In this document: piece after piece, positions 1 through 53,145 of the stretch
How positions within the stretch are numbered: the stretch's first letter is position 1
Layout: every line of letters starts with the position of its first letter
Assembly: GCA_012797605.1 (NCBI GenBank)
Contig: JAAZOT010000016.1
Location: 1 to 53,145, forward strand
Direction: 5' to 3'
Source: Spirochaetales bacterium
Lineage (GTDB): Bacteria; Spirochaetota; JAAYUW01
Length of the DNA: 53,145 bases
Translations under genes and position numbers: made by a program
Notes under the pieces: model-generated
What the model saw: only the letters and a program-made list of their open reading frames with translations
What the model was told of the DNA's origin: nothing
Database searches by the model: none

Positions 1-1
1 A

Positions 2-1048
2 GAATATGAAAAATTTATGAAAGACCCCTCTGATTCAGGTTTGGTATTTTATAGTTTATTAAATCCACTGAATGAAGAATTTATAAAAAAGGAAAGAGAA
101 AAAATACTTTTCATAGTTTTTCATAATGATGAATTTTTTAAAAAATCAGCTATTTATTCGGTTGGAACAATTAAAGGTTTTATATTTTTAGGGACATTCT
201 TAGATGGTGTATACCTCTATGATGAGTCTCGCAATCTTATTCAGTTAATTCAAACATCAAATTCAAATCTTTATTCTAATCTTATTAGAGATTTCTGGAC
301 ATATGAATCAAGAATGCTTATCTGCACTTATGATGGTATTAATACAATTGATTTTTCAAATATTGATATGAAAAAATATAATGAATTTTCTTTTGCTCAA
401 AAGGTTCAATATGTAAAATCAAATATGATAATTTCAAAATTATCTATCTTTCCTTATGGGAAAAAATACTCATCAGTTTATGAAGATGATAAATATATAG
501 TTGCAACTACTCATTATAATGGAATATATGTTTACAATAAAAAGAAAAAAGATTTGATAAATATTTTACCAAATTATACTATAGAAAAAGCAATCTGTGT
601 GCAGGACCTACTTTATATTGCCACATACCAAAAGGGAGCCTATATATATGATTTAAATGAACAACGATTGTTGTATAATTTATTTAAGGAAAGTGATGTA
701 AAATATGTATATAAAAAGAATGATTTTGTATATTTTATAACTTATAAAGATGGGGTATACAGAGCAAATATTTCTGATAATTCTGCTAGATATGGTTCAT
801 TTAGTCTTTTATTGACTTCAGAAATGGTTTCATACACAAGATCCTGTGCCATAATAAATGATAATTTATACATAGGGAGCATGAAAAATGGATTATATAT
901 ATTCAATTTAATCACTGGAAAATTTCAAAACTTAAATACTTCCACCAAGTTTTTTTCAGATAACATTACTTCTTTAATTGAATATAATGGTTTTTTATTA
1001 ATTACTTCTCTAAATGATGGAGTAGCGATTTATAATAAAAATGAATAA
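2..1048 (+). CDS. Seven-repeat beta-propeller-like protein (5' end outside window)
   Basis: The frame is open to the window edge. The first ATG (17) has no Shine-Dalgarno sequence, so the gene probably starts upstream. The visible ~345 residues carry seven copies of a repeat ending in a hydrophobic strand, one or two glycines and a pattern like G-V-Y-x-Y-D/N (for example LDGVYLYD, YNGIYVYN, QKGAYIYD, KNGLYIFN, NDGVAIYN), spaced about 40-50 residues. This matches the look of seven-bladed propellers of the ligand-binding or 'two-component regulator propeller' kind. No catalytic motif, kinase domain or membrane segment is visible in this part. An lptF/G-type gene follows after 46 bases in the same direction. 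The exact role is unknown; the missing N-terminus may hold a signal peptide or another domain. Confidence 0.7.
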   Translation, partial: EYEKFMKDPSDSGLVFYSLLNPLNEEFIKKEREKILFIVFHNDEFFKKSAIYSVGTIKGFIFLGTFLDGVYLYDESRNLIQLIQTSNSNLYSNLIRDFWTYESRMLICTYDGINTIDFSNIDMKKYNEFSFAQKVQYVKSNMIISKLSIFPYGKKYSSVYEDDKYIVATTHYNGIYVYNKKKKDLINILPNYTIEKAICVQDLLYIATYQKGAYIYDLNEQRLLYNLFKESDVKYVYKKNDFVYFITYKDGVYRANISDNSARYGSFSLLLTSEMVSYTRSCAIINDNLYIGSMKNGLYIFNLITGKFQNLNTSTKFFSDNITSLIEYNGFLLITSLNDGVAIYNKNE

Positions 1049-1094
1049 ATTGATTCATAGTCAGATTAAAAAAACTATTTAAAGGTTTAAAAAG

Positions 1095-2216
1095 ATGAAA
1101 AGGTTTTTTTCTTTCTCTCAATTTGATAAATATTACTATAAACAAATTATTATTTATTTTTTAGGCTCAACAAGTATTTTTGTTCTTCTTTTTGTTCTTG
1201 GTCAGGTTAGAGTAATTTTGGAGACAGTCAGTTTAGAATATTTATCATTCTGGTACATTTTAAGGTTATTAATATTGACTATACCTATGCATCTATTTGT
1301 ATCTATGCCAGTTGGATTAAATCTAGCTAATGCTTTACTATTCGGTTTTATGTCTATCAATAGTGAAATTCTTGCATTAAGAAGTTTTGGAACCAAAGTA
1401 GAAATCTTTTTAAAACCAGTTTTAATATTTGCTTTAATAGTATGCATTTTAGTATATCTAGATATGGATTATTTATATCCTTATGCCAATAAGATTTATC
1501 TTGAGCTTTTAATTAAAGGGCAGATAAAGACAATTCAGTCTATTATCCAAGAAGGTAAAGTAATGCCGTATAAAAACTATAAAATTTATGTTGGATCATC
1601 ATCTCTAAGCAATGGGAATAAAATTTATCATGATGTTGTGATAACTCAATCATCTTCAAAATCTTATAATTCAGTTTATGCAAAAAAAGCTGTTATTGAA
1701 GATAATCCTAATAATTTAGGCATAATTTCTTTAACATTATTGGATGGTGATTATATAATCAATTATGAAGATAAAAGAAATTTAATAGCAAAATTTGATA
1801 AATTATACCTGTTGTTTTTTAAACCAAATACCAGTTCAATAGGTGAAAGTTTCTTAATGTATACTATCAATAAATTGAATAATATAATAAAAGAATATAA
1901 ATCTAAAGGGGAAGATAAATCTTCCTATCGCTTTATAGAAGAAAAATTACATTTTAAGGTTGGTCTTATAATTTCCTGCATATTATTTGCTTTTGCAGGC
2001 TTTGCAATAGTAAAAGCATTCCCAAGGCTAAATCTTGGGATATCGCTTTTTACCTCTATTTGTACTATAATGATATTTTATTTTATCTTTATAGGATTAT
2101 CTAAAACACTGGTTGCAAGGACATTGATACCTATTCCAATTATATATTATCCGCTATTAGGAGTTATTTTGTTGATTAGTCTTATTTTATACTTTATTGG
2201 TATAGTTAAAAATTGA
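1095..2216 (+). CDS. LptF/LptG (YjgP/YjgQ) family permease
   Basis: This 373-residue protein has the family layout: a cluster of hydrophobic helices in the first ~125 residues, a ~150-residue soluble periplasmic-type domain, and three more helices after residue ~285. LptF and LptG form the membrane part of the LptB2FG transporter, which extracts lipopolysaccharide from the inner membrane. The N-terminal motif of basic and aromatic residues before helix 1 (FDKYYYKQ) and the stretch NSEILALRSFG fit the family's conserved cytoplasmic coupling segment. AAAGG lies 10 bases before the ATG. Only one such gene is visible here, and sequence reading cannot tell LptF from LptG. It supports an outer membrane with LPS or a similar lipid, in line with the waaA-like gene near the window end. 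Confidence 0.85.
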   Translation: MKRFFSFSQFDKYYYKQIIIYFLGSTSIFVLLFVLGQVRVILETVSLEYLSFWYILRLLILTIPMHLFVSMPVGLNLANALLFGFMSINSEILALRSFGTKVEIFLKPVLIFALIVCILVYLDMDYLYPYANKIYLELLIKGQIKTIQSIIQEGKVMPYKNYKIYVGSSSLSNGNKIYHDVVITQSSSKSYNSVYAKKAVIEDNPNNLGIISLTLLDGDYIINYEDKRNLIAKFDKLYLLFFKPNTSSIGESFLMYTINKLNNIIKEYKSKGEDKSSYRFIEEKLHFKVGLIISCILFAFAGFAIVKAFPRLNLGISLFTSICTIMIFYFIFIGLSKTLVARTLIPIPIIYYPLLGVILLISLILYFIGIVKN

Positions 2217-2236
2217 AATTAATCTTTGGAGGTTTT

Positions 2237-2956
2237 ATGCCTATTCATGTAAGAGGTGAACCAAAGGATATAGCAAAGATTGTTTTACTTCCAGGTGATC
2301 CACAAAGAGCTGAATATATTGCCAATAAATACTTTGAAAAACCCAAAAAATATACTGATTACCGTTTAATGTATGGTTTTACTGGAACTTGTAATGGATA
2401 TCCAATCTCTGTTCAAACTACGGGTATGGGGACCCCATCGCTTTCAATAGTTGTTGAAGAACTTATAAGTTTAGGAGCAGAAGTTCTTATAAGAGTCGGA
2501 ACCTGTGGATCAATTAATTCTAATGCTGATCTAACAGATGTTATTTTAGCTACATCGGCATCATCTAGTCATGATATCTTTTCACGAAAATTCAGTGGTG
2601 CTTGCTTTTCAGCATCATCAGATTTTGAACTGAATTTAGCTATATATCAAGCAGCAAAGACTAAAAACAAAAGGTTAATTTATGGAGATATACTTACTTC
2701 TGAGACTTTTTACGAAGATGATTTCGAATTATACAAAAAGTTTAGCAGTTATGGAACTTTAGCAGTTGAAATGGAAAGTTATGCCTTATTTGGTCTTGCT
2801 AAAAAATATGGGAAAAAAGCAACTGCATTATTGACGGTATCAGACATTGTTTTTGAAAAGAAAAGAGCAGATTCTGAACTTATTCAAAAAGGTGTAGATG
2901 CTATGATAGATCTTGTAATTGATAGTTTACCAGAAATTTATAGATTTATTAAATAG
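2237..2956 (+). CDS. deoD: Purine-nucleoside phosphorylase, DeoD type
   Basis: It splits purine (deoxy)nucleosides with phosphate to free base and (deoxy)ribose-1-phosphate in the cytosolic purine salvage pathway. The sequence follows the hexameric DeoD family: HVRGE near the start, the phosphate-binding LPGDPQRA, the GMGTPS loop, RVGTCGS, the nucleoside-binding VEMES and the TVSD motif near the C-terminus. The frame opens earlier at a TTG (2213), but the ATG at 2237 follows a clear GGAGG (2228-2232) and gives 239 residues, equal to E. coli DeoD. The SD and start lie just after the lptF/G-type gene, so the two are probably co-transcribed. A uridine phosphorylase of the same superfamily is the main alternative; overall similarity favours DeoD. 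Confidence 0.9.
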   Translation: MPIHVRGEPKDIAKIVLLPGDPQRAEYIANKYFEKPKKYTDYRLMYGFTGTCNGYPISVQTTGMGTPSLSIVVEELISLGAEVLIRVGTCGSINSNADLTDVILATSASSSHDIFSRKFSGACFSASSDFELNLAIYQAAKTKNKRLIYGDILTSETFYEDDFELYKKFSSYGTLAVEMESYALFGLAKKYGKKATALLTVSDIVFEKKRADSELIQKGVDAMIDLVIDSLPEIYRFIK

Positions 2957-2996
2957 TATTTTTAAAGAAGTTTTTACAAATTTTTAATTATTATTT

Positions 2997-3245
2997 TTAA
3001 TTTTCTTCATTCCCATTTTTTTTAGGAGTCTTATCAAGTAATTTTTTAAGACTTTCAGGAGAAATGTTCTGTGCTTCAATATTAGCTGCTTTTATCTCAT
3101 CATAAATCTCTTTTCTATAAATTTTTATTGAAGTTGGAGCAATTATACCTATTTTTACTTGATCTTGTTTAATATCTACAATCATTATTTCAATATCATC
3201 ACCTATCATTATACTTTGGTTAGTTTTTCTTGATAGTACCAACAT
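2997..3245 (-). CDS. csrA: Carbon storage regulator CsrA
   Basis: CsrA is a small dimeric RNA-binding protein that represses or stabilises mRNAs by binding GGA motifs near start codons. This 82-residue protein shows the family signature [20 protein letters not shown] at the start and the conserved KIGIxAPxxIxIxRxEIY strand-helix region. The C-terminal ~25 residues (acidic and basic, ending in KKNGNEEN) are a variable tail. AAGGA lies upstream of the ATG. It is the last gene of the flgL-fliW-csrA group, 40 bases after fliW. In Bacillus and other flagellated bacteria FliW sequesters CsrA, so gene order alone suggests the same partner-switch control of flagellin translation. Confidence 0.95.
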
Positions 3246-3285
3246 GGTATTTCCTTATTATTTATTATAAATAAAAAATCCTTAT

Positions 3286-3726
3286 CTACTTTGAAAAAAG
3301 ATAATGTTTTGTAGTGTACTTAGGGTTATTGATAATATATTGCATAGCTTTATGTGTTTTTATATTGATTACAATAGGTCCTACAAGATTTGCAGAAACT
3401 TCTTCAATTTTATCTGATAATGTTACTATTACTAAAACAAGTAAATCTGTCGATTTTTCCAATTCTAACAGGTTTTTTGCTTCATCTGAAAGGTCAAATT
3501 CATAATCTGAGAAAAACAGAAATGGATCGCAGACTATAAAACCGATAGCTTCATCTTCCAATGATTGAAGTAGCATAAAAGGCGCTAGATTTGCATCTAT
3601 CAAATAATATTCCTTTATATGTTCAAAACCAAAAATTCCATCATCAAAATAAAGTTTTTGAGATTCATCTACTTTAAAAGATCCAAGATTTATATTTTTT
3701 ATAATTGTAGTAGAGTTTTTATTCAC
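3286..3726 (-). CDS. fliW: Flagellar assembly factor FliW (GTG start)
   Basis: FliW binds flagellin and also binds CsrA, linking filament assembly to CsrA-controlled translation. The 146-residue protein has the family features: an N-terminal strand with a short F-x-G-IFGFEHIKEY segment, then PFMLLQSLEDEAIGFIVCDPF and a C-terminal strand region (NPKYTTKHYLF). The frame could begin 12 bases earlier at a TTG, but that TTG overlaps the Shine-Dalgarno sequence GGAGG (3732-3736). GTG at 3726 lies five bases after GGAGG and is the convincing start. It sits between flgL (26 bases upstream) and csrA (40 bases downstream), the usual neighbourhood of this gene. Confidence 0.93.
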   Translation of the reverse strand: MNKNSTTIIKNINLGSFKVDESQKLYFDDGIFGFEHIKEYYLIDANLAPFMLLQSLEDEAIGFIVCDPFLFFSDYEFDLSDEAKNLLELEKSTDLLVLVIVTLSDKIEEVSANLVGPIVINIKTHKAMQYIINNPKYTTKHYLFSK

Positions 3727-3752
3727 AAAATCCTCCAATTAAAACAAAAGAT

Positions 3753-4973
3753 TTAACGGATAAAATTTAATAGAGTTAAATCATATATTTTTGAACCAAT
3801 TTGTAATGCTGCTTGATGCATTAATTCATATGCTTTCAAATCTGTAATAGTTTTAGTGACATCTGTTTCAAGATTGTTTGATAGTTGATCCTGCAAGATT
3901 AAGGAAAGATTTTCATATTGATTTGATGCAAGTAAAGCTTTTTCTGATCTTGAACCTATTTCAGCTTGATATTTAATCAAATTATTAATAGAATTATCAA
4001 TGAGAGCTAGTGTTCTTGTGGATAAAGATTCAATATCATTTGATTTTAAAGCTTTAGAGAAATTTATTAGCTGATCAAAAAGACTTCCTCCAAATTTTCT
4101 TACATTTCGAGATAGATTTGCAGGGGGTTTACCTATTGGATCTAAAATTCCCATTTTCTCTAAAAGGTTACCTTTTATATCTTCGAAAAATGGTTGATGT
4201 GGATAAGTTGTTTCAAAATAAAACTCAGAAGTATTAATATCAAAGTTGGCTTTAACTCCAGTATTTGCTTTATTTATTCTTTCTATTATTACATCAATAG
4301 TATCACCTTTATAGATATTTATTTGAGTATTATTTATCTTGATAGTGCTATCTTCAGTTGCTATGAAATTTGCTAGATTTTTTTCTGGAATTATTGTTTG
4401 ATTTTCAGAGTAAAATAATTTACTTGCAGGCAAAGAAAAAGCAACTTTATTTGAATTTCCTATATCTGCAGTCATTTCTCCACTATCACCCACATAGTTA
4501 ATAGCTTGTATTTCACCTTCTATTTCTGTAATTACAAAAGGAGGTCGTAAGGTTTCAAAACCACTAAATAAGTATCTTCCATTATATTGCTCATTTGCTG
4601 TAGCTGCAATTTGAGATGTCAGCTGTAAGACCTCTCTTCTAACATTTTCTCTATCTTTTTCTTCTAGTGTCCCATTTACTGCTTGAATTATTAATTCCCT
4701 TAATCTTTGAAGGGCATTTGTCATATGTTGTATATTTGAATCTATGAAGTCAAGATTTTCTTTAGCAAAATTTGCATTATCTTTATATAGAGATATCTGA
4801 GATAAAGATGATCGCAATCTTAATGAACTTAAAAATGATATAGGATTTTCACTTGGTCTTGAAAATGAAATACCAGAAGATATAGAATTATTGGATTCGT
4901 AAATTTTTCCTTCCAAGCGCATCATGTCTTTTTGGATATTTAAAGTATGCATAGAAGAACTTACTCTATACAT
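3753..4973 (-). CDS. flgL: Flagellar hook-filament junction protein FlgL
   Basis: FlgL (HAP3) forms the junction between hook and flagellin filament and is exported through the flagellar type III system. The 406-residue protein has the flagellin-like ends that pack into the D0/D1 helical core. The N-terminal part is MYRVSSSMHTLNIQKDM followed by SSGISFSRPSENP and a long helix; the C-terminal helix contains LETDVTKTITDLKAYELMHQAALQIGSKI. The central ~200 residues are the variable exposed part. AAGGAG precedes the ATG. It is the first gene of the minus-strand flgL-fliW-csrA group. The usual upstream partner flgK is absent; the next gene upstream is a divergent transporter. Confidence 0.92.
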   Translation of the reverse strand: MYRVSSSMHTLNIQKDMMRLEGKIYESNNSISSGISFSRPSENPISFLSSLRLRSSLSQISLYKDNANFAKENLDFIDSNIQHMTNALQRLRELIIQAVNGTLEEKDRENVRREVLQLTSQIAATANEQYNGRYLFSGFETLRPPFVITEIEGEIQAINYVGDSGEMTADIGNSNKVAFSLPASKLFYSENQTIIPEKNLANFIATEDSTIKINNTQINIYKGDTIDVIIERINKANTGVKANFDINTSEFYFETTYPHQPFFEDIKGNLLEKMGILDPIGKPPANLSRNVRKFGGSLFDQLINFSKALKSNDIESLSTRTLALIDNSINNLIKYQAEIGSRSEKALLASNQYENLSLILQDQLSNNLETDVTKTITDLKAYELMHQAALQIGSKIYDLTLLNFIR

Positions 4974-4998
4974 CGCAAACTCCTTTTCGCTTATTTAT

Positions 4999-5006
4999 TT
5001 TTCGGC
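4999..5006 (-). promoter_or_regulatory. Candidate sigma-28 (FliA) -10 element before flgL
   Basis: On the minus strand GCCGAAAA lies 25 bases before the flgL start and matches the flagellar sigma-28 -10 consensus GCCGATAA at seven of eight positions. The matching -35 is poor: TAAC is found about 18 bases further upstream instead of TAAA at 15. A late-flagellar promoter would suit flgL, but the evidence is only a motif. Confidence 0.35.
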
Positions 5007-5117
5007 TTATGAAGAAATACTATAGTTAAATATTTGTTATTATATCATTTGTAATTAAAAATAATTTGCAAATTATAAAAAATTTTTTAATATTATTAAA
5101 ACTTACATAAGGTGCTT

Positions 5118-6395
5118 ATGGAAAAAGAATCGAAAAGATCTTTTTACTTAACAACTTTTTTAATAGGTCTTGGCTTTTTTACAATGGGGATGATGGATCC
5201 ATTATATGACTCTTTTGTTCCTATTTTTTTACAAAAATATATTTCAAGTAAGGGAATTATAGGCTCAATAATGACTCTTGATAATATCTTTGCTATATTT
5301 TTAATTCCTATAGTTTCAGCAATTTCCGATAGAACCAGAACATCTATCGGAAGGAGAATGCCTTATATACTAGTAACATTGCCCATGTCTGCTATATTTT
5401 TTGCATTGATACCTTTTGGTTATTTAAAAAGTCTCGCAGCTTTAATCATTGTTTTGTTTTTACTAAATATTTTTAAGCAATCTGCAAGAGGACCAGTTGT
5501 GGCTTTAATGCCAGATACAGTTCCAGCTGATTTTAGATCCGAGGCAAACGGAGTTATCAATACTATGGGTGGTATTGCTACAATCATAGGAAGTCTTTTT
5601 TTAGCAAAATTAATGGATCTATCTATTAATCTTCCAATAATTGGAAATAGTAAGGATAAACTTCCTTTTATAATTGCAGCAGTCTTAGTTGTTTTCGCAA
5701 CAATTATCCTATTCTTAACTGTTAAAGAGAAACAAAGAGGGGAAAGCGAGAAAAAAGTTTCGATAGGTAAATCTTTAAAGCTTATATTTTCAGCAGAGGA
5801 TAAAAGTGCACTATTAATCCTTTTTTCATTATTATTTTGGTTTTTAGGATACCAAGGTGTTCTTCCATTTGTAACAATGTATGCAATGCAATTTATTGGA
5901 GTAACAAAGGGTACCGCTGGGATTTCTCCAGGTATGGTAGGATTGGCATATGCAATATTTGCTGTTCCTTCAGGTATTGTTGCTCATAAAATTGGTAGGA
6001 AAAAAACTATCTCTATTTCTTTAATTGGCATTTTTATAATAATACTATTGATATTTTTCTCAAAACCTTTTGCAGATTCCATTAATTTATCTCAAACAAT
6101 TCATCTTTATATCTTTTGGGGGCTTTTATTTTTATTTGGTATTTTCTGGGTAAGTGTAATAACAAACTCTTTCCCTATGTTATGGCAGATGGCGACTTAT
6201 GATGATATGGGTATTTATACTGGTCTTTATTATACCTTTTCTCAAACAGCAGCAATATTAGCCCCTCCTATCGCTGGATTTTTAATGGATTGGCTTGGTT
6301 TTAGAGTTGTTTTTATTTATACAGCTATTTGTATGATGATTGCCTTTTTATTAATGCAGTTTGTTAAAAAAGGCGAACCAAAACATGCTGACTAA
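5118..6395 (+). CDS. MFS transporter, sugar-cation symporter-like (GPH/SLC45-like)
   Basis: This is a 425-residue integral membrane protein with about 12 hydrophobic helices. Cytoplasmic loop 2-3 carries SDRTRTSIGRRMPY, the version of the MFS motif A loop seen in glycoside/SLC45-like transporters (DRTRxRxGRRxP). The second half repeats it as AHKIGRKKTI. A conserved DP near helix 1 and the segment KQSARGPVVALMPD with downstream RSEANG also fit that group, so a mono- or oligosaccharide is the likely cargo; the substrate cannot be read from sequence. A GTG six bases earlier is in frame, but AAGG sits five bases before ATG 5118. Divergent from flgL, and its stop codon is only three bases from that of the opposing tsaE. 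Confidence 0.8.
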   Translation: MEKESKRSFYLTTFLIGLGFFTMGMMDPLYDSFVPIFLQKYISSKGIIGSIMTLDNIFAIFLIPIVSAISDRTRTSIGRRMPYILVTLPMSAIFFALIPFGYLKSLAALIIVLFLLNIFKQSARGPVVALMPDTVPADFRSEANGVINTMGGIATIIGSLFLAKLMDLSINLPIIGNSKDKLPFIIAAVLVVFATIILFLTVKEKQRGESEKKVSIGKSLKLIFSAEDKSALLILFSLLFWFLGYQGVLPFVTMYAMQFIGVTKGTAGISPGMVGLAYAIFAVPSGIVAHKIGRKKTISISLIGIFIIILLIFFSKPFADSINLSQTIHLYIFWGLLFLFGIFWVSVITNSFPMLWQMATYDDMGIYTGLYYTFSQTAAILAPPIAGFLMDWLGFRVVFIYTAICMMIAFLLMQFVKKGEPKHAD

Positions 6396-6398
6396 ATA

Positions 6399-6875
6399 TC
6401 AAAATTTTTCTACAACTGATAGTTTTATTGTTCTAAATTCTTCATTTTCTCTGAAATTATCCGCTGCTATATTAATGATATAAGTTCTTTCTGAATATTC
6501 AAAAATGGTGGGAAGAAATTTCTTCCCCCATTCAAAACAATTTAAATATTTTCCTTTGAAAAAATAATCAAAAGGAAGAGCAATCAATTGATGTATATCT
6601 TCTATTCTATAAAGATCAAAATGATTAAAATTTAACCTCGTATGTTTAATTCTCCCATAATAATTATTAACAATTGTAAATGTAGGTGAATCAACTTTCA
6701 TTTTATCAATTTTGAAAAAATATGCCAATTCTCTTATCAAAGTAGTTTTTCCAGAGGCTAAATCTCCTTCTAAAATTATAGAAGCTGGAATTTTTATTTC
6801 TTCTGCAATCAGATAAGCTATTCTTTTAAGATTTTTAAGAGAATAAGTCTTAACTTGAAATATTGATTTTGTCAC
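6399..6875 (-). CDS. tsaE: tRNA threonylcarbamoyladenosine (t6A) biosynthesis ATPase TsaE
   Basis: TsaE is the ATPase that works with TsaB and TsaD to make the t6A37 modification of ANN-decoding tRNAs. The 158-residue protein has the Walker A loop GDLASGKT (about residues 37-44), the family motif DSPTFTIVNNY, the H-F-D-L-Y-R-I motif and the C-terminal FEWGKKF. The start is GTG, supported by GAGGA six bases upstream; no better start exists. It points away from the dcw cluster, and the 186 bases between its start and mraZ can hold promoters for both. tsaB and tsaD are not in the window. Confidence 0.93.
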   Translation of the reverse strand: MTKSIFQVKTYSLKNLKRIAYLIAEEIKIPASIILEGDLASGKTTLIRELAYFFKIDKMKVDSPTFTIVNNYYGRIKHTRLNFNHFDLYRIEDIHQLIALPFDYFFKGKYLNCFEWGKKFLPTIFEYSERTYIINIAADNFRENEEFRTIKLSVVEKF

Positions 6876-7007
6876 TTTTTCCTCGACTCTTATTCATTTA
6901 TTTACTTTTTAAATCTAATATCAGAAAAATTTAAAATTTCATCTTGTTTAATTTTATAATCAAAAGTAAAATTTATCAAAAAATATTAAAAAATTTACTC
7001 AAAAAAC

Positions 7008-7036
7008 TTGACAACCAGAAAAATATGTTCTATTTA
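7008..7036 (+). promoter_or_regulatory. Promoter of the mraZ/dcw cluster
   Basis: A perfect -35 hexamer TTGACA (7008-7013) is followed by a 17-base spacer and TATTTA (7031-7036), a weak -10. Transcription would start near 7043, inside the repeated operator next to it. The leader before mraZ would then be about 20 bases. Confidence 0.5.
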
Positions 7037-7039
7037 TAT

Positions 7040-7061
7040 GGTGAATAGTGGTGAATAGTGG
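7040..7061 (+). promoter_or_regulatory. MraZ operator: GTG boxes with 10-base period
   Basis: The decamer GTGAATAGTG occurs twice head to tail (7041-7050 and 7051-7060), flanked by a G on each side. This gives regularly phased G-rich GTG/GTGG boxes. MraZ proteins are known to bind short G-rich repeats spaced by one helical turn in their own promoter (TGGGN boxes in E. coli, GTG-type boxes in mollicutes). The boxes run right up to the mraZ ATG at 7062 and also provide its only Shine-Dalgarno-like bases, so MraZ binding would block transcription start, and the repeat may affect translation too. MraZ autoregulation is inferred from family behaviour. Confidence 0.7.
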
Positions 7062-7520
7062 ATGATAAATTTTTTTGGTGAGTATAGATTTTCAATCGAT
7101 GATAAAGGTAGAACTGCATTACCAGCATCATTTAGAGATATTCTTGAAAGAGAAAATGAGGATTCAGAACATTGGGTTATAACTAAAGGAATGGAGCAGT
7201 CTATACTTTTATATCCTATTAAAATCTGGCAGCAACTACTTGAGTACTTATCTCAAAAATTATCTTACAAAAATGAGGTAGATAGGACATTTCTTCGTTA
7301 TTTTATTTTTCCCGCTAAAGAGGTTACAATAGATAAACAGGGGAGATTTATAATACCAAAAAATTTAATCGAGCATGGGAAAATTGCAAAAGATGTAGTG
7401 TTCCTAGGAGCATTGAATAAGATAGAGATATGGTCAGAAGATTACTGGGAGGGGTATATTAGTAATTCTTCTGACCAACTATCTCAACTGATAAGCAGAT
7501 TGGATGATTTGAATCTTTGA
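7062..7520 (+). CDS. mraZ: Transcriptional regulator MraZ
   Basis: MraZ is an AbrB/SpoVT-fold DNA-binding protein that forms a ring and regulates the division and cell-wall cluster it heads. The 152-residue protein shows two copies of the family motif: FGEYRFSIDDKGRTALPASFR at the N-terminus and AKEVTIDKQGRFIIPKNL in the second half (DxxGRxxxP each time). Its operator repeats lie immediately upstream. It is followed by a 196-base structured spacer and then rsmH, so readthrough into the cluster may be controlled twice, by MraZ itself and by RNA structure. Confidence 0.95.
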   Translation: MINFFGEYRFSIDDKGRTALPASFRDILERENEDSEHWVITKGMEQSILLYPIKIWQQLLEYLSQKLSYKNEVDRTFLRYFIFPAKEVTIDKQGRFIIPKNLIEHGKIAKDVVFLGALNKIEIWSEDYWEGYISNSSDQLSQLISRLDDLNL

Positions 7521-7549
7521 CTGATTCTTATTATAATTGATTTCGTTTT

Positions 7550-7599
7550 TTTTTCAAGAGAAAAATTTTTGGGAGGGGAAATTTTTTACTCTTGAAAAA
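7550..7599 (+). ncRNA. Long hairpin with G-rich loop in the mraZ-rsmH spacer
   Basis: An outer stem TTTTTCAAGAG (7550-7560) pairs perfectly with CTCTTGAAAAA (7589-7599). An inner stem AAAAATTT (7561-7568) pairs with AAATTTTT (7579-7586). Only a two-base bulge interrupts 19 pairs. The apical loop is TTGGGAGGGG, a purine-rich sequence that resembles a Shine-Dalgarno element. No start codon follows at the right distance in the loop. It is probably part of the mraZ-rsmH mRNA leader; function is unproven. Confidence 0.6.
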
Positions 7600-7610
7600 C
7601 TGGGAGGAAG

Positions 7611-7629
7611 CTGGGGCTCACTGCCCCAG
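7611..7629 (+). terminator. GC-rich hairpin after the long stem-loop (possible attenuator)
   Basis: CTGGGGC (7611-7617) pairs perfectly with GCCCCAG (7623-7629) around the loop TCACT. Stems this GC-rich are rare in this AT-rich window. It is followed by TAATTTTAAAA, so the U-run is too short for a textbook terminator; partial termination or mRNA-end protection is more likely. It is preceded by a second purine-rich block GGGAGGAAG. Confidence 0.5.
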
Positions 7630-7705
7630 TAATTTTAAAAAAATGGAAATTTAATATATAAATACTAAGTCTTCCTATTTATATACTTCATGAAATTATA
7701 AATTT

Positions 7706-7719
7706 AGGAGGTTGATATT
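7706..7719 (+). promoter_or_regulatory. Strong Shine-Dalgarno before an ATT start codon (rsmH)
   Basis: AGGAGG (7706-7711) is a full match to the anti-SD core. Five bases later comes ATT (7717-7719), in frame with rsmH. An in-frame TAG ends at 7707, and only GAG GTT GAT lie between it and ATT, so no ATG, GTG or TTG is available in this frame near the SD. The TTG at 7713 is in another frame that does not encode RsmH. Confidence 0.75.
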
Positions 7720-8595
7720 AATTATCATATTCCTGTTTTAATAAATGAAATTTTAAATCTTATTCCTCAAGATATTGATCAGGAACAAAACCTTATAGTA
7801 GATGCTTGCTTTGGTGAAGGCGGCTATACAGATATTTTTTTAGAAAAATTTAAAAAATTGTACATTTTGGGGATAGAACAGGATCCAGAAATATTTAACA
7901 TAATTAAGCAAAAATATTTGAATGAAAATAGATTGTACCTTGTTAATAGTAATTTTACAAAAATGGATGAAATATTAAAAGAAAAATTCTTATTGAATAA
8001 AAAACTCAAATTTATTGTTTTTGATTTAGGAATCTCAATGTTTCATATAAAAGAATCAAGTAAAGGGATAAGTTTCAATAAAGATTCGAAATTGGATATG
8101 AGAATCAACTTGGATGCAAAAGAAAGTGCGTATGATATTATAAATAATTATAGTAAAGAGGAATTAGCCAATTTGTTTTATAATCTTGCCGATGAAACCA
8201 TGTCGAGGCAGATAGCAAATGCAATTGTAAATTATCGAAAAATTAAAAAGATTGAGACAAATCAAGAACTTGTTAAAATTGTCCAGAGCGTAAAAAAGGA
8301 TAGGAAAAAAAATCCAGCAACTAAGGTTTTTCAGGCGTTAAGAATTAAAGTGAACAATGAACTTGAAAATCTTCAGATTGTCCTCGAAAAATCTCTGAAT
8401 TTGATCCAGAAAGATGGAATCGTTGTAGTAGTTTCTTATCATAGTGGAGAAGATAGGATAGTCAAAAATTTTATTAAAAACAACTTATCTAGACTTAAGC
8501 CAATAAATAAAAAGCCATTATTACCTGATTATCAAGAAATAAGATCAAATCAAAGTGCAAGATCCGCTAAACTACGTGCTTTTGTAAAGATATAG
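7717..8595 (+). CDS. rsmH: 16S rRNA m4C1402 methyltransferase RsmH, predicted ATT start
   Basis: RsmH (MraW) uses SAM to methylate N4 of C1402 in the P site of 16S rRNA. Reading from ATT gives 292 residues beginning [M]NYHIPVLINEIL, the conserved opening of the family (HxPVLxxE), then the SAM-binding VDACFGEGGYT. The first conventional in-frame start is TTG at 7858, 47 codons later, which would remove both motifs and leave a non-functional enzyme. Later landmarks are FDLGIS, SYHSGEDRIVK and the C-terminal SARSAKLRAF. The frame is continuous, so no frameshift is needed to explain the odd start. It precedes ftsL in the usual dcw order. Confidence 0.88.
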   Translation: MNYHIPVLINEILNLIPQDIDQEQNLIVDACFGEGGYTDIFLEKFKKLYILGIEQDPEIFNIIKQKYLNENRLYLVNSNFTKMDEILKEKFLLNKKLKFIVFDLGISMFHIKESSKGISFNKDSKLDMRINLDAKESAYDIINNYSKEELANLFYNLADETMSRQIANAIVNYRKIKKIETNQELVKIVQSVKKDRKKNPATKVFQALRIKVNNELENLQIVLEKSLNLIQKDGIVVVVSYHSGEDRIVKNFIKNNLSRLKPINKKPLLPDYQEIRSNQSARSAKLRAFVKI

Positions 8596-8621
8596 GATTT
8601 TTTAAGATATAGGATATTTTT

Positions 8622-8900
8622 ATGAAATCTAATTTTTTTATGATACTTTTGGTTATCTTAATAATACTAGTAATTTCAATTATTTACTTAAAAATAGCCC
8701 AAAAAGAAAAAAGTTTAGAAAGTGAAATTGAAAGTAAGAAAAAATTAAATCACAATTTAAAACTTTTATTAAAATCAAAATTATCTATATTTAACCTATC
8801 TAAAAGTATTGAGAATGAAAACCTAAGGCCTCTTAATGAAGATGATTTGATAATCATCCAAAAAGAAGATACTAATTCTAAAGCAGAAAAAAATGAATAA
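8622..8900 (+). CDS. ftsL: FtsL-like division protein
   Basis: This 92-residue protein has one N-terminal membrane helix (about residues 4-23) followed by a charged heptad-like helix and a short C-terminal part, LRPLNEDDLIII. That is the plan of FtsL: a bitopic protein whose periplasmic coiled coil joins FtsB and FtsQ in the divisome. Direct sequence similarity is weak, as usual for FtsL, so the call rests on topology, size and its place between rsmH and the next wall gene. AGGA lies seven bases before the ATG. The last eight bases overlap the murE start, implying coupled translation. Confidence 0.7.
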   Translation: MKSNFFMILLVILIILVISIIYLKIAQKEKSLESEIESKKKLNHNLKLLLKSKLSIFNLSKSIENENLRPLNEDDLIIIQKEDTNSKAEKNE

Positions 8901-10557
8901 ATTTTACTTAAAAGATTTAATCAAATTCTTAAAAACTAATAATATCAACTTTGAAGTTTTTGATCCACTTGAACTTTTAGACAAGTTTATTGTATATAAT
9001 ATTTTTACTGATACTAGAGATGTATTGAATCAGGTTGAAGAAGATAAGCCTAAAGAATATTGTACTAAAGAGAATCGTGACAGCATTTTCATAGCAATAA
9101 AAGGGGAGAAATTTGATAGTCATCTTAAGCTAAAAGAGATCGTTCAAAATTGCAAAATAATATTTATAGAAAAAACTGATTTCTTAACTGAAGATGAAGA
9201 TTTAATTTCATTTTGCATATCCAATAAAATTATAGCAATTAAATCTAATAATAATCGTATAATAATGGCCTTTCTTTATAAATTTAAATATGATTCGATT
9301 GATGAGAAACTTAATATATTTGCCATTACTGGAACTGATGGAAAGACATCGATGGTCGCAGTACTGCATTTAATTTTTTCAAGTCTATTTGGTTTATCTG
9401 CATCAATAGGAACTTTGGGTGTAAATTTAAATGGAGTAAAATATGATTTTAAGCAAACCACTCCTACAACTCCAGAAATCAAGGATATTTATTTTATATT
9501 TGAAAATCTCTATAAAAAAGGTGTCAAGTTTATATTTATAGAAGCGACTTCCATAGCAAGCGTCCAAAAAAGACTTGAAGGTATTTCTTTTGATAATTTG
9601 TCTTTTACTACAATGACAAGTGATCATCTAGATTTTCATAAAACATTGGAAAATTACTATAATGCAAAAATTGCTTTTATAAAACAACTTGCCAATTCAA
9701 AAAAGGATATAAAAACGATTATCTATAATCTTGATGATTTAAATGTAAACCTTATAAAGCAGGAGCTTAAAAAATTTGATAATATTATAAGTTTTAACTA
9801 TGGTTATCATAAAGATTCGGATTTTAGAGTAATTGAAACCAAATATTTTAATAGGCTATTAAATGTTAAAATTGAAATATCTGAAAAAATATTAAGTTAC
9901 TATAATATACCAGCTAATAAGAAAATAATTGAAATAGACACAAATCTTATAGGAAAAGTAAATTCTTACAATATAGTTCATAGTGTGGCTCAAATTTTCA
10001 ATTATTTAATAGTTCATCAAAAAAAGGATATTAACGAATTTTTTATTTACATCGAAAAAACAAAAAAGATTTATAAAAGCCTCTGCATTCCAGGTAGAAT
10101 GGAAAGGATTGATTATAATAATAATGATATATTTATTGATTATGCTCATACTTCTGATTCTTTAAAAAATGCAATTTTGACATTAAAAGATGCTGGATAT
10201 AAAAAAATATTTACGATCATGGGTTGCGGTGGAGATCGAGATAAGACAAAAAGACCTGCTATGGGAAGAATTGCTACTGAACTTTCAGACTTTGTGATTA
10301 TTACATCAGATAATCCAAGAAATGAGGAACCTGATCAAATTATAAAAGATATCCTTGATGGGATAACCAAAGAAAATTATTTAGTAGAAATAGATAGATA
10401 TGATGCTATTAAAAAAGGACTAGATTTATTAAATAAGACAAGAGATCATGGCGCATTATTAATTGCAGGCAAAGGACATGAAGATTATCAGGAGATTAAA
10501 GGGATAAAACACCATTTTTCAGATAAAGAGGTTGTACAAAGCTTAATAAAAAAGTAA
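8893..10557 (+). CDS. murE: UDP-N-acetylmuramyl-tripeptide synthetase MurE
   Basis: MurE adds the third amino acid to UDP-MurNAc-L-Ala-D-Glu in the cytosol. The 554-residue protein shows the Mur ligase ATP loop TGTDGKTS (146-153; usually TGTNGKT), TTPTTPE, the carbamylated-lysine region YYNAKIAF (K259), DYAHTSDSL, GCGGDRDKTKRP and the third-residue recognition motif DNPR (473-476). DNPR normally marks meso-diaminopimelate enzymes. Two oddities are seen: the usual E-x-S-S-H motif reads EATSIAS, without the histidine, and the N-terminal domain is longer than usual. It overlaps ftsL by eight bases; ftsI, which often lies between them, is absent. Confidence 0.9.
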   Translation: MNKFYLKDLIKFLKTNNINFEVFDPLELLDKFIVYNIFTDTRDVLNQVEEDKPKEYCTKENRDSIFIAIKGEKFDSHLKLKEIVQNCKIIFIEKTDFLTEDEDLISFCISNKIIAIKSNNNRIIMAFLYKFKYDSIDEKLNIFAITGTDGKTSMVAVLHLIFSSLFGLSASIGTLGVNLNGVKYDFKQTTPTTPEIKDIYFIFENLYKKGVKFIFIEATSIASVQKRLEGISFDNLSFTTMTSDHLDFHKTLENYYNAKIAFIKQLANSKKDIKTIIYNLDDLNVNLIKQELKKFDNIISFNYGYHKDSDFRVIETKYFNRLLNVKIEISEKILSYYNIPANKKIIEIDTNLIGKVNSYNIVHSVAQIFNYLIVHQKKDINEFFIYIEKTKKIYKSLCIPGRMERIDYNNNDIFIDYAHTSDSLKNAILTLKDAGYKKIFTIMGCGGDRDKTKRPAMGRIATELSDFVIITSDNPRNEEPDQIIKDILDGITKENYLVEIDRYDAIKKGLDLLNKTRDHGALLIAGKGHEDYQEIKGIKHHFSDKEVVQSLIKK

Positions 10558-10606
10558 GATAAAATTTATTATAAGATAATTTTAAATTTTAATTTATAGA
10601 TAAAGT

Positions 10607-11722
10607 ATGAAAAAAAATTTTGATTTTTATATTTTGCTATCAGTGATTTGTTTATTATTAATTGGAACATTAAACATATTTTCACAGACACAGATTCAGT
10701 ATAAAGATTATCCTATTAGGAAACAGATTTTCATTAAACATCTGATTTTAATATTAATATCAATAGCGTCTGGAATAGTTTTTTATTTTTTAAATTTAGA
10801 AAAAATTATAAAATCATATTTCATACCAATTTCAATTATGATGCTCATATTGTTATTATTGCCTATTATTTTTAGAAAGTCAGTTGAAATAAATGGTTCA
10901 TATAGATGGATAACTTTTAAGTATTTTTCTATTCAGCCTTCTGAAATAAGTAAATTATATTTAATTTTGACTTTTTCATCCTGGTTTTCAAAAAAAAAGG
11001 ATTCCCAATATTCTTTTAAAAATGATTTACTTTTTCCCCTAATAATTGCTACCATAATATTATTTCTTATTTTTATTCAAAAAGATCTTTCAACTTCATT
11101 TTTAATAGGTGTATTTTTGATTGTCACTTTTATAATAATAGGGGTTCCAACTATTACTATTATTTATTTTTTATTGCTTACTCTATCTATTTTTATCATT
11201 TTAATCTTTTCAGAACAGTACAGAATTAATAGGATTATTGCATTCTTAATACCAAAAGCAAATATATCGAGTCTATCATTTCAAAATTTTCAAGCATTAC
11301 GATTTATAGGTTTAGGAGGATTGTTTGGCAAAGGTTTGGGTTGGACTATGAGTAATGGGGAGTATTTACCTCTATCATTTTCCGATTTTGCTTTTGCTAG
11401 TATTGTCTGTGAATTTGGAATCGTTGGTGGGATATTTATATTGTTTTGCTATATCATCATACTAGTAAGAGGATATATAATCTGTCATGATACATCAAAT
11501 CAGTTTGATTTTTTATTGGCTAGCTTTTCTATTTCGATGTTACTAATCCAAGTCTTTATAAATGCATCAGTGGCATTGAATCTAATTCCTCCCACAGGAG
11601 TAACACTACCTTTTGTTTCATATGGAGGTTCTTCTTTGATTGTGTCTATGATTATGATATCTATTTTATTAAAAATAAGAGTTAAAACAAAAACAAGATT
11701 CGAAATTTACGGTTCAGGTTAA
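10607..11722 (+). CDS. ftsW: SEDS-family glycan polymerase FtsW
   Basis: SEDS proteins polymerise lipid II into glycan strands with a partner class B PBP. This 371-residue protein has about ten membrane helices and the family landmarks GSYRWITFKYFSIQPSE, an IQKDLSTS segment in the position of the catalytic Asp loop (QPDxG/S in many members), a long loop with FIGLGGLFGKGLG and the C-terminal signature LIPPTGVTLPFVSYGGSSL. FtsW rather than RodA is chosen because it lies between murE and ftsQ in a division cluster. The cognate PBP gene ftsI is not in the window. Confidence 0.9.
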   Translation: MKKNFDFYILLSVICLLLIGTLNIFSQTQIQYKDYPIRKQIFIKHLILILISIASGIVFYFLNLEKIIKSYFIPISIMMLILLLLPIIFRKSVEINGSYRWITFKYFSIQPSEISKLYLILTFSSWFSKKKDSQYSFKNDLLFPLIIATIILFLIFIQKDLSTSFLIGVFLIVTFIIIGVPTITIIYFLLLTLSIFIILIFSEQYRINRIIAFLIPKANISSLSFQNFQALRFIGLGGLFGKGLGWTMSNGEYLPLSFSDFAFASIVCEFGIVGGIFILFCYIIILVRGYIICHDTSNQFDFLLASFSISMLLIQVFINASVALNLIPPTGVTLPFVSYGGSSLIVSMIMISILLKIRVKTKTRFEIYGSG

Positions 11723-11774
11723 ATTAAGATATTAAAAGATATTTTAATTGAATAATATTTAAGGTTTTAGGAAA

Positions 11775-12524
11775 ATGAAGTTTGATGCAATGGATAAATT
11801 TAATTTGCACAGTGAAAGAAAAGAAAGATCAAAAGTATTAGTTTTAATATTGATAATAATACTTTTTACTGTTGTTTTTATTTTACTTGTATACTTAAAT
11901 TCAGTAAAGTTATCTCGAATCGAACTAGTAATTTTGGGTTTATCCGATGATTTTAAGCAAGATTTTTATGCTATAATAAAAGATAAAACAATTTTATTGA
12001 CAATTTTACCAAATTTTGATGATAGAATTGAACAATTATATTATATTGAGAAAATAAAAATTCATCATGTTTCAATTAAAAAAATTATTTTTTCAATTTC
12101 TGAAAAAAAGCCTTACTGTATAGTTTATGACAGAAATAATGGGATTTTTTATCAAATTACTAAAGATTTTATTGTTTTAAGAAAAATTTTTAATAATTCA
12201 ATCTTAAATTATTATATAGTTTCTATAGATTTCCCTAAAATATTTAATAAAGGTGAAAAAATAGAATTTCTAAATAATAAGATAGATTTATATAATGAAG
12301 ATTATCAATTATCCGAAATTATTGTAGACAAAGGAAATATTTTTGGTATTCCAGTTAAACATAAAAATATTATACTATTTGGGACATTTGTGGATAAAGT
12401 TAAATTGAAAAACTTAAGATTATTATTTTCTTTTATGGATGATAAAAAGGAAGATGTAAGATTTAGCAGAATAAAATATATTGATTTTACATATTCTGAT
12501 ATAGCAAGAATTATTTTTGAATAG
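11775..12524 (+). CDS. ftsQ: Cell division protein FtsQ/DivIB
   Basis: The 249-residue protein has a short basic cytoplasmic tail, one membrane helix (about residues 21-42) and a periplasmic domain. The pattern YYIEKIKIHHVSIKKIIFSISEKKPYCIV matches the 'I-x-x-V-x-V-x-x-x-P-x-x-L-x-I-x-I-x-E-x-x-P' run of the FtsQ beta domain, and YIDFTYSDIARIIF fits its C-terminal strand (D-L-R-Y-x-D-R). A POTRA domain would occupy residues ~45-100 but is not clearly readable. FtsQ links FtsL/FtsB to the rest of the divisome. The stop codon overlaps the Shine-Dalgarno of ftsA, so the pair is tightly coupled. Confidence 0.85.
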   Translation: MKFDAMDKFNLHSERKERSKVLVLILIIILFTVVFILLVYLNSVKLSRIELVILGLSDDFKQDFYAIIKDKTILLTILPNFDDRIEQLYYIEKIKIHHVSIKKIIFSISEKKPYCIVYDRNNGIFYQITKDFIVLRKIFNNSILNYYIVSIDFPKIFNKGEKIEFLNNKIDLYNEDYQLSEIIVDKGNIFGIPVKHKNIILFGTFVDKVKLKNLRLLFSFMDDKKEDVRFSRIKYIDFTYSDIARIIFE

Positions 12525-12535
12525 GAGAAACTTGT

Positions 12536-13747
12536 TTGAAAAGTGGAATTTTAGCTGCATGTGATATTGGTTCCTCTAAAGTTTGCTGTGGAATTGCAAG
12601 AGTAGATGAAAATCAAGAGTTTTCATTGATTGGTTTTGGGCAAACAGTTTCTAAAGGGATTCGAAAGGGAGTTGTTTCAAATATTGAAGCAGTTACCAAA
12701 AATATAATTGAAGCCGTAACTGAAGCCGAGGTAATGGCTGGAGAATCTATATCATCCTTGACTATAAATATAAGTGGAGATCATATTAGTTCTTCTAATT
12801 CTACTGGAGTAGTTGCTGTTTCAGGGAAAAATAAAGAAATAACTGTTGAAGATGTAAAGAGAGTAATTAATGCCGCAAGAACCGTCGTTATACCAAAAGG
12901 CAGAGAAATGATACATGTTCTTGAACAACATTATACTGTTGACGATCAAGTTGATATCAAAGATCCTATTGGCATGACTGGTGTTCGATTGGAAACATCA
13001 GTACACTTGGTTACTGGTTCTATGATGCTTCTATTAAACTTAAAAAACGCGATACTAAGATCTGGTTATAGTTTTCAAGATATTATTATTTCATCACTAG
13101 CTTCATCTGCTGCTTGCATTTCAGATGATGAAAAAGAACTTGGTGTTATATTGATAGATATTGGTTCAGAAACAACAGATTTAATCTGCTATTACAACAA
13201 TGCAGTAATATACTCATCGGTTATTCCTATTGGTAGCTCTAATATAACCAAAGATATTGCTATCATGCTTAAAATACCTATAAAAGAAGCTGAGAATTTA
13301 AAGATAAATAGTGGTTATGCATATTCAGAAGATGTTGATAATGATGAAAAGATCGAGATTCCCGCTATTGGAGCGAATCCTTCAAAATTAGAATCTAAAA
13401 AATTCTTGTCTGAGGTAATCGAAGCAAGAGTAAAAGAAATATTAGAACAGGTAAATTTTCATATAAATAAAGGGGATTTAAGAAAGAGAATCCCATCAGG
13501 AATAGTTTTAACTGGAGGAGGTTCAAAACTACAAGGTATTGAAAGGCTTTGTTATGAATATCTTAAAATTCCAGTTAGGATTGGTTTCCCTTATGGTTTT
13601 AGTTCTGTAAACAACAACATATTCTCTCCAGAGTATTCTGTTTTAGTTGGTCTTTTGCTTTTAAGCCTTGAAGATACAAAACTTGAAGTAAAAGAAAAAG
13701 ATAAAAAAGGTTTTTTTGAAAAATTTAAATCTTTTTTTTCGAAATAG
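12536..13747 (+). CDS. ftsA: Cell division protein FtsA (TTG start)
   Basis: FtsA is an actin-like ATPase that anchors FtsZ to the membrane. The 403-residue protein begins AACDIGSSKVCCGIA (phosphate-1 loop), has the FtsA-specific 1C domain (residues ~85-165), then VILIDIGSETTDLICY (phosphate-2), and GIVLTGGGSKLQGI (adenosine loop). The C-terminus GFFEKFKSFFSK is a short amphipathic helix, the typical membrane-targeting tail. The start is TTG, seven bases after AGGAGA; no ATG or GTG lies nearby in frame. It is followed by a 178-base spacer before ftsZ. Confidence 0.95.
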   Translation: MKSGILAACDIGSSKVCCGIARVDENQEFSLIGFGQTVSKGIRKGVVSNIEAVTKNIIEAVTEAEVMAGESISSLTINISGDHISSSNSTGVVAVSGKNKEITVEDVKRVINAARTVVIPKGREMIHVLEQHYTVDDQVDIKDPIGMTGVRLETSVHLVTGSMMLLLNLKNAILRSGYSFQDIIISSLASSAACISDDEKELGVILIDIGSETTDLICYYNNAVIYSSVIPIGSSNITKDIAIMLKIPIKEAENLKINSGYAYSEDVDNDEKIEIPAIGANPSKLESKKFLSEVIEARVKEILEQVNFHINKGDLRKRIPSGIVLTGGGSKLQGIERLCYEYLKIPVRIGFPYGFSSVNNNIFSPEYSVLVGLLLLSLEDTKLEVKEKDKKGFFEKFKSFFSK

Positions 13748-13843
13748 TTGAAAAATATTTGAAAATTTTTAAATAGGTTTTATTATTTATAAAGATGCTA
13801 AATTAAGTATATAAATTATATAAATTATATAAAATATTATTTT

Positions 13844-13849
13844 TTGACA
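13844..13849 (+). promoter_or_regulatory. Candidate -35 element of an internal ftsZ promoter
   Basis: A perfect TTGACA lies in the 178-base ftsA-ftsZ spacer, 76 bases before ftsZ. The -10 region at the right distance is unclear (TAGCTT or T-rich), so this is only half a promoter. An extra ftsZ promoter is common in other dcw clusters and would fit the unusually long spacer here. Confidence 0.3.
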
Positions 13850-13891
13850 TAATTATTTTATCTTTAGCTTTTTTCTTTTATAAAAAGTAAA

Positions 13892-13911
13892 ATGGTGACG
13901 GGAAGCACCAT
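13892..13911 (+). promoter_or_regulatory. Hairpin directly before the ftsZ ribosome binding site
   Basis: ATGGTG (13892-13897) pairs with CACCAT (13906-13911) around the loop ACGGGAAG. The hairpin abuts a very purine-rich SD block AAGGGGAGGGGGAG (13912-13925) that ends at the ftsZ ATG. The hairpin may keep the SD single-stranded or present the loop to a regulator; no mechanism can be read from sequence alone. Confidence 0.45.
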
Positions 13912-13925
13912 AAGGGGAGGGGGAG

Positions 13926-15143
13926 ATGGATTTTTCAATTAGAGTTACAGAAAGTGAAGACAACTCTTTACCAATTCCTAAAATTGTAGTTGTTGGTGTT
14001 GGTGGTGGCGGTCAGAATGCTGTTAATCATATGATTGATTCAGAAATAAATGATGTTGAATTCGTATGCATTAATACAGATAAACAAGCTTTAGTAAGTT
14101 CTAAAGCTAAGATAAAAATCCAAATAGGTTCAAAAATTACCAAAGGTTTAGGCGCTGGAGCTAATCCACAAATTGGCGAAAAAGCTGCTGAAGAAGATCA
14201 ATCTAAGATCAGGGAAGTATTAAAAGATGCCGATCTCGTCTTTATAACCGCAGGCATGGGTGGTGGTACCGGTACAGGTGCTGCACCTGTTATTGCGAGG
14301 ATAACAAGAGATATTGGGGCATTATCCATAGCTGTTGTTACAAAACCTTTCAGCTTTGAAGGTAAAGCTAAAATTGCTAGAGCTGAAGAAGGGATTAAAA
14401 GATTAAGACAATTTGTAGATACACTTATTGTAATTCCAAATGATAGACTTACACAGGTAGCAAAAACATCAATTTCATTATTTACCGCATTTTCAATGGC
14501 AGATGATATTTTGAGACACAGCGTGCAGGGACTTGCTGATCTACTTACCAAAAATGGTTTTATAAATGTAGATTTTCAAGATGTTAAAACTATACTGAAA
14601 AATCAAGGTTATGCTTTACTTGGTATAGGAGAAGGGACTGGAGAGAACAGGGTACTTGAAGCAGTTAATAAGGCTATTTCTAATAATTTAATTGAAAATG
14701 TAGCAATAGATGGAGCAAAATATGCTATAGTCAATGTTGAATGTGGAAGTGACTTCCAAATGAATGAGTATGATCTTATTATGAAAACTGTATCTGAGAA
14801 GATGGATAAAGATAGTATGGTAATTTTAGGAATTATAAAAAATGAATCATTTAAGGATCAAGAAAAAATAAGAGTTACAATAATTGCTACTGGTTTTTCA
14901 TTGAAAGATGAACAAGTTATCGAAAAGGAAATAACTGGAGAAGTCAATATTGTAGAAGATAAAGAAGAAGAAATAGAAAAATTAAGAGATAATAATAAAA
15001 CTGAAATAAAAGTTGCAAATGGTACGACAGAAAGAATTATCGCATTTGATACTTATGAAGCTTTAAAAAGGCAGATTTTTGGAGAAAATGTTGAAATACC
15101 TGCTTTTTTAAAACAAAAAAAGTTTTCTGAAAAAAATGATTAA
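13926..15143 (+). CDS. ftsZ: Cell division GTPase FtsZ
   Basis: FtsZ is the tubulin-like GTPase that forms the division ring. The 405-residue protein has GVGGGGQNAVNHM, CINTDKQAL, the tubulin signature GGGTGTG (112-118), TKPFSFEG and NGFINVDFQDV with the catalytic T7-loop region. After residue ~325 comes a charged, poorly conserved linker, then EIPAFLKQ, which fits the conserved C-terminal peptide that docks to FtsA. An exceptionally G-rich SD block precedes the ATG, which suggests high translation. The last eight bases overlap the start of a radical SAM gene. Confidence 0.97.
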   Translation: MDFSIRVTESEDNSLPIPKIVVVGVGGGGQNAVNHMIDSEINDVEFVCINTDKQALVSSKAKIKIQIGSKITKGLGAGANPQIGEKAAEEDQSKIREVLKDADLVFITAGMGGGTGTGAAPVIARITRDIGALSIAVVTKPFSFEGKAKIARAEEGIKRLRQFVDTLIVIPNDRLTQVAKTSISLFTAFSMADDILRHSVQGLADLLTKNGFINVDFQDVKTILKNQGYALLGIGEGTGENRVLEAVNKAISNNLIENVAIDGAKYAIVNVECGSDFQMNEYDLIMKTVSEKMDKDSMVILGIIKNESFKDQEKIRVTIIATGFSLKDEQVIEKEITGEVNIVEDKEEEIEKLRDNNKTEIKVANGTTERIIAFDTYEALKRQIFGENVEIPAFLKQKKFSEKND

Positions 15144-16614
15144 AGTTTATGATAAAACTGAAGAAATTTGGATAGAAAATGAAATAAAAAATCTTTCTTT
15201 TTCAAAGAAAGTTGCATTAGTTTTTCCAAATGAATATAAAGTTGCATCTTCTAATTTAGGTTTTCATATATTAATTAAAAACTTATCTTTGATAGGTCAA
15301 AAACCAGTAAGATTTTTTTTTGATAAAGATATAAATGACTTTATATCTTATGATACTAATAGAAAAATAAGAGATTTCGAATATATCTTTATTTCTATTT
15401 CATTTGAAAATGATGTAGAGAACATATGGAATTATTTTAATAAGACCCAGTTGAAAAATAATAATATAATTGTTGGTGGTTCAGCTGTTACTTTAAGTCC
15501 ATTTCTTTTTATGGATTTTGCAACAAATATAGCTGTGGGAGATAGTGAGGAATACTTTAAAAATTTTACAAGTGTTGAAGATCTGGAATTTATCAATTCT
15601 GCCTATGTTAAAGAATTCTTCGCTGAAAAATATAAATTAGAAAAAAAATCTAGATTTAATTTTTTAGAGAAAAAAATTGATTCTAAATTACTTTATGAGT
15701 TTAAAAGTAATCTTAATTCAAAACTAATAGAGTTTAATAATAAATTTAATAAAACTTCCGATACTAAAACTCCTGCTTACTCTATTTTTATTACAAAAAA
15801 ATCTGCATTCACAAATTATTTTTTAATAGAAATATCAAGGGGTTGCCCTTTCAGTTGTTCGTTTTGTACAATGAAAAATCTATATAATCGATATAGATTA
15901 TTTGACTTAGATGAAATATTGGAAAAGTTATCTATCGGTTACTCGAAAACTAAAAATTTTGGATTGATTTCCGCTGCTACTCCTCCAATAAAATATATAA
16001 GAGAGATTAGGAAAAATTTTCCCGATGCAACTTTACATTTTTCATCTTTAAGAGTCGATAGTATAGACGAAGAGTTTTTGGAGATCGTATCAACTTTAAA
16101 TTTAAAAACATTGACTATTGCCCCCGAAACAGCTTTAGAAGAGATAAGATTTAAAATAGGTAAAAGATTTTCCAACTCTCAAATTTTTAATTTCATTCAA
16201 AATGCAGCAAAAAATGGGATATTTAAATTTAAATTCTATTTCATTCTTGGTTTAAAAGCCTTGAATCCAATATTTGATTTAGCACAATGCGAACTTGCTA
16301 TAATGGAGGAAGCAAAATCAATAATAGAATTTATTGATCAGGCTCAATCTTTAATTTTTGAAAGATATAATAGAATCCCTTTTTTTTCTATTTCAATAAA
16401 TTCTTTAATTCCTAAACCTTTGACTTTTTTAAGAGATTATAATTTTATAAATTTAAATTTATATAAAAAAGTAAAAGAATTTATGAGGAAAGAAATTTAT
16501 AAAAGAAAAAATATTGCTATAGAATTTATTTCTTATAAGGAGGCAAAAAAAGAATATCTTTATAGTTGGAATTTTGTTGAAAACTTTAATTTAAATAATA
16601 ATCTTTACATGTAA
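15136..16614 (+). CDS. B12-binding-like radical SAM protein of unknown function
   Basis: The 492-residue protein has an N-terminal Rossmann-like region resembling cobalamin-binding domains (ALVFPNEYKVASSNLGFH, and IIVGGSAVTLSPF with a GD dipeptide after it). A radical SAM core follows, starting RGCPFSCSFC, whose Cys237, Cys241 and Cys244 form the C-x3-C-x2-C [4Fe-4S] motif. LTIAPETALEEIRFKIGKRF fits the later strands of the barrel. The cobalamin ligand motif DxHxxG is not seen, so B12 binding is doubtful. Substrate and reaction are unknown; methylation or methylthiolation is only possible. It overlaps ftsZ by eight bases and so is translated with the division genes. Confidence 0.75.
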   Translation: MIKVYDKTEEIWIENEIKNLSFSKKVALVFPNEYKVASSNLGFHILIKNLSLIGQKPVRFFFDKDINDFISYDTNRKIRDFEYIFISISFENDVENIWNYFNKTQLKNNNIIVGGSAVTLSPFLFMDFATNIAVGDSEEYFKNFTSVEDLEFINSAYVKEFFAEKYKLEKKSRFNFLEKKIDSKLLYEFKSNLNSKLIEFNNKFNKTSDTKTPAYSIFITKKSAFTNYFLIEISRGCPFSCSFCTMKNLYNRYRLFDLDEILEKLSIGYSKTKNFGLISAATPPIKYIREIRKNFPDATLHFSSLRVDSIDEEFLEIVSTLNLKTLTIAPETALEEIRFKIGKRFSNSQIFNFIQNAAKNGIFKFKFYFILGLKALNPIFDLAQCELAIMEEAKSIIEFIDQAQSLIFERYNRIPFFSISINSLIPKPLTFLRDYNFINLNLYKKVKEFMRKEIYKRKNIAIEFISYKEAKKEYLYSWNFVENFNLNNNLYM

Positions 16615-16624
16615 AGTAGGTAAA

Positions 16625-16642
16625 ATGACAGTTAAAATTTAA
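16625..16642 (+). other. Five-codon reading frame with its own Shine-Dalgarno
   Basis: AGTAGG (16615-16620) is correctly placed before ATG 16625, which opens a frame of only five codons (M-T-V-K-I) ending in TAA at 16640-16642. The kinase ATG at 16647 follows after four bases and has no Shine-Dalgarno of its own. This may be a mini-cistron that delivers ribosomes to the kinase start, or chance. Confidence 0.35.
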
Positions 16643-16646
16643 TAGT

Positions 16647-18824
16647 ATGGGCAATATCAAAAAAAGTAAAAAAGAAAAAACTAATATTGAATTCAATTTT
16701 AATTCACAGATACTTGATCTGATCTTTTTATCATTTGTTCAATCTGATGATATAATTTGTGTTTTTAAGATAGTTAACAGTAAAGAAGAACTTTACTATG
16801 CAAATCCATCTTTTTACAAAAATTTATCTTACACTAAGACTGAATCAAAAGATATTAAATTTAGTGATCTTTTTGGAAAAGTAAGTAAAAAGGAAAAAAT
16901 AGAAACAATAGAAAAGTTAAGAGAAGAAAGATATTTAATAAGATCAACTTCTTTAATAGGTAAAGATTATTCCTTTATTCCAGTTACTGCAAGATTGTAT
17001 TTGTTTGAAAGCGCAAATGAATTCTACTTAATAATAATAGCCAAAAGTAAAATTGAAAAAAATATTTTAGAATATAGAAAATATATTTCTGAATTCTTGC
17101 TAAAAAATTTCCAAAATTATGGTTTAGATGAAAAAATAATAGAAAAAGTTGCAGAATCTATTTTTATTTTTTTTGAAGCAAATACTTTATTTTATCTACC
17201 AATGAATGCTGCTGAAGATGCACAGCAACTGTTTTATATGAAGGACTCTGCACTAACTAAGATTTCAAAGGAAGAGGTGATTCAACCGATCAAAGAAATA
17301 ATTGAGAATAATCTTTATCTCATAAAGATTAAAAAAGAACCAGTAGTTATAAAAATGGATAAGAAAAAAATCAAAAATACTAATATAAAAACTAATCAAT
17401 CTAGGTTAGGAGCTATTTTTTTTAACAATGTAATTAATACTGGTATTATAATTCCAATATATATTGAAAATGATTTACAAGCTATAATTTTTATTGGAAC
17501 TGAAAGAGATGAATTCTTTTTGGAGGAAATAAACCTTATTAGATTTACTTTTCAAGGTATTTTGATATTTAAAATGAAAGAATTTTACCTAAAAGAACTA
17601 TATTACCAAAAAAGCTGTTTTTCAGATCTATTGAATCATTCACTTGAAATGCATTATAGGCAAAATATCCAAACTAGAAAACTAGAATATATTTCAAAAG
17701 CATGTTTTAACATTACTGGATTTACAGATAAAGAATTGATGGAAGAGCCCAGTTTATTTTGGGAAAGAATATATCATGAAGACAAGAAAAAATTATTAGA
17801 AAAACATCAAACAAGATTTAATAAATCTTATAATTCTGAGAATTATTATGAATATAGATTTAAACATAAAGATGGTTCTTTAAGATGGTTATCAGATCTT
17901 TTTACAATTATTTTTGACAATGATGGTAAAGCTTTGTATATTGTCGGTAGTTTAAGAGATATTACTAAGCAAAAAGAAAATGAAATAAAAATGATAGAGA
18001 TGGAAAAACAGATTGCACAATCTCAAAAAATGGAGGCACTAGGAAGATTTTCAAGTGAAATATCCCATGATTTTAATAATATTTTAATTGGTATAAAGGG
18101 CAATATCCAGCTTTCTTTTGAAAATCTAAATAACTTAAAAGATAAATTTACGGATACATTGAAAAATATAAATGTAAATGAAATAGATTTATTAAATGAT
18201 GAAGTAGTCGAGATAGAGAATAATTTGAAAGATAATTTAGAGATTATAAAAAAAGGACTACAGCTAACTGAAAGAATAAAACTTTTTTCACAAAAAAAGC
18301 AGACTAAATCAGCATTATTTGAGATAAATGAAGCAATTTATGATATAAAAACCATTTTTAAATATTCAAAAGAAAAAGATATAACTATTATTTTTGATTT
18401 GACCAAAGAAAAAGTGTTTATAAATATGAACAGGACTCAATTTGATCAGGTTATTCTTAATTTATTAGTGAATGCCTTTGATTCAATTGAAAAAAGTGGT
18501 AAGATAACAATTACCACGGAGATTATTAAGAAGGAAGATTTAAATCTTAAAAAAGCTATTAAACTAGATCCAAAAGAAGATTACATAAAAATAACTATTT
18601 CAGATACCGGACATGGAATAGATAAAAAAAATATTCCTAAAATATTTGAGCCATTTTTTACTACAAAAGAGGAAAAAGGAACTGGACTAGGTCTTTCTAT
18701 TGTTTATTCAATAATCAAACAAAATGGTGGTCAAATAGAATTAACTTCAAAAGTAGGAGTTGGTACTTCTTTTTATTTGTATTTACCAATAGAAAAAACC
18801 TTTAATCAATATGAAAAAAATTAA
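16647..18824 (+). CDS. Cytosolic PAS/GAF-type sensor histidine kinase
   Basis: The 725-residue protein has no membrane helices. It reads as an N-terminal PAS-like domain (about 25-130), a GAF-like domain (about 160-310), a second PAS with PAC (about 335-440, with FKHKDGSLRWLSD and GSLRDITKQKE), then a kinase module. The H box is EISHDFNNIL with His474 as the phosphorylated residue; NLLVNAFDSI is the N box, SDTGHGI the G1 box and GTGLGLS the G2 box. The SHDFNNxL form of the H box is typical of hybrid-type PAS kinases, yet no receiver domain follows and no response regulator gene is nearby. The signal is unknown. Its last 14 bases overlap ispG. Confidence 0.88.
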   Translation: MGNIKKSKKEKTNIEFNFNSQILDLIFLSFVQSDDIICVFKIVNSKEELYYANPSFYKNLSYTKTESKDIKFSDLFGKVSKKEKIETIEKLREERYLIRSTSLIGKDYSFIPVTARLYLFESANEFYLIIIAKSKIEKNILEYRKYISEFLLKNFQNYGLDEKIIEKVAESIFIFFEANTLFYLPMNAAEDAQQLFYMKDSALTKISKEEVIQPIKEIIENNLYLIKIKKEPVVIKMDKKKIKNTNIKTNQSRLGAIFFNNVINTGIIIPIYIENDLQAIIFIGTERDEFFLEEINLIRFTFQGILIFKMKEFYLKELYYQKSCFSDLLNHSLEMHYRQNIQTRKLEYISKACFNITGFTDKELMEEPSLFWERIYHEDKKKLLEKHQTRFNKSYNSENYYEYRFKHKDGSLRWLSDLFTIIFDNDGKALYIVGSLRDITKQKENEIKMIEMEKQIAQSQKMEALGRFSSEISHDFNNILIGIKGNIQLSFENLNNLKDKFTDTLKNINVNEIDLLNDEVVEIENNLKDNLEIIKKGLQLTERIKLFSQKKQTKSALFEINEAIYDIKTIFKYSKEKDITIIFDLTKEKVFINMNRTQFDQVILNLLVNAFDSIEKSGKITITTEIIKKEDLNLKKAIKLDPKEDYIKITISDTGHGIDKKNIPKIFEPFFTTKEEKGTGLGLSIVYSIIKQNGGQIELTSKVGVGTSFYLYLPIEKTFNQYEKN

Positions 18825-19899
18825 ACCAGTAAGAATATCGAATTCAATAATCTTCGATAATTCTTTTATTTATCTCCAATCAATGTGCAGTTACCCTTAT
18901 TCTGAAAAAGAAAAACTTGAAAACCAAATATATAGTCTTTCTAAGACAAATTGCAGTTTAATAAGATTTTCGATTCGAAATGAAAAAGAAATCGAATTTG
19001 CTAAAGAATTGAAAGAAAAGTATCAAAGAGATGACTTTATCTTTGTTGCAGATACTCATTTTTTACCTAGATTGGCTATTTTATCTATTAAAAATGGGTT
19101 TAGGAAAGTTAGAATAAACCCTGGAAATATGGATTTTAAACAGATAAATGAGATAGCAAAAGTTGCAAAAGATTTTGATTCAACTATAAGAATTGGTTTG
19201 AATGGTGGTTCAATAAACGAAAAAGTCGATTTAGAAAAATCTGACTATGTAAAACAAATAATAAAATTGTTTGAAACATATTTAGAACCTTTTGAAAAAG
19301 AGAACTTTGATAAGATTGTTTTATCGGCTAAATTTTCAGATTATAATTTAGCGATCAAAGTCAATAGAGAACTAAATAGAAATTTTAGTTATCCTATCCA
19401 TCTTGGGGTTACTGAAGCTGGGACTAAAATTCGTTCAACTATATTACATACTCTTTTCCTAGACAAAATGATAAAGGAAGGGATTGGCTCTACAGTAAGA
19501 ATTTCTATTACTGGCGATTCAATTGAAGAGATAGATATAGGAAATGAAATATTGAAGTCTTTAGGTGTCTATAGAGGAATAAATGTCATTTCATGCCCAA
19601 CATGTGGGAGAACATGGGGGAATTTAACTAGATATGTACAAGATTTAACGAATTTAATAAAACCTTTGGAATATCAACTTTTTAAAAAGGAAAGTATGAT
19701 TAAAAAACCAATATCTGTAGCAATAATGGGCTGTGAGGTCAATGGTCCTGGTGAAGCAAAAGACGCAGATTTTGGTGCTAGCTTAACAAAAGATGGTGCT
19801 ATCCTTTTTTCTCAAGGGAAGATAGATTGTAAAATAACAAAGGAAAAGATTGCTGAAACTTTAATGAGTCTAATCCAAAATAGAATAAATAAAAATTGA
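18811..19899 (+). CDS. ispG: 4-hydroxy-3-methylbut-2-enyl-diphosphate synthase IspG
   Basis: IspG reduces MEcPP to HMBPP with a [4Fe-4S] cluster in the MEP route to isoprenoids, which supplies the undecaprenyl carrier for the cell wall. The 362-residue length fits the short two-domain form. The TIM-barrel part has ADTHFLPRLA, RINPGN and HLGVTEAGT; the cluster domain has CPTCGRTW and MGCEVNGPGEA, giving three cysteine ligands plus the conserved glutamate. The start codon lies inside the end of the kinase gene (14-base overlap). The window therefore implies the MEP pathway; ispH and dxr are not here. Confidence 0.96.
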   Translation: MKKIKPVRISNSIIFDNSFIYLQSMCSYPYSEKEKLENQIYSLSKTNCSLIRFSIRNEKEIEFAKELKEKYQRDDFIFVADTHFLPRLAILSIKNGFRKVRINPGNMDFKQINEIAKVAKDFDSTIRIGLNGGSINEKVDLEKSDYVKQIIKLFETYLEPFEKENFDKIVLSAKFSDYNLAIKVNRELNRNFSYPIHLGVTEAGTKIRSTILHTLFLDKMIKEGIGSTVRISITGDSIEEIDIGNEILKSLGVYRGINVISCPTCGRTWGNLTRYVQDLTNLIKPLEYQLFKKESMIKKPISVAIMGCEVNGPGEAKDADFGASLTKDGAILFSQGKIDCKITKEKIAETLMSLIQNRINKN

Positions 19900-19923
19900 T
19901 TAATAATCTAATTTTTACTATCC

Positions 19924-19929
19924 TTGACA
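19924..19929 (+). promoter_or_regulatory. Candidate -35 element close to murI
   Basis: TTGACA ends 28 bases before the murI ATG. The best -10 candidate is TTTAAT (19944-19949), but the spacer would be only 14 bases. At standard spacing transcription would start almost at the ATG. murI shows no clear Shine-Dalgarno sequence, so a leaderless or very short-leader message is possible. Confidence 0.3.
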
Positions 19930-19957
19930 AAGCATACTTTTAATTTAATTTGAGTTT

Positions 19958-20794
19958 ATGGAACAAAATTCTATCGGTGTCTTTGATTCGGGTGTCGGTG
20001 GTTTAACCGTACTAAAAAGTCTTATTAAAACCTTAAAGAATGAAAATTTCATTTATTTTGGTGATGTCGCAAGACTTCCATATGGTACGAAATCAGAACA
20101 AACAATAAAAAGATACGGATTCCAAGACGCAAAGTTTCTTATAGAAAAAAATGTCAAATTGATTGTGGTAGCATGCAACACAGTTTCTTCTGTTGCTCTA
20201 GACTATCTTAAAACTATATTTAATATACCAATTATAGGCGTTATAGAACCAGCAGCAGAGATAGCTGTTGAAAAGACAAAAAAGTCAATTGGAGTCATTG
20301 GTACAGTTGCTACTATTAAGTCTGGCAAATACTTAGAACTTATAAAAAATTATGCTAAAAATAGAGGAAAAACTATAGAAATACATCAGCAAGCAACTTC
20401 TTTACTTGTACCATTCATTGAAGATGGATGGAAAGAAAGTAAAATCTTAAAAGATGTAATAATCGAATATTTTAAAATTGATGATTTTATAAATAAAATT
20501 GATACACTAGTACTTGGTTGTACACACTATCCAGTTATTCAAGACTTGATAGAAGATATATGCCAAAATAAAGTATTTGTATTAAATTCAGCAGATGCAG
20601 TTTCTATTAAAGTAAAAGAAATTCTTGAAAAATTGCATATAGAATCAAAAGAAAAAAATAAAAAACAAAAGATAGAAATATATGTAACAGATGTTAATGA
20701 TACTGTTTATTACTTAACCAATAAAATTTTAAGTGATGTTTTAGATGATAATGAGATACATAAAAAAATTAAGTTGGTTGATATACCTGATTAA
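19958..20794 (+). CDS. murI: Glutamate racemase MurI
   Basis: MurI interconverts L- and D-glutamate without cofactor and provides the D-Glu of the peptidoglycan stem. The 278-residue protein shows GVFDSGVGGLTVL, YFGDVARLPYGTKS, VVACNTVSS with the first catalytic cysteine and LVLGCTHYPVI with the second. All four are family hallmarks in the expected order and the length is normal. A 58-base gap with a TTGACA separates it from ispG, so it may have its own promoter. It is followed after 20 bases by a SurA-like gene. Confidence 0.96.
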   Translation: MEQNSIGVFDSGVGGLTVLKSLIKTLKNENFIYFGDVARLPYGTKSEQTIKRYGFQDAKFLIEKNVKLIVVACNTVSSVALDYLKTIFNIPIIGVIEPAAEIAVEKTKKSIGVIGTVATIKSGKYLELIKNYAKNRGKTIEIHQQATSLLVPFIEDGWKESKILKDVIIEYFKIDDFINKIDTLVLGCTHYPVIQDLIEDICQNKVFVLNSADAVSIKVKEILEKLHIESKEKNKKQKIEIYVTDVNDTVYYLTNKILSDVLDDNEIHKKIKLVDIPD

Positions 20795-20814
20795 AACTCG
20801 GTAGGAGGAATTTT

Positions 20815-21795
20815 GTGAGAAAAATTAGTCAAAAATTCATATTTATTATATTTTTAATTACCATCTGTATTTTTTTTAGTGCTACAACTGATTATATAAT
20901 TCTTACAGTAAATGACCAACCAATAACATATTTGAATTTCATAAACACCTATAAAATGTATGTGGCTCAAGCTAAAGCTCAGAAGCAAGTTTTAACAAAT
21001 CCAGTAAAAGAGACTTTGGATTATATGATAGATGATATTTTGATATCACAGGATGCTTCATCTCATGGTATTAAAGTAACAGATGATGAAATTAATATGC
21101 AAATAGAATACATAATGAAAACTTATAATTTGACTATAGATCAACTTTCTGAAGAACTTAAAAAGCAAGGTATGGATCTCAATCAATTTATTGAAAATCA
21201 AAGGAAGCAACTTTTGATGTACAGATATATTCAGCAAGTAATAGAACCTAAAGTAAAAAAACCTACAAAAAATGATATAGAAAACTTTTATAAAGAAAAT
21301 AAAGAAAAATTTAAAGGTTCATATGAGTATTCAGTTAAATCAGTTAAGTTAATTGTTCCAAAAAATTCTGGTTTTAAAGAAAGATTAGCATTAAAAAGGA
21401 AAATAGACCAATACTTAAAGATGATAAAAGAGAGCAACCAAACTATTACAGAAGAGAATGTAAGAAAATTTTCATCTGAAAATCAAGTTACATTAATTTA
21501 CGAACAGAAAAATTATTATCCAGAATTGATAGACGAAGAATTGGCTGATGAACTTGAAAATTTGAAAGTCGGTAAAATAAGTGATGTTATAGAATATAAC
21601 AATGATTTTTATATTTTTATTCTTGAATCCAAGAGAGAAATTGATTATATACCTTTTATAGAGGTAGTTCAAAAGATTTATAACTATATTTATGAACAAA
21701 GGAAAATGGAACTTTTCCAAACTACTGTCGATAGGCTTAGAAAAGAAGCAATTATTGTTTGGTATGTAGATATAAACTCAATAGTTGTGCCATAA
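20815..21795 (+). CDS. SurA-like periplasmic chaperone (degenerate PPIase domain)
   Basis: The GTG start follows AGGAGG and gives 326 residues. A signal peptide or N-terminal helix occupies residues 7-24 (IFIIFLITICIFF). Residues ~25-150 resemble the SurA N-terminal chaperone fold (VNDQPITYLNF, then helices with DYMIDDILISQDAS, IKVTDDEI and MDLNQFIENQRKQLL). Residues ~165-280 look like a parvulin domain in outline (YSVKSVKLIVP, KVGKISDVIEYNNDFYIFIL), but the usual H-x-x and G-G-D-L-G-W signatures are missing, so isomerase activity is doubtful. It probably assists outer-membrane proteins. nusB follows after 11 bases. Confidence 0.75.
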   Translation: MRKISQKFIFIIFLITICIFFSATTDYIILTVNDQPITYLNFINTYKMYVAQAKAQKQVLTNPVKETLDYMIDDILISQDASSHGIKVTDDEINMQIEYIMKTYNLTIDQLSEELKKQGMDLNQFIENQRKQLLMYRYIQQVIEPKVKKPTKNDIENFYKENKEKFKGSYEYSVKSVKLIVPKNSGFKERLALKRKIDQYLKMIKESNQTITEENVRKFSSENQVTLIYEQKNYYPELIDEELADELENLKVGKISDVIEYNNDFYIFILESKREIDYIPFIEVVQKIYNYIYEQRKMELFQTTVDRLRKEAIIVWYVDINSIVVP

Positions 21796-21806
21796 ATCAA
21801 AAGTAT

Positions 21807-22241
21807 ATGAGCGAAAATAATAAAATTTCATTTAAAAGACAGTCAAGAATTCTTGCCTTCCAAGCTATTTATATTAATTCGTTAAATCCACAACCTGTTG
21901 ATGAGTTAATCCTATTTAGTTGGACAAATTCAATTCCAGCACATGTATATAAGTTTGCTAAGGAGCTTACGAAAAAAACTTTAGAAGGTGAAGAAAAAAT
22001 AATAAATATATTAAAAGAAAAAATGAAAAATCCAGAATACGATAAGATTTCAGAAGTCGAAAAAAGTATATTAAAAATTTCTCTTTGCCAATTACTATTT
22101 TTCCCCAAAATAGCTACCCCTATTGTTATTGATGAAGCAATTGAACTTGCGAAATCTTTTGGTGGAAAAAATAGTTATAAAATGATTCATGCTGTTCTTG
22201 ATTCAATAAATAAAAATCTTTCAAGTTATAAACAAGGTTAG
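21807..22241 (+). CDS. nusB: Transcription antitermination factor NusB
   Basis: NusB binds boxA RNA with S10 in the antitermination complex used for rRNA operons. The 144-residue protein starts MSENNKISFKRQSRILAFQAIY, has SEVEKSILKISLCQL and IVIDEAIELAKSFGG, and ends in an all-helical C-terminus; these match the family in order and spacing. An open frame extends upstream to GTG 21759 but overlaps the end of the SurA-like gene, so ATG 21807 is chosen. The next gene starts directly after its stop codon. Confidence 0.93.
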   Translation: MSENNKISFKRQSRILAFQAIYINSLNPQPVDELILFSWTNSIPAHVYKFAKELTKKTLEGEEKIINILKEKMKNPEYDKISEVEKSILKISLCQLLFFPKIATPIVIDEAIELAKSFGGKNSYKMIHAVLDSINKNLSSYKQG

Positions 22242-24149
22242 ATGAAGAAAAAGATCAGTTATGAAAGTAAATATTTTACTAAAAAAGCAAATAAAAAAAG
22301 TATTCAAACTTATATAGTATTATGTTTTTTAATTTTTATTTTTATTGTAATAATTGCAGCATTATTCTTTTTATTTGGAAATAAAGTTGAAAATGCATTT
22401 ATAAACCAAAAGTATGATGAATATGAAATTAAAAAAGAAGTAAGACTTTTTTTAAAACTCAAAGAATATGAATTACTTGATTCAAAAATAGATGAATATT
22501 TAAATTTAAAAATCGATAAAAAATTAGTAAGAAATTTAATTTATTTGAAATCTTTGATTTTAATGAATTTAAATGATTCAGAAAAGATTAAAGCTTTTGC
22601 AGATAAATATAAAAAGATATTAAGTAAAGATGATTATAATTTTTTAAATGGTTATCTTAATTTTATTAAAAAAAATTATGATGATACTAAAAAATATTTA
22701 TATAAAATTAATAAAACTAGTCTTTTATACAGAGATTCAGCAATAATATTGGCAAAAATACTATTTGCTGAAAATAAAGTAAATGAAGCAATAAAAGTTC
22801 TTGAGAAAGTTGATAATAAAGATGATGCTGTATTATATAATCTGGCTTATTTATTCTTAAGCAAAAATGACTTCGCATCGGCTCAACTTTATATAAATAG
22901 CATAGGTAAGATAGTTCAAAACTTCCAAACTCTATCTTTCAAAGTAGATCTGTTAAGACTGCAAATTTCAATTGAAAATGAGAGTTGGGATATTGCCAAA
23001 AATTCATTGGTAAATATTCATGAATATCCTTTTTTAGATGAAACATATTTCTATAATCTTTTATTAGTAAGTTTTAAAAGTAGTGATAATGATAGGCAAG
23101 ACAATTATTTAAAGGTAATAGAAAAAACTAAGGAAAATGATAATTATTCCTTTTCTTTATATCAACTTATCTTTACAGTACTATATTTTGAAAATATGAA
23201 TAAAAAAGCGGTTGAGGTTTTTGAAGATTATAAAGAAAGGATATTGCAAGGTGAATATGAAAAATATTTAGCTTGTGCACTAGATTTATATGATAAAACC
23301 GAAAATTACACTAAAATTGTTGATATGTTGGATTTTAACTTATTAAATTCTATTTCTGAAAAATATTTTGAGTTTTATTTTCAAATTTACTATAAAGCGA
23401 TGTTAAATGAAAAAAGATTAGACCAATTCAATGAAATTTGTTTCAATTTACTGAAAACAAGAAACGAAAAGTATTTGATATTAAATTTTTTAGTTGAAAG
23501 CTTTATAAATCAAAAAAAATATGATGAAGGAATAAATTATCTTTTAAACTATTCATTAATTACTAATTATCCTCCTTATTATTATCTTTTTCTTGCGAAA
23601 CTCTATATTTATAAGGGGGATGAAAGAAATGCAATTAAAAATTTAAAAATAATAGAAAAAATGAATTTAGAAGGTTATGATAAGGATGAAATTTATTCAT
23701 TTATATGCAGTTACTATTTAAAAACGAAAAAACTTGATGATTTTAAAAAATTATTTAGTCTTATTTCAGAAGAAGGAAAAAATAAATTCAAGAATTTACA
23801 ACTTCTATTAAAATATGATTATATATCTAAAAATTATGATGAAATTATAGAGTTATCGAATAGAATATCTGAAAAAGGTATTCATGATAAGAATCTTCTT
23901 TTTTATATGGCAAAAGCTTATTACGAAAAAAAGGAGTATTCGAAGGCAACTATTTATTTTTCTAATCTTTTGGAAAGTTCGAAAAGTTTAAAAGAAAAGG
24001 CTATTTTTGCTATTTATCTTGGGAATTGTAATGCCTATCTTGGGAATTTTTCGAGTGCTAAATTTTTTTATAAACAAGCAATGGTCTGGGATAATAATCA
24101 AACTTATAGTATAGTAAATACTCAGATTTTAGAGAAATTTAGTAAATAA
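22242..24149 (+). CDS. TPR-type repeat protein with N-terminal membrane anchor
   Basis: This 635-residue protein has one strong membrane helix at about residues 23-45, and the rest is helical and rich in Lys, Asn and Tyr. Many stretches look like tetratricopeptide repeats (for example NYDDTKKYLYKINKTS, KVNEAIKVLEKV, DFASAQLYINS, EYSKATIYFSNLLE, NFSSAKFFYKQAM). Such proteins usually act as scaffolds; no enzyme motif is seen. The ATG directly abuts the nusB stop codon, so translation is likely coupled, and the bactofilin gene follows after 24 bases. A link to cell-envelope scaffolding is inferred only from that neighbour. Confidence 0.7.
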   Translation: MKKKISYESKYFTKKANKKSIQTYIVLCFLIFIFIVIIAALFFLFGNKVENAFINQKYDEYEIKKEVRLFLKLKEYELLDSKIDEYLNLKIDKKLVRNLIYLKSLILMNLNDSEKIKAFADKYKKILSKDDYNFLNGYLNFIKKNYDDTKKYLYKINKTSLLYRDSAIILAKILFAENKVNEAIKVLEKVDNKDDAVLYNLAYLFLSKNDFASAQLYINSIGKIVQNFQTLSFKVDLLRLQISIENESWDIAKNSLVNIHEYPFLDETYFYNLLLVSFKSSDNDRQDNYLKVIEKTKENDNYSFSLYQLIFTVLYFENMNKKAVEVFEDYKERILQGEYEKYLACALDLYDKTENYTKIVDMLDFNLLNSISEKYFEFYFQIYYKAMLNEKRLDQFNEICFNLLKTRNEKYLILNFLVESFINQKKYDEGINYLLNYSLITNYPPYYYLFLAKLYIYKGDERNAIKNLKIIEKMNLEGYDKDEIYSFICSYYLKTKKLDDFKKLFSLISEEGKNKFKNLQLLLKYDYISKNYDEIIELSNRISEKGIHDKNLLFYMAKAYYEKKEYSKATIYFSNLLESSKSLKEKAIFAIYLGNCNAYLGNFSSAKFFYKQAMVWDNNQTYSIVNTQILEKFSK

Positions 24150-24173
24150 TCTTTAATAAGATAGGGGTAGGAA

Positions 24174-24665
24174 ATGGAAAAATCTAATGTATTAAGAGAG
24201 AGGAATCCTATGGCAACAAAAGTAGACTCTTTGAATTCTTTAATTGGTGAAAACTCGGTTTTTGAAGGAAAATTTTATATCGCTGGTAGTCTTAGAATCG
24301 ATGGAAAATTTGAAGGGGAAGTGAAAACTGAAGAAGAACTTATAGTTGGTGAAACTGGAAAGGTTAAAACAGATATCTATGCAAAGAGAGTTACAGTAGC
24401 TGGAACTGTAATAGGTAATATTGATGCTGAGGAGGAAGTGAAACTTCTTTCTACAGGTAAAGTCCTTGGGAATGTTACTGCACCAAAAGTCTATATTGAA
24501 ACTGGAGTTATGATTAAAGGTGAAGTTAAAATTCATTCGGGTCAAAAAGCAAACCTTGAATCTATCATTCTTGATACCTATAATAAAGGTCCAAAAATTC
24601 CTCCAAATATGGGCAAACCACAACCAGAGCAACAAAAAGCACAAGGCGCATCTAATCCTCATTAA
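24174..24665 (+). CDS. Bactofilin
   Basis: Bactofilins polymerise without nucleotide into filaments that position envelope enzymes and affect cell shape. The 163-residue protein has a disordered N-terminus, a central right-handed beta-helix of short repeats (SVFEGKFYIAGSLRIDGKFEGEV, VGETGKVKTDIYAKRVTVAGTVIGNID, LSTGKVLGNVTAPKVYIETGVMIKGEV), and a Pro/Gln-rich disordered tail. GGGGTAGGA lies before the ATG; a second ATG at 24210 is possible. A strong terminator hairpin follows. In spirochaetes and curved bacteria bactofilins influence cell shape; that role here is inferred. Confidence 0.92.
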   Translation: MEKSNVLRERNPMATKVDSLNSLIGENSVFEGKFYIAGSLRIDGKFEGEVKTEEELIVGETGKVKTDIYAKRVTVAGTVIGNIDAEEEVKLLSTGKVLGNVTAPKVYIETGVMIKGEVKIHSGQKANLESIILDTYNKGPKIPPNMGKPQPEQQKAQGASNPH

Positions 24666-24729
24666 TATTTAAGTCTAATCATATCAAATATTTCTTCATA
24701 AATATATTAATCATAGACGATAATTAAAA

Positions 24730-24760
24730 AAGTTGGTAGAGATTCTACCAACTTATTTTT
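24730..24760 (+). terminator. Rho-independent terminator after bactofilin
   Basis: AAGTTGGTAGA (24730-24740) pairs perfectly with TCTACCAACTT (24744-24754) around the loop GAT, followed by ATTTTT. The 5' side is preceded by an A-run. It ends the plus-strand series that includes murI through bactofilin, so map starts a new transcript. Confidence 0.85.
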
Positions 24761-24803
24761 ATAAAAAATTATACAAGTAAATCTTCTAGTAGTGAGTTGA
24801 ACA

Positions 24804-25550
24804 ATGATAATTATTAAAACAGAATATGAAATTGAGTTGATGCGTGAAGGCGGTAAAATTCTTAGTAAATTACTTAATCATCTTATTGATTTAGCAAAAC
24901 CAGGATTAAGCACTTTAGAATTAGATAGATTTGCTTATGAGTTTATTCTTTCAAGTGGCGCAAAACCATCTTTTTTAAATTATAATGGTTTCCCAGCTTC
25001 TTTATGTATTTCCTTGAATGAGGTTTTAATTCATGGAATTCCAAAGGAAAATATCATTATCAAAGAAGGAGATACAGTATCTATTGATGCTGGTATATAT
25101 TATAAAGGTTATCATACAGACGCAGCAAGGACATTTACAGTAGGTAAAGTAGATAAAACAATTACAAAACTTATAGATGTAACTGAAAAATCTTTTTTTG
25201 AAGGTATAAGTTATGCTAAACCAGGGAATAGACTCTCAGATATTTCAGCAGCCATAGAAAGAACAGTAGTGTCAGCTGGATTTTTTGTCGTAAGAGAATA
25301 TGTTGGTCATGGAATTGGTAGAAATTTACACGAGGAACCTTCAATACCAAATTATGGTAAACCTGGAAATGGCCCTGTATTAAAGAAAGGGATGACGCTT
25401 GCAATTGAACCAATGGTTTTACAAAAATCTGCAAGAGTAACGACGAGATCAGACGGATGGACTGTAGCAGCCACAAATGGATTAACAACCTCCCATTATG
25501 AAAACACAATAGTTATAACAGAAAATGATCCAGAAATTTTAACTATTTGA
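24804..25550 (+). CDS. map: Methionine aminopeptidase, type I
   Basis: It removes the initiator methionine from new proteins. The 248-residue length and lack of an insert fit the type Ia form. The pita-bread fold residues can be read: SLNEVLIHGIP (substrate His), VSIDAGIYYKGYHTDAARTF with the two metal-binding aspartates, GHGIGRNLHEEP with the metal His, LAIEPM and the last metal-binding Glu in SHYENTIVIT. It starts after the bactofilin terminator. Its last eight bases overlap the end of the opposing murG gene. Confidence 0.97.
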   Translation: MIIIKTEYEIELMREGGKILSKLLNHLIDLAKPGLSTLELDRFAYEFILSSGAKPSFLNYNGFPASLCISLNEVLIHGIPKENIIIKEGDTVSIDAGIYYKGYHTDAARTFTVGKVDKTITKLIDVTEKSFFEGISYAKPGNRLSDISAAIERTVVSAGFFVVREYVGHGIGRNLHEEPSIPNYGKPGNGPVLKKGMTLAIEPMVLQKSARVTTRSDGWTVAATNGLTTSHYENTIVITENDPEILTI

Positions 25551-26682
25551 TTGACAGATCTTCTTCAATAGTATCTACAATAATTTTTTCTGCTCTGATT
25601 TTTATTTCATCAAATTCTACTTTTTCTGATTTATCGTATCTATTAAAATCTGATTTTGCTGTGAGTCTTTTAATTTCATTTAATAATTTGTTAGAATCGA
25701 TTTCATCTTCATCAAGTACAGAATATAAAGGTGATTTAAGAGCAAAATAATTTGCGTTGCTTACCTGCTCTCCTCTCGAAGCAGATTTTAATGGTATGAA
25801 AATTGCAGGTTTTCCTGTTGCAACTATTTCAAAAACCAAATTTGCCCCTGATCTTGAAATTATTATACTTGAAAGTTTCATACAATTAGAAACATCTTTA
25901 GAAATAAAACTAATCTGAAAATATCTTGGATTTGAAAACTCCAATTTTTTATTATCACCAGTTTGGTGAATTATATAATATTCATTACATAATTGAGGTA
26001 ATATCTTCAATATTATTTCATTTATTTTTAATGAACCCAAAGAACCACCTAATACTAAAATTAATGGAAGCTTTTCTTTTCTCCTTTCTAAAAAGTTTTT
26101 AATATTATCATCAACAATACAATTTATTATATCTATATTATTTTCGAAAAAATCAGACCTTACTGGGTTTGAGGAGAATACAGATTTGTTTTGAGGCAGC
26201 ATTTTAATAGTATCCTTAAAAGAATAAAAAAATTTTTTTGAAAAATAAAGGTTAATTTTGTTCGCGAGTCCTACTGTATAATCACTTTCATGAGTGTAAA
26301 ATCTAATTTTCAGTATCTTGCAGGCAAAAGCTACTGGGACAGATACAAATCCTCCTTTTGAAAAAACAAAGTTTGGCTTTTGTTTTATAAGAATAAATAT
26401 TGAATAAATGGTTCCAAATAAAATTTGGAAGATATCAAGAATATTTTTTATATTAAAAATAGTCAAAAAGATATTTTTTTTTCTTCTTAATTTTCCAGAT
26501 GGTATATGATAAATTTCTATTTTAGAAAAATAGTTATGTATAATCTTTTCTTCAAGATTTTTACTTTTAATTGAACCAATCCATTTTAGCATATACCCTT
26601 TTTTTTCTAACTCTAATGCAACTACTATTGCTGGAATAATATGTCCGCCTGTACCACCACCAACTATAACAGCTTTTTTCAT
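25543..26682 (-). CDS. murG: Lipid II synthase MurG
   Basis: MurG adds GlcNAc to lipid I at the inner face of the membrane to make lipid II. The protein starts MKKAVIVGGGTGGHIIPA, the family's nucleotide-binding glycine loop. It then has SKGGFVSVPVAFACK, FYTHESDYTVGLANK (usually HEQN), LVLGGSLGS and the donor-site SIIISRSGANLVFEI with an expected GKPAIFIPL. An upstream ATG at 26703 is in frame, but GGAGA lies next to ATG 26682, giving 379 residues. Unusually, it is far from the dcw cluster and on the other strand. Confidence 0.93.
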   Translation of the reverse strand: MKKAVIVGGGTGGHIIPAIVVALELEKKGYMLKWIGSIKSKNLEEKIIHNYFSKIEIYHIPSGKLRRKKNIFLTIFNIKNILDIFQILFGTIYSIFILIKQKPNFVFSKGGFVSVPVAFACKILKIRFYTHESDYTVGLANKINLYFSKKFFYSFKDTIKMLPQNKSVFSSNPVRSDFFENNIDIINCIVDDNIKNFLERRKEKLPLILVLGGSLGSLKINEIILKILPQLCNEYYIIHQTGDNKKLEFSNPRYFQISFISKDVSNCMKLSSIIISRSGANLVFEIVATGKPAIFIPLKSASRGEQVSNANYFALKSPLYSVLDEDEIDSNKLLNEIKRLTAKSDFNRYDKSEKVEFDEIKIRAEKIIVDTIEEDLSIK

Positions 26683-26728
26683 ATATTCTCCATATTCATT
26701 CATTGCTACTAGAAATAAAACATAATTA

Positions 26729-26756
26729 AATATAATTAAAATAAATTATTTGACAA
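26729..26756 (-). promoter_or_regulatory. Candidate murG promoter
   Basis: On the minus strand TTGTCA (26751-26756), a 16-base spacer and TATATT (26729-26734) form a reasonable sigma-70-type promoter reading toward murG. Its -35 overlaps the -35 of the opposing promoter by five bases. Confidence 0.4.
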
Positions 26757-26778
26757 AAATGATTTAGGATTTTATTTA
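26750..26778 (+). promoter_or_regulatory. Candidate promoter of the transglutaminase-like gene
   Basis: TTGACA (26750-26755), a 17-base spacer and TATTTA (26773-26778) repeat exactly the hexamers and spacing of the mraZ promoter. Transcription would start about eight bases before the ATG at 26793, which has no Shine-Dalgarno, so the message would be nearly leaderless. Confidence 0.45.
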
Positions 26779-26792
26779 ATTTTGAAACCTAA

Positions 26793-28343
26793 ATGACAAA
26801 TCATAAAAAAATCATTTTTATAAGCTTTATATTTTTCTTTTTTATTTTCCAATCACCTATTTTTATTTTGAATTCAAAAAGTGGCTATGAAACAAACTTT
26901 AATGTTCTGGTCTCTAGAGATTTCAAAAATATCAATGCTAAGCCTTCAGATTTTGAATTTTATTTTCCAGAAAGTTATTCAATTGTAAATTCTCAATTAA
27001 ATCTGCAATTGTATTCTTCAAATATAATTTTTAATCCGGAACCTGATAAAAAGTTTTTTGAATATGATCAATTCCAGAATAAAATTTTAAAATTCTCATA
27101 TTCAAACATCTATGGTTTTTCAGTTAACCTGAAATTTAGTGGAACTTTAAAAGCAAATAATGAAGTCATCTCATATATACCATATCCATATGATGAAAAA
27201 GATATTCCAACATCATTATATATATATCTCGATAATGTTTCTGATCCTAATGTAATTGATTTTGCAACAGAAATAGCAAAGAATAAAAGCAATTTATTGA
27301 GTATAATTTTAAGCATTAAAAATTATATTGATGGTAATATTAAATATACTCCATTTTATTCAAATAGGAATGTTCAAAGGATATTATCTGAAAAGATTGC
27401 TAATAGGGAAGAACTAATTGATTTTTATGCTTCAATTTTAAGAGTATTAGGTATTCCTGTAAGGGTTTGTTGTGGGATTAGTATCCCTCAAAAATATGAG
27501 TTAGCTGATAACAAACTAACTAAAATGAATATTTTTAGTGGTAAAGGCGTTGTTACCTATTTAGAAATCTGGACTAAAGATTATGGATGGGTGTTCTTCG
27601 ATCCATTTTTCTCTTTATTTTCTTCTTTGAATAATTTCATAAAGTTTGGGCATGCTAAGTATATTAATCAATTGCATTATATTTATTTTCAAAGTAAAAG
27701 CCTCAATATTACAGTAAAAGATGATTACAACATAGAATTGTATAAAAATGATCAAATTTCATTTACAAAAATATATGATAACCTTTATAGTTATTTTTTC
27801 ATTTTTCAAAGTAACCTATTTAATAATTTTGAAGAAAGCCTCCAAAAAAATTTTGAAAAAATAACTAAAGATTATTATACTGGTTATGATGATTTTGAAA
27901 ACAAAAGACTTTATTACATTGGATTTGAAACTAAAAAAGAGATTAATGTAAAAGATCAATCAATATTACAAAATTTCTATATTGAAAAAGATTATATATT
28001 TACAAATCTTATTTTAAATTCTTCTATAATAGATGGTTCAACAGAAATAAAAATATATAAAGGGGTAGATATAAATGAAAAAAACCTTATTCATCAAATC
28101 AAGATTGATAAAAATAATGTAAAGCAGTTAGAAGGTGGAAATATAGATATTAATCTTCCAAATCTATATTTAAAAAAAGGTATATATGTTATATATATTT
28201 TTATTGCGGAACCTGATAAAAATACTATCTTGTTAACGAATGAGATGCCAAATCTACCAGGATTTTTCCCTTTAATAATAATAAAAAATAATGAAAGAAT
28301 TAAAACTAATTTAATTCTTCCAATTACATTTAAGTACGAATAA
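26793..28343 (+). CDS. Exported transglutaminase-like protein, catalytic Cys and His apparently lost
   Basis: This 516-residue protein has an N-terminal signal or anchor helix (about residues 7-26). A transglutaminase-like core sits at about 165-275: an IKNYIDGNIKYTPF helix, FYASILRVLGIPVRVCCG and YLEIWTKDYGWVFFDPFF. In active members the first motif carries the nucleophile in G-x-C and the second reads H-A-W-x-E. Here the Cys position aligns with Arg205 and the His position with Val254; only the Asp (Asp270) remains. It is therefore probably a non-catalytic, substrate-binding or structural version. The C-terminal ~240 residues are beta-rich and not recognised. kamA follows after 30 bases, likely by chance. 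Confidence 0.65.
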   Translation: MTNHKKIIFISFIFFFFIFQSPIFILNSKSGYETNFNVLVSRDFKNINAKPSDFEFYFPESYSIVNSQLNLQLYSSNIIFNPEPDKKFFEYDQFQNKILKFSYSNIYGFSVNLKFSGTLKANNEVISYIPYPYDEKDIPTSLYIYLDNVSDPNVIDFATEIAKNKSNLLSIILSIKNYIDGNIKYTPFYSNRNVQRILSEKIANREELIDFYASILRVLGIPVRVCCGISIPQKYELADNKLTKMNIFSGKGVVTYLEIWTKDYGWVFFDPFFSLFSSLNNFIKFGHAKYINQLHYIYFQSKSLNITVKDDYNIELYKNDQISFTKIYDNLYSYFFIFQSNLFNNFEESLQKNFEKITKDYYTGYDDFENKRLYYIGFETKKEINVKDQSILQNFYIEKDYIFTNLILNSSIIDGSTEIKIYKGVDINEKNLIHQIKIDKNNVKQLEGGNIDINLPNLYLKKGIYVIYIFIAEPDKNTILLTNEMPNLPGFFPLIIIKNNERIKTNLILPITFKYE

Positions 28344-28373
28344 TTTTAGTAAAATAAATTTCGGAGGATATTT

Positions 28374-29642
28374 ATGAACAAACATCCCTACTTTAAAAAT
28401 GTCGAGGATGCAAAATGGAATGACTGGCACTGGCAGATTCAAAACAGAATAACTGATCCAAAAGTTTTAGGAGAAATTTTTAATTGGGATTCAAAAAAAA
28501 TCGAGCAGATGCAAGGCTATTTAAAAATTTTAAGAATGGCAATTACACCTTATTATCTTTCATTGATAGATATGGAAGATTACGAAAATGATCCTGTTTA
28601 TTTACAGGCAGTTCCTTCTGTTTATGAAACCCATATAGTTTCTGCAGATATGGCTGATCCGCTTCATGAAGAGATTGATTCTCCAGTTCCATTAATAACT
28701 CATCGTTATCCAGATAGAGTGCTTTTTCTAGTTACAGACCAATGCTCAATGTATTGCAGACACTGTACAAGAAGAAGATTCGCAGGTCAAACTGATAAAA
28801 TGGCTTCGGCTGATTTAATAGATAAAGCGATCGATTACATAAAAAATACCAAAGTAGTTAGAGATGTTTTAATTTCAGGTGGTGATCCATTGACATTGGG
28901 AACAGAGCAACTTGAAAATATAATTTCAAGAGTTAGAGAAATTCCTCATGTAGAAATAATTAGAATAGGTACTAGAGTTCCTGTCGTCCTTCCAATGAGA
29001 ATAGATGAGCAACTTGTTAACATGTTGAAAAAGTATCATCCTTTATATATAAATACTCATTTTAATCACCCAAAAGAAATTACAGAAGAATCAAAAAGAG
29101 CTTGTGAAATGTTAGCTAATGCTGGAATACCACTAGGAAATCAGACAGTTTTACTTAGAAGGGTAAATGATGATGCTATGATAATGAAAAAACTGATGCA
29201 AAAACTTTTAACAATAAGGGTAAGACCATATTATATTTATCAATGTGATTTATCTCAAGGGATAGAACATTTTAGAACCAAAGTTAGTAAAGGTATTGAA
29301 ATAATAGAGATGCTTAGAGGACATACGACTGGAATGGCTGTTCCAACATTTGTTATAGATGCTCCTGGTGGTGGTGGAAAGACACCAATAATGCCTAATT
29401 ATCTTATTTCAATGAGTCCTCAAAATGTCATTATTCGAAACTATGAAGGTTTCATTGCAAGATATGAAGAACCACAATATGAAGACAAACCTCTTGTAAA
29501 TAGAGAAAAGTACCTAAATGACGAGATGATTTCTAAAGATGGAATTGCAAAGCTATTCTACACAGACCAATATTCAATAATTCCAAAGGATAATTCAAGA
29601 GAAAAAAGACACGAAAAATACCATAAAAAAGAAGAAAAATAA
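28374..29642 (+). CDS. kamA: Lysine 2,3-aminomutase KamA
   Basis: This radical SAM, PLP-dependent enzyme converts L-alpha-lysine to L-beta-lysine. The 422-residue protein has the cluster motif CSMYCRHC (Cys124, Cys128, Cys131) followed by TRRRFAG, SGGDPLTLG, RIGTRVPVVLPMRI and DAPGGGGKTPIMPNY with the PLP lysine. Length and the ~100-residue N-terminal extension match clostridial KamA rather than the shorter EF-P enzyme EpmB. GGAGG precedes the ATG. None of the other lysine fermentation genes, nor the beta-lysine acetyltransferase ablB, is next to it, so the role (lysine breakdown or osmolyte synthesis) is open. Its stop codon is one base from that of the opposing glgP. Confidence 0.93.
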   Translation: MNKHPYFKNVEDAKWNDWHWQIQNRITDPKVLGEIFNWDSKKIEQMQGYLKILRMAITPYYLSLIDMEDYENDPVYLQAVPSVYETHIVSADMADPLHEEIDSPVPLITHRYPDRVLFLVTDQCSMYCRHCTRRRFAGQTDKMASADLIDKAIDYIKNTKVVRDVLISGGDPLTLGTEQLENIISRVREIPHVEIIRIGTRVPVVLPMRIDEQLVNMLKKYHPLYINTHFNHPKEITEESKRACEMLANAGIPLGNQTVLLRRVNDDAMIMKKLMQKLLTIRVRPYYIYQCDLSQGIEHFRTKVSKGIEIIEMLRGHTTGMAVPTFVIDAPGGGGKTPIMPNYLISMSPQNVIIRNYEGFIARYEEPQYEDKPLVNREKYLNDEMISKDGIAKLFYTDQYSIIPKDNSREKRHEKYHKKEEK

Positions 29643-29643
29643 G

Positions 29644-32172
29644 TTATTCTTTCCACTTTATTAATTGTGGGTAATTCATTCTGATAAATTTATTTGCAGG
29701 GGCAATTCTCAAAGAAAAATGTTGAAGCCCAGGATAGTGAAATGTGAATTCCCCTGCATATTTTGCAACATTATCCTCGTACCTTTCCACAAAATATAAT
29801 TTTGTAATATTATAATCATTAATTTTCTCTACATCATTGAACAATTCTACTTCAATCAACTTTTCATCTATCTGATCTAAATAAACATAAACTTCGATAG
29901 TTAATGGATCATTTGATCTTAAGACTTTTAATTTATCAATAGATGTAAAAAAATCTTTGATATAGATCTTTGACCAATTTGCCTTTAGTATTTCAAGGGT
30001 CGAGGATATTTCTTTTAATAGCTTAAAATCATTTTTTTCTATCTCCGTAAAATTTTGATATGCTGGAATATAATATTTTCCTATATAATCATCAAGCATC
30101 CTTTCTACATTAAAATTTTTTGCAACTGTTATTATTGAATTTTTCATCATTCTTACCCAATTCTCAGGTATTCCATTTTCATTTCGTTTGTAATAAAGTG
30201 GGATAATCTCGTTTTCTAACATATCATAGATTTGAGTAGCATCTGCTAAATCCCTCAAGAATTCATTGGCATAGTTTTCTCCAGCCGTAATAGCCCAACC
30301 ATTCTCTCCATTGTAACATTCATCCCACCAACCATCTCTGACGCTAAAGTTTAATACACCATTCATTCCAGCTTTCATTCCTGATGTTCCGCAAGCTTCT
30401 AAGGGTTTAATAGGAGTATTTAGCCAGATATCAACCCCTTGAACAAGATTTTGGGCAATATTCATAGAATAATTTTCGAGAAAAACCACATACTCTTCGC
30501 AATCATATTGAACTGTAAAGTCGATTATTTCTTTTATAAGATTTTTTCCCATTAAATCGGCTGGATGAGCTTTACCAGCACAAATTATTTGGACAGGACA
30601 ATCAGAATTCTTAAGTATTTTGGCTAATCTTTCCTTATCTTTAAATAACAAAGAAGGTCTTTTATAGGACGCAAATCTTCTTGCAAAACCTATAGTTAAG
30701 TAATTCGGATTTAAATATTTAGAAACAGAATTTACTCTTATTGGTGAATATCCTTTATTGATAAATTCATTAGCTAACTTTTTTCTTACAAAAGTTATAG
30801 TCTTTTGTTTTTGTTTTTGGTGGATATTCCATATTTCCTCATCCGAAATTTGTAAAACATTATCCCATATTTCTTGATTCTTTGCATTACCTATATAAGC
30901 ACTGCCTATATATTGGTCGAAAAGTTTTGCAAGATCACTTGATATCCATGAATAATGAACCCCATTTGTAACATAATTTATTGGAATTTCTTTTTCCATT
31001 AAATTCACATAACTTTTTTGCCACATTTTCCTAGATACATATCCGTGAATTTTAGAAACACCATTTGCTAGAGAACTAAGTCTTAAAGCTAAAGCTGGTA
31101 ACCAAAAAGTGTTTTTATCTTCAGCAATAAAACCTAGATTATAAATACTTTCTATGTTGATATTCTTATTTGATAAATAATTATCAAAATATTTTCTCAC
31201 CATATTTATTGGAAAATTTTCATTTCCCGCTTCGACTGGAGTATGAGTAGTAAAGATTGAGCTTGTTTTTGCAAGAATAAAAGCTTCTTCAAATGATAAT
31301 TTAAATTCTTGTATTAAATCTATCAATCTTTCAATTAATAAAAAGGCTGAATGCCCTTCATTCAAATGATATATTTTAGCATTTAATTTTAAAGTTTTTA
31401 ATAACCTATAACCACCAATTCCTAAGACTATTTCTTGTTGAATTCTCTTCTCTTTATCTGCTACATAAAGATAGTTTGTGATATCTCTATATTCTGGATT
31501 ATTTATTTCTATATTTGTATCTAATAGATATATAATATTATTTCCAGCTAAAATTTGCCATATTTTTGCATATATATTCTTGTCAATCATCGGTATTTCA
31601 ACATAAACAGATGAACCATCTGGATTTTTTAATTCTTTTACTGGTATATAATAAGGGGTATTTTCATGATAAACTTCTTCTTGCATTCCATTAACATTTA
31701 TTTTCTGGTTAAAATAACCATATCTATATAATAAACCAATACCAATAATTGGAAGTTTTATATCTGAAGAACCTTTTATATGATCACCGGATAAAATTCC
31801 AAGGCCACCTGCAAATATAGGTAAGCAATCATGTAATCCATATTCCATCGAAAAATATGCGATACAATTATTCTTAAAAAGATTCTTAAAATTAGATTCT
31901 TTATTTTGATAATCATTAAATTTATTCCAAACTTTATTCAGTTCATTCATAAATGTTTTATCATTTTCTAAATCTTTTAACTTCTCCTCTGGCAAATTGT
32001 GCAAAAATGCAATTGGGTTTCGACCAACATTCTTAAACAATTCTCCATCTATTTTGTAAAATAACTTTACAGCATCTTTATCCCATAGTGACCAGATATT
32101 ATATGATAATGTAAGAAGATTTTTAAGTCCCTCTGGAAATCTTGGGTATACAAATACATCCTTAAAAAACAT
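29644..32172 (-). CDS. glgP: Alpha-glucan (glycogen) phosphorylase, GT35
   Basis: It releases glucose-1-phosphate from the non-reducing ends of alpha-1,4-glucans. The 842-residue protein belongs to the subgroup with the N-terminal NLLTLSYNIWSLWDKDA domain, found in thermophiles and many anaerobes. AYFSMEYGLHDCLPIFAGGLGILSGD and FTTHTPVEAGNE are seen, and EACGTSGMKAGMNG (around residue 595) contains the PLP lysine, followed by DGWWDECY. The C-terminal ~150 residues are a carbohydrate-binding-like beta domain in this subgroup. GGGGG lies before the ATG. It is the last gene of the glucan operon, 18 bases after the GH57 gene. Confidence 0.93.
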   Translation of the reverse strand: MFFKDVFVYPRFPEGLKNLLTLSYNIWSLWDKDAVKLFYKIDGELFKNVGRNPIAFLHNLPEEKLKDLENDKTFMNELNKVWNKFNDYQNKESNFKNLFKNNCIAYFSMEYGLHDCLPIFAGGLGILSGDHIKGSSDIKLPIIGIGLLYRYGYFNQKINVNGMQEEVYHENTPYYIPVKELKNPDGSSVYVEIPMIDKNIYAKIWQILAGNNIIYLLDTNIEINNPEYRDITNYLYVADKEKRIQQEIVLGIGGYRLLKTLKLNAKIYHLNEGHSAFLLIERLIDLIQEFKLSFEEAFILAKTSSIFTTHTPVEAGNENFPINMVRKYFDNYLSNKNINIESIYNLGFIAEDKNTFWLPALALRLSSLANGVSKIHGYVSRKMWQKSYVNLMEKEIPINYVTNGVHYSWISSDLAKLFDQYIGSAYIGNAKNQEIWDNVLQISDEEIWNIHQKQKQKTITFVRKKLANEFINKGYSPIRVNSVSKYLNPNYLTIGFARRFASYKRPSLLFKDKERLAKILKNSDCPVQIICAGKAHPADLMGKNLIKEIIDFTVQYDCEEYVVFLENYSMNIAQNLVQGVDIWLNTPIKPLEACGTSGMKAGMNGVLNFSVRDGWWDECYNGENGWAITAGENYANEFLRDLADATQIYDMLENEIIPLYYKRNENGIPENWVRMMKNSIITVAKNFNVERMLDDYIGKYYIPAYQNFTEIEKNDFKLLKEISSTLEILKANWSKIYIKDFFTSIDKLKVLRSNDPLTIEVYVYLDQIDEKLIEVELFNDVEKINDYNITKLYFVERYEDNVAKYAGEFTFHYPGLQHFSLRIAPANKFIRMNYPQLIKWKE

Positions 32173-32190
32173 TGAACCCCCTAAATTAAA

Positions 32191-33396
32191 TTAAATCAGC
32201 CTTTCTTCTATATCTGAAAGAATATATAAAAAGTTTTGATAAGCAAAAGAAGATGATGGAAAATTTGAAATACTTTTATAATCGATATTTTCTTCAAAAA
32301 ATTGATCAGACATATAATGAAAATAATCTATAGTTGACAGTTTCCTAAGAATATCAAGATAAACTTGTTCATTCATTTCCTTTGCTTGTGATATAAGGGA
32401 ATAAAGAGCTATCTGAGAATTTTTTTGTAAATCATTTCCAATGAAAGGTTCTAGATTCTTTGATAGATTAGCCATTGAAATATATTCTTTTGTTGAATAA
32501 ATTTCCAAATTTTGATCTTGTTCTTTTTCTATTTCCTTAGGTAATAAAAATTTGATCTTTCCTTTACCATTTTTTAATATTAAAGATGGAAAATCATATA
32601 AAAATTCAAATATTCCAGTATCTTCTTTAATATAATAACCAAAAGTTTCAATATCGAAGATTAGATTGCAGTAAAGATTTTTTACTTTTTTATCACAAAA
32701 TTGCAAATCATTTATCCATTTGGAATATTTTTCAGCAGTTAAAGGGAATTCTTTCCAATTTTTATTAGAAAAATTAAATGATAAATCATCTGAAAGCTTT
32801 TGATGTCTTAGTAAAATAGTTTGTAGATTTTTACCATAAGCCTTGTATAAATAAACTGGGGGCTTAAAACCTATTACTTTTTCAGCAGGTTCTGTAATGA
32901 TATTTTTTATTGAAGTAAAACCTCTTAGACTATCTGCAATTTTGTTACTGTATATTAAATACGTGTTTCGAAATGTTTTTGGTATAAAATTAAAAAGGCT
33001 ATACACAAGATTGATATGTTTATTAATTTCATAGATAAACTCATTTTCATCATATAAAAATGATAAAGAGTTATAATATGGTTCGGCTACAATCTCGACA
33101 GATTTAGTTTCTACTAACTCTTTTAATAATTCTATTATATCTGGGCAATATTCAATCAATTGATCAATTAATAACCCAGAGAAAGAGATAGAAAATTTGA
33201 ATTTTCCCTCGCTTTTAATTATCAAATTTTTAAGAAGTTTTAAAGTTGGTCTATAAGACAAATCAGATATTTTTTCAATAACTGATTTTGTCATATTATA
33301 ATCAAATACAGTATTTATACTTCCAATATCAAATATAGATAATTTTCTCAATCTATATGGTTGATGTAGTCTAAAATAAATTAGAATATTTAGCAT
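32191..33396 (-). CDS. GH57 alpha-amylase-like protein, nucleophile position altered
   Basis: The 401-residue protein starts with the GH57 opening YFRLHQPYRL (H11-Q12-P13) and keeps the later region FDIETFGYY, where Asp248 aligns with the general acid of intracellular GH57 alpha-amylases. The block that in active members reads FRNTELIY, with Glu as nucleophile, here reads FRNTYLIY, placing Tyr146 at that position. It may therefore be one of the amylase-like GH57 homologues that lack hydrolase activity, or use another residue. It sits in the glucan operon, its ATG overlapping the GT4 stop by seven bases, and might bind or position glucan chains. Confidence 0.75.
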   Translation of the reverse strand: MLNILIYFRLHQPYRLRKLSIFDIGSINTVFDYNMTKSVIEKISDLSYRPTLKLLKNLIIKSEGKFKFSISFSGLLIDQLIEYCPDIIELLKELVETKSVEIVAEPYYNSLSFLYDENEFIYEINKHINLVYSLFNFIPKTFRNTYLIYSNKIADSLRGFTSIKNIITEPAEKVIGFKPPVYLYKAYGKNLQTILLRHQKLSDDLSFNFSNKNWKEFPLTAEKYSKWINDLQFCDKKVKNLYCNLIFDIETFGYYIKEDTGIFEFLYDFPSLILKNGKGKIKFLLPKEIEKEQDQNLEIYSTKEYISMANLSKNLEPFIGNDLQKNSQIALYSLISQAKEMNEQVYLDILRKLSTIDYFHYMSDQFFEENIDYKSISNFPSSSFAYQNFLYILSDIEERLI

Positions 33397-34718
33397 AATA
33401 ATTCCTTATAACATTCTTCAATCATTTTAGCAGATTTGTCCCATTGAATTTTAGTAACTTCTTCAGCAGCTAATTTACCAATGTTTTGCATCTTGCAAGG
33501 ATCAGCAAGTAAATCAAGGATAATATTTGTCATCTGATCTACATCCCAAAAATCGACTTTAAAAACATTTTCTACAATTTCAGATACACCAGATTGTTTT
33601 GATATAATAGTAGCGATTCCAAAACTCATAGCTTCTAAAGGAGCAATACCAAAAGGTTCAGAAATCGAAGGTAAAATCATAATATCTGTCGCAGAAAGTA
33701 TCGACTCAACTTCTTCACGGTTAAGAAAACCAGTAAATAAAAATCTTGTAAGTAGTTTTTCTTTAGCAGATTTTTTAATCAATTTCGTAGCCAAATCTCC
33801 AGTTCCAACCATAATAAATCTAACCATTGGAAATATTTTTATTATCCTTTTGGCGACTTCAAGAAAATATTCAGGACCTTTTTGTAAAGTTATCCTACCT
33901 AGAAACAAAATTACAGGATCTTTAAATATTCTTTTCTTTTCCTTATGCATATTTTTTAAATGAAAAGCATTATGAATAACTCTAATTTTAGCGGTATCTA
34001 TCCTATATCTATTGACAATGAGATTGGCAGTGTAATTTGAAACAGAAATTACTCTATCTGCTAAAGATAATCCAATATACTCTATTTTATGTATTCTTTC
34101 ATCTCCAACTCCTCCAGATCTATCAAACTCTGTTGCATGTATATGAGAAACAAGAGGTTTATTCTTAATTTTAGAAGCTAAAATACCAGAGGGGTAACAT
34201 AACCAATCGTGGGCATGTACCAAATCGAAATCTATTATATCTACAAGTTTTGATATTTTATTTGTATATTCTCTTACTTTTCTAAAAAGATCTTCTGAAG
34301 ATAATAAATTGGTTTTTAATTCTTCAAAAACAATTGCTTGGTTAGAATTACTTAGATTTCTTTCAATAATATCTATAAAATCTGAAAACAAATAGATTGA
34401 TTTCAATTTTGTAGAGCTTGAATATGCATCTATCCCTTCACTTATACCTAGAAATTCAAATAACTTAATATTTGAATCCTTAGCATTATGAAATATTTGC
34501 TCATAATTATTTAAATCAGTAGGATTAATAAAAATTGGTTTCAAATTATCAACATCATCTTCATTTTTTAATATAAAGTATGCGTCTATCTTTGTAGGCA
34601 GAACAAGTATTATTTCAATATTTCTTTTAAGTAAACTTTTTACCATTCCATAACAAGCCATCGCTAAGCCGCCAGAGATCATGGGAGGAAATTCCCATGT
34701 TAAAAAAAGTATTTTCAT
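33390..34718 (-). CDS. GT4/GT5-like glycosyltransferase, probable glucan synthase
   Basis: The 442-residue GT-B protein opens MKILFLTWEFPPMISGGLAMA, the nucleotide-sugar loop form seen in glycogen/starch synthase-like and GT4 enzymes. It has VHAHDWLCYP, SHIHATEFDRS, FLGRITLQKGPEYF (the R-x-x-x-x-K-G donor motif) and SEPFGIAPLEAMSFG with the E-x7-E pair. An in-frame TTG 30 bases upstream overlaps the previous gene; ATG 34718 with GAGG upstream is preferred. Context between a debranching enzyme and a phosphorylase makes glycogen or maltooligosaccharide synthesis likely; the donor (ADP- or UDP-glucose) cannot be read. No glgC or glgB is in the window. Confidence 0.82.
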   Translation of the reverse strand: MKILFLTWEFPPMISGGLAMACYGMVKSLLKRNIEIILVLPTKIDAYFILKNEDDVDNLKPIFINPTDLNNYEQIFHNAKDSNIKLFEFLGISEGIDAYSSSTKLKSIYLFSDFIDIIERNLSNSNQAIVFEELKTNLLSSEDLFRKVREYTNKISKLVDIIDFDLVHAHDWLCYPSGILASKIKNKPLVSHIHATEFDRSGGVGDERIHKIEYIGLSLADRVISVSNYTANLIVNRYRIDTAKIRVIHNAFHLKNMHKEKKRIFKDPVILFLGRITLQKGPEYFLEVAKRIIKIFPMVRFIMVGTGDLATKLIKKSAKEKLLTRFLFTGFLNREEVESILSATDIMILPSISEPFGIAPLEAMSFGIATIISKQSGVSEIVENVFKVDFWDVDQMTNIILDLLADPCKMQNIGKLAAEEVTKIQWDKSAKMIEECYKELLC

Positions 34719-34731
34719 ATTTATATAACCT

Positions 34732-36927
34732 CTATAATAATTTATCAATCATTCTTTCTATATTGTACAAAGCCGCACATGACCAAGCTTGTGCAGGGCA
34801 ACCTTTTGCCAAGTGAGGGTTTAAACCATCCCATACTTCTGCTATAGATGCTTTGTGGTTTTTAATAAAACCATTTCTTAACCTAATTATTATATTTTCT
34901 AACTCTTTTTTTAAAATCTTTTTATTTTCATATATTTTTTCTAGACACTTTGCGTAAAATAAAAGTAAAAAAGGCCAGACAGTTCCTTGATGATAAGCTA
35001 TATCTCTTGCAATTTGTGAACCAATATATTTTTTCTTAAAAGACGGATCCTTATAAGAAAGCGTTCTTAAACCATATGGAGTCAAAAGCTCTTTTTTAGC
35101 AATTTCAATGGCTAATTCAATTTTGTCTTTAGAGACAAAATCAAAAGGTAAAGATAAAGCTATTAAGAAGTTTGGTCTTGTTTCAAAAATAGGCTCTCTT
35201 TGATATATTCTATCTGCAATTAGATTGGATTGAAAATATTTTTGCATAGATTCTTTAGTTTTTTCTGCCAATTGTTTAATCTCATTTTTGGAAAGATTGT
35301 ATACTGAGTCATTTATTTTAATTTTATTACTAATTTTATCTAGGTTTAATTGATTCATGAGCTCTATGGTAATCATTAGAGAATTGTACCAAAGGCCGTT
35401 TATCTCTATTGGAGCCCCATATCGAGGTGTTATGGCCTTACCATTTAAAACAACATCCATCCATGTAAGAGCAATAGAATCATTTTTGTTTATTTCTATA
35501 AGAGATTCATCATTCAAGAAAAATTGGTTATTTTTATTGTAAATATAATTTATGATAATTTCAGAGATAAAGTTAAGTATTTTCTTTTTATTGTTTAAAG
35601 GTAAATATTGAAATATTTCATAACTTCTTATTACAAACCATAGCGAGCTATCTATATTATTATAAGCATAATTCTTCCCTTCGAATGCAACATTTGGTAG
35701 TATCCCATCTTTCATCTTGTCAGCATAGTTAACTAAGGTGTTGTATGCAAAATGATAATCTTTTACAGTATCGCAATCTGGCATAAAGGCAGTAAGACTT
35801 ATCATTGTGTCTCTTCCCCAACAGGTGAACCATGGATAACCAGCAATAATATCATTTTTTATTTTGAAATCTATCATTGCTAGTTTTAGGATTTTCCTAT
35901 ATTCACTATAAGTGTAAAGATCAACATCATCAAATTTAATTTCTGAAAAAATATTTTTAGGTTCTATATTTTGTACTTTTTTCTTTTTGTCATTAAAATT
36001 AAATAGATTTGGTTTATTTTTTAAAAAAGGATGATCGAAAGCCAATGGATATTCTTGGTAATATTTCATTGATTGTTTTATAATTTTTTTTATTTCTTGA
36101 ATTAATTCTTCTTCTTTATTAGTACCTTCATTTTCTTCATTATTTTCTAAATTTATTGAAATTTTTGAATCTGAAAAGACTAAAGCAAAAGTTTCTCCAA
36201 TTTCTATAGTTTTATAAATAGTAAAAGGATTTATTAAATCTTCAAATGAATCATAGCCTCTTTCTGCTTCTCTTGAGTAATATATATTTCTATAAATATT
36301 TCCTTGAAATAATATTTTAAAATTTGGCATTTCAGATTCATCATATATATAGGTATAGACACCTATATTATTATCTTTTCTTTGAAAAAAGATCTCATGA
36401 TCTTGGAAATTTTTATCAGACTCGAGTAAATAAGAAATATTATCAAATGAACCTGGCTTATTTATCTCATGGTAAAATCTACATGAAAATTTAGGTTTTA
36501 ACTCAATGTTTATCTTTTCAGATGAATAATTTGTATAAAACACAATATTTATATTTTTATCAGGATGCATCATTAAATATTTTGCTATTAAAATATCAGT
36601 ATTGAAAGGGTAAGAAGAGTAAAGAAAAAATGGAAAAGGTCTCATGTAAGATTTTACCAAATGTCTATAACCATATGGATAAATAGTGTTTAAATAATTA
36701 TTTGAATCAAGGTAAAAACTGCTATTATGGATAAATACTTTTTCTTCAATAGAGCTAACAAGATGATTTCTTACAAGGTTTTCATCAGAAGCAATAAGTA
36801 ATCCATCATATTTTCTTTCATTTATTAGATTTCCGAAACCTAAAGCAAATCCTCCACATCCATTTGTTAAAATCCATTCATTGTAGAAGTTTTCATATAA
36901 AGGACCATCAAAAAATTTGATATCCAT
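34732..36927 (-). CDS. Glycogen debranching enzyme (amylo-alpha-1,6-glucosidase, GDE family)
   Basis: This 731-residue protein follows the bacterial GDE plan. The N-terminal beta domain begins EWILTNGCGGFALG, a hallmark of the family. The C-terminal (alpha/alpha)6 barrel begins around residue 335 with DIIAGYPWFTCWGRDTMIS, where the Asp of GRDT is conserved, and includes GILPNVAFEGKNYAYNNIDSSLWF, HQGTVWPFLL and the closing CPAQAWSCAALY. It cleaves alpha-1,6 branch points left by phosphorylase. AAGGAG precedes the ATG. It is the first gene of the four-gene operon, and the GT4 gene follows after 13 bases. Confidence 0.9.
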   Translation of the reverse strand: MDIKFFDGPLYENFYNEWILTNGCGGFALGFGNLINERKYDGLLIASDENLVRNHLVSSIEEKVFIHNSSFYLDSNNYLNTIYPYGYRHLVKSYMRPFPFFLYSSYPFNTDILIAKYLMMHPDKNINIVFYTNYSSEKINIELKPKFSCRFYHEINKPGSFDNISYLLESDKNFQDHEIFFQRKDNNIGVYTYIYDESEMPNFKILFQGNIYRNIYYSREAERGYDSFEDLINPFTIYKTIEIGETFALVFSDSKISINLENNEENEGTNKEEELIQEIKKIIKQSMKYYQEYPLAFDHPFLKNKPNLFNFNDKKKKVQNIEPKNIFSEIKFDDVDLYTYSEYRKILKLAMIDFKIKNDIIAGYPWFTCWGRDTMISLTAFMPDCDTVKDYHFAYNTLVNYADKMKDGILPNVAFEGKNYAYNNIDSSLWFVIRSYEIFQYLPLNNKKKILNFISEIIINYIYNKNNQFFLNDESLIEINKNDSIALTWMDVVLNGKAITPRYGAPIEINGLWYNSLMITIELMNQLNLDKISNKIKINDSVYNLSKNEIKQLAEKTKESMQKYFQSNLIADRIYQREPIFETRPNFLIALSLPFDFVSKDKIELAIEIAKKELLTPYGLRTLSYKDPSFKKKYIGSQIARDIAYHQGTVWPFLLLFYAKCLEKIYENKKILKKELENIIIRLRNGFIKNHKASIAEVWDGLNPHLAKGCPAQAWSCAALYNIERMIDKLL

Positions 36928-37014
36928 CGATGCTCTCCTTATATGATTATAAAATATAAATCAATGATTTCAAAAATAAATTCAGAAAATTTGTAATTAT
37001 TTGGATAATATAAT

Positions 37015-37554
37015 TTATTCTAAATTAAAGGGTAAATTGGTGGAGTTTTCAATGGTATAATTTTTAAGTTTATCACATGTAATTTTTGGAGATTCAACAA
37101 TAACCTTTGAGCCACCAATGATATCTATCATTCCAAGTTCATTTTCAAATCTAGGTACTATATGTTCATGTATATGTTTGATAGAGGCTCCTGAATTTTC
37201 CCCGATATTAAATCCTATGTTGAAACCAGAAGGATTATATAAGATCTTTAGTCCTTTAATAAAAAACTTTGTTAAAATAAAAAGGTGAAAATTTTCATTA
37301 TCATTTAAATCTAAAAAATTTTCAACATGTCTATTAGGAAAAAGCATTATATGACCACTATTATATGGATATAAATTTACACAGGTAGATATATATTCAG
37401 ATTTACAGATTAAAAGAGAGTCTTGAGTATGGTTTAATATATCACATAAGATACAACTGTTTTTTTTATCTTTTTTATTCATAAAGTATTTCATTTTATC
37501 AAATTGATAGACATATTTAGTAAATATTGTGGAAAATTCATTTGGTTTTTTCAT
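37015..37554 (-). CDS. HIT-family nucleotide hydrolase/phosphorylase
   Basis: The 179-residue protein has CILCDIL, a Cys pair common in the Zn-containing HIT subgroup, then NLYPYNSGHIMLFPNRHVENF, NIGENSGASIKHIHEHIVPRF. The histidine triad is H-I-H-E-H, whose middle or last His forms the AMP-enzyme intermediate. Proteins of this shape act on Ap4A or adenylylated compounds; the exact substrate is unknown. Its ATG overlaps the uspA stop codon by four bases (ATGA), so they are translationally coupled. Confidence 0.85.
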   Translation of the reverse strand: MKKPNEFSTIFTKYVYQFDKMKYFMNKKDKKNSCILCDILNHTQDSLLICKSEYISTCVNLYPYNSGHIMLFPNRHVENFLDLNDNENFHLFILTKFFIKGLKILYNPSGFNIGFNIGENSGASIKHIHEHIVPRFENELGMIDIIGGSKVIVESPKITCDKLKNYTIENSTNLPFNLE

Positions 37555-38021
37555 TTTCTTTTTGAAATATCTATTTTATAAATAAGAATAGGAATATCAA
37601 TATGATGACTTATATAATCTACGACAGAACCTAAAAAGATATCCTTTAAGTTAGTTTTTCCATGACTTCCGATGATTACTAGATCATATTTATTTTCTTT
37701 TGCATAATCACAAATCTGAGAATAGGGTATCCCAATGTCTACCTCTATGTTATAGTTGATATCCTTGATTTCAAAACTTTCAATCATCTTCTTAAACTCA
37801 GTTTCTGCTGATTCTTTCATCTGTTGTTGCGATTCTTCATCAAGTTTGACTTCAGGATAATATTCTGGGAAAGTATAAACAGTGTTATAGGTAAAAAAAT
37901 TTCTTTCATCAATTACATGATAAAAAGTCAAATCGCCATTAAGTTTTCTAGCTAGGTCTACAGCATATTTGGTAATGGATTCAGCTGATTTTGAAAAATC
38001 AAGAGGAACAAGTATTTTCAT
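37551..38021 (-). CDS. Universal stress protein, UspA family
   Basis: A single-domain 156-residue Usp: MKILVPLDFSKSAESITKYA at the N-terminus, a loop DERNFFTYNTVYTF, and the nucleotide-binding GSHGKTNLKDIFLGSVVDYI (G-x2-G-x9-G-S). This motif marks the ATP-binding subgroup. Such proteins are induced by starvation and other stress; the target is unknown. It lies 30 bases after smpB and is coupled to the HIT gene, so it may share its message with a nucleotide-cleaving enzyme. Confidence 0.87.
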   Translation of the reverse strand: MKILVPLDFSKSAESITKYAVDLARKLNGDLTFYHVIDERNFFTYNTVYTFPEYYPEVKLDEESQQQMKESAETEFKKMIESFEIKDINYNIEVDIGIPYSQICDYAKENKYDLVIIGSHGKTNLKDIFLGSVVDYISHHIDIPILIYKIDISKRK

Positions 38022-38051
38022 AAATTCCTCCCTATTACTATTTTATCCTTA

Positions 38052-38513
38052 CTATCTATATTTTAACTTCCTACTCATCATTCTGTCAATATCTTTTTTC
38101 TTTATGGTTTCCCTTTTATCATATAATTTTTTCCCTTTTGCCAATCCGAGTTCAACTTTAACAAGTTGGTTTTTCAGATAAATAGATAGAGGTATCAAAG
38201 TATAACCCGCTTGATTTATTTTTCTTCCTATTTTTATTATTTCCTTTTTATGTAATAGAAGTTTCTTAGGTCTTGATACATCATGCTTTATATAACCAGA
38301 ATTTTTATATTCTTGAACTAAAAATCCATATAAATATATCTCATTGTTCTTTGTTACTTTTGCATAAGAATCTGCTATACTACAATGACCTTCTCTTATA
38401 GATTTTATTTCTGTTCCCTTTAATACAATTCCAGCTTCATATTTTTCTTCAATAAAATACTCAAAATATGCCTTTTTATTCTTTAAAATAATTTTTATTG
38501 AATCCGAGTTCAT
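38052..38513 (-). CDS. smpB: tmRNA-binding protein SmpB
   Basis: SmpB carries tmRNA into stalled ribosomes for trans-translation. The 153-residue protein has YFIEEKYEAGIVLKGTEIKSIR, NEIYLYGFLV, the RPKKLLLHKKEI segment and GKKLYDKRETIKKKD near the C-terminus (family signature KxxDKR). This is the normal length. No tmRNA gene (ssrA) is recognisable in the window. The gene heads the smpB-uspA-HIT set and diverges from the HAD gene across a 136-base AT-rich spacer in which I see no clear promoter hexamers. Confidence 0.95.
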   Translation of the reverse strand: MNSDSIKIILKNKKAYFEYFIEEKYEAGIVLKGTEIKSIREGHCSIADSYAKVTKNNEIYLYGFLVQEYKNSGYIKHDVSRPKKLLLHKKEIIKIGRKINQAGYTLIPLSIYLKNQLVKVELGLAKGKKLYDKRETIKKKDIDRMMSRKLKYR

Positions 38514-38649
38514 ATTAACCTCAAAAGATCTATTTTTCTCTTTTTAACTTTGTTTTAATAAAATAGTTTAATTTTAAATAAATTCAATAAGTTTGATAAA
38601 TATTTGAAAAATTGAAAATTTAATTTATTAAATCAATAAAGATTAAATT

Positions 38650-39495
38650 ATGAATATGAAATATAAAGGTATTATTACTTTTGATCTTGATGGTACGCTT
38701 ATATCTACTAAGTCTAGTGCAAAAAGAGCTTATATTAATGCTTTTAAGAAAACATTTAATATTTATGAGATTAATGAACCAAATTTTAAAGGAGGGGTTG
38801 ATTTAGAGATTTTGAGTAACCTTTGTAAAAGATATGGTATAGAACTTAACAGTAAAAATAAAAAAACTTTTATAGACAACTATTTGAAAATTCTTGAGAA
38901 TGAATCTGATTTTGAATCCTGGTATGTATATGAGAATGCGCATGATTTTTTAGTCTTCTTAAAAAACCTTGGATTTTTATTAGTCATAGTTTCTGGTAAT
39001 TATTATGAAACTGGAATCTTTAAATTAAAAAAAACATATCTTGATAAATATTTTGAATTTCTATCATTTAATGATAACGAAAGAACTAGAATCGAACTTA
39101 TGCAAAAAGCTATGGAATTTGCAAAAAATAACGAATTAAAAATACTTGCTCATTTTGGTGATGCTTACTCAGATATTATATCTTCAATTCATTTTAATAT
39201 AACTCCATTTTTATTTCTTCCAGAAATCGATGAGCAGTTGTTATTTGATTTAAAAAAAATGCTTGAAGTAAAGCTTTTAGTAAGTGATATTTCTATGCTT
39301 GAAAGTCAAATAAATTCATTTTACTTTATAAATTCATCAAGTATAAATGAAATGGGTTTAAAAATTGATAAGTCTTTTCTAGAATCTTCTATAAGAAATA
39401 ATAAAAACCTTTTTATTTTTAAATCTTATAAAGAAATAAAAGATAATTTTGAAAATACTTTTAATTTTAATTATATAAATTCTGGAGGGAATTGA
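38650..39495 (+). CDS. HAD-superfamily phosphatase-like protein
   Basis: The 281-residue protein has HAD motif I FDLDGTLIS (Asp12, Asp14), a helical cap in residues ~20-90, motif II LVIVSGN around residue 118 and motif IV HFGDAYSDI near residue 178. This is the pattern of small phosphatases such as phosphoglycolate phosphatase, but the substrate cannot be assigned. After the core (~residue 215) it carries ~65 unrecognised residues. The start lacks an obvious Shine-Dalgarno; ATG 38656 is equally possible. Its stop overlaps the next ATG (TGATG). Confidence 0.75.
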   Translation: MNMKYKGIITFDLDGTLISTKSSAKRAYINAFKKTFNIYEINEPNFKGGVDLEILSNLCKRYGIELNSKNKKTFIDNYLKILENESDFESWYVYENAHDFLVFLKNLGFLLVIVSGNYYETGIFKLKKTYLDKYFEFLSFNDNERTRIELMQKAMEFAKNNELKILAHFGDAYSDIISSIHFNITPFLFLPEIDEQLLFDLKKMLEVKLLVSDISMLESQINSFYFINSSSINEMGLKIDKSFLESSIRNNKNLFIFKSYKEIKDNFENTFNFNYINSGGN

Positions 39496-39827
39496 TGGAA
39501 AAATTTTTTACTTTACCTTTAAGATTAGATTTTTTATCCTCTATTATCATAATTTTCTTTTCTTTATTTGGTATAATTTTTTACAAACATAAAAAGGACA
39601 AATTATTCCTATCGGCCATAATGCTAATACAGATTGTCATATTGGGGGTTATGTTTAATATAATAAAACATTTTCCTAATATATTAACTATTAGTTCTTC
39701 TATTTCAGTCCTTTTAATTATATTATTTTTAATTTTCAAAAGTGATAAAATCTTTACATATATTTCTTTTTTATTGCATTTTACCTCAATAATACAAATA
39801 TTATATATTTTACAAATTGTAAGTTAG
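39495..39827 (+). CDS. Small membrane protein of unknown function
   Basis: This 110-residue protein has about four hydrophobic segments (around residues 13-29, 38-56, 62-81 and 87-107) joined by short basic loops (YKHKKDK, KSDK). GGAGGGA lies five bases before ATG 39495, which overlaps the HAD stop as TGATG, so translation is coupled. I recognise no family. The even spacing of helices and a short basic loop recall small proton- or sodium-translocating subunits, but no conserved membrane acid is obvious, so I assign no function. Confidence 0.65.
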   Translation: MEKFFTLPLRLDFLSSIIIIFFSLFGIIFYKHKKDKLFLSAIMLIQIVILGVMFNIIKHFPNILTISSSISVLLIILFLIFKSDKIFTYISFLLHFTSIIQILYILQIVS

Positions 39828-39860
39828 AGAATAGATTTTATTTAATTATTTATCAAAAAA

Positions 39861-41537
39861 ATGAGTGATTTTAATTTAGAAAGTAAGATTGATTTTGCCA
39901 AAAAACTTTCAAATCAAAATATTGTAAATGCTTATAAGTATGTGATAGGTTTATATGAAGAAAATAAAAATTATCTTGATGAAAGAGAAAACTTAAAACT
40001 ATTGATGATGATTATTGAGTTTCAACAAAAAATTAATCCTCAAGAAGATATCGATTATTTTTTCAAAAAGGCTCTTGAATATGCAATAAGACACAAAGAT
40101 AACGACTCTATAATTATGATTTATAAATTCTATTGTCAGATTTTATTCAAAAATGCTAAATTAGAAAAATGCGAATTATTAATTGAAAATTTTTTTTCTA
40201 ATTTTGAAAAATATGCATCATTTCAGAATCAACTTGAATTAAAAGAAATAGATATAGCAATAAGTAGTTTATTAAAGGAAAATGTAAAAGATGAGGAAAA
40301 TTTTTTAAAATTAATTGAAGAGAATATCCAGCCTGATCAAATAATTAAGATTATTGTATCTTTTTGTAGAAAGTATATTTCATCATTAGATGAAAAAGAA
40401 GTCTTAAGACTTTTAAATATTTTAAGATTAGGTTTGAAATATATCATAAAAAATAAGGAGCATTTTAAAATCTACCATTATGCTTTTGCAGAACTTCACA
40501 ATCTAATCGGAAATTTATATTATTATTTTGGTCTTTTCAATAAAGCGCAAAGACATTTTTTAAGAGCTTTTATGGATAGTTTATCTGATCCTGATGTTAA
40601 TCTTTTTTCTAAGTTTCAAAAAAATATTTCTATTTCTCTTTATGAACTTGGGGAAATCGAAAAAGCAAATAAGTATTTTTTTATGATTGAAAAATTGTAC
40701 AAAAAAATCGACGATCCCATAGTGTTAAATCAATTCTATTCGGTTTTAGGTCTTTCATATATAAGGCAGGGTAAATATTCAATTGGACATTCTATTTTAA
40801 AATCAGCAATTAAATATAGAATGTCTATTAAAGATTATTGGACACTACTGCACACATTAAACTATGCTATTATTTTTAGTCAGGATAGGACTCCTGAAAA
40901 GACTTATTATTATTTTCTTTATTTTGAAAAAATAGTAACCAAGATACCTAATAGTTATTATTATCTTTATTATATTCTATACATTTCGATATTTAGAAAA
41001 ACTAAATTTGATTCAAAACTTTTTTTACAGAAGCTAATTAAATTTCCAATTTATTCTTTAAGATTAATTCCTTTATTTTCCCTTTGTTTAAAGCATAAAA
41101 TTAAGTTGATTAAATTTGAAAAGTTTTTAGCAATAATTACATTATTTAAGGAAAGTTTTAAAAACGAAATTGGTGAGAAAAATTTTAGTAAATTTGTAAA
41201 CCAATTTTCTGAATATAAAGATTTAATTGACCTTAAAATTGATTTTAATTTTAAGATAAAATCAAAACTTCCTTTTATTTCAAATAATGACAAATATGAA
41301 ATTAAATGGAATGAATTTTTATTAAAAGATTTACCAAACTTAAATGAAAGGGAATTAATCGATATTCTTTATATAAAACTTTTAGAGGATGGTACTAAAA
41401 TCCTCTATAGAGACAAATACTATATATTAAAATTTGAATACAAAAATGAAATGCAAAGTGATTTTAACCTATGGGTAAGGAAAACTTTATTTAGTCGTAT
41501 TAATTTAGATAAGATTACTCTTATCCCTTTTGAATAA
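39861..41537 (+). CDS. Cytosolic TPR-like repeat protein
   Basis: This 558-residue protein has no signal peptide or membrane helix. It is largely helical, with TPR-like pairs most readable at about residues 205-330 (ELHNLIGNLYYYFGLFNKAQRHFLRAF, ISISLYELGEIEKANKYFFMIE, SVLGLSYIRQGKYSIGHSILKSAI). No enzyme motif is seen. Its last 17 bases overlap the end of the opposing cyclase-ATPase gene, a protein whose C-terminal part is also a long helical solenoid. A functional link is possible but not shown. Confidence 0.65.
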   Translation: MSDFNLESKIDFAKKLSNQNIVNAYKYVIGLYEENKNYLDERENLKLLMMIIEFQQKINPQEDIDYFFKKALEYAIRHKDNDSIIMIYKFYCQILFKNAKLEKCELLIENFFSNFEKYASFQNQLELKEIDIAISSLLKENVKDEENFLKLIEENIQPDQIIKIIVSFCRKYISSLDEKEVLRLLNILRLGLKYIIKNKEHFKIYHYAFAELHNLIGNLYYYFGLFNKAQRHFLRAFMDSLSDPDVNLFSKFQKNISISLYELGEIEKANKYFFMIEKLYKKIDDPIVLNQFYSVLGLSYIRQGKYSIGHSILKSAIKYRMSIKDYWTLLHTLNYAIIFSQDRTPEKTYYYFLYFEKIVTKIPNSYYYLYYILYISIFRKTKFDSKLFLQKLIKFPIYSLRLIPLFSLCLKHKIKLIKFEKFLAIITLFKESFKNEIGEKNFSKFVNQFSEYKDLIDLKIDFNFKIKSKLPFISNNDKYEIKWNEFLLKDLPNLNERELIDILYIKLLEDGTKILYRDKYYILKFEYKNEMQSDFNLWVRKTLFSRINLDKITLIPFE

Positions 41538-44259
41538 TATTTAAAACAATTTTGGCGAAATCTTTGATTTGATCGTTTTTTTCTTTATATTTTTCTAGAA
41601 TTTCAATTGAATTAATTATCTTAGTATTTATTTCCTCATTAACTAATTTTATCTCTTCACTAGGTTCACTTTTGATAATGTTTAAGTACCAACTTGATGT
41701 AACAAGAGGTATATAATATGGTGGATTAGCAAACAATTTATCTGCATTACTGATTGAAGTTTTTAAAATTTCATTCTCATTAAGCAGTTCTTCCTGGTGG
41801 TCAAATGAAAACGAAAATATGTGATAAATTATTTCGTTTATTTGTTTAAGTTGAGGTAATAGTTTAAATTCCATCTTGCTATGGATACCATAATATTGAA
41901 AGTTAGATATTAGAAAGTTGACATAAAAAAACAAACCATAGTAATATTCGATAAGTATTGGGATATTTAATTCAAGAACGATTTTTTCGGATAACTTTAA
42001 CATTCTGTTTATAAAATTTAATGGTTTTTTCTTATAATAAATAAATAAAGAGATATTTTCGACTAGAATGAAAAAAAGTTGAATTTTGTTTGTCAATAAA
42101 TATGTTGGATTGAAATATATCTTCTCAAAATTTTGGTAAAAATTAAAGTCCTCTTGAAAAATATTATTTAGTTTTTCAAATATTTCTTCTTCTTTTAAGT
42201 TTTTATCTTCATAGAATGGAAAATAAAAAATGAAATTATAATCTTTTTTAAAACTTGCCAAAGATTGGATCGATTCTAAAATAGTTAGATATTCATCAAA
42301 ATTGTTTATTATCGATTTTGGATAAACAAGCAATTTTATTAGATAAAGATAAAAAGAAACATTGTGTTGATAGCCAATGTTAATAAGATCGTTTTTTTCT
42401 AAATTCTTTCTTGGATATAAAAAGAGCGTAATAGATTTTATTTCTTTTATATGACTTATATCATTAAAATAATTAATAATTATTTCAATTTCTTCTTTTT
42501 GTAAAACATTGAAGATATAAGGCAAAATTCTTCTATCGATTAATATGAATTTTAAAATTTTATTGAAAAAAGAAATTTCTGATTTTTTAATAATTTTTTT
42601 CAATAAAATTAGTTTATTTTCTATTGTTTGTTTCTCAATTTCTACAATGCAAGATGATAAAAAATCATCTTCATTTTCTAAAATATCTTCATTTTCTTCA
42701 TATAGAAATAAGATGTATGAGATTTTATCTATTAAATTATCAGTTATTTTTAATAGGGTGTTGATTATTGTCTTTTTAAGTTGCTTTGATGTAGAATTGA
42801 TACTAAATTGTCTTAAATAATCATTTGCAATTTTGAAATACCCATCATTAAATATTAACCATCCTTTTTCTTTTGAAGATTCAAGGGATTCATCAAGATA
42901 ATTATAATTAAATTCTATTGATATCTCTTTTAAAATATCATAGGAAAGTGGTTGATAAGAAAAGGCTAAAATAGAAAGTAGTATTTGCATTTTGTCATCA
43001 ATTCCATTTATCCTATAACAATGTTCAAGGAGATCTTCTCTTTTCAAAAAGATTTCATCAAAATCTATATTTATTATCTGATCGTCATTTAAAAGAAGTT
43101 CATCTTTCAATAAAGATAGAATGTTATAAGCCCTACCAATATAACCTTCTGTTAAATTATAAAGCTTTAATTCAAATGTTGCAGAAACTGGTTTTTCAAA
43201 ATAATTTTGAAGAAAATTGTCAAATTCTTCAAAAGATAGTTTTTCTATCTTAAAAATTTTAAAATCAGATTTTAAAAGTAATTCCTTAAAATTGACTTCA
43301 AACCTATTATCGATTGAATAAATTAGGATAATTGGATTAGAGTTGCTAATTTTATTTAGAAAATCAATTGACTCAATTTGAAAATTTAGGCAATTGAAGT
43401 TATCTATTATTATTAACCGATTTTCATTAGTAACAGTGAATTCATCAATATTATCTAAAGCAAAATTTATCCTTTGAATGAGATCTTCTGTTGTCTTTTC
43501 CCAATCATTTAAAGGAATATAAATAGGTTTAAATTTATACAATTTATTTATATAAACAGCTAATTTGTTTACAATCGCAGTTTTACCAGATCCACTAGAA
43601 CCGACGATAGCAATTTTAATCTTTTTTTTTTCTGATAGATACTTAATTATATCTACTTCTTCTTTACGATTAAAATAAGGGTTTTTAATATTCTGTAAGT
43701 TAAAGATATTTTTTTTATCTTTTAAGGAAAATAAGATTACTTTTTCGTCTATGCCTTTAAGACTAAATTCACCTATTTGTTCGAATTCAAATAGATTATC
43801 AGATTTTTCAGCTATAACTTTTGATGTATAAGCCGAATTTGGTTTTGCAACAGATTGAATTCTCGATGCGCTATTTATTGCTTGTCCAACAAATACATCA
43901 TATTGATCTCTTTTAGTCGTAGTGACAATCCCTGCATCTATTCCAATGCGGATAGAAAATGGGAATTTGTTTTCCTTATTAAATATTTCTACGTTTTTCA
44001 AAATATTATAAGCACAATTACAAGCATTTAGAGCATCTTTACCTGTAGATGAAGAAGAATAAAAAATTGCACATATTGCATCGCCTATATATTTTTCAAC
44101 CCAACCGTTGTTTTTTCTTATCTGATTTGAACAAAAATCAAAGAAAAAGGATAGATAATCATCTACAATTTCCGGATCATTTTTCTCAGAAAAATCTGTA
44201 AAACCAACAATATCAAGAAATAAGGCAACAGCATAGATTCTTTTTGTTCTTTGTTGCAT
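41521..44259 (-). CDS. Class III nucleotidyl cyclase fused to STAND-type ATPase
   Basis: Residues ~8-180 form a class III cyclase domain: ALFLDIVGFTDF (metal-binding Asp16), VEKYIGDAICAIF (Asp60, with Lys56 at the adenine-reading position), DVFVGQAINSASRI (Asp121, Asn129, Arg133). With both metal aspartates and the Lys/Asp pair present, adenylate cyclase activity is predicted. A P-loop GSSGSGKT (220-227) and Walker B LIIIDN (281-286) follow, then a ~550-residue helical region without clear repeats. This order resembles signal-sensing STAND proteins. The length is 912 residues. There is no Shine-Dalgarno before the ATG; it follows gpmI by 15 bases. Confidence 0.85.
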   Translation of the reverse strand: MQQRTKRIYAVALFLDIVGFTDFSEKNDPEIVDDYLSFFFDFCSNQIRKNNGWVEKYIGDAICAIFYSSSSTGKDALNACNCAYNILKNVEIFNKENKFPFSIRIGIDAGIVTTTKRDQYDVFVGQAINSASRIQSVAKPNSAYTSKVIAEKSDNLFEFEQIGEFSLKGIDEKVILFSLKDKKNIFNLQNIKNPYFNRKEEVDIIKYLSEKKKIKIAIVGSSGSGKTAIVNKLAVYINKLYKFKPIYIPLNDWEKTTEDLIQRINFALDNIDEFTVTNENRLIIIDNFNCLNFQIESIDFLNKISNSNPIILIYSIDNRFEVNFKELLLKSDFKIFKIEKLSFEEFDNFLQNYFEKPVSATFELKLYNLTEGYIGRAYNILSLLKDELLLNDDQIINIDFDEIFLKREDLLEHCYRINGIDDKMQILLSILAFSYQPLSYDILKEISIEFNYNYLDESLESSKEKGWLIFNDGYFKIANDYLRQFSINSTSKQLKKTIINTLLKITDNLIDKISYILFLYEENEDILENEDDFLSSCIVEIEKQTIENKLILLKKIIKKSEISFFNKILKFILIDRRILPYIFNVLQKEEIEIIINYFNDISHIKEIKSITLFLYPRKNLEKNDLINIGYQHNVSFYLYLIKLLVYPKSIINNFDEYLTILESIQSLASFKKDYNFIFYFPFYEDKNLKEEEIFEKLNNIFQEDFNFYQNFEKIYFNPTYLLTNKIQLFFILVENISLFIYYKKKPLNFINRMLKLSEKIVLELNIPILIEYYYGLFFYVNFLISNFQYYGIHSKMEFKLLPQLKQINEIIYHIFSFSFDHQEELLNENEILKTSISNADKLFANPPYYIPLVTSSWYLNIIKSEPSEEIKLVNEEINTKIINSIEILEKYKEKNDQIKDFAKIVLNIIQKG

Positions 44260-44274
44260 TTCAATATTATTATA

Positions 44275-45837
44275 TTAAATTAAAATATTTCCAGTCATTT
44301 CTACTGGAATGTCTATCCCCATTATTTTTAGCATAGTTGGTGCCAAATCAGCCAATTTACCGCCTTCTTTAAGTTTTATTTTACCTTTTGATAATTCTTC
44401 TCTCTTTGATATTATTGTTAACCAAACTGGATTTGATGTATGGGCAGTTTGAGGTTCCATTGTCTCAAGATCTACCATCGTTTCAGCATTACCATGATCA
44501 GAAAAAAGGAAAATGACCCCATCCATGCTCAATGCTTTTTCAACGACTTCTCCAACACATTGATCTACAACTTTACAAGCCTTGACGGCGGCTTCCATAA
44601 CTCCAGTATGACCCACCATATCTGGATTAGCAAAGTTTAAAACTATAAAATCATAAACACCTTCATTTAATGCTTGTAGCATCTTATCTTTTACTTCATA
44701 TGCTGACATCTCTGGTTTTAAATCATAAGTAGCAACCTTTGGTGAAGGGACAAGAATCCTATCTTCTCCAGGGTATATTATATCTTGTTGACCATTGAAA
44801 AAAAAAGTTACATGTGCAAATTTTTCCGTTTCAGCAATTCTAAGTTGCCTTAAACCTTTTTTTGATATTACTTCACCCATAAGATTTTTCATGGTCTCTA
44901 AAGGATAAACAACATCTACTTTTGCAAGTTTTGCAGATTTTATATTCTCATAGTACTCAGTAGTTGCAAGAAAATATAGGTTATTGACCTTTTTCCTTTC
45001 AAAATGATCAAAATTTTCTTCGATTATGGCTTTTGATATCTCTCTGGCTCTATCGAATCGATAATTAAAAAATACTATTAGGTCATTATCATGAATGGTA
45101 GTAAAACCTTTTACTATTCTTGGCTTGATAAATTCATCTGTTTGTTCATTTTTATATGCATCATCTATTGCTTCTACAACACTATCAAAAACAGGATATT
45201 CAGAATGTCCATAATAAAGAAGATCGTAAAAAAGTTTAACTCTATCCCATCTATTATCTCTATCCATTGCATAATAGCGTCCTGTAATACTAACGATTTT
45301 ACCATAGTTATTTTTATCAATAAAATCAAGGACTTCTTTTGCATATTCTTTTGCAGAAGAAGGGGGAGTATCTCTTCCATCTGATAACATATGTATAAAT
45401 ATCTTTTCAGAAGGGATTTTTTTTCTTTTAAATGATTCTAAATAACCCAAAAGATGCTTAGTGTGAGCATGGACTCCTTGATCTTGGACAAGACCAAAAA
45501 TATGTATATTCCCATTGTATCTATTTATATGTTCTATGGCTTTTAATATCTCTTCTTTATTATAAAATATATTTTCATCAATATCCTTTGAAATTCTAAC
45601 AAGATTTTGATATACAACTCGACCCGCACCAATATTCAAATGACCGACTTCAGATGATCCTTGGTTATTATCTGGAAGTCCAACATATATTCCAGAAGTT
45701 TGAATCAAAGTTGTTGGATATTCTTCAACATATTTCAAATGAAACTCTGGTTTTGCTTCATAGATAGCATTATATCTTGTTTCTGGAGAATATCCCCAAC
45801 CATCACGAATTATAAACATATATGGTTTTTTTTTCAT
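44275..45837 (-). CDS. gpmI: 2,3-bisphosphoglycerate-independent phosphoglycerate mutase
   Basis: GpmI interconverts 3- and 2-phosphoglycerate in glycolysis using two metal ions. The 520-residue protein has RDGWGYS (metal Asp12), the phospho-serine region NNQGSSEVGHLNIGAGR (Ser62; usually MGNSEVGH), HMLSDGRDTPPSSA, SITGRYYAMDRDNRWDR, FFNYRFDRAREIS and the C-terminal FSDHGNAETM. The variants RDGWG and QGSSEVGH show it belongs to a divergent branch, but all metal ligands appear present. GGAG precedes the ATG. The cyclase gene follows after 15 bases, so carbon flux and cAMP signalling are probably transcribed together. Confidence 0.95.
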   Translation of the reverse strand: MKKKPYMFIIRDGWGYSPETRYNAIYEAKPEFHLKYVEEYPTTLIQTSGIYVGLPDNNQGSSEVGHLNIGAGRVVYQNLVRISKDIDENIFYNKEEILKAIEHINRYNGNIHIFGLVQDQGVHAHTKHLLGYLESFKRKKIPSEKIFIHMLSDGRDTPPSSAKEYAKEVLDFIDKNNYGKIVSITGRYYAMDRDNRWDRVKLFYDLLYYGHSEYPVFDSVVEAIDDAYKNEQTDEFIKPRIVKGFTTIHDNDLIVFFNYRFDRAREISKAIIEENFDHFERKKVNNLYFLATTEYYENIKSAKLAKVDVVYPLETMKNLMGEVISKKGLRQLRIAETEKFAHVTFFFNGQQDIIYPGEDRILVPSPKVATYDLKPEMSAYEVKDKMLQALNEGVYDFIVLNFANPDMVGHTGVMEAAVKACKVVDQCVGEVVEKALSMDGVIFLFSDHGNAETMVDLETMEPQTAHTSNPVWLTIISKREELSKGKIKLKEGGKLADLAPTMLKIMGIDIPVEMTGNILI

Positions 45838-45950
45838 AAATCATACTCCATGAATTTCTACTTTTGCCTATTCATCACTTATAATTTAATCATAAATTAA
45901 ATATAAGTAAAATAAACTTATAAAAGGTCATGATTAACTTTGACCAAAAA

Positions 45951-45977
45951 AAGGCTATCTCATTTTAAGATAGCCTT
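45951..45977 (-). terminator. Terminator for the minus-strand lipoprotein gene
   Basis: AAGGCTATCT (45951-45960) and AGATAGCCTT (45968-45977) pair perfectly over ten bases around a seven-base loop. Read on the minus strand, the stem is followed by TTTTTTGG, a good U-run. It lies in the 261 bases between gpmI and the lipoprotein gene, so gpmI is separated from upstream transcription. Confidence 0.8.
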
Positions 45978-46040
45978 AGATTAAAATAAATCTTTAATTT
46001 TGTACATTTGTAAAAATTTTAATGAATAATAATTATATGA

Positions 46041-46072
46041 ATCAATAATTATAATGATCAATAATTATAATG
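46041..46072. repeat. Perfect 16-base tandem duplication
   Basis: ATCAATAATTATAATG occurs twice head to tail (46041-46056 and 46057-46072), with a third imperfect copy just upstream. It is between the lipoprotein stop codon and its terminator, so it would lie in the 3' untranslated region. Slippage in AT-rich DNA is the simplest origin. Confidence 0.85.
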
Positions 46073-46098
46073 ATATATTTTGAAAATCAAATTAATTT

Positions 46099-46488
46099 TT
46101 ATCTATATCTTATTACATCGCCAGAAATTGTAACAGAATTAGGAGTAAAAATTCCTCCAGTAATATAAGTCAAAAGATATTGGATTGCAGTGATATGATA
46201 AGTTAGTTTAAGGTTAATAACGGCATCACCTTTATATTTGACTATCTGTTCGTTAAGTATAGCTTCAAGATCTTTACTTGGTTCGTTCATAACTAAAAGT
46301 CTATAAATAAAGCTTACCTCGGTAATGGTTATAGAAAATGATCCTACGACTTCATATTTTTTCATATTTGGATCATAAGCAAGTTTCCCATTTTTCGAAG
46401 AAAACTCAACATAAGTGCATGAAAAAAGGATAAATATCAAGAGTAAAATTACAAAAAGTGCAGCTACTTTTCTTGTTAGATTTTTCAT
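46099..46488 (-). CDS. Small lipoprotein of unknown function
   Basis: The 129-residue protein starts with a basic tail and hydrophobic helix ending in the lipobox L-F-S-C (Cys at residue 24), so it is probably lipid-modified and held in the membrane. The mature part is ~105 residues with alternating strands (YEVVGSFSITITEVSF, GDAVINLKLTYHITAIQYLL, NSVTISGDVIRYR). The GDAVINLKLTYH segment resembles small outer-membrane lipoproteins of phage-like TRL or similar families, but I cannot assign one. GGAGG lies close to the ATG, suggesting good expression, and it has its own terminator. Confidence 0.75.
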   Translation of the reverse strand: MKNLTRKVAALFVILLLIFILFSCTYVEFSSKNGKLAYDPNMKKYEVVGSFSITITEVSFIYRLLVMNEPSKDLEAILNEQIVKYKGDAVINLKLTYHITAIQYLLTYITGGIFTPNSVTISGDVIRYR

Positions 46489-46577
46489 ATAACCTCCTCA
46501 ATTTTATAAATTTGATTTTTATAAATAACTTAGAAAAAGTCTTACTCTATCATAATAATATTTAAAAAAAATAAAGA

Positions 46578-46814
46578 TCAGATTTTCTCCTCAAAAAAAG
46601 GGCATAACTTTTGATTTTCAATAAAATGACATTGTCCATTCATAGGAAAATGTTTTGAAAATTTCTCTCTTGCAAATTGGGCTATTTTCGCAGCAGAAAC
46701 TTTATTGTTTTTTTGCTTTAGGCAAATATTGCTTATTCCTTGATTTTTTTTATCTTTTTCATGCTTTTTTAAATGATCAAATAATTCTTGTTGTAAATAC
46801 TTGCATTCAGACAT
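46578..46814 (-). CDS. Small four-cysteine protein of unknown function
   Basis: This 78-residue protein has cysteines at residues 4, 31, 62 and 71, the last in LCPFFEE, with His63 next to Cys62. Four spaced cysteines in so small a protein suggest a metal or iron-sulfur site; this is inference. The frame is open back into the tRNA gene (46889), but AGGGGG stands eight bases before ATG 46814, which is the likely start. It begins 29 bases after the end of tRNA-Val on the same strand, so it may be expressed from the tRNA promoter. I do not recognise a family. Confidence 0.6.
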   Translation of the reverse strand: MSECKYLQQELFDHLKKHEKDKKNQGISNICLKQKNNKVSAAKIAQFAREKFSKHFPMNGQCHFIENQKLCPFFEEKI

Positions 46815-46843
46815 AAGAAACCCCCTGGTGAATTTTATAAAAC

Positions 46844-46917
46844 TGGGTGATACTGGATTTGAACCAGTGACCCCATGCATGTGAAGCATGTGCTCTGACC
46901 ATCTGAGCTAATCACCC
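46844..46917 (-). tRNA. tRNA-Val, anticodon CAC
   Basis: The 74-base cloverleaf is complete: acceptor GGGTGAT/ATCACCC plus discriminator A, D arm GCTC/GAGC, anticodon arm CATGC/GCATG with loop TTCACAT, T arm ACTGG/CCAGT with loop TTCAAAT. The anticodon CAC reads GUG. The 3' CCA is not encoded. GUG is the wobble-read valine codon, so this is a second, CAC-type isoacceptor; a UAC isoacceptor would be elsewhere. Confidence 0.96.
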
Positions 46918-46937
46918 ACCAATTTTTACCGATATTT

Positions 46938-46965
46938 ATTTTAATTAACTTTTCTTTAAATTCAA
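46938..46965 (-). promoter_or_regulatory. Candidate tRNA-Val promoter
   Basis: On the minus strand TTGAAT (46960-46965), a 16-base spacer and TAAAAT (46938-46943) lie 20 bases before the tRNA 5' end. This is a fair sigma-70-type match at the usual distance for a tRNA gene. Confidence 0.4.
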
Positions 46966-47050
46966 TAGAAAAAATTATTGCAATTTAAAATTTTCCTTAT
47001 AAATTCGCTATGTTATTTTTATTTTTTATAATCTTTATCTGGGGGAGTTG

Positions 47051-47392
47051 ATGGAAAAAAATCTTTTAAAAAAATTTCAGAAAAAGCTTATCGAAATGAA
47101 AAATGAAATTCTAGATGATGTAGCTATTGAGAATAAAAGATTTGAAGAAGAAAAAGAAGTTGAAAGTTATTCTGAAGAGTATGATTTAGCAAACTCCATA
47201 TTGGAAAATAATTTAAGAGAAAATTTAGAAGAAAATGATTATAAAATGTTAAAGCAAATCGAAAAAGCTCTTTCAAGAATCGAAGAAGGAACATATGACA
47301 TCTGTGAAGTCTGTGGAAATGAAATAGAATTAGATAGACTCGAAATGATACCTTATGCCACAAAATGTTCTAAATGTGCGAAGAAAAAATAA
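47051..47392 (+). CDS. DksA/TraR-family zinc-finger protein
   Basis: The 113-residue protein has an N-terminal coiled-coil helix pair (about residues 1-75, acidic in the middle) and a C-terminal zinc finger C-E-V-C-x17-C-S-K-C, with GTYDICEVCG and RLEMIPYATKC as family motifs. DksA-type proteins enter the RNA polymerase secondary channel and work with ppGpp. The coiled-coil tip Asp-Asp (D-x-x-D-A) cannot be placed surely; this short form may act like DksA, or like YocK/YteA proteins. GGGGGAG is next to ATG 47051, which is preferred over TTG 47048. The UDG gene starts three bases after its stop codon. Confidence 0.88.
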   Translation: MEKNLLKKFQKKLIEMKNEILDDVAIENKRFEEEKEVESYSEEYDLANSILENNLRENLEENDYKMLKQIEKALSRIEEGTYDICEVCGNEIELDRLEMIPYATKCSKCAKKK

Positions 47393-47395
47393 TGT

Positions 47396-48181
47396 ATGGA
47401 AAATGAAAAAGTAGAAAAATTAATTGAACTATTAAAATCATTATATATTTATTTAGATTCAATAAAACAAACTAATGAAAATGGTATTATTTTATATGAT
47501 TTGATTTTTGACAAATTAAAGATCGAAGAAAAAAAATCCAAAGAGATTAATCAATTCAATATAGCTTATAATACTGAAAAACAGCAGATTCCACAAAATT
47601 TAAATAAACAAATGCTACTTATTGATCTAATAAGTATGATAAAGAATTGTACTAGATGCGAATTAAGCTTAAAAAGAACAAATGCAGTTCCTGGGGCTGG
47701 ACCTATAGATAGTAAAATCATGATAGTTGGAGAAGGACCAGGAGAACAGGAGGATATTCAAGGACTTCCGTTTGTTGGTAAAGCCGGTCAATTATTGACT
47801 AAACTTCTTAAAAATGCTGGTCTGGAAAGAGAAAATATTTATATAACGAATTGTGTAAAATGTCGACCTCCAAACAATAGAGTTCCAAGTCTATTGGAAA
47901 TGAACTCTTGCTCATATTATTTAAATAGGCAGATCAATTTAATAAAACCTCAAGTTATAATATGCTTAGGTGCTACTTCAACTCAGTTTCTACTTCAAAA
48001 AAAAGTCTCTATAACCAAAATTAGAGGAACCTTAATCGAAACAGAGATTTTTGGACACAAATTCTTTTTATATCCAACATTTCACCCTTCATTTCTTTTA
48101 AGAGATAATAGAAATATCGAAATAGCTCAAAAAGATTTTGATAGGATTGCAAATTACTTAAAGAAAAATAATATATATTAA
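47396..48181 (+). CDS. Type-4 (Fe-S) uracil-DNA glycosylase
   Basis: It removes uracil from DNA in base excision repair; type-4 enzymes are best known from thermophiles. Residues ~75-255 hold the domain: cluster cysteines Cys85, Cys88, Cys156 and Cys172, the uracil-binding GEGPGEQEDIQGLPFVGKAG and the C-terminal HPSFLLR. The first ~75 residues form an extra, mostly helical N-terminal extension with unknown role, making the protein (261 residues) longer than typical members near 190-220. It follows the DksA-like gene by three bases. Confidence 0.92.
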   Translation: MENEKVEKLIELLKSLYIYLDSIKQTNENGIILYDLIFDKLKIEEKKSKEINQFNIAYNTEKQQIPQNLNKQMLLIDLISMIKNCTRCELSLKRTNAVPGAGPIDSKIMIVGEGPGEQEDIQGLPFVGKAGQLLTKLLKNAGLERENIYITNCVKCRPPNNRVPSLLEMNSCSYYLNRQINLIKPQVIICLGATSTQFLLQKKVSITKIRGTLIETEIFGHKFFLYPTFHPSFLLRDNRNIEIAQKDFDRIANYLKKNNIY

Positions 48182-48235
48182 GATATAAGAAATAAAATTA
48201 CTTTCTTCTAATTATTAAATCAGGATAAGAAAGAA

Positions 48236-50263
48236 ATGTTCGCTGATATCGCAATAAATATCCCATTGGATAAAACCTTTGAATATAGAATCCCAAAAGA
48301 ATTTAATGATAGAATTAAAAAGTATATAAGGGTTAAGGTTGATTTTAATGACAAAGTCGAACTTGGCTTAATAATAAATATTAAAGATGAAGAAAAAAGA
48401 GATTACCATATAAAGGATATACTTGATTTATATGATGAAGATCCAATTTTGACAGAAAAGGAATTTGAACTTGCAAAATGGATAAGTCAAAGGTATTTTT
48501 CATCAATTGGAGAAGCGCTATTTTTATTTATTCCCAAGGGATTGAAAGAATTAAAAAAGAAAAAGGAGACAGTAATACCCCATCCAAAAATAAAAGCTTC
48601 TACATTAAATGATGAGCAAAAAATTGCCTTTGAATCCATTTTAAATTCTTATGAAGCTATTTCAAGAAATGCTAGTTCAAGAAAAGAAAGACAAAGGAAA
48701 GAAATGCCCACTAAGTTTCTACTTTATGGTGTCACTGGTTCGGGAAAAACTGAAATCTATTTTCAATTGATAAAAAGGATTGTAGATGATGGTAAGCAAG
48801 TAATCTTACTATTACCAGAAATTGCATTAACTCCTCAGATGATCTCGTTTTTCAAGGATAGGTTAGGTCAGGAGATTGGCTTAATTCATTCAAAAATCTC
48901 AAATAGTGAAAAATTATCAATTTTTAAGAAAGTTATTAGGCAACAAATAAATATTATTATAGGTCCAAGATCCGCGCTTTTTGTTCCAGCTTTTAATCTT
49001 GGTTGTATTATTATAGATGAGGAGCATGATGATTCATATAAATCGCAACAAAAACCACGATATGATGCAAGATTTGTTGCTATAGCTCGAGCTAATTTAT
49101 ATGATGCGCTATGTATATTTGGTTCAGCAACACCTTCAATTGAATCTTGGAATGCTGCATTGAGAAAAGAATTAGAGCTACTTGTTTTGAAAAAAAGATA
49201 TAACAATATTCCACTTCCTAAAGTTGAATTGTTAAACTTATCTAAATCTAATAGTTATAAAGATTTTTATGTAACTATCGAACTACTTGAAAAAATAAAG
49301 CTGCATCTTGATCGAGGCAAAAAAGTAATAATTTTTCTTAATAGAAGAGGGTTTAATTCATTTATTCAATGCTCAAATTGTGGTCAACCAATATTTTGTG
49401 ATGAGTGTTCAATTCCAATGACTTATCATAAATCTACAAATCTTATTCAATGTCATTATTGTGGGAAAGTAAAAGAGATCCCAATAGAATGTCCAATATG
49501 TCATACTAAAAATTTGAAATTTTTGGGTTCAGGCACTGAAAAGATAGAAGATATAATCAGAGAATACTTTAATGATAAAGTAATAGAAAGATTCGATGCT
49601 GATTCGGTAAAAATTAGAAGTTATGAGGAGATTTTAAGTGATTTTAAAGAAGGAAAGATAGATATACTTATAGGAACTCAGATGATAACAAAAGGGCATC
49701 ATTTCCCAAATGTTTCACTCGTCTGCGTTATAAATGCCGATATATTGTTAAATATGCCAGATTTTAAGGCTAACGAAAAGACTTTCCAAATACTAGTTCA
49801 AGTAGCAGGACGCTCTGGAAGGGTAGAACAGCAAGGAGAAGTGCTAATTCAGACATTAAGACCAGATCATTATGCAATAAAAAGCGTAATAAATCAGGAT
49901 TATGAAGCTTTTATTGAAAAAGAACTCAGTATAAGAAAAAATCTAGGATATCCTCCCTTTATGAGAATTTTAAGAATCTTAGCGAAAGGGATAGATGAAG
50001 AAAAAACCTCATTAACAATAAAAAAAACTCTATTTTTAATACAAAAATTTGTTATAGATATGAATATTAAAGATAAAATTATTATTATAGGACCCTCAAA
50101 TGCACCTATTGAAAAAATTAAGAAAAATTATAGATTTCATATTATCATTAAATCCAAAATACTAGATTATTTATTGGAGATTGGGAAATTTCTTAATAAC
50201 AATTTAAGTTTAAGTGAAAAAAAAGGTATTGAAATAGATATAGATCCCATAACTTTATTATGA
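48236..50263 (+). CDS. priA: Primosomal replication restart helicase PriA
   Basis: PriA reloads the replisome at collapsed forks. The 675-residue protein has the N-terminal DNA-binding domain with FADIAINIPLDKTFEYRIP, Walker A GVTGSGKT (about residue 165), DEEH box IIDEEHDDSY (about 262), GSATPS, and the zinc region of eight cysteines (about 378-422, CSNCGQPIFCDEC and CHYC, CPIC). The helicase motifs GTQMITKGHHFPNV and QVAGRSGR follow. Length is slightly below the typical ~730. No partner priB, priC or dnaT is visible. Confidence 0.96.
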   Translation: MFADIAINIPLDKTFEYRIPKEFNDRIKKYIRVKVDFNDKVELGLIINIKDEEKRDYHIKDILDLYDEDPILTEKEFELAKWISQRYFSSIGEALFLFIPKGLKELKKKKETVIPHPKIKASTLNDEQKIAFESILNSYEAISRNASSRKERQRKEMPTKFLLYGVTGSGKTEIYFQLIKRIVDDGKQVILLLPEIALTPQMISFFKDRLGQEIGLIHSKISNSEKLSIFKKVIRQQINIIIGPRSALFVPAFNLGCIIIDEEHDDSYKSQQKPRYDARFVAIARANLYDALCIFGSATPSIESWNAALRKELELLVLKKRYNNIPLPKVELLNLSKSNSYKDFYVTIELLEKIKLHLDRGKKVIIFLNRRGFNSFIQCSNCGQPIFCDECSIPMTYHKSTNLIQCHYCGKVKEIPIECPICHTKNLKFLGSGTEKIEDIIREYFNDKVIERFDADSVKIRSYEEILSDFKEGKIDILIGTQMITKGHHFPNVSLVCVINADILLNMPDFKANEKTFQILVQVAGRSGRVEQQGEVLIQTLRPDHYAIKSVINQDYEAFIEKELSIRKNLGYPPFMRILRILAKGIDEEKTSLTIKKTLFLIQKFVIDMNIKDKIIIIGPSNAPIEKIKKNYRFHIIIKSKILDYLLEIGKFLNNNLSLSEKKGIEIDIDPITLL

Positions 50264-50366
50264 TTTTATATATGTATTATCATTAGATATCTTTAAATTG
50301 CAATAGACTATTAGACACATTTGAAAATTATTTCTAGAATTGAAAATAATTTTTAGAAAAAAAGAT

Positions 50367-51746
50367 ATGAAAAAATTTTTTGGAAAGTTTTTGTTTTATA
50401 TAATGATTCTAATTTATATTTTAGTTGTTACTTTACTATCACCAGTATTTATCATAATCCTGTTTTTTATAAAAGACCTTAAAAAAGGGTTGTTAAATAG
50501 ATTTATCCCATTTAAGTTTCGAAAAGATAAAAAAATCATCGTCCATGCCTCAAGTACAGGGGAAGCTATTTTAGCCTATAATCTTTTTGAAGATAGGGCA
50601 AATTATACATACTTTAATCAGGGCGCCTTTGAGATATTTAGTCAAAAAAAAGTTGAATCTTATCCACTTCCTTTTGAATCAATATTTGCAATTCTATTAT
50701 TTATAACTTTAAATAATTACTCAACAATAGTGATATTAGAACAAGAAATATGGCCTGCATTCATATTCTTAAATAGACTATTTAAAAAGAAAATTTTATT
50801 GTTAAACTGTAATATGTATGAGAAGAGTTTTCAGTTTCAAAGGAAATTTAAGTTTTTATTTTCTGGTTTATTTTCTTTATTTGACGAGATTATTGCAAAA
50901 TCAAATTTAGATATGGAAAAGATTTTATACTTTACTAAAAAGATTAATGTAAAAAATCTTGAAAATTTTAAGATATTATCTTCTTTTAAAAATTTAACAA
51001 TAGATGAAAATAATCTTGATAACCAAAAAATACAAACTTGTACAGATAAGAAAAAGATTATTCTTTTTTCTTCTTTTCATCAACAAGAATTTTACATTGC
51101 TTCTGAAATTATAAAAGAGATTAAAAATAGAAAATTTATAAATAAAGAATTTGATAGCAATAGAGTAAAATATATTATTGCCCCAAGACATCTTGAAAAG
51201 ATAAAATATCTGTTAGATGAATTTAAAAATTCTAAAATTTCTTATGATTTACTTAGCAATTATATTCAAAATAATGAGAATAAATTAGATGAAAATAGTA
51301 ATAAAATAAATACAGAAAAGTTGGATGATCTTAAATTATTAATCCGAAATATTCAAGAGGGTCTTTTTGAGAAAGACATTTTAATTATTGATAAATATGG
51401 TTTTCTTTCTTATATATATGGATATTGTATTGTATCTATTATTGGAGGATCATTTAATAATAAAGGTGGACAAAATTTCATTGAATCAGTTATGCATAAA
51501 GTTCCGGTTATCATAGGTCCTTCATACGAAAATTTTCAAGACTTGATGGAACAATTTTCTGGACCATGGCTAAAAATTATCGAAAATTTCAAGGATGAAA
51601 AGGAATTAATAAGTTTAATAATAAATTTTTTAACACAATTGTTCGATAAAGATAACCAAATTATTTATGATAAATTGGAAAGTAAGATTTTACAACTAAA
51701 AAAAATTGCCGAAAAACAGAATGAATATATTTTAAATCTTATTTGA
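50367..51746 (+). CDS. waaA: WaaA/KdtA-like Kdo transferase
   Basis: WaaA transfers Kdo from CMP-Kdo to lipid A at the inner membrane. The protein (459 residues from ATG 50367; a TTG at 50340 would add nine) has an N-terminal membrane helix, then VHASSTGEAILA where Glu is the conserved acceptor-side residue, ILEQEIWPAFIF (the E-x-E-x-W-P motif), PRHLEK, GGSFNNKGGQNFIES and VPVIIGPSYENFQDL in the donor domain. A ~40-residue Asn/Lys-rich insert near residue 300 is unusual. It supports an outer membrane with Kdo-type lipid; lpx genes are not in the window. Confidence 0.85.
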   Translation: MKKFFGKFLFYIMILIYILVVTLLSPVFIIILFFIKDLKKGLLNRFIPFKFRKDKKIIVHASSTGEAILAYNLFEDRANYTYFNQGAFEIFSQKKVESYPLPFESIFAILLFITLNNYSTIVILEQEIWPAFIFLNRLFKKKILLLNCNMYEKSFQFQRKFKFLFSGLFSLFDEIIAKSNLDMEKILYFTKKINVKNLENFKILSSFKNLTIDENNLDNQKIQTCTDKKKIILFSSFHQQEFYIASEIIKEIKNRKFINKEFDSNRVKYIIAPRHLEKIKYLLDEFKNSKISYDLLSNYIQNNENKLDENSNKINTEKLDDLKLLIRNIQEGLFEKDILIIDKYGFLSYIYGYCIVSIIGGSFNNKGGQNFIESVMHKVPVIIGPSYENFQDLMEQFSGPWLKIIENFKDEKELISLIINFLTQLFDKDNQIIYDKLESKILQLKKIAEKQNEYILNLI

Positions 51747-51789
51747 TTTTTTAGTTTTTATTTAATAAAAATAATTAAAAGAGCTAAAG

Positions 51790-52617
51790 ATGAACAAAAG
51801 TAGAAGAATTATAGTCTATTTTACTATTCTTTTTTTTATATTAAATTTTTCTTTAATTATATCTTCTCAGACGATATCTGGGCTTGTTGAAATTATAGAT
51901 CCATCACTAATTGGTAAAAAACTTAGTTCTGGTTCAACTTACAATCCTGATGAAAATAGTTGTATAACCTCAAAATATAATATGTTGACGGTTCTCTTAC
52001 TCGAAAACATAATAAACGGGAAAAAAACGATAGTATATGTCATAGATACAAATCCGACATATAAATTTAAGGATTCAATTTTAGCGATATCTTCAAGGGC
52101 AGCAAAAGAGTTAGGTGAAACTAATAATGTTCAAATCGCTGTTAAAATTACTGTATTGAAAGAAGGGACCTCAAGTTCATCTACCTCAACTTCAGCTCAA
52201 TCTCAGACTACTAGTACAGGTCAATCACAAACTTCTACTACGACTTCTCAAACAAGTACAGAAAAAACTCAAGATACACAAACTACACAAACTAATACTG
52301 TACAGGAAACTCAAACCTCCTCCAATTCTATGCCTAATCCTTCTTTAATTCCTATATATACTGGTGCTAAGCAGACAAATGTTACATATTACTACATTCA
52401 GGTAGGTGCGTTTAAAAGCAAAGATAATGCTATTTTTTTGGCTCAAAAACTAAAAAACCTAGGTTATAAAGTATTTATATATTTTAAAGATCTTTATAAG
52501 GTATTAGTTGGTCCTTATACAAAATATGAAGAAGCGACCGAAATAAAAAAAATCCTAATAAATATATTACCAAATGATCAACCTTTCGTTTTTTCTTCAA
52601 ATATGTTATTCGAATAA
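51790..52617 (+). CDS. RlpA-like protein with SPOR domain
   Basis: The 275-residue protein has a signal helix (residues ~7-27), an RlpA-like double-psi-barrel (about 30-125: GKKLSSGSTYNPDENSC, TVLLLENIINGKKTIVYVIDTNPT, SSRAAKELG), a ~65-residue Ser/Thr/Gln linker, and a C-terminal SPOR domain (about 197-270, YYIQVGAFKSKDNAIFLAQKL, LYKVLVGPYTKYEEA). SPOR domains bind denuded glycan at division sites, and RlpA proteins are lytic transglycosylases. The Asp of the usual DRGPF is kept as DTNPT, but the conserved His region (AAHRTLP) is not visible, so activity is uncertain. It fits septal cell-wall work. Confidence 0.72.
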   Translation: MNKSRRIIVYFTILFFILNFSLIISSQTISGLVEIIDPSLIGKKLSSGSTYNPDENSCITSKYNMLTVLLLENIINGKKTIVYVIDTNPTYKFKDSILAISSRAAKELGETNNVQIAVKITVLKEGTSSSSTSTSAQSQTTSTGQSQTSTTTSQTSTEKTQDTQTTQTNTVQETQTSSNSMPNPSLIPIYTGAKQTNVTYYYIQVGAFKSKDNAIFLAQKLKNLGYKVFIYFKDLYKVLVGPYTKYEEATEIKKILINILPNDQPFVFSSNMLFE

Positions 52618-52653
52618 ATAAATTTAAAATTAATTGGCTTAAAATTAATTTTT

Positions 52654-53145
52654 ATGAAAAGATTATTGATAATTTCGGATATCCATTATCCTACAAGAAC
52701 AAAAGATTCATCTTTGATTAAACACTTGGAAAATTTGATAAAAGAAAATGATATTACCATCGGTTGCGGCGACTATGTATCTGATAATATAGTTGCCTTA
52801 ATAGAGACACTTTCCAAAAACTCATATTTAGTAAAAGGGAATATGGATTTTTTCGAACGAAATCTTCCAGAAAAATTGTATATCGAAATTGAAAACTTAA
52901 AAATAGGAATTATCCACGGATCTGGTTCCCCTTTGGGTATTGAGGGAAGGATAATAAGAAGATTTGATACAAAACCCAATATCATTTTCTTTGGTCATAC
53001 TCATATTAAAGAGAATAAAAATATAGATGGAATAAGTATTATAAACCCAGGTGCTTTTTGTGATGGTAGTTATTGTATATGCGAAATAGATGGTGATAAA
53101 ATAGATGTAAAATTTATTAAAACTTCTTTAAAAAAATTATCTTAA
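52654..53145 (+). CDS. YfcE/MJ0936-type metallophosphoesterase
   Basis: This 163-residue calcineurin-like phosphoesterase is complete, ending at the last base of the window. Motifs appear in order: ISDIHYP, GCGDYVSD, VKGNMDFF (the GNHD box with Met for His), IIHGSGSP and FGHTHI. These are all the metal-binding signatures of the small YfcE-like group, which hydrolyses phosphodiesters or cyclic nucleotides in vitro. The His to Met change in the GNHD box may alter activity. Substrate is unknown. Start is ATG with no strong Shine-Dalgarno. Confidence 0.87.
   Translation: MKRLLIISDIHYPTRTKDSSLIKHLENLIKENDITIGCGDYVSDNIVALIETLSKNSYLVKGNMDFFERNLPEKLYIEIENLKIGIIHGSGSPLGIEGRIIRRFDTKPNIIFFGHTHIKENKNIDGISIINPGAFCDGSYCICEIDGDKIDVKFIKTSLKKLS

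Follow-up and report, generated by a model that had tools for sequence, protein, structure and literature searches.

A probable AUU or AUA start codon at rsmH, with a layout common to infC, in a genus of Spirochaetales bacteria and its possible role in a feedback through 16S rRNA methylation

Results

The rsmH gene of a Spirochaetales bacterium is very probably translated from a true AUU codon, the ATT at position 7717 being its only plausible start in the window, i.e., in the whole stretch of 53,145 nucleotides that was analysed (assembly GCA_012797605.1, contig JAAZOT010000016.1). Despite their divergence, all three genomes of the genus keep a non-canonical start at this site; it has the same layout as the start of infC, which encodes IF3, and is rare among the other genes sampled. 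Comparison between genomes confirms the observation and shows that it concerns not a single codon but a trait of the genus, common to rsmH and infC. The window belongs to a genome of 2.07 Mb in 104 contigs (G000), and the comparison covered four genomes within the class (G000 to G003, the last one from a sister family) and three within the genus (G000, G001 and G002, apparently all MAGs). The features of the window on which the analysis bears are the following:

7062..7520, + strand: mraZ, first gene of a dcw-type cluster (PF02381)
7550..7630, + strand: two hairpins in the mraZ-rsmH spacer (folding; conservation in G001 and G002)
7705..7707, + strand: in-frame TAG before rsmH (frame reading)
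7706..7711, + strand: Shine-Dalgarno AGGAGG of rsmH (Shine-Dalgarno score; spacing at the mode of the genus)
7717..7719, + strand: probable ATT start codon of rsmH, ATT in G001 and ATA in G002 (frame and relatives)
7717..8595, + strand: rsmH (mraW), 16S rRNA C1402 N4-methyltransferase (PF01795, motifs)
8622..13747, + strand: downstream cluster with a small ftsL-position ORF, a Mur ligase, an FtsW/RodA-type protein, an ftsQ-position ORF and ftsA (Pfam)

The Shine-Dalgarno of rsmH, which has the top score among the genes called in the window, is followed by TTGAT and then by ATT, with its GGAG core ending 6 bases before the start codon. This ATT is in frame with NYHIPVLINEIL...VDACFGEGGYT, and the frame ends at TAG 8593-8595. 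Upstream, the in-frame TAG at 7705-7707, 12 bases before the ATT, bars any start further upstream, and only GAG GTT GAT ATT separates it from the AAT at 7720, the frame then continuing AAT TAT CAT ATT CCT GTT; the ATT is thus the sole near-cognate codon at a usable spacing from AGGAGG. Downstream, the first canonical in-frame codon is TTG 7858, which is codon 48 and lies beyond VDACFGEGG, so that a start there would deprive RsmH of its SAM-binding motif. Re-reading the frame therefore bears out what a previous sequence-only reading had described, namely AGGAGG, five bases and an in-frame ATT, a stop 12 bases before it and the loss of the SAM site from TTG 7858.

The encoded protein matches PF01795 (MraW/RsmH) over its full length (268.6 bits, profile positions 4-308 of 309), and this is the single match of the profile in G000. 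The catalytic motifs VDACFGEGG, DLGIS, LDMR, SYHSGEDR and RSAKLR are intact and are found in all three genomes of the genus. The gene is preceded by mraZ and followed by a dcw-type cluster that includes ftsA and the genes for a Mur ligase and an FtsW/RodA-type protein. The genes of 8622..13747 all have ordinary starts; neither the ftsL-position nor the ftsQ-position ORF has a Pfam match.

In the relatives, the start reads AAGGAG ATGTTT ATT AAC TAC CAT in G001 and AAGGAG ATTAGT ATA AAT TAC CAT in G002, so that an AUH codon (ATT, ATT and ATA in G000, G001 and G002, respectively) lies exactly 6 bases past GGAG in each case. This sharing is not a mere consequence of recency, as RsmH of the two other genomes is 69% and 56% identical to that of G000 and the four-fold sites of rsmH in the three genomes, near saturation, are 32-51% identical, compared to 32-36% expected.

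It could be argued that AUU is not the working start, the ATT being a sequencing error or the gene being decayed, with TTG 7858 used instead or, in G001, the in-frame ATG that directly abuts AAGGAG. We consider this very improbable. Three separate assemblies agree on an AUH codon, which effectively removes the possibility of a sequencing error that the previous reading had raised and provides the alignment in relatives for which it had called; no ATG, GTG or TTG occurs among the first 70 codons of rsmH in G002; a start at TTG 7858 would remove the SAM motif; and the catalytic motifs are intact. As for the ATG of G001, the distance from GGAG to the start is mostly 5-8 in the genus and rarely 0 (2 of about 130 in G001, one of which is presumably rsmH itself), and for this reason the ATT appears as the better start there, even though the ATG could contribute.

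In this genus, AUH appears to have secondarily replaced an ordinary rsmH start, since rsmH of G003 starts at ATG and, of the rsmH genes sampled in the rest of the phylum, most have ATG, GTG or TTG about where the start is expected. At the further loci of the phylum, whose starts were read except for L030 and L045, one of these codons precedes the HxPV motif at a short distance or, at a small number of loci, lies further upstream. A contig scan gave rsmH of five relatives, in which the readable starts are all ATG. At L030 (rsmH of G016), a stop interrupts the 5' end just past a TAT CAT GGT stretch, which could be due to an assembly error or to truncation. Finally, the pattern AGGAGN{4,8}ATHNNNYAYCAYNNNCCNGTN has a single match in every genome of the genus (3 of 149 genomes of the phylum), each time at rsmH, and none in the 146 other genomes or in a reversed control, which is more than chance would give. 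A phylum-wide AUH start at rsmH was thus discarded, the strict pattern having no match beyond the genus and a looser one being too noisy; a match of the latter in G211, resembling an rsmH start, is not accompanied by any rsmH-like frame.

The same architecture is found at infC. Its start reads AAGGAG-CTTAAT-ATA in G000 (L052), AAGGAG-TATAAC-ATC and AAGGAG-TATCCC-ATC in the other two members of the genus (ATC in both G002, L053, and G001, L054), and AAGGGG-TAATTT-ATA in G003 (L051). In each of the three genomes of the genus, rsmH and infC therefore both have a Shine-Dalgarno, six bases and an AUH codon.

To define a baseline, partial samples of G000 (548 kb) and G001 (677 kb) were used, giving 108 ortholog pairs in which infC is counted twice, as its locus was sampled twice; 22 pairs were flagged by script and then read by eye, the abutting ATG of rsmH in G001 being set aside for its spacing. 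Among these 108 pairs, rsmH and infC are the only ones without an ordinary start in both genomes. Of 415 ORFs of G000, four are AUH candidates, and only rsmH and infC combine a 6-base Shine-Dalgarno with the lack of a nearby ordinary start. In 548 ORFs of G001, infC is the only candidate found, rsmH being missed owing to its abutting ATG. The pairs and the ORF scans rule out a general use of AUH starts in the lineage. Sporadic cases do exist, such as a G001 gene, presumably DUF2804-like, that apparently starts at the ATA of AGGAGG-AATTT-ATA (L130, about 9210-9240) and whose G000 ortholog starts at ATG. Among functionally related genes, rsmI, the gene for a further methyltransferase acting on the RsmH target nucleotide, starts at ATG in both G000 and G001, and ksgA, encoding an enzyme of the same or a neighbouring rRNA site, apparently at TTG, TTG and ATG. 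When 16S rRNA was looked for, in order to read C1402 and the anti-Shine-Dalgarno, none was found in any of the four genomes.

The spacer between mraZ and rsmH is structured (7535-7680, -41.4 kcal/mol, z -4.3). A first hairpin at about 7550-7599 has GGGAGG in its loop and a second one is formed at 7610-7630 (GCTGGGG/CCCCAGT); both are kept in G001, and the second one in G002, where it is terminator-like. The core GGGAGG(GG)AAGCTGGG is common to the three genomes of the genus and is found nowhere else in the sampled loci. These hairpins may serve transcriptional attenuation or another leader function before translation starts. A further hairpin pairs the Shine-Dalgarno of rsmH in G000 (-11 kcal/mol, z -2.3), and is absent in G001 (z 0.4) and G002 (z -0.5).

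Two other observations were made in this region. A direct repeat, GGTGAATAGT in two copies at 7040-7059, immediately precedes the ATG of mraZ and resembles, as far as we can judge, MraZ operator repeats. Tiny ORFs starting ATGAAATTA are found just upstream of the rsmH Shine-Dalgarno in G000 (7690-7701) and G002 (L056, near 10700-10720), are absent in G001 and are probably due to chance.

Discussion

The m4Cm1402 mark is nearly universal, its purpose has long been debated and knockouts usually have weak phenotypes. The effect of RsmH on AUU is known only from E. coli, through papers that cite Kimura & Suzuki (2010). According to these papers, loss of RsmH raises mis-initiation at AUU and impairs initiation at GUG and UUG (PMC13317604), and non-AUG initiation goes up without RsmH (PMC6821322). 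The direction of the link between RsmH and non-AUG initiation, which the sequence-only reading had left to be checked, is thus settled for E. coli as far as these papers go: as RsmH lowers initiation at AUU, an AUU-started rsmH should repress itself, i.e., the feedback should be negative, while the sign would be reversed for GUG or UUG. On its side, IF3 rejects start codons that do not end in G and discriminates against AUH (PMC4611024), and infC autoregulates through the rejection of its own start codon by IF3 (PMC5472188).

The reading that we favour, and to which we would give nearly an even chance, is that the AUU start of rsmH senses C1402 methylation in a negative loop coupled with that of IF3. 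A strong, well-spaced Shine-Dalgarno would support initiation at AUU, while the codon itself would make RsmH synthesis inefficient and dependent on the strictness of 30S subunits against AUH codons, a strictness set by IF3 and, from the E. coli literature, by C1402 methylation, the work of RsmH itself. If unmethylated 30S subunits accumulated, for example when rRNA synthesis outruns RsmH, AUU would be more readily accepted and RsmH would rise; once C1402 is fully methylated, initiation at rsmH would fall. Such a loop would be negative; it would run in parallel with the IF3 loop and be linked to it. Of the self-sensing loop suggested by the sequence-only reading, the AUU start is now backed by comparison (an AUH codon in three of the three genomes of the genus, the infC layout and the rarity of such starts) and the direction by the literature; we infer that the loop is at work here and is what maintains the codon, the proposal being plausible and correctly signed. 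A related possibility, put forward tentatively, is a two-gene fidelity regulon, in which IF3 and RsmH would both be translated from codons that they make ribosomes reject, the methylation of 30S subunits being sensed through rsmH mRNA.

Several points weigh against the loop. If C1402 is normally fully methylated, it would act in transients only. The effect of B. subtilis MraW on structured mRNAs would point the other way for the start hairpin of G000. The AUH start is also limited to the three genomes of the genus.

The same start could, alternatively, be a static device, without feedback, that does no more than keep RsmH synthesis low in a cluster where the Mur ligase, FtsW and FtsA are needed in larger amounts. 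The position of rsmH between mraZ and cell-division genes fits this explanation, as do the yield of non-canonical starts in S. aureus, about 10% of AUG output (PMC13009471), and the mRNA level of rsmH in E. coli, the lowest among rRNA methyltransferase genes (PMC7056703). A weak Shine-Dalgarno, a GTG or a TTG would nevertheless suffice for this purpose, whereas a near-perfect Shine-Dalgarno with an AUH codon is the layout of infC, and the other genes sampled are not tuned by AUH starts; we therefore find static tuning credible but unlikely. It is also conceivable, and in our opinion quite unlikely, that control is exerted by IF3 only, rsmH and infC forming a small AUH set comparable to sigR of Streptomyces and C1402 methylation having no quantitative part. 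The AAGGAG-N6-AUH layout, the same in both genes and in all three genomes, would agree with this, and so would the repression by IF3 of AUH codons (PMC4611024) and of sigR, a GTC-start gene (PMC5472188), but RsmH is also credited with an effect on AUU, which would have to be missing or too small to matter in this organism.

In the literature searched, we found no mention of an rsmH gene with an AUH start, and we know of no other rRNA-modifying enzyme whose choice of start codon may let it sense its own modification. A natural rsmH gene that starts at the very codon on which its own enzyme is reported to act offers a direct test of the role of m4Cm1402. The start codon suggests, short of proof, that this enzyme limits its own production, as IF3 does through infC. 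In practice, gene finders limited to ATG, GTG and TTG would truncate or miss genes with AUH starts such as rsmH and infC.

Among known systems, S. aureus cvfC1 (AUU) and ccpN (AUA), Streptomyces sigR (GTC) and E. coli pcnB (AUU) likewise have a conserved non-canonical start that lowers initiation, with an extended Shine-Dalgarno, as in rsmH, for the two S. aureus genes; unlike rsmH, however, none of them is known to encode a product that itself alters the stringency of start-codon selection. In eukaryotes, eIF1, eIF5 and BZW (PMC5823381) follow a similar logic, as a gene that sets stringency and has a poor start controls itself, but the poor element is the context around an AUG during scanning and not a non-AUG codon after a Shine-Dalgarno.

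MraW-dependent translation in B. subtilis (PMC13317604) also shows C1402 methylation altering the translation of particular mRNAs. There, however, mRNA stem-loops are needed, methylation enhances the translation of structured mRNAs, and the genes affected are cmpA, isp and yukJ rather than mraW itself. A conserved stem-loop of the cmpA type, over the Shine-Dalgarno, the start or the early codons, was not found at rsmH in the three genomes of the genus; as the hairpin pairing the Shine-Dalgarno is present in G000 only, a mechanism of this type is not conserved at this gene.

The nearest parallel is infC itself, which combines an AUH codon with a strong Shine-Dalgarno, whose product raises the rejection of AUH, for which negative feedback is expected and whose layout is present in these very genomes. 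The proposed feedback at rsmH would differ from that of infC in its agent: whereas IF3 is a factor that binds in each initiation, RsmH is an rRNA methyltransferase and leaves a lasting covalent mark on the 30S subunit.
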